DNA of 64,000 nucleotides, taken from Cutaneotrichosporon cavernicola (taxonomy: Eukaryota > Basidiomycota > Tremellomycetes > Trichosporonales > Trichosporonaceae). The DNA lies in the NCBI RefSeq assembly GCF_030864355.1, contig NC_083393.1, forward strand, positions 1,674,001 through 1,738,000, given 5' to 3'. The notes beneath the pieces are model-generated. The model saw nothing but the letters and a program-made list of their open reading frames with translations. It was not told the DNA's origin and did no database searches. Shown here piece after piece: positions 1-64,000 of this stretch (position 1 is the first letter of the stretch; the number at the start of each line of letters is the position of its first letter). Made by a program: the position numbers and the translations under genes.

Positions 1-991
1 CGCATGCTTGGCGAGAATGCGAGCAACGGTGTCGTCGGTGAGTCGGGTTTCATTCAGGACTCTTCATTGTGCCGACTTCCGGAGCGCAGCTGTCGTTTCC
101 GTTCAGCTAATGCGTCAATGAGCTAAGCTGATCTCAGACTACCCCTACCCCTCGAACACCGAGTACCCGCTTCCGCCGCTGCCCCCAATCCCCGTCCCGA
201 CCGGCACCTCTCGACGCCGTCGTGCCGAGCCAGTATCACACGCAGCCGTGCCCATTCCCGTCCCCCCGATCCCCGAGACATCCTACCTCTTCGGCCCGCA
301 CTCCCTCGAGTCGGCAGTCAAGGCGCACAACGAGGTCCATCCCCAGATTGGCATATCTATACATTACGACCGCAGCGCACTGCTCGTCCACCTCGGCGGA
401 TTGGGATACATGTGGTGTCTTATACGCACGCTTGGTGCAAAAGACGCGGGCGATACCGGCGTGCTTGGGGCGAGATCGTTCCATAGCCGCGAGGCTAGAG
501 TGAGCTCTCCACTGACAAACATAGTTGGCTGACTGAAGCCACCACCCATCCACGCCGTTGCGCCGCCGGGTCCGTCGCTCGTCTTCGGAGAACACCTGAA
601 GAAGCTCCACCTTTCCGTGATTACGCTACTCCACCGCCTCCCGTACGAGGTTACACTCTTAGAGTCGCCGTGTTATCGGTGTGGCAAGTTCCTATCTGAT
701 ATTGATGGCTTGCCTCTCAATGCGTCTGGGTGGATTCCGCCATCGCCCAAGTCAAGCGATGGCGTGAAGTTTAATGAGAAGGCTGATGAGGAGATGGACG
801 TTGATGGGGACGAAAAGAAGGAGGACAGGATGGGCGAGAAGAAGGAGGATAAGAAGGAGGACAAGAAGGACGGGGAGAAGAAGGAGGACAAGGAGGGAGA
901 CAAGAACGGAGAGGCGAAGAAGCCCGAGACAGAGGAGGATGACAAGGAGGGTCGATGGGTCAAGTGGCATGCGTCATGTCGAGCACCATAA
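1..991 (+). CDS. MED27: Mediator complex subunit 27 (5' end outside window)
   Basis: Subunit of the RNA polymerase II Mediator (tail/upper body), nuclear. Three exons are visible: 1-37, 138-499 and 539-991. The introns are 38-137 and 500-538; the second is only 39 nt and removing it deletes an in-frame stop. The C-terminus carries the Med27 zinc-binding box: PCYRCGKFLSDIDGLP (about nt 674-721) matches the Cys-x2-Cys half seen in animal Med27, and WHASC near the stop supplies the His/Cys half. Between the halves lies an insertion of about 65 residues, almost all Lys, Glu and Asp (KKED repeats, about nt 760-950), absent from the compact animal domain. The N-terminus is truncated by the window edge; the middle is proline-rich and poorly conserved. 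The assignment rests on the C-terminal box. The exact boundary of the central exon is less certain. Confidence 0.72.
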
Positions 992-1104
992 GGGGCGCCT
1001 GGCGACATATACGAATACAGTCACTGTTGTAATAGGTTACATATGGAGACAACAAGGACATGTAATAGGGGTTGCAGGGGCAATGCAGTTAGCGGAAGAT
1101 GTGG

Positions 1105-2523
1105 TCATGCGACGGGCTTGAAGCCGGGCGGGAAGACCTGACGCGCATTGACGTTGATTCTGGCGGTCGAGATCCACCGCTTTACGGCAGCGAGAGTGGG
1201 AGAGTCGTCTTCTCGAGGACGCAAATGCGCAGGGAGCGAATCCTCCAATATCCTCGGAACGCCGTGATACGCCTGCCGTCCGCGACCAGACATGATGAGC
1301 ACGTCACCAGAACGGAGTATGAGCGGGCGTGGCGGGTCGGCGCGGTCACCAGAGCCCAGGAGGAAGAGAGCCGCGTGGCCGAGTCTGCTGTCAGCTGCCG
1401 TTCCAACTTTAAGCTGACGAAATGGAGACGAGTGGCCTGCTGTTGTCCAGCTCGGAGCGGTCAACGTGCGCCATGAGCGTGTCGTTCAGCTGGTAGAAGT
1501 TGACGATGCCGGTGTCTGGCTCTGTCGTTAGCTCTCTACATCCCGGCAGCTACACACCGTAGTCCTCCGACCAGGCTGCAAAGTTAGGCGTGTTCTCGGC
1601 CTCGGTGCCGGCATACACCTGGTCCCAGGGGACGATGTTGACAACCTCGCGGCACTGCTTGGCCAGATCGGGCGGGAACGGGATCGGTGTGTCTGTCGAG
1701 AAGTCGTACGACTTGGTCGACCACTGCTGTAAGCTTGGCCAGTATCGTAGCTCACTTGGTACACCCATCCGAGGTTGGCCCAGCGTATCTCCTTCATGAG
1801 CGCCCCGACGCTCTTGGTCCCAGCCTTGAGACTCATCGCGTCGCCCGTCCACGTCGCGTTGCGGCGCTTGACCTCGTCAAAACCCATCGTGAACGCCGGC
1901 GCAGTTTCGATGAGTGGCCGCGTGCCAGCTGTCCGCTGCGCTTCCTCCGTGCGTGAGGCGCGCTCATCCTCATCGAGCTCGAGGTGGCGCGGCAGAACGG
2001 GTCTGTCGGGTGCAGAGGCGTACAGCTCAAACATGTTGATTGGGAGAGCGTAGTGCGTATCGAGACTCAGCGGATTAGGTGGGCGCGTGTACTCGGCCAA
2101 CGACGCGGTGAGGAGCGCCTCTTGAGCCGCAGTATCAAAGTGGCCCGGTATCAACACGCAGCCTGGTGTCAGCTGCCTTCTTCATCGTAGCTACCCACCG
2201 TCGGAGACGACATAGCCTATCTTCCCATCAGCGAGACTGATAGAGCGTACGCCCTCCGCTTCGTGGTTTGGGTGCGGGGCCCGCTCGCCGCGCGGGCGTT
2301 CCTTCGTCTTTCGCGGCCTCTGGCCAGTGACGGGCGGCTCGTACGCTCGTCCCCACCAGCCTGCAAGCCACACCTCGTCGTCCTCACACGAGTCGGGGCG
2401 CGAGAGGTCGAGCACAGGCCTGCATAGGGCTGGTGGCACGTTGCGCAGCGCGGGCAGCGCGTGCGTCGCACGGTTCTTGAAGTGCTTCTCGGCCTGGCGG
2501 AACGCTGGGTGCGCGTTGGTCAT
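1105..2523 (-). CDS. ALKBH1: AlkB-family 2-oxoglutarate/Fe(II) dioxygenase, ALKBH1-like
   Basis: Oxidative demethylase of alkylated nucleic acids (DNA or tRNA). It uses Fe(II) and 2-oxoglutarate. Translation starts at the ATG at 2523. Introns include 2163-2198 (36 nt), giving the continuous reading GCVLIPGHFD, and others before the WSTKSYDF and HVDRSE segments. Visible catalytic elements are the iron-binding HVD (HVDRSE), the conserved PLVSIS/LGHAALFLLG strand split by an intron, the distal His in HGVPRI, and the 2-oxoglutarate-binding RINVNAR (R-x5-R). LGWVYQWSTKSYDFS corresponds to the ALKBH1 region just before the core. The order and the long N-terminal part fit eukaryotic ALKBH1 rather than ALKBH2/3. 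Its 3' end is tail-to-tail with MED27, only 113 bp apart. Substrate cannot be told from sequence. Confidence 0.85.
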
Positions 2524-3023
2524 AGAGACGGATGCGACAGTCAGTTCTGAAGAGAGGGAGAAAGGTCTTCTGGAGCCTGAGATGAGGATCGAGGGCGCTG
2601 AATGTGTAATAAGAGAATTCGGTTGACAAGAGGAGAGAGGGGCGGAGGGGGGCGGGGGGAGAAGGAGAAATGAAGTGGATGAAGAGCATAAAGCGGTATG
2701 AACGGACGGATCAGCACTCGAAATTCCTGATCGAAATGTTCAGGCCCGAGGCCTGGATTGCACCTCCCAGTCCAACGTGCTCCAACCACCGTCATCTCCT
2801 GTCTTCTAACAAGCAACAGCCTTTCAACAATTCAACAAGCGCGTGATAATAGCTACCTGTACGCGAGTGAGATGAAATCTGACCCCACCGGCGCTCTCCC
2901 AACGGCGCTCTCCCATAGTGAGAAGATTTCGAATTCTAGCCAACCACCCTCTACCGTATCGCGCAGTGTATAGCATCCCGCACGATGCAAAGTGCACCCT
3001 AGACAACAACGAGACGGTCGAGA
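2524..3023. other. intergenic, ALKBH1 promoter / TCTP 3' flank
   Basis: Holds the promoter of the AlkB gene (minus strand) and the terminator region of TCTP. There is a G/A-rich run at about 2626-2670 next to the AlkB start. No gene seen. Confidence 0.5.
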
Positions 3024-3886
3024 TTAGATCTTGACCTCACGGAGGCCGTCCTTCCAGAAGATAACTGATGTCAGTCCAGATGCGGCCTGCGAGCGCGCCC
3101 AGAGAAAACTCACGGTAGGGGGTGACGCCGTCCTCACGGTAGTTGAGGAGAGCAACCATGCCCTCGGTGTCCATCGACTCGCCGGTGTAGAACTCGTAGT
3201 CCTTGAAGTTGCCAATGATCTTCTTGGCGAAGGCAGCGGCGGCCTTCTCGAAGGGGGCAACACGCTCGGGCTTGGTGGCCTCGAGCTTGGCCTTGACGGC
3301 CTTCATGTAGCCCTTAAGGTAGGTGAGGTACGACTTCGGGTTAGCCATGTCCACGGATCCGGATGTCTCAGAGACGCTGACAGCTGCTGGCGCCACGCTG
3401 ACAGTGTAGGCCAGTTTCTGCATGACGTTTTCCCCGTACACCTGCGATGCACACTCACCTTCTTGTCGAACTGGGTGGACTGGAGGCGGAACGAGTGGAC
3501 AACGTTGTTGACCTGCTCGGCGCCAGCCTCGAGGGCCTCCTCAGCCTCCTCGGCGGAAGGGTTGCCACCTGTCGCATCAGCACTCCGATCGAATCTACTG
3601 CACAGAAGACCTGTTCTGTGCCGCCATGACGCCTGACGTGTCCGGTTCATTGACAGGAGCGTTGGCGGCTGGGCTGCAGACTCACCGATGTCAATGTCAC
3701 CCTCCTTGATGATGATCATCGCGCAGTCGACCTCGTAGACAACGTCGTCGACAGTGGTCCTGGCGGGTCAGTGAAACGTGGCATGGCGGCTCTGGGGGAC
3801 GCTGAGCAGCTCCCTGAAGATGCTTACATGTCGTACGCGTCCGAGATCATCTCGTCGCCGTTAAGGATGTCCTCAAAAATAAGCAT
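3024..3886 (-). CDS. TMA19: translationally controlled tumour protein homologue (TCTP)
   Basis: Small abundant cytoplasmic protein of the TCTP/Mss4-like fold, associated with ribosomes, microtubules and stress responses. The start [18 protein letters not shown] is the classical TCTP N-terminus. [13 protein letters not shown] follows after a splice, then [14 protein letters not shown] (TCTP signature 1), then [17 protein letters not shown] and the C-terminal [21 protein letters not shown] (signature 2 region), ending [10 protein letters not shown]. About five exons are needed. The donors and acceptors are ordinary and the encoded length (about 165-170 residues) is normal for the family. It shares a 0.7 kb divergent promoter region with CSE1. 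Both are growth genes, so co-regulation is plausible but not shown. Confidence 0.93.
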
Positions 3887-4597
3887 GGTGGCTAGGACTT
3901 TTGGTGGTGTGGTTGGATTAGATTTTAGAGAAGTTGAGAGATGGAGAGTGTTGATTGAAACGTTTTGTCCTTTATCGGTGTGTGGGTGGCTTGGGTGGGT
4001 ACCAGCGTCAAAGGTGTGGCAGGTACCTGCGCCAAGTTGCTTCTGACTGCATTACCTTCCCGTCTAAGCCCGCCCGCCCGCCCGGTCCATCCGGTCAATC
4101 CGTCCATGGCTTCCCCTGACGTTGGCCCCCATAACAGGTTGATTTCATCTGCATGTCTGCAAGCATTGCGCACTCAAAAGTTCAGTCCATCCTGGCAGCC
4201 ATACGGCACGGACCCAAGCTAACCCGCCAAGATTGATTTTGACGCCTCCCCACCCTGGCTGGGTGAATGAGCTCTGCTCTCGATCTCCATCACCCAGGAA
4301 GATTTCCATTTATTCTCTACAATTTATGTTTTGTTAATCCCATCAATCCCACACGTGGAATCTTAATTGGGCTCAGTTAAGTAATTTGTCGTACCCTGCG
4401 CGTCATGCATCCGTGTATGTTGCCTTTCCTTTGGTGGTCACAACAACAATTGGGTCAAAGTCCAGGGTGTTTAGAGGTTACAGCAACAGTCCACACCCAT
4501 CTGACTACATCTCGTTCATTTCGCACCACCTTCCCTACTTCTTAATCACAAACACTACTCCTCCTTCTCCTCCTTCCCCCCTCAAACCTCTACCAAA
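3887..4597. other. divergent promoter region, TCTP / CSE1
   Basis: About 710 bp between two head-to-head start codons. A pyrimidine-rich tract (about 4550-4590) lies directly before the CSE1 ATG, as is common in highly expressed fungal genes. No coding signal. Confidence 0.55.
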
Positions 4598-7500
4598 ATG
4601 CAGGCGGACCAACAATCCCTTGCAACACTCTCAAAGTATCTGGCCGACACCGTCTCCCCTGATGCCACTACTCGCCGCACAGCCGAGGACTCGCTTCGCA
4701 AGGCAGAGGCTCAGCCGGGCTTCCTCCAAGTTGTCCTCGAGCTCGTCCGTTCTGACAGCGCCGACGTGGTCGTCCGTCAGGCTGCCGGAGTCTACTTCAA
4801 GAACACTGTCAAGCGTCTCTGGGCCGGCGAGGAGGACGTCCAGATCGCAGCGGGTGACAAGACGGCTGTTAAGAACCAGCTGGTGCCTTTGATGATTGCG
4901 CTCGGAACAAAGCAGACTGCTCGCCTTCAGAGCCAGATTGGAGAAGGTCTCTCGACCATCGCCTCCATCGACTTTCCCGAACAGTGGGAGGGTCTTGTTG
5001 ACGTGAGTATCGGCAGGCTTGTGCGTAGCTAACATTCGCAGGAGCTCGTCAACAGCTTGACCCCGGACAACTTTGTTGTTAACAATGGTGTGCTGGCGAC
5101 AGCGCATTCGATCTTCAAGAGGTTGGTCTCAGACGGCTGTCAAGCTGACTCCTAGGTGGCGCTCGCAGTTCCGCTCTGACAGGTTGTTCTCCGAGATCAA
5201 CTTCGTCCTCGGCCGCTTCATGGAGCCACACTACCAGCTCTTCCAGCATGTCGACTCCCTTCTTTCCTCTGACCAGCCTCTTCCTCCCAACTCCTCTGCC
5301 CCGCTTCTAGGCCAGGCGCTCCTCTCTCTAATCCAGCTCTTCCACGACCTGTCCTCGCAAGATCTTCCGCCGTTTATTGAGGACCACATGTCGCAGTACA
5401 TGGGCTGGTTGTTGAAGTACCTCAGCTGGGAGCGTCCAGAGCTCAAGGGTGACGTGAGCGATCCGAAGCAGACCATTGCTGACGTGACAGGACGACGACG
5501 ATGCGCCTGGACCACTGCAGAAGATCCGCGCATCCATCTGCGACGTCGCAGAGCTGTTCGCGCAGAAGTACGTCGAGGAGTTCCCGCAGTTGGGCGAGTT
5601 TGTCAACGGCACTTGGCAGATGCTCACAAACGTGGGACTGGGCACTCGTGACGACGTCGTGAGTATGGTCGCATGTTTCAATACTTACAGCCAAGCTTGT
5701 CTCGCGTGCCCTCAAGTTCCTCTCTGTCGTCGTTAAGATGGGCAGCCACCGCGACATGTTCGCCTCCCCGGACACGCTCAAACTGTTCTGCGAGAAGATT
5801 ATCCTGCCCAACATGTCTATTCGGGGTGAGTGCGGCGGTTGGAACGCCAAGATCAGGCTAACTCTCATAGAGCACGAGGAGGAGATGTTCGAGGACGACC
5901 CGATTGAGTACATTCGCCGTGACCTCGAGCCCTCCGCGGAGAGCGACACTCGTCGTGCAGCTGCGACCGAGTTTACCCAATCCCTGATGACTCACTTTGA
6001 GTCCGAGGTCACCAACATCATTCAGACGTACATCAGCACCTTCCTCGCTGTGAGTTGCGCACTCCTAACTAGCCACTGACCAACAGCAATACCAGCAGAA
6101 TCCCCAGGCCAACTGGAAGAGCAAGGACACCGCCGTCTACCTCCTCACCTCGATCGCTTCGCGTGGCTCAACTGTGCAGCGTGGCGTCACCTCGGTCAAC
6201 GTCCTTGTTGACGTTGTCGACTTCTTTGGCAAGAACGTTTTTGCAGACCTCCAGGCCGCCCCCGGCTCTGTCCACCCCATCCTCACGGTCGACGCCATCA
6301 AGTACCTGTACACTTTCCGCAACCAGCTCACCAAGGCGCAGCTCGTGTCGGTGCTTCCCCTGCTCGTGCAACACCTTCAGTCTGACAACTACGTCATCTA
6401 CTCCTATGCCGCCATTGCCATCGAGCGCATTCTGTTCCTAAAGGACGAGAACCGCCAGCCTCTGTAAGCCGCGGTACGAGCCGCCTGGACTGACTCCAGC
6501 TTCACTCCAGTGGACGTCCGTCCGTTCGCGGAGAGTGCGCTCATGGCCCTCTTCGGCCAGATCGAGAAGGGAGCAACCCCGGAGAAGGTTGCTGAGAACG
6601 ACTACCTGATGAAGTGCGTCATGCGCATAATTATCATCGCCCGTGGTGAGCTCGCTCCGCAGTACGAGAACGTCCTCAACCGTCTTGTCAACATCCTCGG
6701 CCAGATTAGCAAGAACCCTAGCAACCCCCGCTTCAGCCAGTACTCGTTCGAGAGTGTTTCGGCTCTCATCCGCTTTGTCTGCGAGGCGCAGCCCGCCACG
6801 CTGCACAAGTTCGAGACCGCCATCTTCGGCCCGGCTGAGGTTATCCTGCGCGAGGACATCGTCGAGTTCATCCCCTTCATCTTCCAGATCCTCGCTCAGC
6901 TCCTCGAGCTGCACGCTCCTGACGACCTCTCGGGCGAATACCAGCAGCTCCTCACTCCGCTTCTCTCAGCCCAGCTCTGGGAACAGCGCGGCAACATCCC
7001 TGCTCTCACGCGCCTGTGGAAGGCGCTGCTCATGCGCGGCGCCAAAGTCATTGTCGCGAACAACCAGCTCCAGGGTCTCCTCGGCATTGTCCAGCGCCTC
7101 ATCAACTCGAAGATCAACGATGTCTTCGCGTTTGAGCTCCTCCAGGCGATGTACGAGTTCGTCCCTCTGTGAGTTCTCCTACTTTGCTTACAAACTGACG
7201 CGTCAGGTCCGACATGCAGCAGTACTCGCAGACGATCTTCATGCTCATCCTCACGCGGTTGCAGACAAATTCGACTCAGCAGTTCTCGCAGGCGGTCGTC
7301 TACTTCCTCTGCTACCTTGCGGCAGTGGACAGCGTTGGTCCGGATGCCGTCGTCGCCATCATCGACGCCATCCAGCCCGGTCTCTTTGGTCAGCTCATGA
7401 AGGGTGTCGTGCTCCCCAACACCCAGAAGGCGCCACAGCGCAGCCGCCGTCTCATTGAGGTCGGTCTGACCAAGTACCTCACCATGTCGGATGCGCTCGT

Positions 7501-7936
7501 CCAGCAGCCTGGTGTCCAGTTCTGGTATGTGGCCGCTTGTCGTAATGTCGCTTCTAACATTCAGGTCGCCTATCTTCCTTGCCTTGGTGGACCTCTTCAC
7601 TCTCCCTCAAGACCTGACCTACGCCACTGGCACTGCCGACGACCTGACGGCACTTGACCCCGAGGACGCCGGCTTCCAGTCGAGCTTCACCAAGCTTGGC
7701 GCGTCTGAGCGCACGGCCCACGACCCAATTAAGAACATCCCGGACACGAAGAAGTACGCGAGCAGCCAGCTCGCACGACGCAGCAAGGAGCGCCCAGGTG
7801 TCCTCTCTCCTCTTGTTCAGCAGACGGGGGCTGCTGAGGGCAGCAAGGTGCCCCAGTTTGTCCAGTACATGAACGCCAACGGGTGAGCTTTCACAAGAGT
7901 TACACGTCAGCTGACATCAGCGATACCATTGTCTAG
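4598..7936 (+). CDS. CSE1: exportin-2 (importin-alpha re-exporter, CSE1/CAS)
   Basis: HEAT-repeat karyopherin that returns importin-alpha to the cytoplasm with RanGTP. The N-terminus has SLATLSKYLADTVSPD and the importin-beta N-domain pattern (RKAEAQPGF, VVRQAAGVYFKNTVKRLW), followed by FPEQWEGLVD. Later blocks include FVLGRFMEPHYQLF, KYLSWERPEL, NMSIRGECGGW, LMTHFESEVTNIIQTYI, TSVNVLVDVVDFFGKNVF and the CSE1 C-terminal domain. About ten exons are joined by 35-60 nt introns (for example 5003-5040). A last intron at 7883-7920 (38 nt) avoids the apparent stop at 7884 and adds DTIV before TAG at 7934-7936. The predicted product is about 960 residues, the usual CSE1 length. Strongly supported along its whole length. 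Confidence 0.95.
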
Positions 7937-8043
7937 ATCCATTGATACGAATCATCACTGCATTCCTGTTTTCTCGTCCTGCATGCGATGCATAATGTGC
8001 GTCCCGCATCCGCAGAGGCGGTACCGGATAGAGACGGACTAAG

Positions 8044-11000
8044 TTACGGATCGACGTCCATGGCGTTGGTGGGAGGTGCGGAAGCCTCGGCTGGCTGCTC
8101 ACCCACAAGCGCCACGTCCTCGATGGTGCTAGCAAGAGGGTCGGGCGAGGTTGAGGTGGTGGCGGTGGCTTTGGGCTCGTCGTGAGCAACGGGCACCTCC
8201 GTCGCTGTGTCAGCGCCCATCGGCCTGATGTCGGTTGACTCCTTGGGAGCTTCACCCTTCTCGGACTCGTCGTCCATCGGCGTCTCTGTCTCCGTATCCT
8301 TTGCACCCTCGGTCTTGTCTTTCGCGCCACTGTCTCCTCCACTCGCCTCAGAGTCCTTCTGCTGCTCTCTGTCTGGAGCCTCCTTGTCCCCCTCACCCGG
8401 CACTGTACTCTCAGCGCGCTCGACCTTGACCTCCTCGCCAAGCGTAACAGGAGTGCCCGGCGTCGAATCACGCTGGCTAGCCGCACCAGGCGCCTTAAGC
8501 TCGCCAAGCGTGCCAGCGGAAAACTTGTGGCCGCAATCATTACACACTGCCGTCAGACTATCCTTGCGTCAGGCTTACGTGTTCCGCGCCCACCAGGTCC
8601 GCGTCGCCAGACCTTGAGTCCGCGCTTCGCACAGCCTTCACACATGGCCCCCGCAGTCCCACGGGGGAACTTGCGCACGATCGCCGCGCCCTTGGCCCGT
8701 CCACGCTTGCTCAATCCCCTAGCTGCACCGGCTTCGACGCGCTCGTCCAACGCATCCAGGGACACGGGCATCTCGAAAGTCACAGCGCTGACCTCCTTGC
8801 GTCGCTTCTTCGAGTGTCCCTCGAGATCTGGGGAGGGTGAGAGTTCGATCCGCCGTGGTGCGACAGGGATCTCGTCGTCGCTCTCGACATCACGCGCGTA
8901 TAGCGGTCGCGTGGTGAGATGGTACGGGCGCGGAGCCCACTTGTCCGACGTGAAGTCGACCATGGCCGAGATTGTGGTTTCGAGACGGAAACGCGGGAAA
9001 CGGCGGGGTCCAACACGCGAGAGGAGGGAAGTGAGGAGAGATTTCTTGCGGGCAAGCCACGTCTCCTTGACAAGTGGGGGGAGGGCCGGGATCGTGACCG
9101 GCGGGGCGACGGGCGCTGGAGCGGTAGGCGTTGGCAGGGCTGGAGTAGCCGGGGTGGCAGGAGTGGCTGGTGCACTTGCACTAGGAGTGGTCGTCGCAGC
9201 CTGAGGGGCAGGGGAGGAGGGGGCCGCCCCAGCGGGCGTCGTGGCATCTGCTGCCGACGCAGTCGCTGGGCCGGAAGTGCCACCTGCCGGTTCCGGAGTA
9301 GCGATCGTCGCTCCAGGAGCCGGAGCGGGAGTTGTAGGCACTGGCAATGGCGTAGTAGCCTTAGCAGCGGCCTTAGCAGCTTCTGCCTCCGCTTTCGCTT
9401 TCACGACCTCCGGCGCAAGTCCGGGCTCCGCACGCACAAGAGCGTCGAGCTCGGTCTTCTCGACCTGCTCCACAATGCCTTTCATGCGCGCCCAGGTGCG
9501 GTCGTCAACGCCAACCAGGCGGATTGTGATGGGCTCGAGTGGTCCCTCGGGGAGCCACTCCTCGGCCGCAACGTTGAGCACGTAGTCGCGTGGGTGCTTG
9601 ACTTCTCTCACGCTGCGCAGGGCTCTCTTCGGAGACAGCGGCTCAGGCTTGACCTCTACTGGCGCGACCTTCATCTTTTCCACGAAGGCTGGGTTGTGGA
9701 AGGGCAGACGGTCGGCGAGGGAAGGCCAGTCGGGCTTAGTGTACGGCTCGATCGGGACGTAAGTCGATAGTAGGACGGTTCCGGGCTGCGGGTGCTGTCC
9801 TGGCATCGGTAGCATGTCTGCGAGCGGGTCCTTTGGAGAAGGGGTCGGCTCCTTCTCCTTCTCCTTCTCCTCCACCTTGGGTTTTGGGGATGGCTTCGCG
9901 GGCGGGTTGGGGCCGGGCTTGGCCATCGACGCGCGAGTGCGCTTCTTGCCGCGCGGCACCTCCTCTACGGGTAGCTGGTCCTGTTCAGCTGGAGCTTCCA
10001 GGACTGATCTTGATGTCGAGGCAGACACCGCTTCGGGTGCCGCAATGGAACCGACTTTGGTGTCAGCCGGTCCAGCCGTGGCCTCCGCAGGCGGTGCGGC
10101 CGTAAGAGCGGTTGTTGGCGCTGGCGATGTAACGTAGTCACCACCCACGCGAGACAGGTATGAGTTCTGTCCCAGTGGCAGGAGGAACTTATCCGTCTCC
10201 TGGCCCTTGAACGCGACAAGGAGGAACGGCGGGGGCTGCGGACCGTCGGCCTGGTAGGGAGGCACTGTGTAGACGTGAGATGGGCGCGGGACAAATGGCC
10301 GTGCTGGACCCCGCTGTGGGCCTGGGGTTGAGGGATTCGATGGCCCAGAAATAGGGAACCAGCGAACGTTGGAGCCGGTGGAGGTTGGGGCGACGGTGTG
10401 TGGGGTAGCCGGCGCTACGGTGGGAGCGGCGGGTGGCGGATGGGCTCCTGCCTTTGCAGGTGTTGCTTGTGATGGAGCTGGCGCGGCACTCTGCGCCGCT
10501 CGAGATACGCTGCTGGGTACTGTAGCGCGAGTGGTAGCTGAAGTTGCGACAGACGATGCCGGTGCAATAGGGCCAGTCGCGGTGGCCGCCGGAGCAACCG
10601 GAGCACCCGAGTGCGCTCCGGCCTGAGGGTTGGGCGTCGCTTGTTGCGCGGCAGGGGCTGCAGACGCAGAGGCCACGGGAGCCGCAGGTGCGACCGCAGG
10701 GCTCCCCTCGGCGTTACTGGCTGGAGCAGCATCGTCGTCCTTGGCCTCGTCCTTAGGTTCCGCGCCTTCCCCACCTCCTACCTGTGGCCGACCCCTCATC
10801 TCGACGTCCGCGTCCCAGTCAGAGTCAGAGTGAGAATCCGGCTCGTCTCCCCATCCGCCTCCAACCTGTGGCAGGCCGCTCATGTCGACGTCCGAGTCCG
10901 AGTCGTCTGGCTTGTCGCCTGTGGGTACAAGCGGAGCAGGCGCAGGTGCGGGTGCGGGTGAGGGTGCGGGGACCGCAGCTGCCGCTGGCGGCAATGCAGC

Positions 11001-12679
11001 TGACGGCGCTGATGCCACAGAAGCAGTTGTGGAAGGAGCCGGTGACGGCACCGCAGGGGGCGCAGGGAGCGATGGTGCGGCTGCAACGGGTCTGGATGTC
11101 GAACTTGCATGGGCAGGTGGATGCGTAACACCAGCGACGGGAGGGGCAGTATGAGGTGAATGCGTTGCTGGTGCTGGTGGCGGCATTGCTGGAACAGTTG
11201 GCCTGACAGGCGTGCCGGGAACAGGTAGCCTTACGGCTGTGGCTGGAGGTCGGGGTAGGGGAGCTCCCGGCCGCGCTACTGGACCAGCAACGACATTGGG
11301 TGGCCGAACTCCAGCCATCGGAGGACGGACGCCGGGGTTAGCAGGTGGCCTAGAAGGCCCAGCGACAGCGTTCAGAGGCCGAACGTGAGCTCCGGGAGGT
11401 GGTCGCGATGGACCTGCCGCAGCGTTCGGTGGCCTCACAGGCACGCCAGGCATGTCGGGCCCCTCACCGACGTCCTCGCCACGCCCAAGACGCGCGACAA
11501 CACGGCCAAGTTTAGCCAGCTCGTCCTTGCTCGCGACGCTACGTGCCGCCTTGTGGATCAACACACTCAACCAGGGATGCCGCGTGGCAGCGGCATTGAC
11601 GCGCTGGATGAGCGCCTGTGGAATATCCTGCCGCGACGTGAAGCGCGGAGGCGCGTCAGGATTCGGCGGCGGCGCCGGCACGGCGGTGGGAAGCGGCGGA
11701 GTTGGGGTGGGCACCTTCGGCTTCTCGGTGCGCGGGCGCTTGGCCGGGCCACCGTCGATGCTCATGCGCGGAAGAGCGCGCTCCTTCCGCACCTTCTCCT
11801 TCGGCTCCTTGGCGTCCTTCGGTTTAGGCTCTTTTGGTTTGCGAGGCTCTGCCATGCTCTTTAGGCGCCCGCGTACCGTTGCCGCCGACCCCTGGCGCGG
11901 TGGCACGAAACGCGCGACCCACAGCTCCGTGTTCGGGAAACTCATCGGCCCGACCTGCAGGGTCACGCGCGAGATGCACTCGATCTCGTGCGCCGGCGCC
12001 AGCTGCTCCTTCTTCTTGCCCTTCTTCGGCTCCTCCGATTCGTCTCCGCTTTTGTCCTCGTCCTTGTCCTTATCCGCATCTGTTGTGTTGTCCGTTTCCT
12101 TCTCCTTCCCCTTGGCCTTCTTCTTCTTCTCCTTCGTGCTCGGCCCGTGGTACTCTGCGCTCGGGAGAGGTTGGGGAGGAGGTGCTGGTGTCGGGAAGAC
12201 AAACTCCTTCTTCCCGCTTGGCCGCAGGCGCGGACGGTTGTGTGCGGGTACTGGCGGATGTGTGAAGATCAGTGGGAGGAGGTGCCGCATATGGTGGTAC
12301 CGTGTCTTGAGGATCGAGTATTGGAGGACAAGACTAGGGTCAGCTAGCACCGTGGATCGCGAAGCTGACGCGCGGCGAGCTCGCCGCTTCCTTCGTTCCA
12401 GAGGCCTATGGACCTTGCGGACAGCGGTACTCACCTCTGGTCTAAACTCAGCAGTGGATGCCGTTCTTCCGGTGCCTCTCCATCCGCGACAGACACCTGT
12501 GCGGATTCTTCAGCCTCTACCAAATCATTGTCTTCTTCTACGCCTTCCCCTCCCACCCGGGCAGCAAGCGCCTCGATCTGCTCGTCGGTGAGCTCGAAGC
12601 CGGCGTCGTCGACGACCTGTGGGCGCGGAAGTGATGGGAGATCAACAAACGGCGGGACTGGTGCGGCTCGCCCCGCCAT
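8044..12679 (-). CDS. very large low-complexity protein with C-terminal GATA-type zinc finger
   Basis: Three exons encode about 1,500 residues. Exon 1 (12679-12435) is acidic. The intron 12334-12434 ends in a good GCTGACCCTAG acceptor and gives HPLLSLDQSLVLQYSILK, followed by a conserved-looking block with RYHHMRHLLPLIF. The centre is hundreds of residues of Ala/Pro/Ser/Thr with acidic patches and several KKRKR/KGKKK basic clusters. A more ordered block, YVPIEPYTKPDWPSLADRLP through EEWLPEGPLEPITIRL, precedes the finger. The finger reads CEGC-x(12)-W-R-R-GP-x(6)-LCNDCG and is split by a 32-nt intron (8547-8578). This is the GATA Cys4 pattern. After it comes an acidic Ser/Glu tail. A chromatin or transcription role is inferred only from the finger and composition. 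I do not recognise the orthologue; it could be a subunit of a remodelling complex. Confidence 0.72.
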
Positions 12680-13192
12680 GTTATCTGTACAGGATGTCGC
12701 TACTCCTGAGAAGGCAGTGGATGGATGAATGTGGATGGAGATCTCGAGGTGGAACGCGATCGAGACGGCGACGTGAAGACGTCAACATTCTGGGTGATGC
12801 CACGTGGGACCACGCCTAACCAGAGGAGGAGGGGAAGAAGGCTCTTCGAGGATGGAAGGCGCGCCAGCGGCTCTGGAAGGAATGGCTTCGTTGTCAGGGT
12901 GGGTGCCTGATTTATCAGTGGCGGGACACAGCATGCCTTGGATTGTGGCTGTCTGGATGACGATGTAAGTTGATGGTAATGAGCTCATTGTCATTATTCT
13001 ACGCTCATTCATTCTCACTCTCTCAATTCCCAGCTGCCACCGACATCACTCTCACCCCATCCTCCCGACTGACCCTCCCTCACTCTCCTTTCTTGCAGCG
13101 AGCTCGTGATTCCGTCACAGCTCGCCGCTTGACCACCCAGAACCTCCGTTCAAATCTCATGTTCCTTCTCTGATCTCTTCCAACCAAACACC
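12680..13192. other. divergent promoter region
   Basis: Separates the start of the GATA-finger gene (minus) from that of the T5orf172 gene (plus). CT-rich from about 13010 to 13090. No gene seen. Confidence 0.5.
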
Positions 13193-15272
13193 ATGTCATC
13201 GACCTCTCCCCTTCCTCCCGACTACACTTTCTCGACCGACAATCTTCCCCCGCCACCATATACGGCAGCACCACCCATTCCACCCCGCCCGGCGCGGCAT
13301 GTATCGGACTTGGGACCTGCGCACCCCCCCATCCGGCGGGGGAGCAGCGAGGACAGAGGCGGCTCGTCCTCCTGGCGGCGCCTGGTGCCCACGCTGCGCA
13401 GCGCGATGAATCGCCTCGACATCGGTGACCGGGATAAACCCCTGCCAGCTGTCCCAGTGGATGATCGGCGACGCTCAACCCCTGTCACACCTTCAGCCCC
13501 ACCTCTCAGACAGGAAAGAGCATTCTCCCAACCACCCCCTGTCCCACCCCGTCCGACAGGCCCACCATCTTACCCGCCTGTCTCCTCGTACAACGCCCGG
13601 TCCTTGATGGCACCTCGGCCCAGTGTACATGTCAATAACCCACCGTCGGTACAGCCTGAGGTTCCTCAGCAAGCCCCTCCCGCACCAGTTCCGAGGACAT
13701 CGACGTCGTTCCGCCCACAGTCCCTCTACTCCCCGAATCCCACTTTGTCCACCCATGCACCGAGCCTACGGCCCACTCCGGCCCCGCCGACTCATGCGCC
13801 GCCACAGCCACAGCCACAGCCACAACACCTGACACCAATACGGGTGAGGAAGGCGTCGACGCCGTCCAGACCAGTGTCCGGGTCACTTGCTCCGCCGCTT
13901 CCGCCTCGGGCAAGGACCACTTCTGCTCCACTGTCGAAGGCTGCACGAACGCTGTCACATGACACTGTGCCATCGTCTACATCTCCTCCCTCCCTCGTCT
14001 CTTCTTCGGCGACGACTTCTGCACCGGCCAGGAAGAAGCTCACCAAGTTCATCGCAACATCACCGAGCGGCGTGTCGTTCATGTCTCCATTATATGCGGC
14101 GGCGTCGACCCCGAAGAAGCCGGCGCAACAAGGCGCGTCCCCAATATCCTTCCGCACGGTGCCACCCAGGCGAGGGCGGGATGTCATCGATCTCAGGTTC
14201 GACAGCGACGACAAAACACCCGAATCGTCAGGGGAGGAAGCACCACGCAGGACCTCGTGGACGGTGGCCGGAGCCAGTGCAGTAGCCGCCTCGACGAGCA
14301 AGGCGACCCCTCCCAAGGTGATGGCCAAAAAGACGAAGCCTAAGATCGCGCCGAAGCGCCCAGCGCCGGCGCCGCCATCCGCGCCATCCACTCCCACGAC
14401 CGGCTCCAGCAAGCAGACCCGCAGTGCGCCTGCCAGTACGCCGGTGAGATGCGCCGGTTACACGCGAGCTGGAGTGCCGTGCAAGCGCTTAGTGCGGGCT
14501 CAAGCTCCGCTCCTAGCCACGCCGCTCGGAGACGACGGTGACGCGCCCCGCGTTGGTGCTGTGGGCCGGTACTGCCGCGACCATGCAGGCATGGTATGTG
14601 CGGCAGACGGGTTCTACTGGCGCGATGCGAAGGGCAAGTCGGGCGTGTATGTCGCCTTTAACGGTGAGTAGACTCACCGCAGGTTGCTTTACTCTGCTGA
14701 TGTCAGATTACATCCCGACAGACTTGGGCCAGCAGACACAGGCCCTACTGCGGGTCACCATGGACTCGCCGCTTACGGCGAAGGAAGCGCCTGGCTTTAT
14801 TTACGCGTACGAGCTGCGCACGCTTAGCGGAGGACAGACGGCATACTTCAAGGTCGGGCGAAGCGACAACGTGCCACGGCGTATGGGCCAATGGTCCGCA
14901 CAGTGCGGGTACGTTCCGACGCTCCGCGATGTGTTCCCCCTTAAGGCGCGCGCCGTCTCTGGCGCTGGCGTCACGCGCGCGCCATCCATCCTCGGCACCT
15001 TCCTTCCCGGCGCAACCAAGGCTGGCACGGACGCGTCGCGCATGATCCCGGCCGTTAAACGCTGGGAGCGCCTTGTGCACCTCGAACTCGCGGATCGCGC
15101 AGCTGCCGCCCGGCCGAAGGAATACGACGCGCTTTGTAAGCCGTGCTCCGATTGTGGCACAGTACACCAAGAGATTTTCCCTCTGGAAGGCGACCCGCAG
15201 GTGTACGAGCATGTTGTGGTCGACGCGATCGAGCGCTGGGAGCGATTCGTGCGCGTGATCACGGAGACGTAG
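13193..15272 (+). CDS. T5orf172 / DUF1766 (Mug113-like) domain protein with proline-rich N-terminus
   Basis: Two exons, 13193-14663 and 14707-15272, with a 43-nt intron; about 678 residues. The first 400 residues are Pro/Ser-rich and disordered (many PPxP and PPPPYTAAPP). A small Cys/His element follows: RCAGYTRAGVPCKRL ... RYCRDHAG, a C-x8-C ... C-x2-H pattern found in small zinc-like boxes. The C-terminal domain reads GFIYAYELRTLSGGQ, FKVGRSDNVPRRMGQW, then KRWERLVHLELADR, CSDCGTVHQEIF and DAIERWERFVRV. This is the T5orf172/DUF1766 pattern, a relative of GIY-YIG nucleases known from S. pombe Mug113 and many basidiomycete paralogues. Function in fungi is unknown. Nuclease activity is not established, and the classical GIY-YIG residues are only partly recognisable. 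Confidence 0.8.
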
Positions 15273-15697
15273 TGTGTGGGTGACTCGGCGTGCATGTTGA
15301 TCGAGGGAATGGACTGGGAATGGCCATAGGGGCCATCTGTCGTTTGTGACGGACTTTTTGCGTACAAATTCGCAGCAGCTGTACTTTGTAGCCCCGACCC
15401 GCAGATTTAGTGCTGCATCGCACGTATAATCTATGTAAATTGTTCGCTCGCGGTACATGCGACGAGGGTGTAGAGCTGAGACAATACAACAAGGAGAGTG
15501 GCGGCCAGGAAGGCTGGCAGAGCACCAGAAAGAGAGGATAACCGGAGGAACTGGGCGATAGTAGGTGTCGTTGCGTCTAGGAAGCAGTGCCGCACTGTCG
15601 CGGCTGTCTATGAACAAAAATGAGACATGGGTGTGAGGGTGGGGGGTATGTGGAGAGGGTGAACCCAGCGTGGCTCATGTCTCGTCAGGAGGCCCGA
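15273..15697. other. convergent intergenic region
   Basis: Tail-to-tail spacer between the T5orf172 gene and the coiled-coil gene; holds both 3' ends. Nothing else seen. Confidence 0.5.
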
Positions 15698-18320
15698 TCA
15701 CAGGTAGAAGCGCCTCGGGTGCTGGCGGCGCTTGAACCCTCTGAATGTTAGCTGGGCAGTTTACCGTGAAGCTACTCACAAGGCAGACTCGGCACCTGCA
15801 GGCCCGGCGCGAAAGTCGACCGTGAAGCGGTACAGCAGGATGATAAACCACTCGAGGTAGTCGAGGAGCACGAGGATGAGGCAGAACAGGTCGTGCGTAA
15901 TGCGTCCGGGAATAGTTACCGGGAGCCGGACGATGGGAGGCTTCGCAGCTGGCGGAACATGCCTTGCGCCACGGGTGTAAGCCACCACTATGTTGCTGGG
16001 GGTCGGCTCGGGCACCGGCTGCGGTGGCACACGACCAAATTTGAACCCCGCCCTGCTGGCCGAGCGGTCCTTGGCAAGGGCGAGGGACGAGGTGCGCGCG
16101 TGCGTTGCAGGCCTTGTGAGAAGCAAGAGGGGTCTCAAGTTGCGCGTACGCGGGCTTGGAGTGAGCCGATCAGAATACTCGTCCCATGGGTCCGTGCACG
16201 GGGCGAGCCCAGTCGTGTAGCGCGGGGAAGGTGTGAGGCCGGCGCCGGCACCCGGTTGCGATGGCCAGCCACGGCGAGCATGCAGCGGCTCCGGAGTGAC
16301 AAGCTTTGGGATCTGTAGCTCCTCTGTGTAGTCCATGTCGCTCGACCCGTCGCGCGGAGGCGGACAGGGTGTCGGCCACGCTTGGGGCGTCCAATTCTCA
16401 GCTACTGGACCCCTTCTGATGGGCGCGTCTGGGTATTCGCTGTCATACGCGCCAAGCTGGGAGGGAGACTCGAGCGTGCCGCGGAAGTGGAACATGGCCG
16501 TGGGGTTCGACGGGTACCGGGCATGACGGGCCTTCTGGATCATGTTGAGAGGCGTAACTGGGGCTGAGAGGCCCATTTCCGTTGGCGGACCAGCCATGTC
16601 CTCATTGGTCCTCGTCGGAGTGGGGTGGAAGCCACTGCCAAGCTCACTGCCTAGCGAACGATGAACGCCGACGACAGCCGAGTAGATGGAACGCACGCTG
16701 TCGATTATGGAGAGTTCTGATGAATAGCTGGCGGAACTGGGGCACGGGGAGGGCTCCGCGGCCCAGTCGACGTCAGAGGACTTGCGGCTGTGGCCTGGAG
16801 TCGAGATGTACTGCGGCCCGGAGTTGAAAGATCTGGTCCGTACACGCATGCTCTCTCTCAGGAGGTTGCTGCCAGTTCCGCCCGTCCGCACACTACGGGA
16901 GCGGCGTGGACCTGTGCCTACTGGAGTTGTCTGAGCAGAGGCAGAGGAAGGCAGAGACGCCGAGTTGATGCTCATCTGCGGTGTCGAGATGCTGTCTCGG
17001 GGTGGGCTCGCGAAAGTCAAGGTAGTGATGAGAGGCCGGGGCCTAGCAGCACGTTCGAGAACCACAACCGGGGACGCGGGAGAGTCCGACCCCACGTCCG
17101 AGGACGGGGCGGTGGAGGAGGAAGGCTCTTGCGGTGCAGAAGTTTCCTTCACAGTCGACTCCTCGGTGGTGATAGATGATGAGGTAGAGACATCCTCGCT
17201 GCTGGTAGGCTCATCAGCGACCTCGGTTTCCACATCGCTTGTCATGTCATCATAGCGTGGGAACTCGGGGATGGCCGTGGCACCCCAGACGACAGGCTCG
17301 TCATCAGGAGGTGGGCCATAACTGCCCCGAGCCCGCAGCCTGGGCTCAGACCCCGACTGGGTGAAGCTTTCAACACTGCGCAGACGATCGCGATCGGTGT
17401 CGGAGGGGCTAACGTAGCGTTGGTTGTCGATGATTGCCTCCTCCGCGTGCTCGAGCTCGCGTTTCATGCGCAACAGGTCGCGCCGGAGTCGAGCAGCCGC
17501 CTTGCGCTGTGCCTCCTCGCCATCGCGAGCCTCAGCGAGGGCATCCTCCAGCTGGGCAATTGTGGAGGCGTCCTCCTCGGCCCGAATGGCCGCTAAGCGG
17601 AGGTCGCGGGCATCGGTGTGGCTTGTGACTCGGGACCTTGGACGAGAAAACGCGAGACCAGGATCGCTTGGAACCGTACGTAGTCGTCTCCCATGGGGTG
17701 ACAAGCGATAGGTTGGTGAACGATGGGGTGAGACGCCTTCGTCAAGGTCGAACTGCGAGGGGAGGGTAGCGTTGGGTGAGCTCGTGAGTTCGAGCAGTCG
17801 GCCCTGAAGCGTGTCGCTCATGGCTTCTGTCGTCAGCAGGGCCAAGTGGATCGACGTGTGACCCACCAAACTCATGCTGGCGGATAAGCTTCTGCACTCC
17901 GCGCAGCGTGAGAGTGTTCCAAGGCTCGGTTTCGTCCCCCTCTGGACCGGGGACGTCGTTGTCAATGAGGCTGTTGCGGACAGACGAGGGACCAGATTCG
18001 AGGACTTCAGGGGGTGGTGGGGGAATGGCCATGGGGGAAGCCTTGTCATCGGGGAAAGGTGCAAGGCCCCTACCATACGGTGGCGGTGGCGAGAGGACAC
18101 TTGCCTCGGAAAGTAGGCTTAATGGGCGGCGGCGTACGCCAGATCGTTGAACAGGGGATGTGTACAGGTCGTATCCTGCTCCCTTACCGACAGTGGGCGA
18201 CTCTTGCATCCTGAGAGAGTGCTTTGAGGGGAGGGGCGGGGCTTCTCCGGCGGTGGCACGAAGAGGACCCCGGCGGGCTCCGGGAGGCCGAGGCCTCTGA
18301 GGTAGGGCCGTAGTGTACAT
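15698..18320 (-). CDS. coiled-coil protein with one C-terminal membrane segment, unknown
   Basis: Three exons: 18320-17867, 17826-15780 and 15740-15698, with introns of 40 and 39 nt that both end in a branch site plus CAG; about 847 residues. The N-terminus is disordered and Pro-rich. VQKLIRQHEFEAMSDTLQG reads through the first splice. A coiled coil follows at about residues 250-310 (Ala/Glu/Arg/Leu-rich, with LRRDLLRMKRELEHAEEA). A long Ser/Pro/Thr-rich linker comes next, then a hydrophobic stretch near the end (LFCLILVLLDYLEWFIILLY) and a basic tail KRRQHPRRFYL coded by the last small exon. The layout is that of a tail-anchored or single-pass protein with a large cytosolic part, perhaps an organelle tether. 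I do not recognise a named family. Confidence 0.72.
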
Positions 18321-20294
18321 TGCGGCCGGGGAGGACGAGGAAGGGCTGGCTGAGACAGGAACTGGTGTGTCGAGGAGGAAGGACTGTGCTGGCGATCGGG
18401 CTCGTGATGCACAAACGGACAGTAATAGGCGACGTGTGGGTGGCGTGGGGTGGTGTCCAGAGGCCAGAAGTGTAGAGCCGGTGGTGGGGTTTGGTCAAAA
18501 CAAGAAAGAAGGAAGGAAGGAGGAAGGGAAAACAACAAGATGAGTTGAGTGTGAGACGTTGAGTTGTTTTGTGTGGAACGTGCCGTGTACTTGACGTGAC
18601 GCAAGAGGGCTCTTGGGTTCTTGTGGGTTAACTTGCTGGTAACCAAACAACTTTGTCCAAATGAATCAAGCCCACTTTGCTCCCCCTTGGCGCCCTTATC
18701 CCTTCTACAGTCTGTGGGAAATTGAGATACAGGGAAGTGAATTCAGACTTGGAATGTCTCACAGTTGGGCCAGCCCAACCAAAAGGGAAAAAAAAAACCT
18801 GATGATATCTCACTCTTGGGAGTCGCGCGCCTCTGAGACAAACAGTAGTCTTACCCCTCATCGTTCGGAGCTTTGTTCAAAAGTCAGTCACGGTGCCTCT
18901 TCCTCCTGAGGGTTGCTGGGACCAGCATAAGCTCTGGAGCTCTAGAGAGGCCTTGCCAAGCCGTTTGCGCTTTGATCCCTCCGTGGACCCAGTCGGCGTC
19001 CCTGCAACGAACACCAACTGCCAAGCTCCGCGGTCCATTTCCTCGGACTTTGGTGTGATTTGTGTCGCATATCGCAAATGAAAAGTCAGTCGCCCTATTT
19101 CAGGCACCGAGCTTACCTTGCCCATAAACACCAAGGTCGTTTTCCCGTCATTCCCCACCCCTCCCCGGCCTCCCCCCTTGCTCTCCGACTTGACCAAACA
19201 TTACTTCCTCCCTTCATCTGAATGACCAATGACAATGACATCCGCCTTCATGTCCTCCCCGCAGCCCCTCGCAGCCTTCCCTAGATGGGCTTTCTGGGCC
19301 TCTTCCCCTCGACATGGGCCCCTTGCATCAACTAGGGCCTTAGTGCGTATGGAGGATCTACAAGAGCAAGACCCAGGCCCCGGCATTGACCAACAGCTGC
19401 CTAGCCTACCCCTAGTTTGAGACTATCGGTGGACATGTGCTCACAGCCCTACTTGCCATCTTGGTCCATGTCGTCGCGTTTCATCTCGAGGCATGTGGGT
19501 AGCATGCTGCTTGCTCTCCAGCTACTACAAAAAGCACCTCGCGCCTGCGGTTGCACAATGAGAGCGTTCGGCAAGCCGAGGGACAAGGGAACAGTGTGCT
19601 CGTCGCCAACCTGGCCCACCGCAGTGTAGTGACGTACTCCCTCGGCAAACGAGGGATGGGATGCGCAGAAGACTACTAGATAACGCACGTTCAACCCGAC
19701 ATAGTTCACAAGTCACCACAAGCCCAGAAGTTGAATAATGCCAAGATCAAGCTGATGATCAAGCTGATGAACCGGTTGACGGCACGTACATGAGAGGCGT
19801 GTGCGCGGCGATTGCTGACCGCATCGCACAGGCAATCGTGCGAGTGTTCGCCAACGGCACTGCCTCAGACATGCGGAGGCTGAAAAACGCGCGGAAAACA
19901 CGACGTCCCGGAAAGTCTACTTGCATGATCGTGTCCCGAGTCACGCCGAGTCACGGCGGTCATGTCCAACGACGTGTCACGCTGTCAGCCTTTCGCGCGC
20001 CTTGGTATCTTTGCCGAAGCGCTGAGCCATGAGCAGCCTGTCTTGCTGATGTCGGGGACACTTGGTCTCCAGCACGAACGCGTGACGCGATGCAGCCATC
20101 GACGCAATGTGGCAGACAAATTTCGCCATCTACTCGCCATTCGCAATCCAGTACGACGCGACGCGAGTGTCAGTTATCCAGCCGAACATCAGCCCCCAAC
20201 CCATGCATGCACGAGAGTAGACTATGACATTAGTTGCTGAGTTTGCTACTGTTACAAATGCAATGCTAACTACCGCTACAACACCAATTCTCTC
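18321..20294. other. gene-poor interval of about 2 kb
   Basis: No reading frame with family resemblance or a convincing intron series was found on either strand; only frames below about 90 residues. The left part must hold the promoter of the coiled-coil gene. There is a short A-run at 18788-18796 and an imperfect repeat of GATCAAGCTGATGA at about 19745-19770. It could hide a non-coding RNA or a small rapidly evolving gene. Confidence 0.45.
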
Positions 20295-21924
20295 TCACAT
20301 CGTACTTCTCCGAGCAGGCATCCGCAGGCCGGGATGAAGCATCCCCCTCGTCTTGGGCGCCTCGACGTAACCGTGCCCGAATCGCTTAGACCAGAGGCTG
20401 CCCGTACGGCGGAGGAGCTCGTCGTCCCCCCGTTCCGCCTGGTCGAGGGGGTGGCCAAGCAACTTGTCCGTTTCGGAGCGATATGCCCCTCCTCGCAGTT
20501 GGTGGGTCCGCCAAACCAACTCGATATCAATTGTGGGTCTAAGCCGGGTCGCGTGGGTTGCGGAAAACAAGTCGAGCCAGGCGTGATAACGTACAATCGC
20601 GCGCTGCAGCGGCGCGATAGGCCCAGTAATGAAGGAGGGATCCAGCCATCCCAGCTCGCGGACGACATGCACGACTCCGGCTTGTTGTTGAACAGCGACG
20701 GCGATATCGGGAACGCGCCATCCCGAGATACTGTGAGAGCGGAGTTCGGGTGCCCGTTCTAGCGACGTTGGGACATTTCCATTCCGGATGGCAGCAGCCA
20801 CGTCGGCGAGGGGGAAGATGACATCTGCAAGAGACGCGTAGGTTTGTCCCTCTGCTGTGTCGGAGGCATAGCGTGCCGGATAGAGGAGATGTGCGTGCCA
20901 CGCCATAAGCACCGCCATCGTCGGGATCTCGGACGTCGCCAGCATCCTCCTGCGTGGGGGGTGCTCCGTCGGCGAAGGCAGTGATGAAACGCTGGATGAC
21001 GGAGACATGGCTCCAGGCGACTGGACGAGTGTCTCGACTGGAATATGGAGCTTGAGTGCTCCTGTCGCTGGCTCGGAATTGGACCTTCCGGCATCCATCG
21101 CCCCTACTATTGATAGGGCTGGTGGCATTGGTTTCCGCCCGCTACTTCTCCGGCTCATGACTGGCGACGGATCCGGACTCAATGAAGGGAGTGAGTGATA
21201 GCTCCCCCCACTGCCGCTGTTTCGCATCTTCCTGCGATGGGGGAGGACCGAGAGTGCCCAGAACTCGTATTCTTGCGCTGCGTGGCTCGCAAACCGCCCA
21301 AAGTTGACTCCTTCGCGGAGCGAGATGCTCGCAAATGCCGCCATTATCGTCAGGTGGTCCCGCACTGGTATTAGACATGGTATGGGAGGACTCACCATCA
21401 GATATCCGGACGAGGGGTTTCACGGAATAGGACCCGACCTGGATACGTCCGGGGAGGTGGGTGGCGGGATCGTACTGGTCAACGGGGAGGTCGAGGACCG
21501 AGCCCTCAGGTCGGGGTCGCGAGAGGAAGCCTTTGATCAGAACCATCGATGGTGTATCAAGTGAAGTGAAAGGGAGATATGGCGTCCAGGTAATGGAGGC
21601 GGTGGGGTCGTGCTTGCGGAGAGGTGAGACGTGCGATGTGGGATCGTGGGATCGTGGGATTGTGAGATCGTGAGGCGTGTGTAGGACGACAAGGGAAGGG
21701 ATATCAACATCTGAGCGTGAGGTGATATGAATGGTGGCCACGGGATACATCTGCGTCCAAAGTTGAGGGGTTGAGGACCGGTTAGAGAGCCGACGCAGTC
21801 GGTAGCCTGCTGCCTGCGACATGGCATGGACTGTTCGGCCTCGGTTCACGGCGGAACTCCCGCCGTATGGCCACCCAGGCAGACCGACGGCCGACGGCCG
21901 GGCATGCGTCATTGTGGCGTGCAT
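20295..21924 (-). CDS. DUF1399 / glycine-rich domain-containing protein-like (GRDP-like)
   Basis: Two exons, 21924-21396 and 21310-20295. The 85-nt intron joins VRISDG to VNFGRFASH; total 514 residues. The C-terminal half has the DUF1399 pattern: MAWHAHLLYPARYASD, LQRAIVRYHAWLDLF, then PTIDIELVWRTHQL, LGHPLDQAERGDDELL, TGSLWSKRFGHGY. This family includes plant GRDP1/2 and many basidiomycete proteins. Plant members are linked to stress and development, but no biochemical activity is established. The N-terminal part (RTVHAMSQAAGYRLRRL) resembles the fungal version and contains no signal peptide. The start ATG at 21924 is followed by another in-frame ATG four codons later. Confidence 0.82.
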
Positions 21925-22672
21925 GGGCGGGCGTGTTAGTCACCCTATTTAAAACTAGGCTCCTGGTTGGTGAGCGGGGTATGCAGAACATTGCTTATCA
22001 ACTCATCACTGTACAACATTGTCTAGCTTTGCTAAGATGAAGACGAAGCTGAAGTTTGATTACTGATTGCTGATTGCTGATTGCTGATCGCAGATTTCTA
22101 TGCCAACAAAGCAATAAAGCTAATGTCTCAGCCGAAGAACACGTGCATCCAGGCACCATCCCGATGTTTGGGGTGTGCCGGCATTAACCGTAAGCTTACC
22201 ATCGCCTACACTCGTACAATCACCGGGGACACGCAGGTACGCAGGACGTTGGACAGCAAGCCAGTCTCACTTGACGAGGAGATACGGATACCCACTTTGG
22301 GGAGAAGGCCATCTCATGGCGAGGCGACTTGCTAGCTTCTGCCAACTTGCCAGTTACGTCCACCCGGTCCGCGGTCCGACACGATGACGCACACTCGGCG
22401 TCCCTGAGACTAACGCGGAGGTGTGCGCGGGGTAGGCTGGGGCAAAACGGGAGTGGTAGGGGAGCACATGAGCGGGACTGTCATGTGCGGCACCCAGCCT
22501 CCATTGCTCCCTCAGTCTGGGGCTACATCCGGGGCTAGCCTCCCTTCCCACGTACCAGTTAGAAGGTGCAGAATACATGTCACATGCATGGATTTCTATG
22601 ATGTGGTGGGGTGGATAATCTACTCGCCCTCACCCACGAGGACGCTATCCCCGAAGCCGAGCGTCCTCTCCT
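21925..22672. other. intergenic with a short heptamer repeat
   Basis: Holds the promoter of the DUF1399 gene and the 3' flank of DBP8. Contains TATTTAAA near 21946 and the tandem heptamer at 22063-22090. No gene seen. Confidence 0.45.
22063..22090. repeat. tandem ATTGCTG heptamers
   Basis: About four copies of ATTGCTG; the last copy carries one change (ATCGC). Non-coding microsatellite. Confidence 0.75.
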
Positions 22673-24415
22673 CTACTTGGCCGCATCGCGGCGCGCACGC
22701 TTAGCCGCCTTGGCCTGGTTGATAGCCTTGCGTTCTCCAAACTTGGAGTCGTGCATCTCCATCGTCGCCATGCGTCGCGCGACGCTCACCCTATTCAGGT
22801 TCTCCAGCACGGGCTCTTCAGCCAGCTCGAGCTCACTCAGAGTGACCTTGACCGTATCCTCGATGCTCTTGACCAGTTCGACATCACGCTCAGTGACAAT
22901 CGTGACGGCAACACCGCCGCGCCCGGCACGCGCGGTACGGCCCACGCGGTGGACGTAGTCGTCCGCCTGGCGCGGACAGTCCCAATTGACGACCATGGCG
23001 ACTTCGGGGATATCGAGACCGCGCGAGCCGACATCCGTCGTCACCAGGACGGGGACTTCGCGCGCGCGGAAGCGGGCGAGCGAGAGCAAGCGTTGTGGCT
23101 GGGTCAGATGTGAGTGGAGGGGGACAGAGGGGATATCGAGCTGGTCCAGAAGGAGGTGGAGGAGCTGGGCGGTGTGGCACCGCTGCGTGAAGATGATCGT
23201 TGGAACGATATGCGGGCTGTCGTCCTCTGGCGTCTCGGATCGTGCGCGTTTCCCCCTCTTCTTCTGGGGTTTGGGTTTCGTCGGCCGCGGGGCGGCGAGC
23301 ACCGCGTCAATGTCAGATGGTGGGTGCATGAGCAGGTAGTAGAGGTACGGGTCGCGAATCTGGGACGGGATGAAGAGGTACTTTTGTTTGAGCTTTTCGA
23401 CCGTGAGCGTGTCTGATGCGACGCGGTACACGAACGGCACCTGCTTTCCGGGTGGTGGAGGGCGTTTCGCGAGGTCCATGATCGCGTCGCTAATCGTGGC
23501 GGTGAAGAGACACGTCTGGCGCGACTTGGGGATCTGTTCGAAGAGGTATGCGAGTTCAGGTGCAAACGTGGGTGTGAGCATTCGGTCCGCCTCGTCGAGT
23601 ACGAGTGTTCGTACACGGCGAAGTTTGCCCTGTTCTACTCCGTCCGAGCGGAGAAGGTCGCACAGCCGCCCTGGCGTGGCGACGATGATATGGGGCCGAC
23701 TCTCGAGTGCCTGCGCCTGAGAGAGCATATCCATGCCGCCGACGATCGTCTCGGTTGTGAGACCCATCGGCTTGCCGACCGCCAGGAACTGTTCTGCGAG
23801 CTGATAAGCCAACTCGCGAGTCGGCGTGAGCACGAGTGCTGCAATTCCAAAGGGGTCGCGAGCGATACGCTCAAGGATCGGCAAGGCGAAGGCAAGCGTC
23901 TTACCGCTACCGGTCTTGGCGCCGCCGATGACGTCGCGGCCGGCGAGCATGGCCGGAATGGTGGCGGTCTGGATTTCGGTCGGAGCACGGATTGAGAGTG
24001 AAGCCAGAGCTTGGATCGCTGGTGCGGAGAGTCCGAGGCTCTCGAACGTTGCGTTGGCCGTGGCGCGGGGTGTGTCGAATGGCGACGACGTCGCCTTGCC
24101 CTTTGCGTCGGCCTTTGGTGGGAGCTTGACGCGCGATGTGGTGGCGACCGAAGCAAGAGCGGCGGGACGGGGAGGAGAGGGGAAGCGGGAGCTGGAGCTT
24201 GCGGAGGACGCAGACTCGGCGTCGCTCGCATCGCCGGCTTGGCTTTCCTCACTGTCGCTGTCGCTGTCGCTGTCGTTTCCGCTCTCCTCGTCGCTACCGC
24301 TCTGGGCACGCTTAGCAGCTGCAGCCTCCATCATCGCCCTCATTACCGCGTCTTTGTCGAGGATGCCCGTTGCGCCATTCGTTCGTGACTTCGTTGTTGC
24401 TTCTGTGGGTGCCAT
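22673..24415 (-). CDS. DBP8: DEAD-box ATP-dependent RNA helicase DBP8 (DDX49)
   Basis: Single exon, 580 residues. It works in 40S ribosomal subunit biogenesis in the nucleolus. The N-terminal 95 residues are Ser/Asp/Glu-rich. Helicase motifs are complete: Q motif ([14 protein letters not shown]), motif I AKTGSGKT, Ia PTRELA, GG in IVGGMDM, Ib [70 protein letters not shown] and the [19 protein letters not shown] block are typical of Dbp8 rather than Dbp3, Dbp9 or Rrp3. The end, [19 protein letters not shown], is a basic tail as in DDX49. A 50-residue basic insertion ([14 protein letters not shown]) sits between motifs III and IV. Confidence 0.93.
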
Positions 24416-24952
24416 GGTGACAATTCGGTGTTGTCAACAAGCACAGGCGGGAATCGCAAAATATTGACGACTGTGGGGCCCTAATCTTAAGTGGGGGTGC
24501 AGCCCATGGTCCGCACAGTATCCCTAGCACGTGACCTCTGGACCTCATTTGGTCACGTGACCATTGACTATTGGGCTACACGTCATTCTTTCCGTATCAT
24601 GTCTCTGAGTCTTGACGCACGTCCTTATTCTGTATCTCGGTTCCCACTTCTCGGTTCTCGGCTCTGGGTTCTCGCCTATGAATCCATTTGTATTGAATGA
24701 GTCAACCGTATTCGTCATATGCCATTACATACCTAACGAGGGGCTTTCAGGGGGGAGTCAGCTTGGAAAGGTTATATGTTTTCATTACAAAGACGTCAGC
24801 AGATTACAATAGATGGCGTTGAATAAGGAAAATGCACCCGACAGCTCCGACAGATCAGATCTTGGGCCACGTCCAAGCAACGTTTTTTGTTGTCGGCTCC
24901 ATAGCTAGCACAGCTCTGCAGGCTGAGCATCTAAAACATCATCACACACACC
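24416..24952. other. divergent promoter region, DBP8 / small membrane protein
   Basis: Head-to-head spacer of about 540 bp. CACGTGAC-type sequences occur twice (about 24530 and 24554), compatible with a bHLH or Cbf1-like E-box, but binding is not shown. No gene seen. Confidence 0.4.
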
Positions 24953-25577
24953 ATGTCCCAGTACCAGCACGTGCCTACGTCCGAAGTGGCAGCCCTCGAG
25001 AACGAGGAGGAGCTCAGTCTCCAGAACCCGCTTTCGCGCGCCACGATCAACGAGTTCAACCGGCCCGAGCCGCACTGGTTGAAGCGCCTAGCCCTCATCG
25101 GCGCCATCCTTCTCCTCGGATGGTTCTCGGTATACGTCGGCACCGTTCACATTTTCAACAAGCCCAAGGAACCCGAGGTCATCTACGCAACGCGGTAGGT
25201 GTGTTTGGCGTGGTCTCTTCCTTCTCATCCCCATCCATTACCCCATTTGGGCGCCGCCCTGCACGTTCCGCACTAAACCCAGATACTCGGACGAGTTCAG
25301 GTATCGCCCAGCCGCGTCCCCAGTCATTACAGAATATTTGAAGGACGGGCGGATTCGACTGCGAGGCGCGACACCTGGCGGCGTGGGGGTGCGGGAGGAG
25401 GACCAGCCCCAATCACCAGGGGCGAAGGCGGCGAGAGAAGCGAAGATGATCAAGGAGGCTGAGGAGAAAGCACTCGAACAGCTCAAGGAGAGCAAGCGCA
25501 AGGCCAAGGAGAGGGCGCGCAAGCGTAAACTGCGCGAAATCAGGGACCGCGCCAAGCGGGCACAAGAAGGACTCTAG
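24953..25577 (+). CDS. small single-pass membrane protein with basic coiled tail
   Basis: Two exons, 24953-25194 and 25283-25577, with an 88-nt intron that reads through as IYATRYSDEFRY; 178 residues. An acidic N-terminal part of about 40 residues ends in WLKRL. One membrane helix follows (ALIGAILLLGWFSVYVGTV). Then comes a conserved-looking luminal or cytosolic block (RYRPAASPVITEYLKDGRIR) and a strongly charged Ala/Lys/Glu/Arg helix that runs to the stop. There is no signal peptide, so it should be a signal-anchor protein. The family is not recognised. The length and the basic helix recall small assembly factors of the ER or mitochondrion, but that is a guess. Confidence 0.75.
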
Positions 25578-25653
25578 ACTAGACTGGCCTGTTCATTACC
25601 ATATATCACACCACCACTGCCCCTATATCATGCATGTGTATAACGATCCTATG

Positions 25654-27326
25654 TTACACCAGGAGCGGGCTGTCGATCGAGCTGATGCCTGTGCGTTAGC
25701 TCCGTTCAAACAAACGAGCTTACCAATCGCGACGCCGCCCTCGTCGCTCTCCCGGCCCTTTGTCCGGAGCAGCGTCCCGGCCTCTCTGTTGACCGGAGTC
25801 ACCTTGCCGCCATACAGGGCAACACCGTACACGCCCAGCTCGGAGACGACGTCGGCGAGGCGGGGCGTGCCCTCACCTCCGCGCACCAGGAGGTTGTGCA
25901 CGCCCTTTGGAGGCTCGATGAGCTCCATGAGGATGTAGGCCTCGCGGCGCGGCGCCTCTCCAGGACGGGACTTGTCCTCCTCCTCCAGCTTGGCGAGGTA
26001 GGGCGGAATGTCGCCGCGGTAAATGTTGTTGCCGCCACCCTCACGTTGGGGCTTGAGTACGAAGCGCTCGGGATGCTCGTTCGCGAGCTGGACCGCTTTG
26101 GTGCCCTCTTCACTGCTGTCGAGCGGCCACAGACCCGTCCAGGTCTCACGCAGCGCCGCGGCGTCGCGCGCTCCTAGCGAACCTGGCCCCGCACCAAAGC
26201 CGACGTCGGGTCGCGCGTTGCCCAGAAGCATATCCTCCAGCACACCAGGTTCAGCAAGGACCTGCTGCACCTTCTTGGCGCCCGCAAGCTGCAGCGCCAT
26301 CGAGGGGCACTTGATCGCTGTCGAGCGCTCCAGCAGCACGCGCGTGTCCCACTCCGCCGAACTCATGTAGTCTGCCGGCGTGTACGCTGCACGGTAGTAG
26401 ACCAACGCGACCTCGAGTTGCTCCCCCCTGAGCGGACAGTCGAGCCAGAACACCTTGTCGTCGTCCAGCTGCCCGCGCTGCGCAACTTGGGCAAACGTCA
26501 GCCGCACGCTCTTGACGCGGTGCCGCTTAAGAAGCTGGTACTCGAGCGCCCGCTGGTCGAAAACGTTACGCTCGCCCTCCTGCACAACAAACAGCACGAC
26601 CGCGTCGCTGTTCCCGTACGCGTTGAATCCTTCGGCCAGGCCGGCCGCAATGTCCTCGAGCGAGTGGTTGTCGACGAACGAGTTGGGGTTGTGCAACTGC
26701 GGGTTTACGTGGTAGTAGTTGGTCTGCTCGGAGAGGTAGCTGATGTCAGGTACACACGGCCTAGAGCTCACCGATGCATCTCGCTCGCCTTCTGGCTGAG
26801 CGCGCCGAATGACGCCGCGATCGTGTTAAACTCGACCTGCTTGATACGCGACTTCTCCCCGACAGCATTCCCCTGCTCATGCAGGAGGTAGTCGGAGCGG
26901 AAGATGCCGAGTTGGACCGGCTGGAATTAGTCTGGACACACACATTCTACGCACCTGCGTCACCTTGATCTCGTCACGGATGGCCTTCCAGCGGTTCCAC
27001 AGCTCGGCCTGGAAGTCGTCAACCGGCGCGACATATTGCATGATCCCGTCGAGGAACTCCCAATCGAGTGCAACACGCGCATAAAGCGCATTGTAGAGGC
27101 GCTGAATACTCTTGGCCTGCACGTACGCTGGGCGCGGGAAGGGCGTGGGCAGAAGAGAGAGCGGCGCGGCGATGACCTGTGTAGGGATGGCCGGGACGTG
27201 CTCACCTTTGGGCGGGACGGGGAGGAGGGTGAAGCCGTTGGCGAGGGCGTATGTCGCAGCCTGGTGGGCGAGGTCGGCTTGCTGAGCCTCAGACAACGCA
27301 GGCGGCCAGGCTGGGAGAGGTGACAT
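25654..27326 (-). CDS. GSH2: glutathione synthetase (eukaryotic type)
   Basis: Joins gamma-glutamylcysteine and glycine with ATP to make glutathione; cytosolic. The start ATG at 27326 gives MSPLPAWPPALSE. Exons carry QAKSIQRLYNALYARVALD, then FRSDYLLHE and KQVEFNTIAASFGALS (substrate-binding), YLSEQTNYYHVNPQ, the ATP-grasp glycine loop KPQREGGGNNIYRGDIP and ILMELIEPP. A last intron (donor after GVAIG) leads to a 35-nt exon ending GISSIDSPLLV, the expected Gsh2 C-terminus. All regions of the family are present in order; length is about 490 residues. It is divergent from BNA6 with 223 bp between the starts. Confidence 0.95.
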
Positions 27327-27549
27327 GGTGGTCGAGGTTGGTGCGAGTGAGCGACAATACAATGCACGTCCCCGGATCCCAGATCCAAAGAACCGTCTTG
27401 GTCACCAACATTACGTGCTCACTAATCTGACTGGGGCACCGGACGGGACCAAATTCAACCGGTCCTTGACGTTCCGAGAGCGAATCCGTCAGACCACGGC
27501 TGCCGGGAATACTTGGAACGACGTTGAGCTCGTCTATCACTCACTCGCC
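27327..27549. promoter_or_regulatory. compact bidirectional promoter, GSH2 / BNA6
   Basis: Only 223 bp separate the two start codons, so the genes must share upstream DNA. I see no obvious TATA element. Core promoter positions are inferred from spacing only. Confidence 0.5.
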
Positions 27550-28532
<983 letters not shown>

Positions 28533-29678
28533 AACAAGGGCAAAAACGGGGATGCATGACTGACAACGGCTAGGGCACAGCTATTCACTACAGGTTACAA
28601 GAGGGTCGTACAGTGTTGGTGATGGGTGGGGTGGGATGGGATGGGGTGAGGGAGAGCGGCGGCTCTAATGTTGGGAAGTGGATGGGCCGGGCGTTGAGGA
28701 GCGAGAGGGCATGGGGTTGTGGCTGGGCAGGTCGGGCCGATGGATCGCGATGGTCATAACTGGACTTCGTGTATTCGCTACCATTCCGCGGCGCTACTCG
28801 GTCGTCATCGTCGCGGGTAGGTGAGAAGCATCTCCGCGTTCTGGATCACAGCTGCGTCGTCGCGTTCGTGATTTTGTACGAGATTTCGATTTCTGCGCAA
28901 TCGTGGGTGCAGGATCGGCAGGTGGACCCGCAGATCGGCAGCTTGGCCGGGTGGTGGTGCACGTGCGTAATTGAATAGTGGTGGGTGGTGGGTGGTGGGT
29001 GGTGGGTGGTGGTGCTGGGTCGGGTTGGGCGGGAATGTAGCGAGGTGGTAGATGTGGTTGGCGAGAGGGAAGACAACTCAGCTCGTCGCCGCGTGCCGCC
29101 GTACACCCCGGTCGTCACCGATGGGGGTGATGGGTGGGCACGGGGGGCGGGGCGGGTACGGCGTGTCGCCTGGGCGCAGGTGGGTACGCATGGTGTTGTG
29201 GTGGTGGGTTGATGATAGAGAGAGGGGAGTGGGTAGAGGTTGCTTGGTTGTGGTGCGTGGATGTAGTGACTGGAGTTGTGAGTGTGCGATTGCGGCGGAT
29301 TCTGAGCAGTCCCGCTACCGTCTTAAGAGCCCAAGATGTCGAGGTCAGATAATGTCTTCGCATCCGCGTGGGCGCAAAGAAGCCCGCAGCGATCCTCCGT
29401 CGCGTGAAGTCTGTAAGGCCGATCCGCGTGAACATTACCAAAGCGCGACCAAGACAAATGTACAACGTGCATGTTACAATTCCCCTTTGTCCGATGTGTA
29501 GGGGATTAAACTGTTGTGCCGCCAGGCGCGTCATACGCCGACTCGCCCGGCCGTTCCGCATCGCACTGTCCTACGTGAGGCGCGAGTGTGTCCCGGAATA
29601 CGGGCGGACCGTCGTCACTATTTCCACAGCCATTACACCCAAACCCCACCCCCTCGTGCTTGATGTTCAGCCCCAGTC
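28533..29678. other. intergenic, 1.1 kb, G-rich
   Basis: Tail-to-tail spacer between BNA6 and the chromodomain gene. Strongly G/T-rich on the plus strand, including the GTGGGTG tract at 28978-29015 and further G clusters to about 29240. No gene supported on either strand. Confidence 0.45.
28978..29015 (+). repeat. tandem GGTGGGT repeat, G-quadruplex-prone
   Basis: About five tandem copies of TGGTGGG, continuing as interrupted G-runs to about 29035 on the plus strand. It lies about 450 bp past the BNA6 stop and about 660 bp past the stop of the chromodomain gene. Four or more G3 tracts with short loops fit the usual quadruplex pattern. Confidence 0.75.
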
Positions 29679-31795
29679 CTACTTTTTGACCCGAGCCCGT
29701 TTCGCTGCCCGCGCCGCGCGCCCCGCTGCCTGTTTCCCGACCTCGCGGACGGGCGTGTAGTTCTCCATCTTGATGACGTGCCCATCTGGCCACGTGAATG
29801 GCTTGTTGTTCTTGACATCTTCAACTGCCGCCCGAAGATTACGCTCGATCTCGAGCCACTCCTCCAACGCCTGTCGTCAGCTCTAGCTGGGTGTGAGCTC
29901 ACTTCCTCGGCATCCACCCGTAGTGAGCTTTCACGCTCCCACGTGTCCCACTCTGGCATCCATCCCGTCCAGCGCACGCGGAAGAGCCCGTCCGGATCGT
30001 CGGGCTGTCCAAGACGCGCAACGACCTTCTCGATCTCGTAAATGTCGTCACCCATTGAACCCACGTGGTCGTCCTCCTCGGCGTGCTCCCCGTCCCATGG
30101 TGCGCGCGAGGTGCTACCGAGCCACTTCTTTTCGACGCACCACGCCGGCGGACCGCACTTCTCCGTCACCTGGGCGTCGTATGTTGGTGCGGGTTTGTTG
30201 GCCAGCGATCGCGTGCCCTTGCTCACGTAGGCGTTGACGTAGCGGAGTGCCCAGCAGAGGGCATTCTCGACGTCTAACACCCGCATCCCAGGTCGCAGAC
30301 CGTTCTCCCATTCGTGGGGTGGGTCGAGGCCTAGCCGTGCCCAGTACCGCCACTGGTTATCTGCCAGCCAGCGAAGCCCCGCCTCCTCCATCGCCACGTT
30401 GTTGATGATGTTCTTGCCGAACATCCGCTGTGTGAATTTACGCGACCCGGGCCCGCACGTCGCAAAGTCGCGGTAGCGCCACTTGAAGTGCGTCGTGTCG
30501 TTGAGGAAACACAGGATGTTGAGGCCCAGAAACCCGCCAAGCGTCGGAACCGTGCCGAGCACATACGACGCGTCAACGGCATATGTGCACTTGGCGAGGC
30601 GCGCCGGGATCCCGGCCTTCATGATGGCCAGCACGAGGCGCAAGCTCGCCGCGTAATGCGCCATGTCCTTGCCTCGATTCCTGTACGTCTTTGCAAAGTA
30701 GACCGTAGGCGGTACAATTTGGAAAGCACCGCGCCACAGCCTCTGGTGCTCGACGATGCTCATCTGGTGAAGCGTCGCCTCCATGGCGGGCATGTCGGTC
30801 TCGAAATTGTTCCATGTAGGAATGCCGCCAACGGCCTTGCACAGCGCCTCCCACGTCGTGTCCTTGTAGAACATACAGAAGAGGAAGACGCGGAAGCAGA
30901 CTTCCCCGACGCTCTGGTCGCCCTTGCCGATGATGTTGTTGCGCATGTTGGCGCTCGACGGGTCGAGCTGGCGGTAGACGTTACCGATGTGGATCGCTTT
31001 CATCGTCTCGTCGTTCGTCAATTTGTGGCGGGCAACACCCGCCGCGCGGCGAGTGTACATCGCGTGCCGCTCGGCGCAGAAGCGAAAGAAAAGGTAGACC
31101 CAATGGTTATCAACCTTGCACTGGACGGGCTTTAGGCAGAGGGGCTTGAGAGTCACGGGCTCTAGGTCCCTCCCGACGGCGCTACCGCTCCGCCTCCCGG
31201 GTTCGGACTTGACGTCGTCATCCAACTCGTCAATATCTGTGGAGGCCGAGGACGCGCGCGGATCATACGCGTCATCATTGTGGATGTCCTGCGCAGACCT
31301 CGCGTTGCGCGACGCTACGCTGGCGATATCGTCGTCGTCGTCCACCTTAGGATCTGGGGAAGGTGGGTATAGACCAACGGGAGCTGGTCGACACCCGTGA
31401 GCAGCGCTTTGGGGGGTCGGCTCCACGTCTTCAGCGGTGTCGATCGACTCCTGATCGTCGTCGGACACGAAAGTGAACTCGAGTCTAGTCGCCTCAATTT
31501 CCTCCTCTTCCTCCTCTTCCTCCTCTTCCGCTTCGTCTGGTTCGAATCGCCGTAGTGGTTTCCTGAGTGAAAGCTCGTGCATGACATCCTCCTTCTCCCT
31601 TAGCCGGCGAAGGGTTTCCGCCAAGTCATCGTCGTCGTCGTTGTCGCCTTTGCTTGTCGAGCGGCGCCTCATGAACGACGGAAGCTCGTCTTCACTACTG
31701 TCCGCGAGGTTAACGATCTCAGGACCAGGCCACCTAACAGGCTTTCGCAGATCACGAGGCGCAGCCCCGCTCGAGGAAGGCTTCGCACGGGCCAT
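29679..31795 (-). CDS. chromodomain protein with 5-hmdU DNA kinase / thymine-hypermodification-type helical domain
   Basis: Two exons, 31795-29903 and 29870-29679, with a 32-nt intron in phase 0; 694 residues. Residues 1-220 are acidic and disordered with an early SUMO-interaction-like patch (EIVNLADSSEDE). Residues about 225-520 are helical: FRFCAERHAMYTRRAAG, IHIGNVYRQLD, FRVFLFCMFYKDTTWEAL, TVPTLGGFLGLNILCFLND, FATCGPGSRKF. This order (ERH..RR, N-V-Y-R-x-L-D, G-G-F-L-x-x-x-I, G-P-G) matches my knowledge of the HMUDK_hel / alpha-glutamyl-putrescinyl-thymine pyrophosphorylase family from T-hypermodifying phages and fungi. Residues about 582-655 form a chromodomain: YEIEKVVARL ... FRVRWTGWMPEWDTWERES ... 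ALEEWLEIE, with aromatic cage positions Y, W and W. The splice restores its C-terminal helix. The tail is Lys/Arg/Ala-rich. Nuclear chromatin role inferred; enzyme activity untested. Confidence 0.75.
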
Positions 31796-32444
31796 CGTAG
31801 ACGCGTGTGAGCTTGAGAGTTTGAGAAGCACAATGTATGCTTCTTGGCCTCCTAGCGCTCATGTTGCACCTCCACATGCCGTACCGTGCGGATGTGGCAC
31901 GGAGATAGGACAGGTCGACCACGCGACAGTGCTTCCGCTTCTTCTTTGAACCAACGCGGAGGACCGGACCGGAGCGGAAAGTAGGGTCCGATAACACCCA
32001 AAAGTTGGTCTGAGATGGGGTTGCAGTAACAGTGGGAGTGGATGACAAAGCGGAACGTCATTCCCGATCTCGGCTTTTGTTGGTAGATGACAGAGGAGGC
32101 CGTTAGGGGGGGCCGAGTCGGACATGACCAAGTGCCGCGGGTCCTTGCTTGGTCCTCACCCAGTCCAAACAAGGGGATGACGGCCGGGTCCCACGCTCCC
32201 GGCGTGGCCACAGGCCCATAGGCCCAAAGGCCCAAAGGTCCAACGCCCAGGCCATGCCATCCACAGTCACGTACCCACGTCGACGCCCCAAGCCGAAATC
32301 TAGTTCGTCATGGGCCCTACTTCCGACTCCGCCTCTCACTCCTTATTAAGTTCAGCGTCACCATCCATTCATCAACTCCCACCACCTTTCTCTTCATCGT
32401 CTTCGAAAAAAAGCTTCGCCACTGTATCCTTTACATCAATCAAT
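31796..32444. other. divergent promoter region, chromodomain gene / TAL1
   Basis: About 650 bp between two starts. Contains GGCCCAAAGGCCCAAAGG-like short direct repeats at about 32215-32240. No gene seen. Confidence 0.45.
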
Positions 32445-33796
32445 ATGACCAACGCTCTCGACGCTCTCAAGGCGTAAGTTTGCTGCGTGCCTCCACACCG
32501 TCTCGACGCTGACATATCTTCCTTTCTTCGAACGTTCGTCGCACCTGCACTCCTGTCATTCTCACCTCCATTGTCCACGTCGTCACTTCGCCACCTCGTC
32601 GTGTTCCCCTCACTCCGTCTCACGACTTTGGTTCTCTATCCTCTCTCTTCCAACCTCGTATCCGCCACGGCTTTCCGCCTAAATTCACTCCGTCGACATT
32701 CACACACGTTCACACATATTCACTAACCTTGTCTCTCCCTCCCGCTTTTGAATTTCCAGTACCGGCACCGTTGTCGTCTCGGACTCGGGCGACTTTGGGT
32801 CGATCGCCGAGTACAAGCCCCAGGACGCTACCACCAACCCCTCCCTCATGTGAGTGCCTCCCAAAAGCCCATTTCTGGCCGCTTAAGCTGACAAAAGCCT
32901 CGCCGCTGCCAAGCTCCCCGCCTATGCCAAGATCATCGACGGCGCCGTTGAGGCCGGCAAGAAGCACGGCGGCACCGTCGACGAGCAGATCGACTATGCC
33001 GTAGACAGCCTTCTCGTCGAGTTCGGCCGCCAGATCCTCGAGATTGTCCCTGGCCGCGTCTCGACTGAGGTTGACGCCAAGTACTCGTTCGACAAGGAGG
33101 GAACCATTAAGAAGGCCCACGAGCTCCACGCCCTCTACGCTAAGGCCGGTGTCGACAAGAGCCGTGTCCTCATCAAGATTGCTTCCACCTGGGAGGGTAT
33201 CCAGGCTGCCGCCGAGCTCGAGAAGCAGGGCGTCAAGTGAGTTTGCTCCGTCAGGTTCAAGATCCAAGCTAACAGCCAGCTGCAACTTGACCCTCCTCTT
33301 CGGCTTTGCCCAGGCCGTGGCCTGTGCCGAGGCCGGTGTCACCCTCATCTCGCCCTTCGTTGGCCGTATCCTCGACTGGTACAAGAAGAGCACCGGGCAG
33401 GAGTACACCGCCGAGACCGACCCTGGTGTCAAGTCGGTCGCCCACATCTACAACTACTACAAGCAGCACGGCTACAAGACGATTGTCATGGGCGCCTCGT
33501 TCCGCAACACGGGTGAGATCAAGCAGCTCGCCGGCGTCGACTACCTCACCATTGCTCCCAAGCTGCTTAAGGAGCTCCAGGACTCGGACGCGGCCGTGCC
33601 GGCCCTCCTCTCGGTCGACAAGGCCAAGCAGGCGGAGCCCATCCCCAAGGCGTCGTACATCAACGACGAGGCCAAGTTCCGCTGGGCCCTGTTCTCCGAG
33701 CAGATGGCGTTTGAGAAGCTCTACGAGGGTATCCGCGGCTTTGCCAAGGACGGCAACACCCTCCGCGAGCTCGTTGCTTCCAAGATCAAGGCTTAA
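32445..33796 (+). CDS. TAL1: transaldolase
   Basis: Pentose phosphate pathway enzyme transferring a dihydroxyacetone unit between sugar phosphates through a Schiff base; cytosolic. Exons are 32445-32473, 32760-32849, 32898-33236 and 33280-33796, giving 324 residues, the usual length. Motifs: [20 protein letters not shown] (substrate site), [12 protein letters not shown] (signature 1), [13 protein letters not shown] with the Schiff-base Lys in signature 2, then [20 protein letters not shown] and [12 protein letters not shown]. The first exon codes only nine full residues. Its intron is 286 nt, far longer than its neighbours. This gives the gene an intron-rich 5' leader typical of strongly expressed fungal genes. 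Confidence 0.96.
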
Positions 33797-34131
33797 TTTG
33801 ACGCAGTGTAAAGTGGTCGTTTGTCTTATGCAGTATGTCGGCAGTACGAACAGGGCCCGGGTGACTGACTGGCTTGATAGGGGTGACTGACTCAATCTGC
33901 CGCAGACGAGACACATACAGAGAGATCCACAGATTAGGCGAGGAAGTTGACCGCTCTACTTTTCACCCATGGCTGGTCACCTTCCTCTTCTCGAAGCTGG
34001 AGTCCACTCAACCGATCTCGCTTCCTCGGCCAGGCCCTCGAGGGTCTCTCTCCTAACCACATTTATCATTCTCCCAACCTTCAACTTACGCACTTATTCC
34101 ACCTCGCCACCCGTCATCAACACTCGATAGA
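33797..34131. other. short intergenic region
   Basis: Codirectional spacer holding the TAL1 3' end and the promoter of the RNase III gene. Nothing else seen. Confidence 0.4.
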
Positions 34132-35754
34132 ATGCCCGCCAACGTCAACACCATGTGGGTCAATCCGGGCGTCCCGCCCTCTGCTCCTCCCCCCAACGCA
34201 GCCCCCTCAAGTCCAGACCTCAGCACTCCGATGGCAGCGCGCCATAACTCAGTCGGGCCAAGGGCAGCCTCGCGACCACCCTCGCGCATCGGCGGGGAGC
34301 GTACCGCTCGTGCCCCCCCGGCCGCCAGCCACTCCCCCATCGCCTCGCCGACCCCGACGCCCTTCACCCGTGCGTCGTCGGCTCTGCCTCTCCTTGCCAC
34401 TGAGCACACCAACAACCTTCCTCCCAAGCCAGCGTGGGGTGCGCCCAACAAGCCTTCCTCGCGTAACAAGTTCCTCCCCAACAAGCCTTCCCCCTCCTCG
34501 TCTTCAAGCCAGCAAGCCCTCCACATCAACGGCACGTCTAGCTCCGACCAGGAGAGCGTGGTTGACGCGACTCTCAACAACCCCTCGTCACAGAAGACTG
34601 AGGAAGGTGCAAACAAGCGCAAGCGCGAGAAGTCGCCGCCCTTTGTCCCCAACTTCGAGTGGCAGCCTGAGCCCGAGCCGGAGCAGGAGGTCGCAGGATA
34701 CTTCGACCTTTCCGAAGGACGCGTCGTTGACCTTCCTCCCGAGTTCGCCGACGGTAAGGAGGTGTCATTTCTCCCTCTTCCCCTGCCTAGCAAGCGCTCC
34801 AAGAACCGTACAGGCGCGCGCGCCGTCTTAATACCCGCACAGCTGTTGCCAGTCTATCCGCTTCCCCCGCTCCCACACATCAAGGACCAGGAGCTCCTCA
34901 AGCAGGTGAGCCAGATATCACACGTTTCTCCTCGCAGCTAACCCCAGGTCTTCACACACGCCAGCCTCTTCGAGCGCGACAACCGCCTCTTCGAGTATCC
35001 TGACGACAAGCCAGCGCGCCACTACGAGAAGCTCGAGCACGTCGGCGACGCTATCCTCGGCCACGTTGTCACAACTTGGCTGCACGAAATGCAACCGAAC
35101 CTCACGTGCGGCACAGCCACTGTCAGTTCACCACTGGATTCCCTTCACTGATATCAGAAACTCAAGGCGCACCTTGTGTCCAACGCGACTCTTTCCCACA
35201 TTAGCGGACTCTACAACTTCCCCGCGCGCATGAATGGCGACCCGCGCCTCCTCATGCTGCTGCGTGCCCAGACGGACACACGCGCCGCTATCGTCGAAGC
35301 ATACATAGCCGCACTCTACTTCTCGTACCCGGTCCAGACCCGCGACACGGAAGGCCTCGCAGTCATCAAGGCTTGGCTGCGCGAGTTATTCGACCCGCTG
35401 TACGACTTCTTCCTTAACTTCATGCGTCTCGAGTATCAACAGCACTACAGCGCTATGGGCGCCGGTATCGAGGGCGTCATCGAGATGGCAGTCTCTCCTG
35501 AGCAGCTCGACAAGATGGACGCAAAGGCCGAGGGCATGGCGCTCCTCCTCAATATGTGGGCTAAGGTCCGCGAACACCGCATCGAGTGGGAGTGCGACCG
35601 TCACCTCACTGGCGTGGGTGAGTTGTGGCGCATTCGCGTGTACATTGACGGCGTGCTGAAGGGTGACGCTATCCGTGCGTTCGTCCAGCGCGCCAAGAAC
35701 GCCGCGGCGATGCATGCTGCGCGCAAGGTCGGTCTCGCCGAACCGCTGCTCTAG
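34132..35754 (+). CDS. RNase III domain protein with dsRNA-binding domain, one catalytic Asp replaced
   Basis: Exons 34132-34905, 34948-35121 and 35158-35754; 514 residues. The N-terminal 245 residues are Pro/Ser-rich with a nuclear-localisation-like NKRKREK. The RNase III domain starts at VFTHASLFERD and has the signature region YEKLEHVGDAILGHVV, retaining the two Glu and the Asp of the first active-site motif. It then has KLKAHLVSNATLSHISGLY. The second motif is AAIVEAYIAALYF: Glu is kept (35296-35298), but the position three residues before it, normally Asp, is Ala (35287-35289). A dsRBD-like C-terminus follows from about residue 425 (KAEGMALLLNMW to FVQRAKNAAAMHAARKVG). One RNase III domain with one dsRBD is the Rnt1/Pac1 layout. 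Loss of the Asp suggests weak or no cleavage, as in ribosomal mL44-type relatives. Confidence 0.82.
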
Positions 35755-36042
35755 TTCTGCGGCAGTTCGGTCAATATTATCACGACATGCTTCGCGCGCA
35801 CTGTAACATCCAACTTCACGGCACTCCCACTCCACATTCACAGCGTAACATCCGTTACGGTAAGGGGCTCGATTCTGTATTGCCAAACATGTTCTACAAT
35901 TCCGTCCATAAAGCCCAGTGTCCAACTTCCGTACCCGTGATAAAAGTGCATCATGCGAATGAGTGTGGTGTCGTCGTGATATTAAATCGTGGTACAATAC
36001 AGCCTGGGATTCTCGTCGGTCGTTGTCTAACATTCTAGCGGC

Positions 36043-37341
36043 CTAGAGCCGGTTCATGTCGCGCTTTGCGCGCGCCATCTTTGTGCCGAACCGTGTGACG
36101 TCGCCATCGAGCTGGTCGAGCATCTCGTTCTGGACTCCAATCTCGTCTGCAATCTCCTCGCCCATCCGGCGCTGTCTACGAAGGAGGCCAGAGAGGACGC
36201 CAAGCTGTTCGTCCTGCTGCACCATCTTGGTCTGTTGAAGCTCGACGAGGCCGCGGTCGTCGAGTGCGCGCGTCTCCACCGTCTCCTGGGGCTTCTTACC
36301 AAACACACGCGCCTTGGGTGCGAATGCAGAGTTCGCGCCCTCGGGCATCGCGCCAGGCATGTTAGCCTCAAGCGGAGGGGTGCGATGGGGTGGGCGGTAC
36401 CCCGCCTCCGCCATGCGGAGAAGGTTGCCCACCTCAGCCCGGAGATTTGCGACCATGTCCTCACGTCTGCGTTCCTCACCCGCCGCAAGAGACAATTCAG
36501 GAAGTGACTTCTCGAGGGTGTCGATGCGCGGGCCAGCGTCACGGAGGAGGCGTCGGGCTTCGCCGCCACTTGCCCGCGACGCGGGGTTACCTTCACGCGC
36601 AAGAGCGTCGCGCTTGAGCAGCGCCGCGCGCGCCTGCCTTAACACACCGGCCACGGCCGTCTGCTCTGCCGCCCACGTGGTTGCTGTGAACGGCTGTCCT
36701 GCGCTTCCTGCCTTACTTGGCGCCGGAACGGCCAGGAAGTCAGAGAAACCAAATTCCTTACGCCACCGAGGGTCCTTTGTCGTCAGGATGGTGCGGAGGT
36801 ACTGTTCGAGCAGGACGCGGCGCTGGCGGATCTTCTGAGGATCAGCGGATATAGCGCGGCACGCATACGACGTACTTCTTCATCATCAATGGTACGCGCA
36901 AACCAGTGCTTTGGCGGCAACTCGACGGGTGGTTCCTTCCCTGTGCTTTTGCGCAGCTCGGCGTCTAGAGCAACAAAATCGTTATACCGCCTGTTGACGG
37001 ACCATGAGCGGGTTGGCGTCGACACTGGTGTCAGGGTCAGTCCCGCTGGTTGGTAGGGCGGCTGCTCGGCTCGGTTCCGCGACTTTTGCGCGACACAGCC
37101 ATGACCTGACAACAAGTCGTTCGTATCTCGTTTGTGTCTCAGCCTCCTCTACTAGCGTGGGAAGTGCCCCATCGCGCCCCCTTGACTTTCCCAATTGAGA
37201 TGTCACGCGTCCCGCACGGACCCACGCCCGACCTTGCCTAGCCGAGAACAGCTCACCCTGCACAGTGTATGCAATATGCCGGCTTGGTTTTTGGACGGTG
37301 AGTACGTCGGTGATGTTGATAGTCTGAATCTCGGACGCCAT
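36043..37341 (-). CDS. VAM7: VAM7-like Qc-SNARE with PX domain
   Basis: Vacuolar fusion SNARE that binds PI3P through its PX domain. Starts MASEIQTINI at 37341. The first intron (37025-37256) is 232 nt and joins HIAYTVQ to VSTPTRSWSVNRRYNDF, a good PX beta-strand and the RRY motif. The PX region continues with ELRKSTGKEPPVELPPKHWF, and a GTACGT intron leads to KIRQRRVLLEQYLRTIL. The middle is helical. The C-terminal SNARE helix runs from RGLVELQQTKMVQQDEQL to the stop, with the zero-layer Gln in EIGVQNEMLDQLD. It has no membrane anchor, as expected for Vam7. PX plus a terminal Qc-SNARE is diagnostic. About 365 residues. Confidence 0.9.
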
Positions 37342-37981
37342 CTTGTTGTGTCGTGTTGACTTGGTGGGTGGTTGGTGGATTGTCACGCGAGTACGGGGGT
37401 CGCGCGGATGCCGGAGGTGGCCGGGTGGCAAATAGGTGGTGGAGCAGAATTGAGAGGGGCTGGAGAGGGCAGATGTCAAGTCGACGAGCTGTATAAGACG
37501 GAGTGGAATGAAGTGGCAGTGAAAGAGTAAAGAGTGGGAAGTGGAGAATGGGACAGAGGAGAGGGCAATGACGAGGTCGTGAGCAATTGATGATGGATCA
37601 GGCGGTTGGCTCCAAGAGGGGTCTACTGGTGATACAGGTGCACAGGTGTTTACAGGTAGCAATTGTATTGCTAAACTGGTAACAGCTGGGGTGACGCAGG
37701 AACAAGTCTAGACAAAGTCTTAGTCGACTACACGTGGGTACCAATCGCCGTATACCGTCATCCTTCAGACGTCATCAACAATACTTACCGGAACCAAATA
37801 TCCTAATATTATCTACTTCTAATGTCTATTATTCATGACGCGGCCTCAAAAGATGGACGGATGGACGCGTACCCCCCACCATGGTCACCCTCCCGTCCCG
37901 GTCGGCCACGATCACAATGATATCCTTCCTCAGAGCCTCAGACCAACTCTTCATCGCATCTCCCACCATCCAACAACCGCC
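37342..37981. other. divergent promoter region, VAM7 / PPPDE gene
   Basis: About 640 bp between two starts; no coding signal. Short AT-rich patch at 37790-37830. Confidence 0.45.
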
Positions 37982-40169
37982 ATGTCTGGAGTAAGCTACT
38001 TTAACTTCTACACAGCTGACCCAGTCCCCCGTCCAGCTCTACGTCTACGACCTCTCCCGGGGCATGGCCAGGTCCATGTCCCTCGCGCTCACTGGCAAGC
38101 AGCTCGACGGCATCTGGTGCGCCTAGACCCAAGCGCCGCTGACAACAGGCACACATCAGTCGTCGTGTTCGGTCGTGAGATATTCTACGGGCGAGGCATT
38201 ATGGAGGCTGCACCCGGCACCACTCACGTAGGTTTCGCTATGGACGCGCTGACGGAAGCACGGGACGCCAGTCCAGGTCATCGAGTGCGGCGACACGCGT
38301 GCGTCTCCGCCAACTTGATTTGCGTTGTTGCTGACGTCAGACATTGACGACGACACGTTCCAGGAGTACCTCCTGTCGCTGAGCGACTTGTATACGCCCA
38401 GCGCCTACCACCTCATCGAGTTCAACTGTAACAACTTCACCGCCGACGTAATCGGTTTCCTTACAGGAACCACCACCCCGGCGTGGATCACTGGTGAGCT
38501 CGCGTGCATCCAGTAAGAGCTAATAGCAGGTTTACCAGCCGAGTTCCTGTCCACACCGCTGGGACAGGCTCTCAAGCCGAGCATCGACCAGATGTTCCAG
38601 GGATCCAACCCGAACGAGCACTCGGCGTTCAGCCGCGACGGCCTGTCCCATTCTTCCCCACTACCACCTCAGCCCAGCAACCCCAACCCCAACCCCAACC
38701 CCAACCCACAGGACCTCGCGTCCATGCTCCTCGGCGCCGTCGCACAGCAGGCTGCCGGGTCCATGGGCCCGAACGGCGCCAACCCGCCCCGGCCACAGGC
38801 GTCCAACCCAGAAACGTCTCCGCTCACGCTCGTGACGTCCATCGCGAACTGGACATCGATTCTGAAGAACCACCACGCTGTCGTCGCCAACTTCACCAAT
38901 ACCGAGGGCTGCCCGCCGTGCCGCATGATCAAGCCCGCTTACGAGGCGATGGCTGAGACGTACGCTGCATCTCATGGGGCGATGGGCGTGCGGTTCGTCG
39001 AGATCGAGATGGGTGTCGGTGAGGGCCAGAACATTGCGTCGCAGTACAGTGTGCGCGCGACACCAACGTTTATCTTCTTCAAAGATGGGGTCAAGGTCGA
39101 CGAGATGGCCGGAGCCGACAAGCGTGGCCTGGAGACGCGCATCGAGTCATTCCTTGAGGACGTGTTTCCTCGTCACCCTCACGAGAAGATCTACCTGGCA
39201 GCAACGTCGAAACTGTCCACCCAGCCCATCACGCAGACCGTCGCTCCTGGCTACCCTGCACTGTTGAAGAAGCTCGAGAGCTTCCCCAACGCGACCAAGG
39301 CTCATGTTGACGTGCTCCGCGCGGACGTTGTTCCGTTCTTGGAGGGCAAGGCGGTATCTGACGCTGCTCTTCCAGGGTTAGTGGACAAGTGGACGGCAGC
39401 GACCACCGCACTCCTCGGCAGCCTGAAGCCGGCCGAAACCTTCCCCCTCATCGATCTCTGGCGCGTCGGGCTGACGAACACTCGCCTCGTCTCCGCTCTC
39501 GTCGTCCGCCTCGGCCCCAATTGTACCAGCGCCGAACCTCTCGTCCCGATCCTCTCCCTTACGTCCTCTCAACTCGCTTCACAGGGTGCCGCGACCCCCC
39601 GGCCCCTTCTCCTGACCACATTGCGGCTGAGCACTAACGCCCTCGCACCGCTCCCCCTCGCCAACCTCGTCCTCACCGGCACCCTGCAGGAGCCTCTGGT
39701 CAGCGTGCTCGTCGAGTCCCTCCTCCACGCAGAGGTGAGCGTGCGCAAGGCCGCAGCCGACGTCGCCGTCAACGCAGCAGCGTGGCGCCACCGCGTGGCG
39801 AAGGAGTCGGGACAGGCGGCGCAGGAGGGCCCAGAGCCCGAATGGGCGGTCGAGCTCCTCTCCGCTCTGCTTGAGAGCATTGGTCGCGAGGCAGACCCGG
39901 ATGTCGGTGAGTCTACTCAAGGGCTGTGACGTTGCCCAACTAGTCAGCCCGACCAGCTGAGCCCGTCAGATTGGCAACTAACAGCAGGCCATCGCCTCCT
40001 TGTCGCCTCGGCGCTCCTCATCTACCTCTCGCCAGCGTACGAAGACACTGTCGCGCCCTTGCTCGAGGTGCTCGGCGCCCGCACAACGCTTCTGAACGCA
40101 GGCAAGCGGTGGGCTAAGGCGGACGTGCGCAGGCTCGCGGATGAGGTGGCGACCAAGCTCTGCCCATAG
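37982..40169 (+). CDS. PPPDE (deSUMOylating-type) peptidase - thioredoxin - PUL domain fusion
   Basis: The start codon is followed after three codons by a 34-nt intron (37991-38024), giving [21 protein letters not shown] second intron of 32 nt completes [17 protein letters not shown] with the catalytic His. The catalytic Cys lies in [16 protein letters not shown]. Together these form the PPPDE/DeSI papain-like isopeptidase fold. A linker with [10 protein letters not shown] leads to a thioredoxin domain with the CPPC motif ([38 protein letters not shown]). The rest is an all-helical PUL domain ([12 protein letters not shown] ... [13 protein letters not shown]), which in PLAA/Doa1 binds Cdc48. 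The three-domain order is known in fungi. It suggests ubiquitin/SUMO deconjugation coupled to Cdc48. About 660 residues. Confidence 0.88.
38679..38709 (+). repeat. AACCCC hexamer repeat inside PPPDE gene
   Basis: About five tandem copies of AACCCC, coding the Asn-Pro repeat in the linker between the PPPDE and thioredoxin domains. It resembles some telomere repeats by chance of codon use; it is in frame and internal. Confidence 0.8.
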
Positions 40170-40732
40170 CAAACGCATTAGCGTAACGGTGGCGTTCGAG
40201 GAGATTTTAGAGGCGTGTATACATAGATGTCATGTGTGATTGTTTGTGTTCTCATTGCATTCCGTGGTGTAGTGGGGGGGGGTGGGTTCCTGGGCCGTTG
40301 ATGACAAGCCATGGGCGTGTCACGTGTCACGGCGCCGAGGGCTTGTTGCGACAGTTGTCACCAGTGGCTGTTTGATTTCAGGCACAGGTGGTGCCGTGGT
40401 CGAATTTGTTAGCTTAGTCGGTTGACAGGGAAATCAGGCGCGTCAACAACAACTCTCCCACTCGCCCCACGTCAACACCATCACACCTCTCCGAGTAGTC
40501 TTCCTCCATCCATCATTCATACGACCTTCCCTCATCAAGCCCCACACTTTTCCCATCTTTAAATCACCTTTCTTTGCTGCTTGCAGCCTTGCGACACCTA
40601 CCAAGGACATAGCGTTACCCATAAAGACTCTCGCTACCCGTCTTCCCTCTACCCTCGTCACGCAGTTCGTTCCTGCACCTTCCTTGGACTGCCTTCCCCT
40701 CATTGTCCTCCAAACCCAAGTCTGGGAGCACC
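40170..40732. other. intergenic region
   Basis: Codirectional spacer holding the PPPDE 3' end and the promoter of the SAM-like gene. The part just before the ATG is CT-rich. No gene seen. Confidence 0.4.
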
Positions 40733-42913
40733 ATGTCGATGCTACCCCCACCCACACCAAGTCGACACCGGAGTACGGCGTCGGCTCCAACCTCGGGACT
40801 TCCCATCAATGGAAGAACGTTTGGGAAGCCCTCGCGCCCTGCTCCATTTCCTTGGCGTCCAGCCTCGAACCGGTCCACAACCTACCCGAACGCATCTCTT
40901 CCCGCCCATCACGCAGTGGATCGCTCCATAAATTCAACCCCAACCCACTCTTCCTGCACTACCCCTTCCTCCTCCCTAACACCTCTTGCCCAAACACCTG
41001 TCGGGCAACCCACCCACCCAGTGGATCCAATGAGCGCTGCATCGTCGGTGTCGGCCGCTTCGGCGGCCGTCGACTCGCCCCAACTCTGCCCCACGGCGTC
41101 GCGCATCGTCGAGCCCGTCCACAGCAGAACGGCAAGCGAGCAAACACACACGCGCTCCGGATTCAGCGACCCCTCCAGGCCTGGCTCGAGACTCGACATC
41201 GACATCCGTCTACAGTCCGCGCCGTCAACGCCAGCCAAGCACAAACTATCTCGCAGCGTTGGTGCCTATCCCGTCTCACCGAGCGTCGAGGCCCGCCGGC
41301 AGGGCCTCGCGTCGCCATCGCGTGCCAAACTTGTTGAGCCCAACCTTCCTGTGCGTCCCAGAGAAGACGGAAGAACAAACCATTGCTGACGCCCAGTCTG
41401 CGCCCAATGTCTGGACTCGTACGCTGTAACCCCGTCGATCGCTAACATCCAGCCTCCGAACTCGCGCAGTACCTCGCATGGGCGCTCCGCAGCGGCGGTG
41501 ACGACGGGCGTGGTCCGACCCTTCCCTCCCTTGTCATTGAGGACGTCGTATCCTGGGTGTTCCGTTCGCAGGTCACCGGGCGCCAGTTCGTCGCTGGCGT
41601 CGACCAGGGGTACGTGCATGTTATACAGCTCTAACACCAGCGTCGCGCGCCCGCCTCCATTCTTACCAGTTCTCGCCACGATGTCCCGCCGCCTCCGCCG
41701 GACTGGCTCGCGCCTATCCGACGCAAGTGCAAGTACGGCGTCAGGTATGGACAGCGACAGGGAGCAGGTGACGCGCGTGCGCCGGCTCGCACATGCGTTC
41801 GAGCACATCTCGAGCGCATCCGAACCGAGCAGTGACGAGGCCAGTCTGTCCGTGCTCCGCGAGCAACTCACCGGCGACAGCGTGCACGGCTTTGGGCGTG
41901 CTGCACCCAAGGCAGAGGCTCGTAACTGGTCACGCCGTGACAGCGTGGCAAGTGTCGCGAGCATCGCGAGTGGGATCAGCACGGGGAGTCACGCGCTGTG
42001 GCGCCCGTCCGAATCTGGTGACGCCTCAGCCACTGTTTATGTCACAAACGACGAGGAGGTGTATGCGCAAAGCAACACCTCGCCAACCGCTCCGCTGCGT
42101 GCCAAGGCTGAGGCCAAGGCAGCCCTCGAGCTGGCAGAGCTCGCCGACCTGGCCAAGAAGGGCGCGGACAATGACTCACCGCCCCCGCCCTACGCCCCTT
42201 CGCCAGCACGCACCGGCCTCCTCTTCCCCAGCGTCTCACCTTCTGTGCCAGAACCCACCTCCTCAGGACCCCTAACACCTCTACGCGCAGAGGTGGCATC
42301 CTCACCCGAACCTGACTCGCCCTCTCCCTCGGTTCACATGGCGCGCATGGGCGCCCACCGCTCAAGCGGGGTGGACCCGTACGCTGTCCTCCGCCGGAGA
42401 GACAGTGGACGGCCGAGCGCCATGCTCTTCACCCAGCCCGAGGATGAGGAGGACTCGGACGACAAGGAGTCAGCCGCGCACTGGACTACGACGCGACGCG
42501 CGACAGTCCGCCCCCGGCCAGTCACAATGTCACCGACCAGCGTGCCTGCGACGCCGTCAAAGTCGCACGTCAGCACGCCGGGATCACTCCGTCGCCGGCG
42601 TGAGGCAGCTGTAGCGCGGGAAGTAGCAGCCTTAACGGAACGTATACGCGAGCTCGAGGCGAGACTCGCGGCTGTCGAGACGCCTGCGGCCTCGCCGTCC
42701 GGTTCGGTCCTCCATCCGGACGAGGGGCACAAGTCCAAGCCTGGCCCCAGGTCCCGTGGGGTTCTTGCCGCATTAGGATTCACAGACGAGCACGGCAACG
42801 AGCCGCGCCTCCAGGACGTTCCCGTACTCCTGTTCCTCCTGGGCGTTGGGGTGGGTGCCGGCGGCTGCGCCGTCGTCGTCCGTGTCCTCCTCCAGCGCAA
42901 GATTGCAGCTTAG
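40733..42913 (+). CDS. SAM-like / coiled-coil / tail-anchored membrane protein, unknown
   Basis: A Ser/Pro-rich first exon (to PNLP) is followed by a predicted 22-nt microexon and a 34-nt intron, giving SAPNVWTPSELAQYLAW. A helical SAM-like block follows: WALRSGGDDGRGPTLPSL, then IEDVVSWVFRSQVTGRQF. A 31-nt intron joins VDQG to VARPPPFLPVLATMSRRL. The long middle is disordered and Ser-rich. A short coiled coil (REAAVAREVAALTERIRELEARLAAVE) precedes the final hydrophobic helix (VPVLLFLLGVGVGAGGCAVVV) and RKIAA end, as in a tail-anchored protein. SAM-like domain plus tail anchor suggests a scaffold on ER or mitochondrial membrane. I do not know the family. The microexon is inferred from frame and splice signals. 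Confidence 0.7.
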
Positions 42914-43123
42914 TTCTTGAGAATCTCCGATCAGGCTTAGTGGGTCGCCGCTGTGCAATGTTACTGTATTATTGTTCTGAGCAATACAATGGGTACATAA
43001 GCTGCCGCGGAGCGGGAGCTGCAACAGACTATGGCTATAGCAGATACAAGGTGGTAGGGCTACAGTTGTCTGGAAGACTGAAGAAATCTAGTTGGGGCCG
43101 ACAGTGACCTCACGCGCCTCAGC

Positions 43124-46100
43124 CTAGCGAACGGTCTCGGGCGCGTTCGCGCCGTTGGCCTGCGCGGGCGAGCTGGATCGGGCCTTCAAGCTCAGGCGGG
43201 CGACATTGGCCTCGGAGAGCACGGCGTGTCCCTCGGCATTCATGTCGTAACTGGACGAGGAGGAAGGGGCCAGCTGCGTGTCGATGCGCACGCGCCCGTT
43301 AGGCCACTCGTCCTCCTCCCGCTCGCGGTGGTTCACCGACGCAGCGCGGATCTTGGCAATGAGCGCCGGCAGGCGGTACGGCTTGATGACGACTTTTGTT
43401 AGCTTGACAAATGAGAGACTCACCGTCATCCATCCCTGCAGCGAGGGCCTGATCGATCTGTCCCTGCCGCGCGTTGCCCGTGAGTGCGAGCACGAGTTGC
43501 GGACGGAGGATGCCGCGCGCCTCGGCGTCACGGATGTGACGAATCGTCGTGAGCCCGTCCATGACAGGCATCTCGAGGTCCATGAGCACCACGTCGTACC
43601 CCGACCGCCCTGCATGCCTGGACACGCGGTTGGCCTCGTGGATGCGGAAGAGCGCTTCCTGCCCGTCGTTGGCTGTGTCGCATACGAATCCGACCTTGAC
43701 GAGCTGGCGCTTGAGCACGGTCTGGTTGATGACGTTGTCTTCGACGATGAGGAGGCGGAGAGCCTCGGTCTCGGCCTCGTCGACTGGCTGACAGGCGGTC
43801 GGCTCGATCACGCTGGTGGCTGAGCCGACGCGAACGGTCTGCCGAGGCGTGATAAGAGGCCATGGCTGGACGGAATGCGATGGGATGCGAGGTGCGACAG
43901 TGAGCGTCTTGATCCAGAAGCTGAAGGTGCTGCCGACCCCCAATTCGCTCTTGACCCCAATAGCGCCGCCCAGGAGCTCGGTGATCATCTTGCAGATGAA
44001 GAGGCCGAGGCCAGAGCCGCCGTACCGCGTGTGGATCATCTTGTTGCTCTGCTGGAACCGCCTGAAGAGTATCTTCTGCTCGTCGGGGGTCATGCCGGGG
44101 CCTGTATCCGCCACGCTGACGAAGAGGTAGATCGGCGTGTCCTCGGGCAGCGGCATGGATGGGGAAACCAGCTTTCTAGGCGGCGGCTCGAAGGTACCGG
44201 GAGGTGGGGGCTCAAGCGAAACCTCGTAGTGGACTGTGACGCGCCTCTTCTCAGAGGCCGCCGTGAAGCGGATCGCGTTCGCAGTGAGATTTGTGAGCAC
44301 TTGTCCCAATCTCACAGGGTCCGTCTTGATGCCGCGGATCTGCAGCGCCTCCAAGGTGCTGCCAAGCTCGAGAACGATATCGAGCTTCTTCATCTTGGCC
44401 TCGCTCGCAAAGACTGACAGGACCTTTTTGGCTTCTTTGCGCAGGTCCATCTCGATAAAGTGCAGACTGAGCATGTCGAGCTGGATACGGGCCAGCGACA
44501 GCACATCGCCAGCGATGCGTTCCTGCACCAGACCGCACTGATAGATGCCTGTAGTCGTCAGCCGCGCCCAGCAGTGCCAACTCACTCTCTAACGCCTCCA
44601 CATCCTCATCGAGGTCGGCCAGCAGGCCTGCGCTCGGCTTGAAACCACCGTCGCCGGCGAACCGTAGCTGCTCCTTGAGCGCGACCAGGTTCTCCTTGAC
44701 AAGCGATGAGCATTGCAAAATCGCCGACACTGGCGTGCGGATCTCGTGCGATGTCAGGTCCACGAGTAGCTCCTGCTGGTGCTTGCTCTCCTCGGCCTCG
44801 ATGCGGCGACGTTGAGCTTCCTCCAACCGCTCAACCTGGTCGGTAATGTCCGTCACGCAAATCAACAGGCCCAACATGCCAGGTCGTATGACATCGAGGC
44901 GGATAAGCACGCCCGACATTGTGCGGCCCGTCCGCCACTTCCACTGGAGGGTTGTGGGAGGAAGTTGACCTTGGAGGATCTCGGACCACGCGAGTTCGAC
45001 GCCATCCCGCGATTCGTCGTCACAGAAGTCGAGCCATCGTTGAGGATCTTCATCCGAAGTCATGCCTGCGGGCGTGCGGAACGCGTCGTTGACATACAGG
45101 ACCTTTCCATCTGCGTCCGTGCGCATGATTCCGGACGGGCAGTAGTCAGCCAGCACGGAAAGCTCGAGCCTGCGCTCAGCAAACATCCGCTCCAGTTTCG
45201 TCCGCTTCTTGCCCATCTGCATGTGCAGATGGGCGCGAAGTAGCAGCTCGCGCGGCTTGAAGGGCTTCGAGACAAAGTCGTCCGCACCAGCCAGGAAGGC
45301 CGCCACACGCTGTTCATCGTCGGTAGTCGACGAGATCAGGACCATGGGAATGAAGCGCAAATTCTCCGCGAGTCGCAACTCATGAAGAAGCTCGATCCCT
45401 GACATGGACCGCATGTCGAGCTCTGAGATGACGAGGTTCGGCTCAATCTTCTTCACGACTTCAAGTGCTTCCTCGGCGCTTGCAGCCTCAACGACGGTGC
45501 AAAAGCGCTCGAAGAGTGTCTTGATGTACGCCCGCATCTCGGTGCTGTTGTCGACTACAAGAAGCACGTCCTTGCGCTCGAACATGAGGCCGTCGGTGAA
45601 ACCAGGCGACGTCAAGCTTCCAGAAGTCTCCGACGTGGACCGCGCGGCCAAGCTAGAGGTTCCGTCGACGAGAGCAGAGTCGTCAAAGGGAATGTTGGCC
45701 CCTTTGCTCCATTCCTTGACGTCGTTGGCCACTTGTTTGGCATACGTGCCGAAGGGAACCGCAACAATAGTGTCGACATTGGGCTCATTGTTGAGGGGAA
45801 AGCTTGCCGTGAAAGTGGATCCAGTTGTTTCACCCGGGCCAGCCGTCGTCTTGGTCCGGATGGTGAGCTTGCCGTTGTGGAGCCGCACAATCTCCTTGAT
45901 GATCGACAGGCCCACGCCCGTTGCCGCGCTGCCACGGTTCTCCGCCGCCGTTTGGATGCGGTGGAAGAAGTTGGTTGCAGACTGAATGTCGGTCTCGGTC
46001 AGACCGATGCCGGTGTCGCTGACAATGATACTTGCCATGTCGTGCGTGTAGGCCAGCCGAATACTGACAGTACCCTTGCCGGTCAATTTGAGAGCGTTGA

Positions 46101-48978
46101 TGACGAGGTGCGCGACGACGATCTCCAGTAGCACAGGGTCGACAGCGACCGCGTCGTGCGCCTGGGTGTCGACGCAGAAAGGGATGTTGAGCTTGTCGAA
46201 GACCGGACTGAAAACACTGGCCAGCTCTGTGATAAACTCGGCGAGGTCGGTGGAGACGAAGTGAGCCTCGACCTTGCCCGACTCGAGACGAGTCCAGTCG
46301 AGCAAGGAAGTCATAAGGTGTTCGAGTCGCCCGATGTTGCGGCCAACCATTTCCAGCTGTTGCCGCTGAGAAGGGTTCAGCTTTGTCTGCAGAATATCTG
46401 CCAGCGGCCCGGCAACAAGAGTAAGAGGCGTACGGAACTCGTGTGCTGCGCCTCGGAACCACGCCGACTTGGCATGTTCCAGCCTCTCCTTCTCAAGGCG
46501 GAGTCGCACCTCCTCCTCCAATATTGTGACGGCAGCGAGCGTCGCCGAGAGATAACCCCGTATCATGTGGATCCAATTCTCGTACTGTTCGTCGAACGGA
46601 CGGCGCACGTTGAGACCCATGATCATGACAGCTTGGGGGACCTTGTTCTCAGGATCATTGTTGATCGGAACGATGATGGCCTGGTCGGGAAGCTCGTCCC
46701 ACTGGCGAATGGGAAAGCCATTGATGTAGTGCTGGATATTGTCCACCAAGACGCACTGTCCAGTCTCAAGCGCTTTGCGGATGGGCCAGAACGAGTTATC
46801 GTAGCTAATCGACAAGAGTCGCCGGCTGCTACCCGATCCCCTCGAATATACCGATGCTCGCGAATGACCCGAGCGGTGTGAGTAGACGGACCCGAGCGCA
46901 GATGCAGGAGGAGAACCCGCCCGCCCCATGTCGACTGCCAGTACGTGATTCGAGCTGGGTTCGTCGAGGGAGGTGTCCACTTTGCCCATCCGGTCGGTAA
47001 GGCATTCCTCGGTGAAGGAACCAGAGGCAGAAGAGACGGCAACGCCGGAGAGGTGTACCTTCTCAATGGCACTTGGATGCCCAGCTGGAACGCCGACACT
47101 CGATTCCAGTTGCAACTCGAGATCAATAAAGGCACCCTCGACACTCGCAGTGGAGAGCGATGTGCTCTTGGACGGTTTGACGCTGTAGAGCATAACAAAT
47201 GGTGCGTCGGCTGGATTGTGCGACATGACTTCGGCTGTGATTTGATAGAGCTGGTGCGGTGTACGCGAAAATCCAACCTCTTCGACAAGCCTAGTGGTGG
47301 TGCGCAGGCGACGTTCCGCAAGAACCGAGTCGGTGTGGTCGTGCGTCGGGTTCCAGATACCAAGCACCTTACCTGTCTGGTCAAAGATGGGGTGAAAGCT
47401 GAACGAGTGGTGCTTCTCAATGTACCGGCCTCTGTCGTTTCGCTTGTAGAAGAGGGGGCCGTTGGCGCGCTCGGCAACCTCGCCGGCGAGCGCCTTGTTG
47501 ACGAGTGGTTCAATCTCGGGCCAGATCATCCACCACGACTCTCGCATCCCCTTGCCGAACGCTCTAGGGTGGTCTGTGAACTGGGCGTACTCTTCGTTGC
47601 TGGAGCGCGTCAGCACGAGCATGGCGGCTCACTTACTAGGCACCAATAAGCGCATCAGAAATCCACACGGCCACTGAAAGTTTGGTAGAGAGCATGAGGC
47701 TGACCATGGAGGTGATTTCGGGCGGCCATGTCGAGCGGGGTCCAATGGAGGTTTTCATCCAGTCTGTGGTCTCCAAGAGCTGCAGACACGAGTTTGGATC
47801 TTGCGGTGCTAACGACGTTGTAACAGGAGCGATGGCGAGAGAGTCAGAGTGCTGCTCCGTCGACTCGTCGGGCTCTGGGCTGAACGCTCGCTCAGTCTGC
47901 CTGGTGCAGGTTACGATCCACAAGATAGTTCCCGGAGGGTGCTTGTCGTGGCGGGTTTTGATGAGTTTGAGGTTTGTCCCCTGTACGTCGAGGCTGAACT
48001 GTGTCGAGTCACGGGAGACGCGGCTATTGCAATTCCTAGTCTCGATGTTGGCCTCGACCCAGCCCTCGAGCGCCGAGAAGGCTACGGGGTCGACGATGGC
48101 GGCGAGCGGGAGGTCGCCCACGATCTGGCCCCATTGCGTGTTGTGCCAAACGCACGAGGTCGTACCATACGGCTTGTCAACCGCCTGGGGCGTCGTCGAG
48201 GTCAACTTGGGGCCAATCTGCGTGCCTCGGCGCGACGAGTTTGGTGACACGGAGTGGAGGGGAACCACGTCGTCGTTGCGTTCATCCTCCTCGTCCATGT
48301 CGTACGGCAATGGAGCGCGCCAGCTCCACTGGGCACTGGTCCCTGGTGTGCTTTTGCTGGCGCTCCGGCTCATGCTTGGGCTCGACGGCATGGTGCTCGG
48401 ATGTGATTGCGGTCCGTTATTGGCTCCAGAAAATGAGATGTGAATCGGCGACGTCGAGCCGTTGGCCGGGCTGCGCGACGGCATGACGTTGGCTCTCCAT
48501 CGACGTAGATCGCCTGAGGGAGTCGGAGTCGGCCATGGGGATGTCGTTGATGTCGTTGATGTCGTTGATGTCGTTGCCGTCTTTGACTGGCCCTGTATCG
48601 AGCCGCCCATCACTGCAGAGGCGCCCGAGTTGGTCCCGATACTCATGGAGCGTGTGCTGCGCTCGCCGCTGCCAACGGTGACATCTGCGTCGGTGTGAAT
48701 CAGCACCGGGGGATCCGTCCGGTCGGCAGCGGACGCGTGTGCCTCCTTGCGTATTCGTCCTGTTCGGACACAGCACACGAATGCGGGCAATGGGTACGAC
48801 TGTGGATGTCAGCTTGGCCGTAGTTGTATCACCATGCGGTATTGCCCAATCCATTGCAAGCAGACGCATGACTAACCTCGAGGTAGGCGATGGGCAGGGT
48901 GGCAATGGCGTCGTCGAATGCAGAGCCGGCGATATCCGCCGGCGCCGACGCCTTGGATAGCGATTCGGCGTAGGGCAT
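43124..48978 (-). CDS. dual hybrid histidine kinase (two kinase cores, two receiver domains), Tco2-like
   Basis: Osmo/stress phosphorelay sensor, about 1,880 residues. Starts MPYAESLSKASAP, then PAS-like regions (IGAYNEEYAQFTDHP across a 38-nt intron). Kinase core 1 has phospho-acceptor His in AHEFRTPLTLV, N-box VINALKL, G-boxes DTGIGL and GVGLSI. Receiver 1 (VLLVVDNSTEM ... PNLVISELDM ... FVSKPFKPREL) keeps the Lys but has Glu at 45421-45423 where the phospho-Asp belongs. A PAS domain follows (DYCPSGIMRTDADGKVLYVN). Kinase core 2: SHEIRTPVSAIL, LTNLTANAIRF, DTGPGM, GGSGLGLF. Receiver 2 is canonical: LLIVEDNVINQ, MDLEMPVMDG (Asp 43578-43580), LALTG and IKPYRL. The layout matches C. neoformans Tco2 as I remember it. 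There is no membrane segment, so it is a cytoplasmic sensor. Confidence 0.9.
48541..48576. repeat. ATGTCGTTG nonamer x4 in histidine kinase N-terminus
   Basis: Four perfect tandem copies of a 9-mer, in frame, coding a Thr-Thr-Ser repeat on the minus strand. Likely to vary in length between strains. Confidence 0.85.
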
Positions 48979-50401
48979 GTGTCAAAGGCAAGGCGGATGA
49001 GGGGGGGGGAGGGGGAAGGAGATCGTTTTCGAGAGGAAACACACCCCGTGAAAGGAGATAGAGACGGTTAGGAGATTGTTGAGCGAGTGAGGGTGGAATT
49101 AAGTTTGGCAATAGTAAAGGAGAGAAGGAAAGGAAAGGAATGGGATGGATGTGTGATCATGGGTTAGAGGTTTGGTTGAACTACGAAGTCTAAGGGCGGC
49201 GGCAGATCTGTTAATGTGGGGGGGGTTGAGTTGGCTTATGGTGGCATGGAGGGTGGTTAGGTTAGAGCGAACAAAGGCTATAGAAGGGCAGTAAAGTGCG
49301 GAGTAAGGGTGATGTCATTCCGCTTCAACGGTCTGCTCTTGGAAACGTCAATTAATATTCTATTACAATTACAAAAAAGTTCCATGACGTAATCGACACA
49401 CCAGCGCATGTTAAGTGGATTTGCCTGACTGGGTTACACTATGACTCATCTGCCCTCAGACTACATACAGAGTTTCAACAATTCACCAGTCGACGTCCCT
49501 TCCTTCCGCAGCTCCAACTGCATCACCATATGGCCACACACTGCTTTAACAGGCCACACGACCAGACAGACACTGACAAAGGGTGGTAAGCGTGTTGAAC
49601 TGAGCTTGCTGAGCTCACCGCCCCTTGGCCTCGACAGAGTCACTGCAGAGCACGTCGTCTCTGTCGACGTCCACACCCTCTCGTTCTCTCTGGACCAGCA
49701 GTCAGCAGTAGTGTAAAGGATGAAAGATGGTTGGTCGTGTGGGTGGGACGACACGGCTGCACGACCTTGTCGGGGAGTGAGTAAAAGGAAGGAAGAGGCC
49801 CAAGCGTTGCAGTGTCGCAGTACATCCAGTGTCACCGCGAACGGGCCTTGTGTGCGCCAGAAGCGTAGACAACCAATCCGCCTCTTTTTCAAGTTCCATC
49901 CGATTTCAATGTCACCCATTACAAGTCAAGATCGTATCATCTTCCCGCCTCGGCGTCACAGTGGCGTATCTATTCTGGACACTCTCGATATCCGGCGTCT
50001 CGGTAATTTGCGCCAGCTTGTCAGTTCCAGCCAGTCTTGGTACAAGTCAAGTGGTCACACACGTCGGTCTATTCCTTGTCATTTGCAAAATTCCTTACGT
50101 AGGCATCTCAAGCCGAGGCCTACTTGTGCCTCGATCGAGTGAAAGCTAAACCAATAGCCTTTTCCTCCAAAAGGGACAAAAGTGTGCTCTGAGGGGTATT
50201 CCGCCTACGCCTATACATAACCTGCATAGCCTTTTACTCGCAGTACCCAAAACGAGGAGGAAAGGGAGGGAGGACGAGGCTTTGCTTGGCGCAAATCACA
50301 CTACATCGACGTCACGCGCGCTAGACTGTAATCAGGCCAACAGGCCAACAGGCCTCAAGGTGGCCAAAACACATCCAAGACTCCACTCCCACACGACCAA
50401 A
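48979..50401. other. divergent 1.4 kb promoter region, histidine kinase / PAP2
   Basis: Long spacer between two start codons. There is a purine-rich tract at 49000-49140 (GGAAAGG repeats) next to the kinase start and CTATACATAA near 50211 upstream of PAP2. No gene with support. Confidence 0.45.
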
Positions 50402-51916
50402 ATGCACTCGGTATTGCAACCGAGCCCCACGTCGTTTTCTCACTCTCTCCCACACTTGCCATCGCCATCATCATCGCCATCTCCATCTCGACCTTGGTCG
50501 CCAGCAGCTCCCTCATCCCATTCATCATCCGTGCGCGACCACCTCCTCCGACCCCCACCAGATAACATGCCAAACTGGGTCCCGCCTCGCAGCCTCGCAG
50601 CGGCACGCGAGCGCCCGTACAACTGGCAGGTGTTCTGGAGCTACTTCCCCGACTGGGCACTCACCATCATCCTCTGGGTACGTCCGATCGCAGATGGAGA
50701 TGACACGTAGATGTCCTCACCTCCTTGACGCGTCCCCCCCCCCCCCCCTCCCCCCCCCCTTCCCAAACCTAACCCTACTAACGCGCAGGGCATGTTTTAC
50801 CTCCTCGACAAGGTGGACGGGTACCGCCGCGTGTTCTCGGTCACCGATGAGTCGCTTGCACACCCGTTCGCCGAGCACGAGCGTATCCCCGTGTGGGCGC
50901 TCGCGCTGATTGCCGGCCTCTTCCCCGCCATCGTCGTCATCTTGGTTGGGTACGCCCCCTCCGTCGCTGTGACTGACTCATAGTGTGCTCAGGCGTTCCC
51001 CATGGGAGGTCCACAGCGGCCTGCTCGGACTCGTGCTCACCCTCGCCCTTGGCGTGACGTTTACCCAAATCATCAAAGTGCGCCATTTCCAATGCTGTGC
51101 TAACTTCAGATCACAGTCGGCCGGCCGCGTCCCGACCTCTTCTCGCGATGCCAGTTGCCAGAAAACTTGACGTCCAACCCAGTCCATGGACTAACGACTT
51201 GGAAGGTGTGCACGCGTACCGACCTGCTGCAGGAGGGTTTCCGGTCCTTTCCCTCCGGCCACTCGAGCTTTGCGTGGAGCGGGATGTGGTACCTAGAGCT
51301 CTATCTCGCGGCCAGTGAGTGTCGAAATGGGGACGTTTGTCCCGAGGAGGGATTGCCAAGAGGGCCAAAGCGAGACCTCCTGGTCTGCGAGACCTCCTGG
51401 CTTGGCGTTGAATTGCCACTGACAGCAGAACTGCGCGTTGCCAACCGCCGCGGGTACACTTTCAAGTCGTGGATTCTTCTGATTCCCGTATCGTGCTCGA
51501 CCCTCGTGTCCGTCTCGCGTACCATGGACTATAGGCACCACGCGACCGACGTGATTGCCGGCGCCGTCATCGGCGTCATCGTCGCCTGGTGGGGATACAG
51601 GCAGTACTACCCCTCGCTGTTCTCGAGCAAAAGTTGGAAGCCGTACGAGCCGCGCATTAGCCGCGATACTGAGCTGCCGGTCCACGGACGCACGAGCGAC
51701 GGACACATCCTCCTCACCAACACGTCCAACAGCTCTCCGGCGGACTTTTCCAGTTACCCACCACGGCAGTATGCTGAGTCGCGGTTCGATGGTGCCTCGC
51801 CTGACAAGTACGGTAACGGTAACGTGAGCGGTCCCGAGGTGTTTGGCGGCACCAACCCCGTGTTCCCCGACGCTGCGCACCCGTCAGACCACTTGCCGCT
51901 GCGAACCAGCAGCTGA
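50402..51916 (+). CDS. PAP2-family lipid phosphate phosphatase (DPP1/LPP1-like)
   Basis: Integral membrane phosphatase acting on diacylglycerol pyrophosphate, phosphatidate or lysophosphatidate. A Ser/Pro-rich N-terminus is followed by membrane helices (PDWALTIILW; PVWALALIAGLFPAIVVILV; GLLGLVLTLALGVTFTQ). The three catalytic motifs are complete: KITVGRPRPD, FPSGHSS and SRTMDYRHHATD. Then GAVIGVIVAWWGYRQYYP and a hydrophilic C-tail. About five introns are needed. The first (50678-50788) contains long C-runs, and the Lys of the first motif is formed across an intron. The order of motifs and six-helix layout are those of Dpp1/Lpp1. The exact substrate is not known. Confidence 0.92.
50734..50759 (+). 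repeat. poly-C tracts in PAP2 intron 1
   Basis: Fifteen C, one T, then ten C within an intron, upstream of the branch site CTAAC and acceptor. Length in the assembly may be unreliable. Confidence 0.8.
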
Positions 51917-52733
51917 TTTATCGAGCTGCCCCTAGACGAATGGACTCACGACCTTATCTCTAGCTGCCCCTAGACGAATGGATTCACGACCTTATCTCCC
52001 TCTATATGCTAGCCACGGGCACGATTATGACAACAGGCATTGTGATGCTGGCTCAAAAATGGGACCATGCTCGCTGCGCACTAACACTGCTCTTTCCGCC
52101 ACGGCTCTCTAGAAGCACTGACTACCTCGAGGCTCTTCTGCTCTTCATCCTCCCTCATCGGTTTCCAAGAACGCTATCTCGGGGTGGCTCTTCGTGGCTG
52201 CACTTTCCTTTATTTCGTTGACGTGCAGTGACCTGGGCAAAGTCCACCGTGATGCGATGTCATCTCGGTCAGTGGACCAACAGATCCTACCTGAGCTGCC
52301 GTCAACCTCAACACGGCGCAACAAAACAGACAACGCCTCAGAAGAAGAGGCAAAGATGGAGCATGGAGGCGACGGACGACCCACCACGCCGGAACAGGAC
52401 GTGATGGGACAGGACAGACCTGCGCCATCCGCAGCGCCGCTACCGTGCCAGCTGTATTCACATAATCGGCGGCTACTTCCTCGACTGGGCCGGAGTTTGG
52501 TGAGTCTGACAAGCTATTACACTCCGATTGACAGCCCTCGACACCGTACTTCCGATTAGAGAAATGTACATGGTGACCAGTAATGTCCGCTGCAGCTATT
52601 GACCTAACTACACAACGAGGTTATAAGAGAGAGAGTGTTCAGGTATCAGTAGCAGCAGGCAGGGAGGAGAGTGTCCGTTGAAATAACCTGGCCGCAACGA
52701 GCCTTTTGCGCGAGCTTACGTGTGCATCGTGGA
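51917..52733. other. convergent intergenic region
   Basis: Tail-to-tail spacer between PAP2 and the GH5 gene. Starts with the 38-bp duplication. The rest holds no supported gene. Confidence 0.45.
51924..51998. repeat. tandem duplication, period 38 bp
   Basis: Copies at 51924-51960 and 51962-51998, beginning AGCTGCCCCTAGACGAATGG and differing at one base (C to T). It lies directly after the PAP2 stop, in the 3' UTR. Confidence 0.9.
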
Positions 52734-55395
52734 TTACCGCCGGGCGGCGGGGACCACGGGCGCGGTGGTAGGTGCCGCAGCTGGGTCGGCCGGCAGCGAG
52801 TCGGTCGTGGGCGCGGGCGCGACGGGCGCAGTGGGCGTAGGCGTTGCCGTTGGGACGGGCACAGCTGCAGGTGCCTGGGCGGCACCAACACCGTCAGCGC
52901 CGCAGAGGGCGCTGGGCATGGCGCTTGCGTCGTTGCCGTCATACGCGCTGCATGTTAGTTGCTTCAACTTGAGCACTGAGACTTACCCAGGGTATGGGCA
53001 GCCGGCGACTTGCACCCAGGCGCCGACCTTGTCGTTCGGGTTCGTCCAGCCGGAGAGCCACTTGGCCGACTCGGCGGGAACCGCGAGCGTGATGGGCGTG
53101 CCGGTCTGGGTGAGGGTCGGGAGGAGAGACTGGCTGCCCACGATCCAGGCCGGGCTTACGATGGCCTGGGCCATGTTACTGTACGAGGCCGACTCGGCGG
53201 CGACGATGGCCTGCGAGGCACCACCAGTCGCCGAGGCCGGGTAAGTACCAGCGAACTAACGTTAGATTAGGCTGTCGTATAGGCTGTCGTATGTGCTTAC
53301 CTCGGCGCAGCCCGGGCAGTAGCCGTTCCGCTTGCAGAAGCCACCGGCGACGCGGGGGTCCTTCGGGAGCCAGCCCTGTTCGAGGCCAAGCTGGTAGTGC
53401 CACATCGGCGAGGCAGCGTAGCCGCGGACAGTCGAGTCTCCGATGCGCCAGGTCCAGAAGAAGAAGTTCTGGAGAGCATCCATGCTGCCCATGGCGTGGT
53501 TGAGGAGGTTCTGCTTGAAGGTCGCGTCCCAGGTACGCCAGTCCTCGAACTGGGTGCACGAACCGTACGTGGTCGCGTATTGGCCGGTCACGTCGACGCC
53601 GTTGAGCCACATGCCACAGTCGTTTGTAGCAAGCGACCACTCGCCGCCGATGATGACACCCCACGAGGCCGCGGTGTCATTGACGCCGCCACCCCAACCG
53701 CAGGCCTGTTGGGTCTGCTGGGGCCAGGGGTTCTGGTTGACACCACCGAAGGCGAGGTACGGGTGCTGGTCCATGACAAGGCGGTCAGCACCGGTGAGGA
53801 AGCCATCCCAGTTCGCGGGGCCCTGGAAACCATCGTGGAACGCGACGAGGGGACCGTTGCCCTTGCCACTGCCGGTGATGCCGCGGATCATTTCAATGGA
53901 CTCGAAGTAGCTAGCGTCAGTAAAACTCGACACGCGGTGACTTACAAGGATCCCATCGCGTCTTTGCCGACGTCACCGTACAGCACCTCGTTAACAAGGC
54001 CGAGCATGGGCACAACCTCCTTGACACCGGGCTGCGAGATGTACTGGGTGAACGAGCGGAGGTACTCGAGCGAGCGCTGGGCATTGGCAAGGCCCATGGC
54101 GCCACGCATCCAGTTGATTGTCCCAGAGCGGCCAGAGTGGTTCCATCCGTTCTGCGAGCCGGGGAGCGAGTGGAGGTCGAGGAGGATACGGATACCATAC
54201 TTGCGGCCCCAGCTGATAGCCTTGGTGAAGTAGCTGTTGTCAGGAGCGTCCATCACGGGTCACTCACGCCCAAGACACCTTTTCGAGGTACGGCTCGTCA
54301 CCCTGGGTCCCAATCGCCCAGTAGCCGATCGGAATGCTACAGTCAGAGCAAGATCAGGCTAGCGAAACTCACCGAACCCAGTTCAGACCCGCAGCAGCAA
54401 TGTCAGCAAAGTCCTTCTCGGTCTGTTGTCAGCTATGCGGAACACATGGGAGCTCACGATGAAGGTATTGTAGTGCTCCTCCATCTCCTTGGCCAGGTTG
54501 GCACCCATGCTGCTGTCAGTTCCGCTGGCAGTGGGCCACTCACGCCTGAGACAGGGTGTACTCATCGACCGCCTTTGGCGTCGCGTTGTTGTACTTTTCA
54601 TAGAGTGCGGGGACAATGAAGGCTGCTCGTCAGGACTGTTTTACTGGATCAACTCACGCTCAGTGACGAGCCAGCCGCCGAGGTTGACACTGCCGAGTTA
54701 GCAGAGGTTTGGTTGCAGGGGTTCCGGTTCTAGCGAAGGCGGTTCTCCCTGTACGTTTCCGCCGGAATTGTCGTCGGCACAGCCACCAAACTCACCCGCG
54801 AGCAATGTCCTTTCCCCAGACCCATTCTTCAGTGAGAGGTGGAGTCCAGCTCTGCGCTTGACCAGAGACCTACGTGTAAGCATGACGTTGATTGAGGTGA
54901 CAAGATGCGAATCTCCTCGTGTGAATAGATTGGTGCGAATCGGTACTTGGACAAGGGAATGGTGAACCACCTTGCCGATCTTGATATGGATTTTTCCCAT
55001 GATCCCAAGCCCCAAGCTCCCAACTCCGAACTCACGTTGAAAGGGTTGGTCGGGTCGTAGGCCCAAGTGCCGCCAAACTCGTTGAGGTACGTGAATGTTG
55101 CGTTGAGGTCGGTAGTGACGACCGAGCCATTACCGCCCGTCCCCCCGCGCACGGGGTTGGGAGTGTTGGTAACCGGTGTTGAAGGGTTGGCCGGTGGCTC
55201 AGTGCTAGCGACGTCTCCCGAGGGCTCGCCACCAGCACTTGCACTGCCCTTGTCGGCGCCCTTCTTATTGACATTGAGGCCGACGCCGAGGCCGACACCA
55301 AGGGCTACACCAACCGCAGCAAGAGCGGCGAGGGATACCCACAGCCACTTGCGGTTGCGGGCTGCACCCTCTGATGTATAAGGCTTCTCTGCCAT
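52734..55395 (-). CDS. membrane-anchored exo-1,3-beta-glucanase (GH5)
   Basis: Cell-wall glucan hydrolase. The N-terminus MAEKPYTSEG...RKWLW leads into a signal anchor (VSLAALAAVGVALGVGLGVG), then a Ser/Thr/Pro-rich stalk. An exon at about 54760-54850 gives SWTPPLTEEWVWGKDIARG, joined to VNLGGWLVTEPFIVP, the hallmark of fungal exo-glucanases. Next come GLNWVRIPIGYWAI, GIRILLDLHSLPGSQNG, the acid/base Glu in LGLVNEVLYGD and the nucleophile Glu in IGGEWSLATNDC. FFWTWRI follows. The C-terminus has a Cys-containing segment (CPYPG, AYDGNDASAM) and an Ala/Pro/Thr tail. The type II anchor resembles Exg2/ExgD-type enzymes. About eight introns, some inferred. Confidence 0.9.
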
Positions 55396-57121
55396 GGCGG
55401 GGAATGGGGAAGGATAAGGTGTTGTCTCAGAGTTGTTGCAAAGGTAAGCGTGTACTGTGCGGTATGCCAAGCTGGTATTGGGTGAGTGAGGTTGGACCCG
55501 AAGTAGGTGACGGGATAAGGAGAAAGAGAAAGGAGTGAGTGAGAGTGTGGAGGATGAGTTAAGTAAGAAAGTGAGGTGACCAACTGAGCCGAGAGAGAGA
55601 GCGAGAGAGAGAGCGAGAGTGTGTGAGAGAGAGAGAACAATGGGGTTTGAGGATGGCGGTGGCAGTGCGTATGGGCCACCAGCCTCCAAGCTTCTGCCCT
55701 TTGATCCTGTGTAGCTTGGATCGGACCAGTCAAAGGAAGCGAGTTAGGCTAGGGAGCTAGGAAGCTAGGAGAGCGTGTTCGTATGCCCGTGCACGTGACC
55801 AAAGCCAGTACTTGTACGCCACCTAGGTCAGACAAGGATCCAAAGCCATTTAACAATTCTGTCGGTGCGGGGCATGCGGGGACCAACACTATGATACTCT
55901 ACTTGTCATCTGACAACCCTCTGAACACGACGGCGAGTTGTAATGTGGCTGGTTAGTTTGTCGGATTGTACCTGAATGTCATGGGAAGATGGATGTCATG
56001 GCTTGTGAAGGTGGGAAATGTAAAGGAAAACCTACGCTTTGACAGATTGACGCACCCCGGCATTCTCGGTGTTGGATGGATGGACGTGTTTCGGTGCGTT
56101 AGCTGGGTGGTCTTACACACTGCACAAGACCGACAATCACGGCAAGGATGACTGTGCGGGCGAACAGGGCGGTGACTCTGATGACTGGTCCAGCAACTCC
56201 TTCCTTTCGGCACAATACAAAATGTCCCCTCCTATGAGCCAAACTGGTCAACGACTTGACTTGTCATCACCGACGTATCTTTTGCACTTGCAGCATGACT
56301 CTTCGGATTAAACTTGCCACCTAAATAATGTTAGTCATGCGATCATGCGATCATTCACGCAGCAGAGCTTGAAATGGCTTTCGAGGAATGCTGGGTCGCG
56401 CGTCAGGCACACAATCCGTCTCTTGTCTAAAATAAACACCGCCCACTTTGTCGGTGAATTTTGGATCCAAACAACAAGCGAACAAAGCTTGCACTGCTTT
56501 CACTGTCATCCCGTACTGCTTCCGTGTTCCTCTCCATTTGACAGCTCAACAGGGCTGTGACTATGAGTGGGCTTTGATTCACCTAAAAAGCTCAAGTGCT
56601 GTTCAAAGCTTCAAAGGCACGTGGGTGATCATAGAGTGAGTGGCTAATGCGGTGCAAAGCTCGGTGTCATCTTGCAGGATGAAGGGAATCTGATCATCCT
56701 TAGTGAGAGATCTCGACATATCTACATCTTTATTGTATCCCTTGGGTTCCCAATTCCCAACTCATCAAATACATGTAACCCATCCAACCTCATGTCATCA
56801 TGTCATCCACGTTGCTCTTGCTCTACGAGGTAATCGCACAGACCATGTTAGCCAAAGAATCGGGCTATCACATCAGGCCTCCCAAGCCTGCCAAGCCTAC
56901 CTAGCCTACCCGTCCATACCACTGTCCAAGTGTCCAAAGCAAGTGGCCTTTGCCAAAGCCTATGCTCAAGCCTTCACTCACACTCAGTACGCCTCCCATA
57001 ACGCCCCCTACCACCAGCCGCTACAGCCCACAGGAATTCCAAATGCTCACATGCAGCCCTATGCAAAGTGTGCACAAAGTACAGCATTTATGATTGTCCA
57101 TATGTAAAAGGCACCATTAGA
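55396..57121. other. intergenic 1.7 kb between wall-enzyme genes
   Basis: Holds the GH5 promoter, with a GA-repeat leader at 55590-55640, and the GH72 3' flank. No supported gene; only short random frames. Confidence 0.45.
55590..55640. repeat. GA-rich microsatellite upstream of GH5 gene
   Basis: Interrupted GAGAGA/GCGAGA run (CT repeat on the gene strand) about 200 bp upstream of the GH5 start, likely in the promoter or 5' UTR. Confidence 0.75.
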
Positions 57122-59118
57122 TTAAACGACGACGGCGCCGGCAACGAGGCCGAGCACACCAATCACAATGGCAGCCGTAGGAGGAAGGGAGAGAGTGGCA
57201 CGGGCGTCACTCTTGGGGGTAGCCGTGGCGCTGCTTTGAGACGGCGAGTTGCCACCGCCAGAGTCACCAGTAGACTGGGGCGAGCTCGTGGGCGTCACGA
57301 CGGCAGACTTGCCAGCGAAGCAGTTGTCAGCCGCGATCTTGGCATCCTGCGCAGTCTTGGGAGCTAATGTCAGCGGTCATCCCTCCATGTCGACCCACCG
57401 TCAGCACCCTCGTTGCGCGTCGCATTTCCTGAAAAGTCGCAGCTCGTGGCAACGGGGTTGAGCATGTAGTACGCTGAGAACGCCCACGACAGCTTGATGT
57501 CCGGCGAGCACATCGCCAGCGGGCCATACGTGCCCGTGGTGCCGTTGCTCCCAATCGTGGTGCAGTCGACGTTTGACCCAGCCTGAGCGAGCAGGTCACA
57601 GGCAATGTTGATGAGAGCACCGACCTTGACAGGGTCGTTGGCGGTTGCGTTGTTGACAAGGCACGAGAACGCCGAGTTGTCAAGGCAGTTGCAGACATCG
57701 GGGTTGGGCGTGGGTGGAAGGTTGGTGGTCGCGAGGAGCGAAGCGCTCTCCTGAGGGCAGGTGGCAGCCGTGTTCTGCTGCGAGCTCATTGCAGGCGAGT
57801 TGGGACCGGTAGCGTTGCCATATTGGGCACTGAGGCGGGTAAAGTCGGAGTTGGTCGTGACACTTGGAGGGTGAGCACAGCAGTGGTTGATCACTTACGT
57901 GTTGCCGTCAATGGTGGTCATGCCATAGCCATCGCTGGTGGGGAAGTAGCTGAAAGCAATGCCGCCGGAGAAGACGTCAGAGACAGGCGTGGCAAGGAGC
58001 GCAGCAACTTCGGTCCACAGGCGAGGAGGCGAGGTGATACAGCCAAACTCGGACATGTAGGTGGGCACGGTGATGTCGGAGAAGCCCTGGGTGATTGTAT
58101 TCCAGTTGGACTCCGCTAGACTCGAGTCACCGCACCACTGATAGTTGTTAAGGCCTAGGACGTTAGTGTATATCCGTCAAGTGACAAACCATAAAGGTCG
58201 ATCGTCTCAGTGTCGTTGCCACACGTCATGTAGTGCGCAACAGCGTTACGGAAGCTGGCCTCGCCGTCAACAGCCGCGTAACCGACAAGCGCGTTCGAGC
58301 TGATGCTGCGGAGGTACGCCTTGATGTCACGGGCTGCAGCCTTGACGTAAGCTGCGAGTTAGCAACCGGCCTCTCGTGAGACAACGTACGAGCCGCATAG
58401 GTGTTCGCGGGCGTGCTGATAACCTCGTTGCCAATGTTGTAGGCCAGGACATTGGGGTACTTGTTGAAGGCATCAATCGTCCTGATGTACTCGTCAAGAA
58501 GGTTGGTCGTCCACGATGGGGAGGCGCGATCGATACTGCCGTTGAGGGGAAGCGAGACATCAAGAAGGACGTAGATACCAGCGTCATCAAGAATCTTCAT
58601 GCAAGCGTCGTGGTTGAGCGACGAGTTGACACTGTACACGCGAACCGCGTTGACGTTAAGCTGCTTGAGGTAGGGGATGTCACGAGTGCAATTCGCTTCC
58701 GAGGAGAGCGGATCGTAGAACGACGAGCTGAAGTTAGGTGGGGGCGAAGGGGGGCGGTACAAGGTACCCAACACAACTTACGGCTCGGGGAAGCCACCAC
58801 TGAAACAAGTCAGCACCGTCAACGGAGGTGTACTCACTTGGCCTCGTTAGCCTCGGACTCGACGGCGAGCTCGCCCTGTGGCTGGTATGCAACACCCTGA
58901 TGTTAGAAACGCATGGACAGCTTTTGGTGGGTGACGCCCTCATCTTCCGACGGAGGTTGGGATGTAGACTCGAGGTCAAATCAGCTGCTCACCTTGATGT
59001 AGAAACGGGAGCCGGCATCGTCGTAGAGGTACTTGCCGCTACGCGAGATCTTGGACACGGCTGCCGATGCAAGAGGCACGAGCGAGGCGGCCACGGTGAG
59101 GGCTCGGAGGAAGCGCAT
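57122..59118 (-). CDS. GPI-anchored 1,3-beta-glucanosyltransferase (GH72, GAS/GEL) with X8 domain
   Basis: Elongates and remodels beta-1,3-glucan at the cell surface. Signal peptide MRFLRALTVAASLVPLASA. Catalytic domain: FYIKGVAYQPQG, CTRDIPYLKQLNVNAVRVYS, acid/base Glu in YNIGNEVISTP, YGLNNYQWCGDS, nucleophile Glu in TYMSEFGCI, FSGGIAFSYFP. A linker leads to a Cys-rich X8/CBM43 domain (CNCLDNSAFSC ... CDLL ... CTTIGSNGTTGTYG ... YYMLNPVATSCDFSG). A Ser/Thr-rich stretch and a hydrophobic GPI signal (AAIVIGVLGLVAGAVVV) end the protein. About 570 residues, typical of the GAS1/GAS2 type that carries X8. Introns are 35-60 nt. Confidence 0.94.
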
Positions 59119-59780
59119 GTTGTCGAACAAGGTGAAGGAGTCCCAAGACCTACGTAGTCTGACGTTGGAGAGGTCTGGGGAGTGTGTGGGGGTTCAACTT
59201 GGAGAAGGTGAGAGGAAAGGAGATGAGAGAGAAAAGAGAATTAAGAAAAGATGATGATGGGCAAGATGGGCAAGAGAAAGCTACTATGCGGTGTGTGTGT
59301 GTGGGTGATGATGCCAGGTAAGATTGGTTGAAGGAGGACAGAATGAGCCTAATGCAGCTGGGAGGATCTGATAGTGATGGAATAGAAGGAAGAGACAAGC
59401 TGTCCACCTGGGAGGCTTCAAAGGCAACTGGGGACAGGGACTGTATTCGGCACAGCGTTCTCTCTACGCTGTGATTGATTCTGATTGTTATTCTCGTCTC
59501 TCGGGTCCATTCCGGCGTATCCGGCGGTCAGCCAGTTGGAGGAGGGGAGCCACCACCGTACATGCCGCACAGCCTTCCCCCCTAATGTTTCCCTAGCTTG
59601 CGCTTGTTGTGTGGCTTGGCATGCATGCGCAAGACCCTAACACTAGTCTGGGTATTTAACCTGTTTAACCTTACACACGCTGACGTATTCTCAATTGTTT
59701 TGATCGGGTCATGCTGGTCATGTCATCCGATCACTGGCTCACACCCACTTTCTCTTTCTCAAACTTGATTTCAACTCATC
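59119..59780. other. divergent promoter region, GH72 / gankyrin
   Basis: About 660 bp between the two starts. The GH72 leader contains a short GT run (59290-59303). No gene seen. Confidence 0.45.
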
Positions 59781-60796
59781 ATGAGCAGCAACCTCACCAT
59801 TCATCGCGCTGCACAGGAAGGTATGCTGCGCTCACCACTTGTCTCTCATGATCTCACACCCAGGTCAACCAGGCCTCATTCGCAGCCTGCTCGCTGACAA
59901 CGAAAAGCTCATCAACGCAAAGGACGAGGTACGTCTCCCTTTCCCCTTCCCCCTTCCCCATCATACTTGCGCAGAAACAGGCTGCACCGCCCACCTTGGC
60001 ATCCCCCTCAACAAACACATTGTGCCTGCTCTTATCCGCTCTTACCCTCATTCGCTCATCTATTCAGGATGGCCGCACCCCACTGCACTGGGCCGCCACC
60101 GCCAACAACTTGGGCGTGACTCAGCTACTCATCTCCAACGCTGCCGACCCCGAGGCGCGTGACTCGCTCGGGTGGACACCACTCCTCATCGCCGCGGCGG
60201 CGGGCCAGCTGGAGAACGTCACTGCCCTTCTCGACGCAGGAGCCAAGGTCGATGCCGCAAACGACAAAGGACAGACAGCGCTGCATTACGCCGCGTCAAA
60301 GGGCAACGTGCCGGTACGTGACTCACTAGGCGCCACTGACACACAGATGGGCCGCCTTCTCATCACACGTGGAGCTGAGGTGAGTGTACTTGGGCGGTGT
60401 CCAGTCCCCAGTCAGCGGCTGCTGACATAGAGATCAATGCTCGTGACCGTGCCAACCAGCACCCACTCCACCGTGCCGCGACGACAGGCAACGGCGCCTT
60501 CCTCAATATCCTCCTTCATCCGCCCGAGGGAAGGCCCAAGACCCGGCTCAACACTGCTGATCGCGCCGGTAACACGCCGCTCCACCTCGCGTTGGAGAGC
60601 GGACATGGCGAGGCTGCCGTCATCCTCCTCGAGGCTGGCGCGGACCGTGAGAGGGTGAGTGTGGGAATGAAGGAGTGCTGACGTACAGCCAAACTCAGAG
60701 GGCCAGGTCGCGGAGGAGATTGATGGCGTGGGAGGCGAGGAGCAGCGCCGTGTGCGACAGTACGTCGTGTCGCGCGTGGGTCCTCGGGACGACTAG
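59781..60796 (+). CDS. NAS6: gankyrin / NAS6, 26S proteasome assembly chaperone
   Basis: Ankyrin-repeat chaperone of the proteasome base (binds Rpt3). The first exon codes MSSNLTIHRAAQE. Then GQPGLIRSLLADNEKLINAKDE, DGRTPLHWAATANN, LGWTPLLIAAAAGQLENVTALL, GQTALHYAASKGN, NQHPLHRAATTGNGAFLNILL and AGNTPLHLALESGHGEAAVILL, ending EGQVAEEIDGVGG. This gives about seven repeats, the gankyrin number. Five or six exons are needed. An intron of about 125 nt separates repeats 1 and 2; the last (donor after GADRER) joins to PNSEGQVAEE. About 230 residues. The repeat sequence and count identify Nas6 better than a generic ankyrin protein. Confidence 0.9.
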
Positions 60797-61232
60797 ACGT
60801 GGAACGGTGCGCTAGAGTCCTGCGCAGTTACTATCACTTGTACATCAAGCATTATAGAGAGGCGTGTGCGTTCGGCTATGCATGAGCAAGTGCAACACAG
60901 TGTCTTGTTGGAAGCTTGGATTCTCAAGCGTTTGAGGACGAAGACGTCGATGTTTTCTTAGCCTGTTTTGGAGGCGGGCTTCCCCATGTCGCACTGGTTG
61001 TGACTGATCGCGCCAACCTTGTCGATTAGCACTTGCGATCGTGTACATATTTCAATCAGTCACTTGTCACTCAAAGTAGTAGCAAACTCTTAGCATTGGC
61101 AGTGCGTACTGCGTGGTGGCCAACCTCCACCTGGAGCCCCGAAAATCCAGTCACCACACGTCACAACACCTTCCTTTGCCCTTCTTCGCTCTCCTTCCTG
61201 CTCACTCCCATTCTCACTCTCTCGCATTCCAA
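60797..61232. other. intergenic region
   Basis: Between gankyrin and the SNF2 relic. No gene supported. Confidence 0.4.
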
Positions 61233-61787
61233 AATGGAGGACCAACTCGTGCACGGCAGTTCGTCAACCTTCTCTCGCACCAGTCACAGGCGCTGAAGTG
61301 GATGATCGGCCATAAGAACCTAAGCTGCCCAAGACACCAGAAGATACGGCTGTTCAGTTCTGGACGCGTCAGAAGGTATCAGGGAGCAATGTGTTCCTCA
61401 TGAGCTGACGTACCCTGATGAGTACACCTGACGTCAGTGTGACCCGTGGTGGCAGAGCGCGATCGAGGCGCACGCCGTGGACCGCGTGCATCGGGTAATC
61501 GATGCCCAGAAAGCGCTGACAACAGATGGGACCGCGCAAGACAGTGCGTGTGTTCCAGCTCATTGCGGAGAACACGATCGAGCCAAGGTGCTCGAGATCC
61601 GTTAGTCAGCTGCTGTGATACACCTCACATGCAGAAAGAACAAGGGCGCGCTCATCGCTGACATAAGCCATGGCTGGTGGCATCAACTGACCAGTAGGCG
61701 TTCGCGAAGTCCGGCTTGACAGAGACAAAGGCGGCCAAGAAGCAGGCGCGATTCGAGGACCTCAAGCAGATCTTTGGCGCCGAGTAG
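61233..61787 (+). pseudogene. decayed, internally deleted SNF2-family (Rad5/HLTF-type) helicase
   Basis: The left part reads QFVNLLSHQSQALKWMIGHK (the LxHQ..AL.WM entry to a SNF2 domain). After a one-base frameshift near 61321 it continues KLPKTPEDTAVQFWTRQKV, seen just before the Walker A block in basidiomycete Rad5/HLTF-like proteins. At about 61410-61437 it jumps to DPWWQSAIEAHAVDRVHR, the C-terminal motif V/VI region. Across an intron it gives VRVFQLIAENTIE, then a second one-base loss near 61582 before AKVLEIRKNKGALI. The next donor is AT instead of GT (61663). The end reads ARFEDLKQIFGAE and stop. Walker A, DEGH and the linker are all missing. Two frameshifts, a broken donor and an internal deletion make it a relic. 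Confidence 0.75.
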
Positions 61788-62636
61788 GGTACGGAGTGGG
61801 ATTTAGCTGCAGCTGTCCATTGGCGTCACTTGGTTGCTGCAGGTCTTGGACGTGTGATGGTGAAAGGATGTGTTTCAATGCGTCACTGATCACTGACAAA
61901 CCGTTGTGCGCCACGATACGCAGTGAACTGCAACTCCCATTAAATGTTCCGTCTAACTGGTCCTCGTCCCTCACATAGCAGCCGCCTTCCATCCGTATCA
62001 TGTCTCGCAAGAAGCTCACAAGCGCTGGCGCAAAACCCTCGACTACAATGCCACTGTACCACAAACACTCATCCCTCTGGCCACTGGCGACAACCTCTTC
62101 CACCATGCCCGCGTCCTAAACATCATGCTGGTGAGGACACCACTGTCGTGCATTGCTTTAGAACCACGTCATGGAGATGACACTTTCCTTCAGTATTGCA
62201 CCAGGATGTACTGAGCTTGCCCAAGCTCCAGGCTCAAGCTTGAGCTACAACTGCGGCCAGGTACCGAACTTAGAAATCACTCGCCAACTCGGTCCTCTGA
62301 CCCCAGCAGGCCGGAATTGTTCGCCGTGCCTCCCGTCTCGACAATCCACAACCATCACATCAGCGTGGCGCGCCTCTGATCCAAGATTAACTCACCGCCC
62401 TGGAATCCAAATGTGAAGGATGCGCCCCTTGTTGGGTGGCGCGGTGTGGTCCGTCCCTCGCCTCCCAGTCCACCAGTAGTCCACCAGCCCCAAGCAACCA
62501 TTTGAACCCCCTGTGCCCGTTGTCACTTTGCTCGTCAAGCAAGCAGACCGAACGCGCTAACTCTCTGACTAGTTCCTATCACTAACGGCATCCTCATCCT
62601 CTCCATCACTATTGCTCTTCACACCTGCCACCGACG
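61788..62636. other. intergenic, possibly containing further decayed coding sequence
   Basis: A plus-strand open stretch at about 61980-62150 looks protein-like (TLDYNATVPQTLIPLATG) but has no start, and frames break soon after. No family recognised. Confidence 0.35.
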
Positions 62637-63551
62637 ATGAAGCCCGCAACCGCGGTCCGTTCCGCCCTCCTTCTTAGTCTGGCAGCCGCCGCCGCCTCAG
62701 TAGGCTGCATGACAACATACGTTTCCCGCGCACGCTTCAACGCCATCGGTCGGTCTGGCTGGGAGTAGCTGACACCAGCCTCGGACCGCGACGACATAAC
62801 GTATGCCCAAGACGCGCGTATCGGAGTGTACGTGAGTCTCGGGAGCTCAGCCGCCGTCGTAGTCTACGTGTTATTATTGTGAGTGCCAACTCTCACAGAG
62901 CTCACGGTCAGCTTCTACCTAACTGCTCTCTACCCCCTCTCGCGTCTGATCTATGTGTGGGTTGACGTGATGGCAATCAGTCTCCTCCTCTGGGCGAGTG
63001 CAGCGACTGGCGGAATCCTCTCTCCCCTTCTCCCTAGCCTTTGGAAATGCCACACGCCGCTCTGCAAGATTGCCCTGGCCGGAAGTATCCTCAAGTGGTC
63101 TGAAGTAGTCATGGTACGGCCCCCATTGATTTCGCTAACGCAGCTCGCCACCTCTCTTGCGATCATCATTGTCTCCCAACTCCGCCACCCAGGATCATGG
63201 TCAACCTCCCTCGACCACCTCCACCTCCCAAAGTCGGAGGAAGTAGACAACCACGCCCTAACCATGCGTGCGCTATACGAGTCTCAGCTCCTCCGCTCCG
63301 TCAGTCTGGCCAGTACTGCCCCCTCACCAAGAGGCTATACGCTGTACGCCGTGGCGTCGCCTAACTCTATCGCCCTCCCTCTCCCCGCCCATTCGCGGCA
63401 GACTAAGCGCGTGTCCCGTCTCAGCTCGCGCCTTTCGCAGCCGATAACTTACTTCAACTCATGGGCTGAGGGCAAGGTCCCCTCACCCTCGCCACTCTCG
63501 CAGGCCCGACCCCGACATGTGCCCGACAGCCGGCTATATGCCCGAATCTAG
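62637..63551 (+). CDS. four-helix membrane protein (MARVEL-like layout), unknown
   Basis: Starts MKPATAVRSALLLSLAAAAA. An in-frame TAG is removed by a predicted 30-nt intron (62749-62778, ending GCTGACACCAG). Next is a 33-nt intron (62879-62911), and a third of 30 nt (63114-63143, ending GCTAACGCAG) that could be kept or removed without changing frame. If all are spliced the product is 273 residues. Membrane segments: ALLLSLAAAAASVGCM; VSLGSSAAVVVYVLLL; DVMAISLLLWASAATGG (with the preceding YPLSRLIYVW); and ATSLAIIIVS. The C-terminal 110 residues are polar with Ser/Arg clusters. Four helices with both ends cytosolic is the MARVEL/Nce102-like layout, but sequence identity to that family is not clear. 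Confidence 0.62.
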
Positions 63552-64000
63552 GCTGCAGATTGGGAATGCATGCCTCAACTCAGGCTTCAACATTGCATGC
63601 CAGCGGGAGACGGGTACACCGTAATGATAACGACATCTTATGTATGAATGGCTTGCGAGGCGTTGGTTTGAATTTAGCTCGGTCGCGTTGACGTTGTGTG
63701 AGATTGGATGACGACGCAGCGTGACATTGGGCGCGGCAAAGTTTAGGTCTGGCGTCGTACATGTACATGGGCCCACTCTGCAGGCTCCGTTCGCATTGGG
63801 CCCGTACCTATGGTGGTTGAAAGTCGTATGCAAGCAGCTACCTCTACCGATCCACCGAACCGTGCTCGGTGTGCGGATCCAACGGTCCCAACCTAGACTG
63901 GCCCCTTGTTCAAGTGGGAGATCGTGAGCCAGTCACATGGCTGACTCGCGTCGTGTGTGGTTATGTGAAACGAACCCCTCCACTCCAGCGCCTTCCAGTT
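63552..64000. other. right-edge intergenic sequence
   Basis: Downstream of the four-helix protein. No supported gene to the window end. Confidence 0.4.

Follow-up and report, generated by a model that had tools for sequence, protein, structure and literature searches.

The window analyzed here, a 64,000-nucleotide stretch of the Cutaneotrichosporon cavernicola genome, encodes a protein in which an HMUDK_hel domain is fused to a chromodomain. The gene belongs to the host, is conserved, and occurs in a single copy in this genome as counted by PF18723. We propose, with a confidence slightly short of even, that its product is a base-handling protein tethered to methylated histones whose catalysis has been altered or lost in the lineage of the window. 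The chromodomain would anchor this product at a histone methyl-lysine mark, HMUDK_hel would bind the DNA there, and an extrahelical, probably 5-substituted, pyrimidine would enter its pocket. In this lineage, the protein would most likely read or bind either DNA or a modified base, or perform changed chemistry, and would be neither the ancestral modification enzyme nor a kinase. Provided that HMUDK_hel has kept its ability to handle DNA bases, the fusion would connect histone marks directly, through one fungal protein, to an unusual DNA-base chemistry. The features of the gene are as follows.

29679..31795, minus strand: whole gene for the HMUDK_hel–chromodomain protein, 694 amino acids; its ATG and stop coincide exactly with the coordinates of the initial annotation
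29903..31795, minus strand: exon 1, residues 1–631, from the translated sequence
29871..29902, minus strand: GT..AG intron, 32 nt; the orthologue P0002 is continuous over the junction
29679..29870, minus strand: exon 2, residues 632–694 and stop, with the end of the chromodomain helix and a basic tail
31121..31795, minus strand: N-terminal region, residues 1–225, acidic, of low complexity and weakly conserved (sequence and alignment)
30230..31105, minus strand: HMUDK_hel (PF18723), residues 231–522 (247.1 bits; model pLDDT 90.6; fold matches)
30962..30982, minus strand: N272-x2-R275-x2-D278 motif, kept; N, R and D are each present in 54/54 prokaryote rows
30875..30877, minus strand: Cys307, basic (R/K) in 54/54 prokaryote rows (alignment)
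30506..30508, minus strand: Phe430, in the helix after the GGF hairpin, Asp in 54/54 prokaryote rows (alignment)
30446..30454, minus strand: GPG448–450 loop, kept (alignment)
30239..30256, minus strand: C514-W515..R518-Y519, against C-E..K-Y in prokaryotes (alignment)
29853..30040, minus strand: chromodomain (PF00385), residues 586–637, split by the intron, with cage residues Y586, W609 and W612 (Pfam, phmmer and alignment)

The product equals the database protein P0001 (CcaverHIS019_0106300) in length and was 100% identical to it over the residues searched (220–694). A splice restoring the chromodomain helix had been proposed from the sequence, and P0002 supports it: this orthologue aligned to exon 2 and reads through the splice junction without a break. 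At 32 nt, the intron is very short for a spliceosomal one. The gene had also been considered live, and this is likely, as the gene is conserved.

The assignment of residues 231–522 to HMUDK_hel was confirmed by a Pfam scan, in which PF18723 matched at E 2.9e-73, far over its cut-off of 25 bits, and covered profile positions 2–274 of 281. All four of the motifs noticed in the initial annotation (ERH..RR, NVYRxLD, GGFLxxxI and GPG) were present. The 20.2 Mb assembly contained one PF18723 match, and the 14 control genomes contained none. Apart from HMUDK_hel and Chromo, the only Pfam row at E<=1 was a chance-level match to Paf1 (E 0.4); no P-loop family, HhH-GPD family or ADDT (PF18724) profile matched the protein at this threshold, nor did the profile of the queuosine nucleosidase DUF2419. 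A PHROGs search with exon 1 returned phrog_2396, annotated as function unknown, at 3e-21. NCBIfam gave no match for seven proteins, and PADLOC gave none for 10, of which nine were prokaryotic (HMUDK_hel proteins or their neighbours) and the tenth was P0001.

The C-terminal chromodomain, also recognized initially, was a weaker match than HMUDK_hel, with PF00385 scoring 25.7 bits against a cut-off of 25.1. In a phmmer comparison with solved structures, the best matches were MPP8 (E 3.3e-5; 9.2e-6 for the exon-1 part alone) and other chromodomain proteins. Aromatic residues occupied positions 586, 609 and 612 in all 21 fungal rows compared; in HP1-type domains these are the methyl-lysine cage positions. 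The domain thus resembles MPP8/HP1/CDYL-type chromodomains in its aromatic cage positions and DTWE motif but differs from them in being fused to a DNA-modification-type domain. The cage makes delivery of the protein to heterochromatin plausible. The C. cavernicola genome contained one Pre-SET match and two DNA_methylase matches, each of the latter with a stop inside its six-frame stretch, as an intron could give; on the basis of these matches, both histone-lysine and DNA methylation are possible in this species.

A first protein search returned 29 relatives including the window's own protein, 26 of them with both domains, and a profile search returned 52, 46 of them with both (precomputed Pfam; 8000 candidates scored in each search). 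Combined, the searches yielded 56 distinct proteins. Named sources were two Cutaneotrichosporon, seven Kwoniella, Vanrija, Tremellales sp. Uapishka_1, Naematelia, Kockovaella, Parajaminaea (Exobasidiomycetes), three Sporisorium (Ustilaginomycetes) and Kalmanozyma, and the remainder were metagenome proteins; no row among the 56 was named Cryptococcus. Classes were looked up for Cutaneotrichosporon (Tremellomycetes, Trichosporonales), Parajaminaea and Sporisorium, and the usual classification is assumed for the other genera. The HMUDK_hel–chromodomain pair is conserved across three basidiomycete classes. One orthologue, P0173 of Sporisorium scitamineum, bears the database name 'related to SET2-Histone methyltransferase', whereas precomputed Pfam assigns it HMUDK_hel and its sequence can be aligned to orthologues that have the chromodomain; the SET2 name is probably an error.

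The initial annotation had read the protein as a DNA-base kinase aimed at heterochromatin. PF18723 does carry the Pfam name '5-hmdU DNA kinase, helical domain', and PMC6449724 presents a 5-hmdU DNA kinase as the presumed agent of 5-hmdU phosphorylation in the DNA of phages M6, ViI and phiW-14, with the gene left unspecified in the text consulted. The available text of PMC6457204, likewise without specifying a gene, describes 5-HMUDK as phosphorylating 5-hmU but not 5-hmC in DNA, and an excerpt of PMC11955845 describes one phage cassette containing both a 5-hmU DNA kinase and a protein with an aGPT-Pplase2 domain (further background in excerpts of PMC5977210, PMC11550810 and PMC12730594). We scanned five phage records, M6, phiW-14, ViI, LuckyBarnes and D506, the last two having been chosen because they already matched PF18723. 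PF18723 matched all five, PF18724 (ADDT) matched all except LuckyBarnes, and PF18748 (5-hmdU DNA kinase, P-loop) matched only M6 and ViI. In M6, PF18748 fell on gp54, PF18724 on gp51 and PF18723 alone on gp55; in Vi01, the PF18748 and HMUDK_hel genes are ~49 kb apart. At the cut-offs applied, PF18723 was likewise the sole family in the other phage proteins scanned individually (LuckyBarnes gp38 and two Vibrio phage proteins). Because the P-loop profile matches gp54 of M6 whereas HMUDK_hel stands alone on gp55, HMUDK_hel is not itself the P-loop kinase, despite its Pfam name. M6 gp54 (L005:16686-17249) matched PF18748 at 65 bits, yet it is named terminase small subunit in its record and by PHROGs, so its kinase label, too, is profile-based. 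In D506, a gene annotated as guanylate kinase adjoins ADDT and was matched neither by PF18748 nor by a purpose-built kinase profile; distant kinases can therefore escape detection, a point in favour of the kinase reading. Against it stand the separate PF18748 genes, the lack of a P-loop family in the protein and the glycosylase-like predicted fold described below, and we consider a heterochromatin-directed kinase scarcely credible. The HMUDK_hel domain, the chromodomain fusion and the conserved gene of the initial interpretation stood, while its kinase activity was not supported. P0171, a Ustilaginomycete protein from Sporisorium graminicola, found no match in viral_contigs.

The structure model of the domain was compared with known folds, and the predicted fold was of the DNA-glycosylase/amino-acid:DNA-transferase type. 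The nearest solved fold was the phage 5-PmdU glycinyltransferase PUGT (PDB 8z2n, 8z2m), from which the protein differs in sequence: identity is 8%, PF18724 is absent, and hhalign of the HMUDK_hel and ADDT profiles (17 and 4 sequences) gave a weak probability of 3.5%. Homology of HMUDK_hel and ADDT by sequence profile was accordingly set aside, the two being joined by fold comparison only. Since the fold and many gene neighbourhoods favour base handling or transfer, they suggest that the Pfam label 'kinase' for PF18723 is misleading. VIA fold matches to M. jannaschii Ogg (9.0), NTHL1 (8.4), EndoIII-3 (8.2) and AlkA (7.0) raise the alternative that the protein is a DNA N-glycosylase excising a damaged or modified base in heterochromatin. 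We consider this quite improbable: like DUF2419, the HhH-GPD glycosylases share no Pfam sequence match with the fungal protein, and many prokaryotic relatives adjoin thymidylate synthase and other modification genes. GPG, which we take from sequence order only to lie roughly at the place of the glycosylase catalytic Asp, also counts against an N-glycosylase.

To place the fungal domain among its relatives, we collected 48 bacterial and archaeal HMUDK_hel loci in one phage-profile scan of genome_contigs. A tree of 75 domain sequences (LG+G4, 270 columns, midpoint root) was built from 40 of these loci, 14 proteins of phage or phage-like type and 21, long ones for the most part, of the 56 that are fungal or fungal-like; seven loci without a central frame by a simple gene caller, and L090, were left out. 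All 21 fungal sequences fell in one clade (support 100), which was sister (support 96) to 22 bacterial loci together with LuckyBarnes and contig L024. Within the fungal clade, Parajaminaea P0025 grouped with the Tremellomycetes, away from the taxonomically nearer Ustilaginomycetes; an old duplication (paralogy) or a transfer would explain this placement.

Within the stretches available for the 48 loci, neighbouring genes encoded homologues of thymidylate synthase (27 loci, a count that may include housekeeping enzymes), TylF (14), MazG_C (9), a PF18748-like P-loop kinase (7), ADDT (5) and a phrog_842 glucosyltransferase (1). The neighbour profiles had two to six members each, so that seeds drawn from these loci match by construction, and some loci end at contig edges. 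In the sister clade, TylF was found at 14 of the 22 bacterial loci, thymidylate synthase at 12 (distant and on the opposite strand in L061) and MazG_C at 9, and both phage loci had a thymidylate synthase together with glucosyltransferase genes of the phrog_842 type. None of the 24 sister-clade stretches was matched by the P-loop kinase or ADDT profile, at a sensitivity limited as the escaped D506 gene illustrates. MazG-C is described as a predicted nucleotide kinase in the accessible part of PMC13092281, which counts against a clean 'no kinase' reading of the sister clade and lends the kinase alternative some support. Thus, the nearest relatives recovered for the fungal domain mostly occupy modification-type surroundings in which neither the kinase nor the amino-acid transferase known from M6 was detected. 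These bacterial chromosomal loci are unlike C. cavernicola in their operon-like setting and full charged set (see below), and their frames of 321–394 aa (n=22) are, by length alone, too short for the fungal layout.

In several loci, HMUDK_hel recurs in a row with a TylF-like SAM O-methyltransferase gene and one for a long homologue of thymidylate synthase, the three abutting or nearly abutting (L074:5381-9029; also L068, L072, L076–L079, L082 and L083), and MazG_C lies alongside TylF in L063, L064, L069, L075 and L081. The row of three may represent a DNA- or nucleotide-modification cassette. In Brevibacterium phage LuckyBarnes (L002:4825-8840) and in L024:2170-6939, HMUDK_hel lies near the thymidylate synthase and glucosyltransferase genes; neither ADDT nor a PF18748-like kinase was found in these two stretches, a setting that differs from that of M6 and ViI.

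These neighbourhoods bear on two further alternatives. The substrate could be RNA or free nucleotides, as for the queuosine nucleosidase DUF2419; the prokaryotic surroundings of thymidylate synthase and phage DNA modification speak against this, as does the chromodomain, which would put the protein on chromatin, and we regard it as very improbable. Alternatively, the protein may be an active writer that adds a group to thymine or 5-hydroxymethyluracil of DNA at methyl-histone chromatin, producing a fungal hypermodified base. The thymidylate synthase homologues near 27 of the 48 loci and the glycinyltransferase as nearest solved fold both point in this direction, and conserved residues do so in part. 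We nevertheless consider an active writer rather unlikely, given the residue losses described next. No source of 5-hmU is known here, and searches of the C. cavernicola genome for Tet_JBP, PF18748 and PF18724 returned no match, though the control was likewise silent in all three.

Among the 54 prokaryote rows of the alignment, 20 columns reached 90% conservation or more. Of these, 14 are retained in the window protein (R243, D262, N272, R275, D278, T314, A357, G420, F422, G448, P449, G450, C514 and Y519), compared with 42 of 228 other columns, so the conserved residues have not all been lost; this retention also favours a writer. The six changed columns are P258, F270, D430, G454, E515 and K518 of the prokaryotes. 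D430, E515 and K518 are each found in 54/54 prokaryote rows, and position 307, basic by charge class, is R or K in all 54. The phage proteins M6 gp55, ViI Vi01_130c and phiW-14 gp72 have the whole-length domain in common with the fungal protein and share R243, N272, R275, D278, GPG and C514 with it; they differ in keeping R/K307, D430, E515 and K518, M6 gp55 in consisting of PF18723 alone, and all three phages in possessing ADDT, M6 and ViI also the PF18748 kinase.

By alignment, the initial annotation had overlooked that 307, 430 and 515 are replaced, and K518 is changed to R, in the window's lineage. All four positions are kept in five Ustilaginomycete-type rows (four from Sporisorium or Kalmanozyma and one more). 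In the other 16 fungal rows, 307 is Cys (15) or Ser (1), 430 is Phe (8), Tyr (7) or Asn (1), 515 is Trp in all 16, and 518 is Arg (15) or Lys (1); the four columns agreed in a second alignment. An acid at 433, present in 15 of the 16 rows, could perhaps take the place of D430. New near-invariant residues, such as C447, W482 and W485, are common to these 16 rows, which argues for constraint on the altered domain and against its decay. We therefore return to the reader, binder or changed-chemistry reading, as 307, 430 and 515 are now Cys, aromatic and Trp, while R243, D262, N272, R275, D278, GPG, C514 and Y519 remain.

The intact charged set of the Ustilaginomycete-type orthologues supports a writer there, and these proteins are the stronger candidates for an enzyme that actively modifies DNA bases; of the possibilities that are left, a genuine DNA writer in this branch is the most exciting. 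Some orthologues have the ancestral charged set and others lack it, which provides a natural comparison. A broader and improbable scenario is that basidiomycetes, a single time, captured from bacteria an enzyme for DNA hypermodification and tethered it to methylated histones, with Ustilaginomycetes writing, and the window's lineage reading, a hypermodified thymine-derived base in heterochromatin. If true, histone methylation would be guiding a fungal DNA mark other than 5mC and the oxidised derivatives of 5mC.

The domain and its fusion are already visible in public annotation (Pfam columns). The abstract of Iyer 2013 reportedly counts basidiomycetes with the eukaryotes that have systems of this kind; the occurrence of the family in fungi, and possibly the fusion as well, may thus have been published already. 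We recognized no functional study or paper on the fungal fusion in the literature searched, most subscription papers being outside its scope. A 5-hydroxymethyluracil kinase domain, which may or may not be PF18723, has newly been linked to defence together with thymidylate synthase, according to the accessible part of PMC13092281. The fungal fusion could help define the role of HMUDK_hel in phages and bacteria.

The gene is flanked by the plus-strand stretches 27286-28041 and 32887-33240, matched by Pfam to QRPTase_N (quinolinate phosphoribosyltransferase) and TAL_FSA (transaldolase), respectively; from these matches, both look like ordinary metabolic genes. Downstream of the gene, a GGTGGGTGGTGGGTGG repeat run lies at window positions 28978-29020, G-rich on the plus strand, and is a possible G-quadruplex former.
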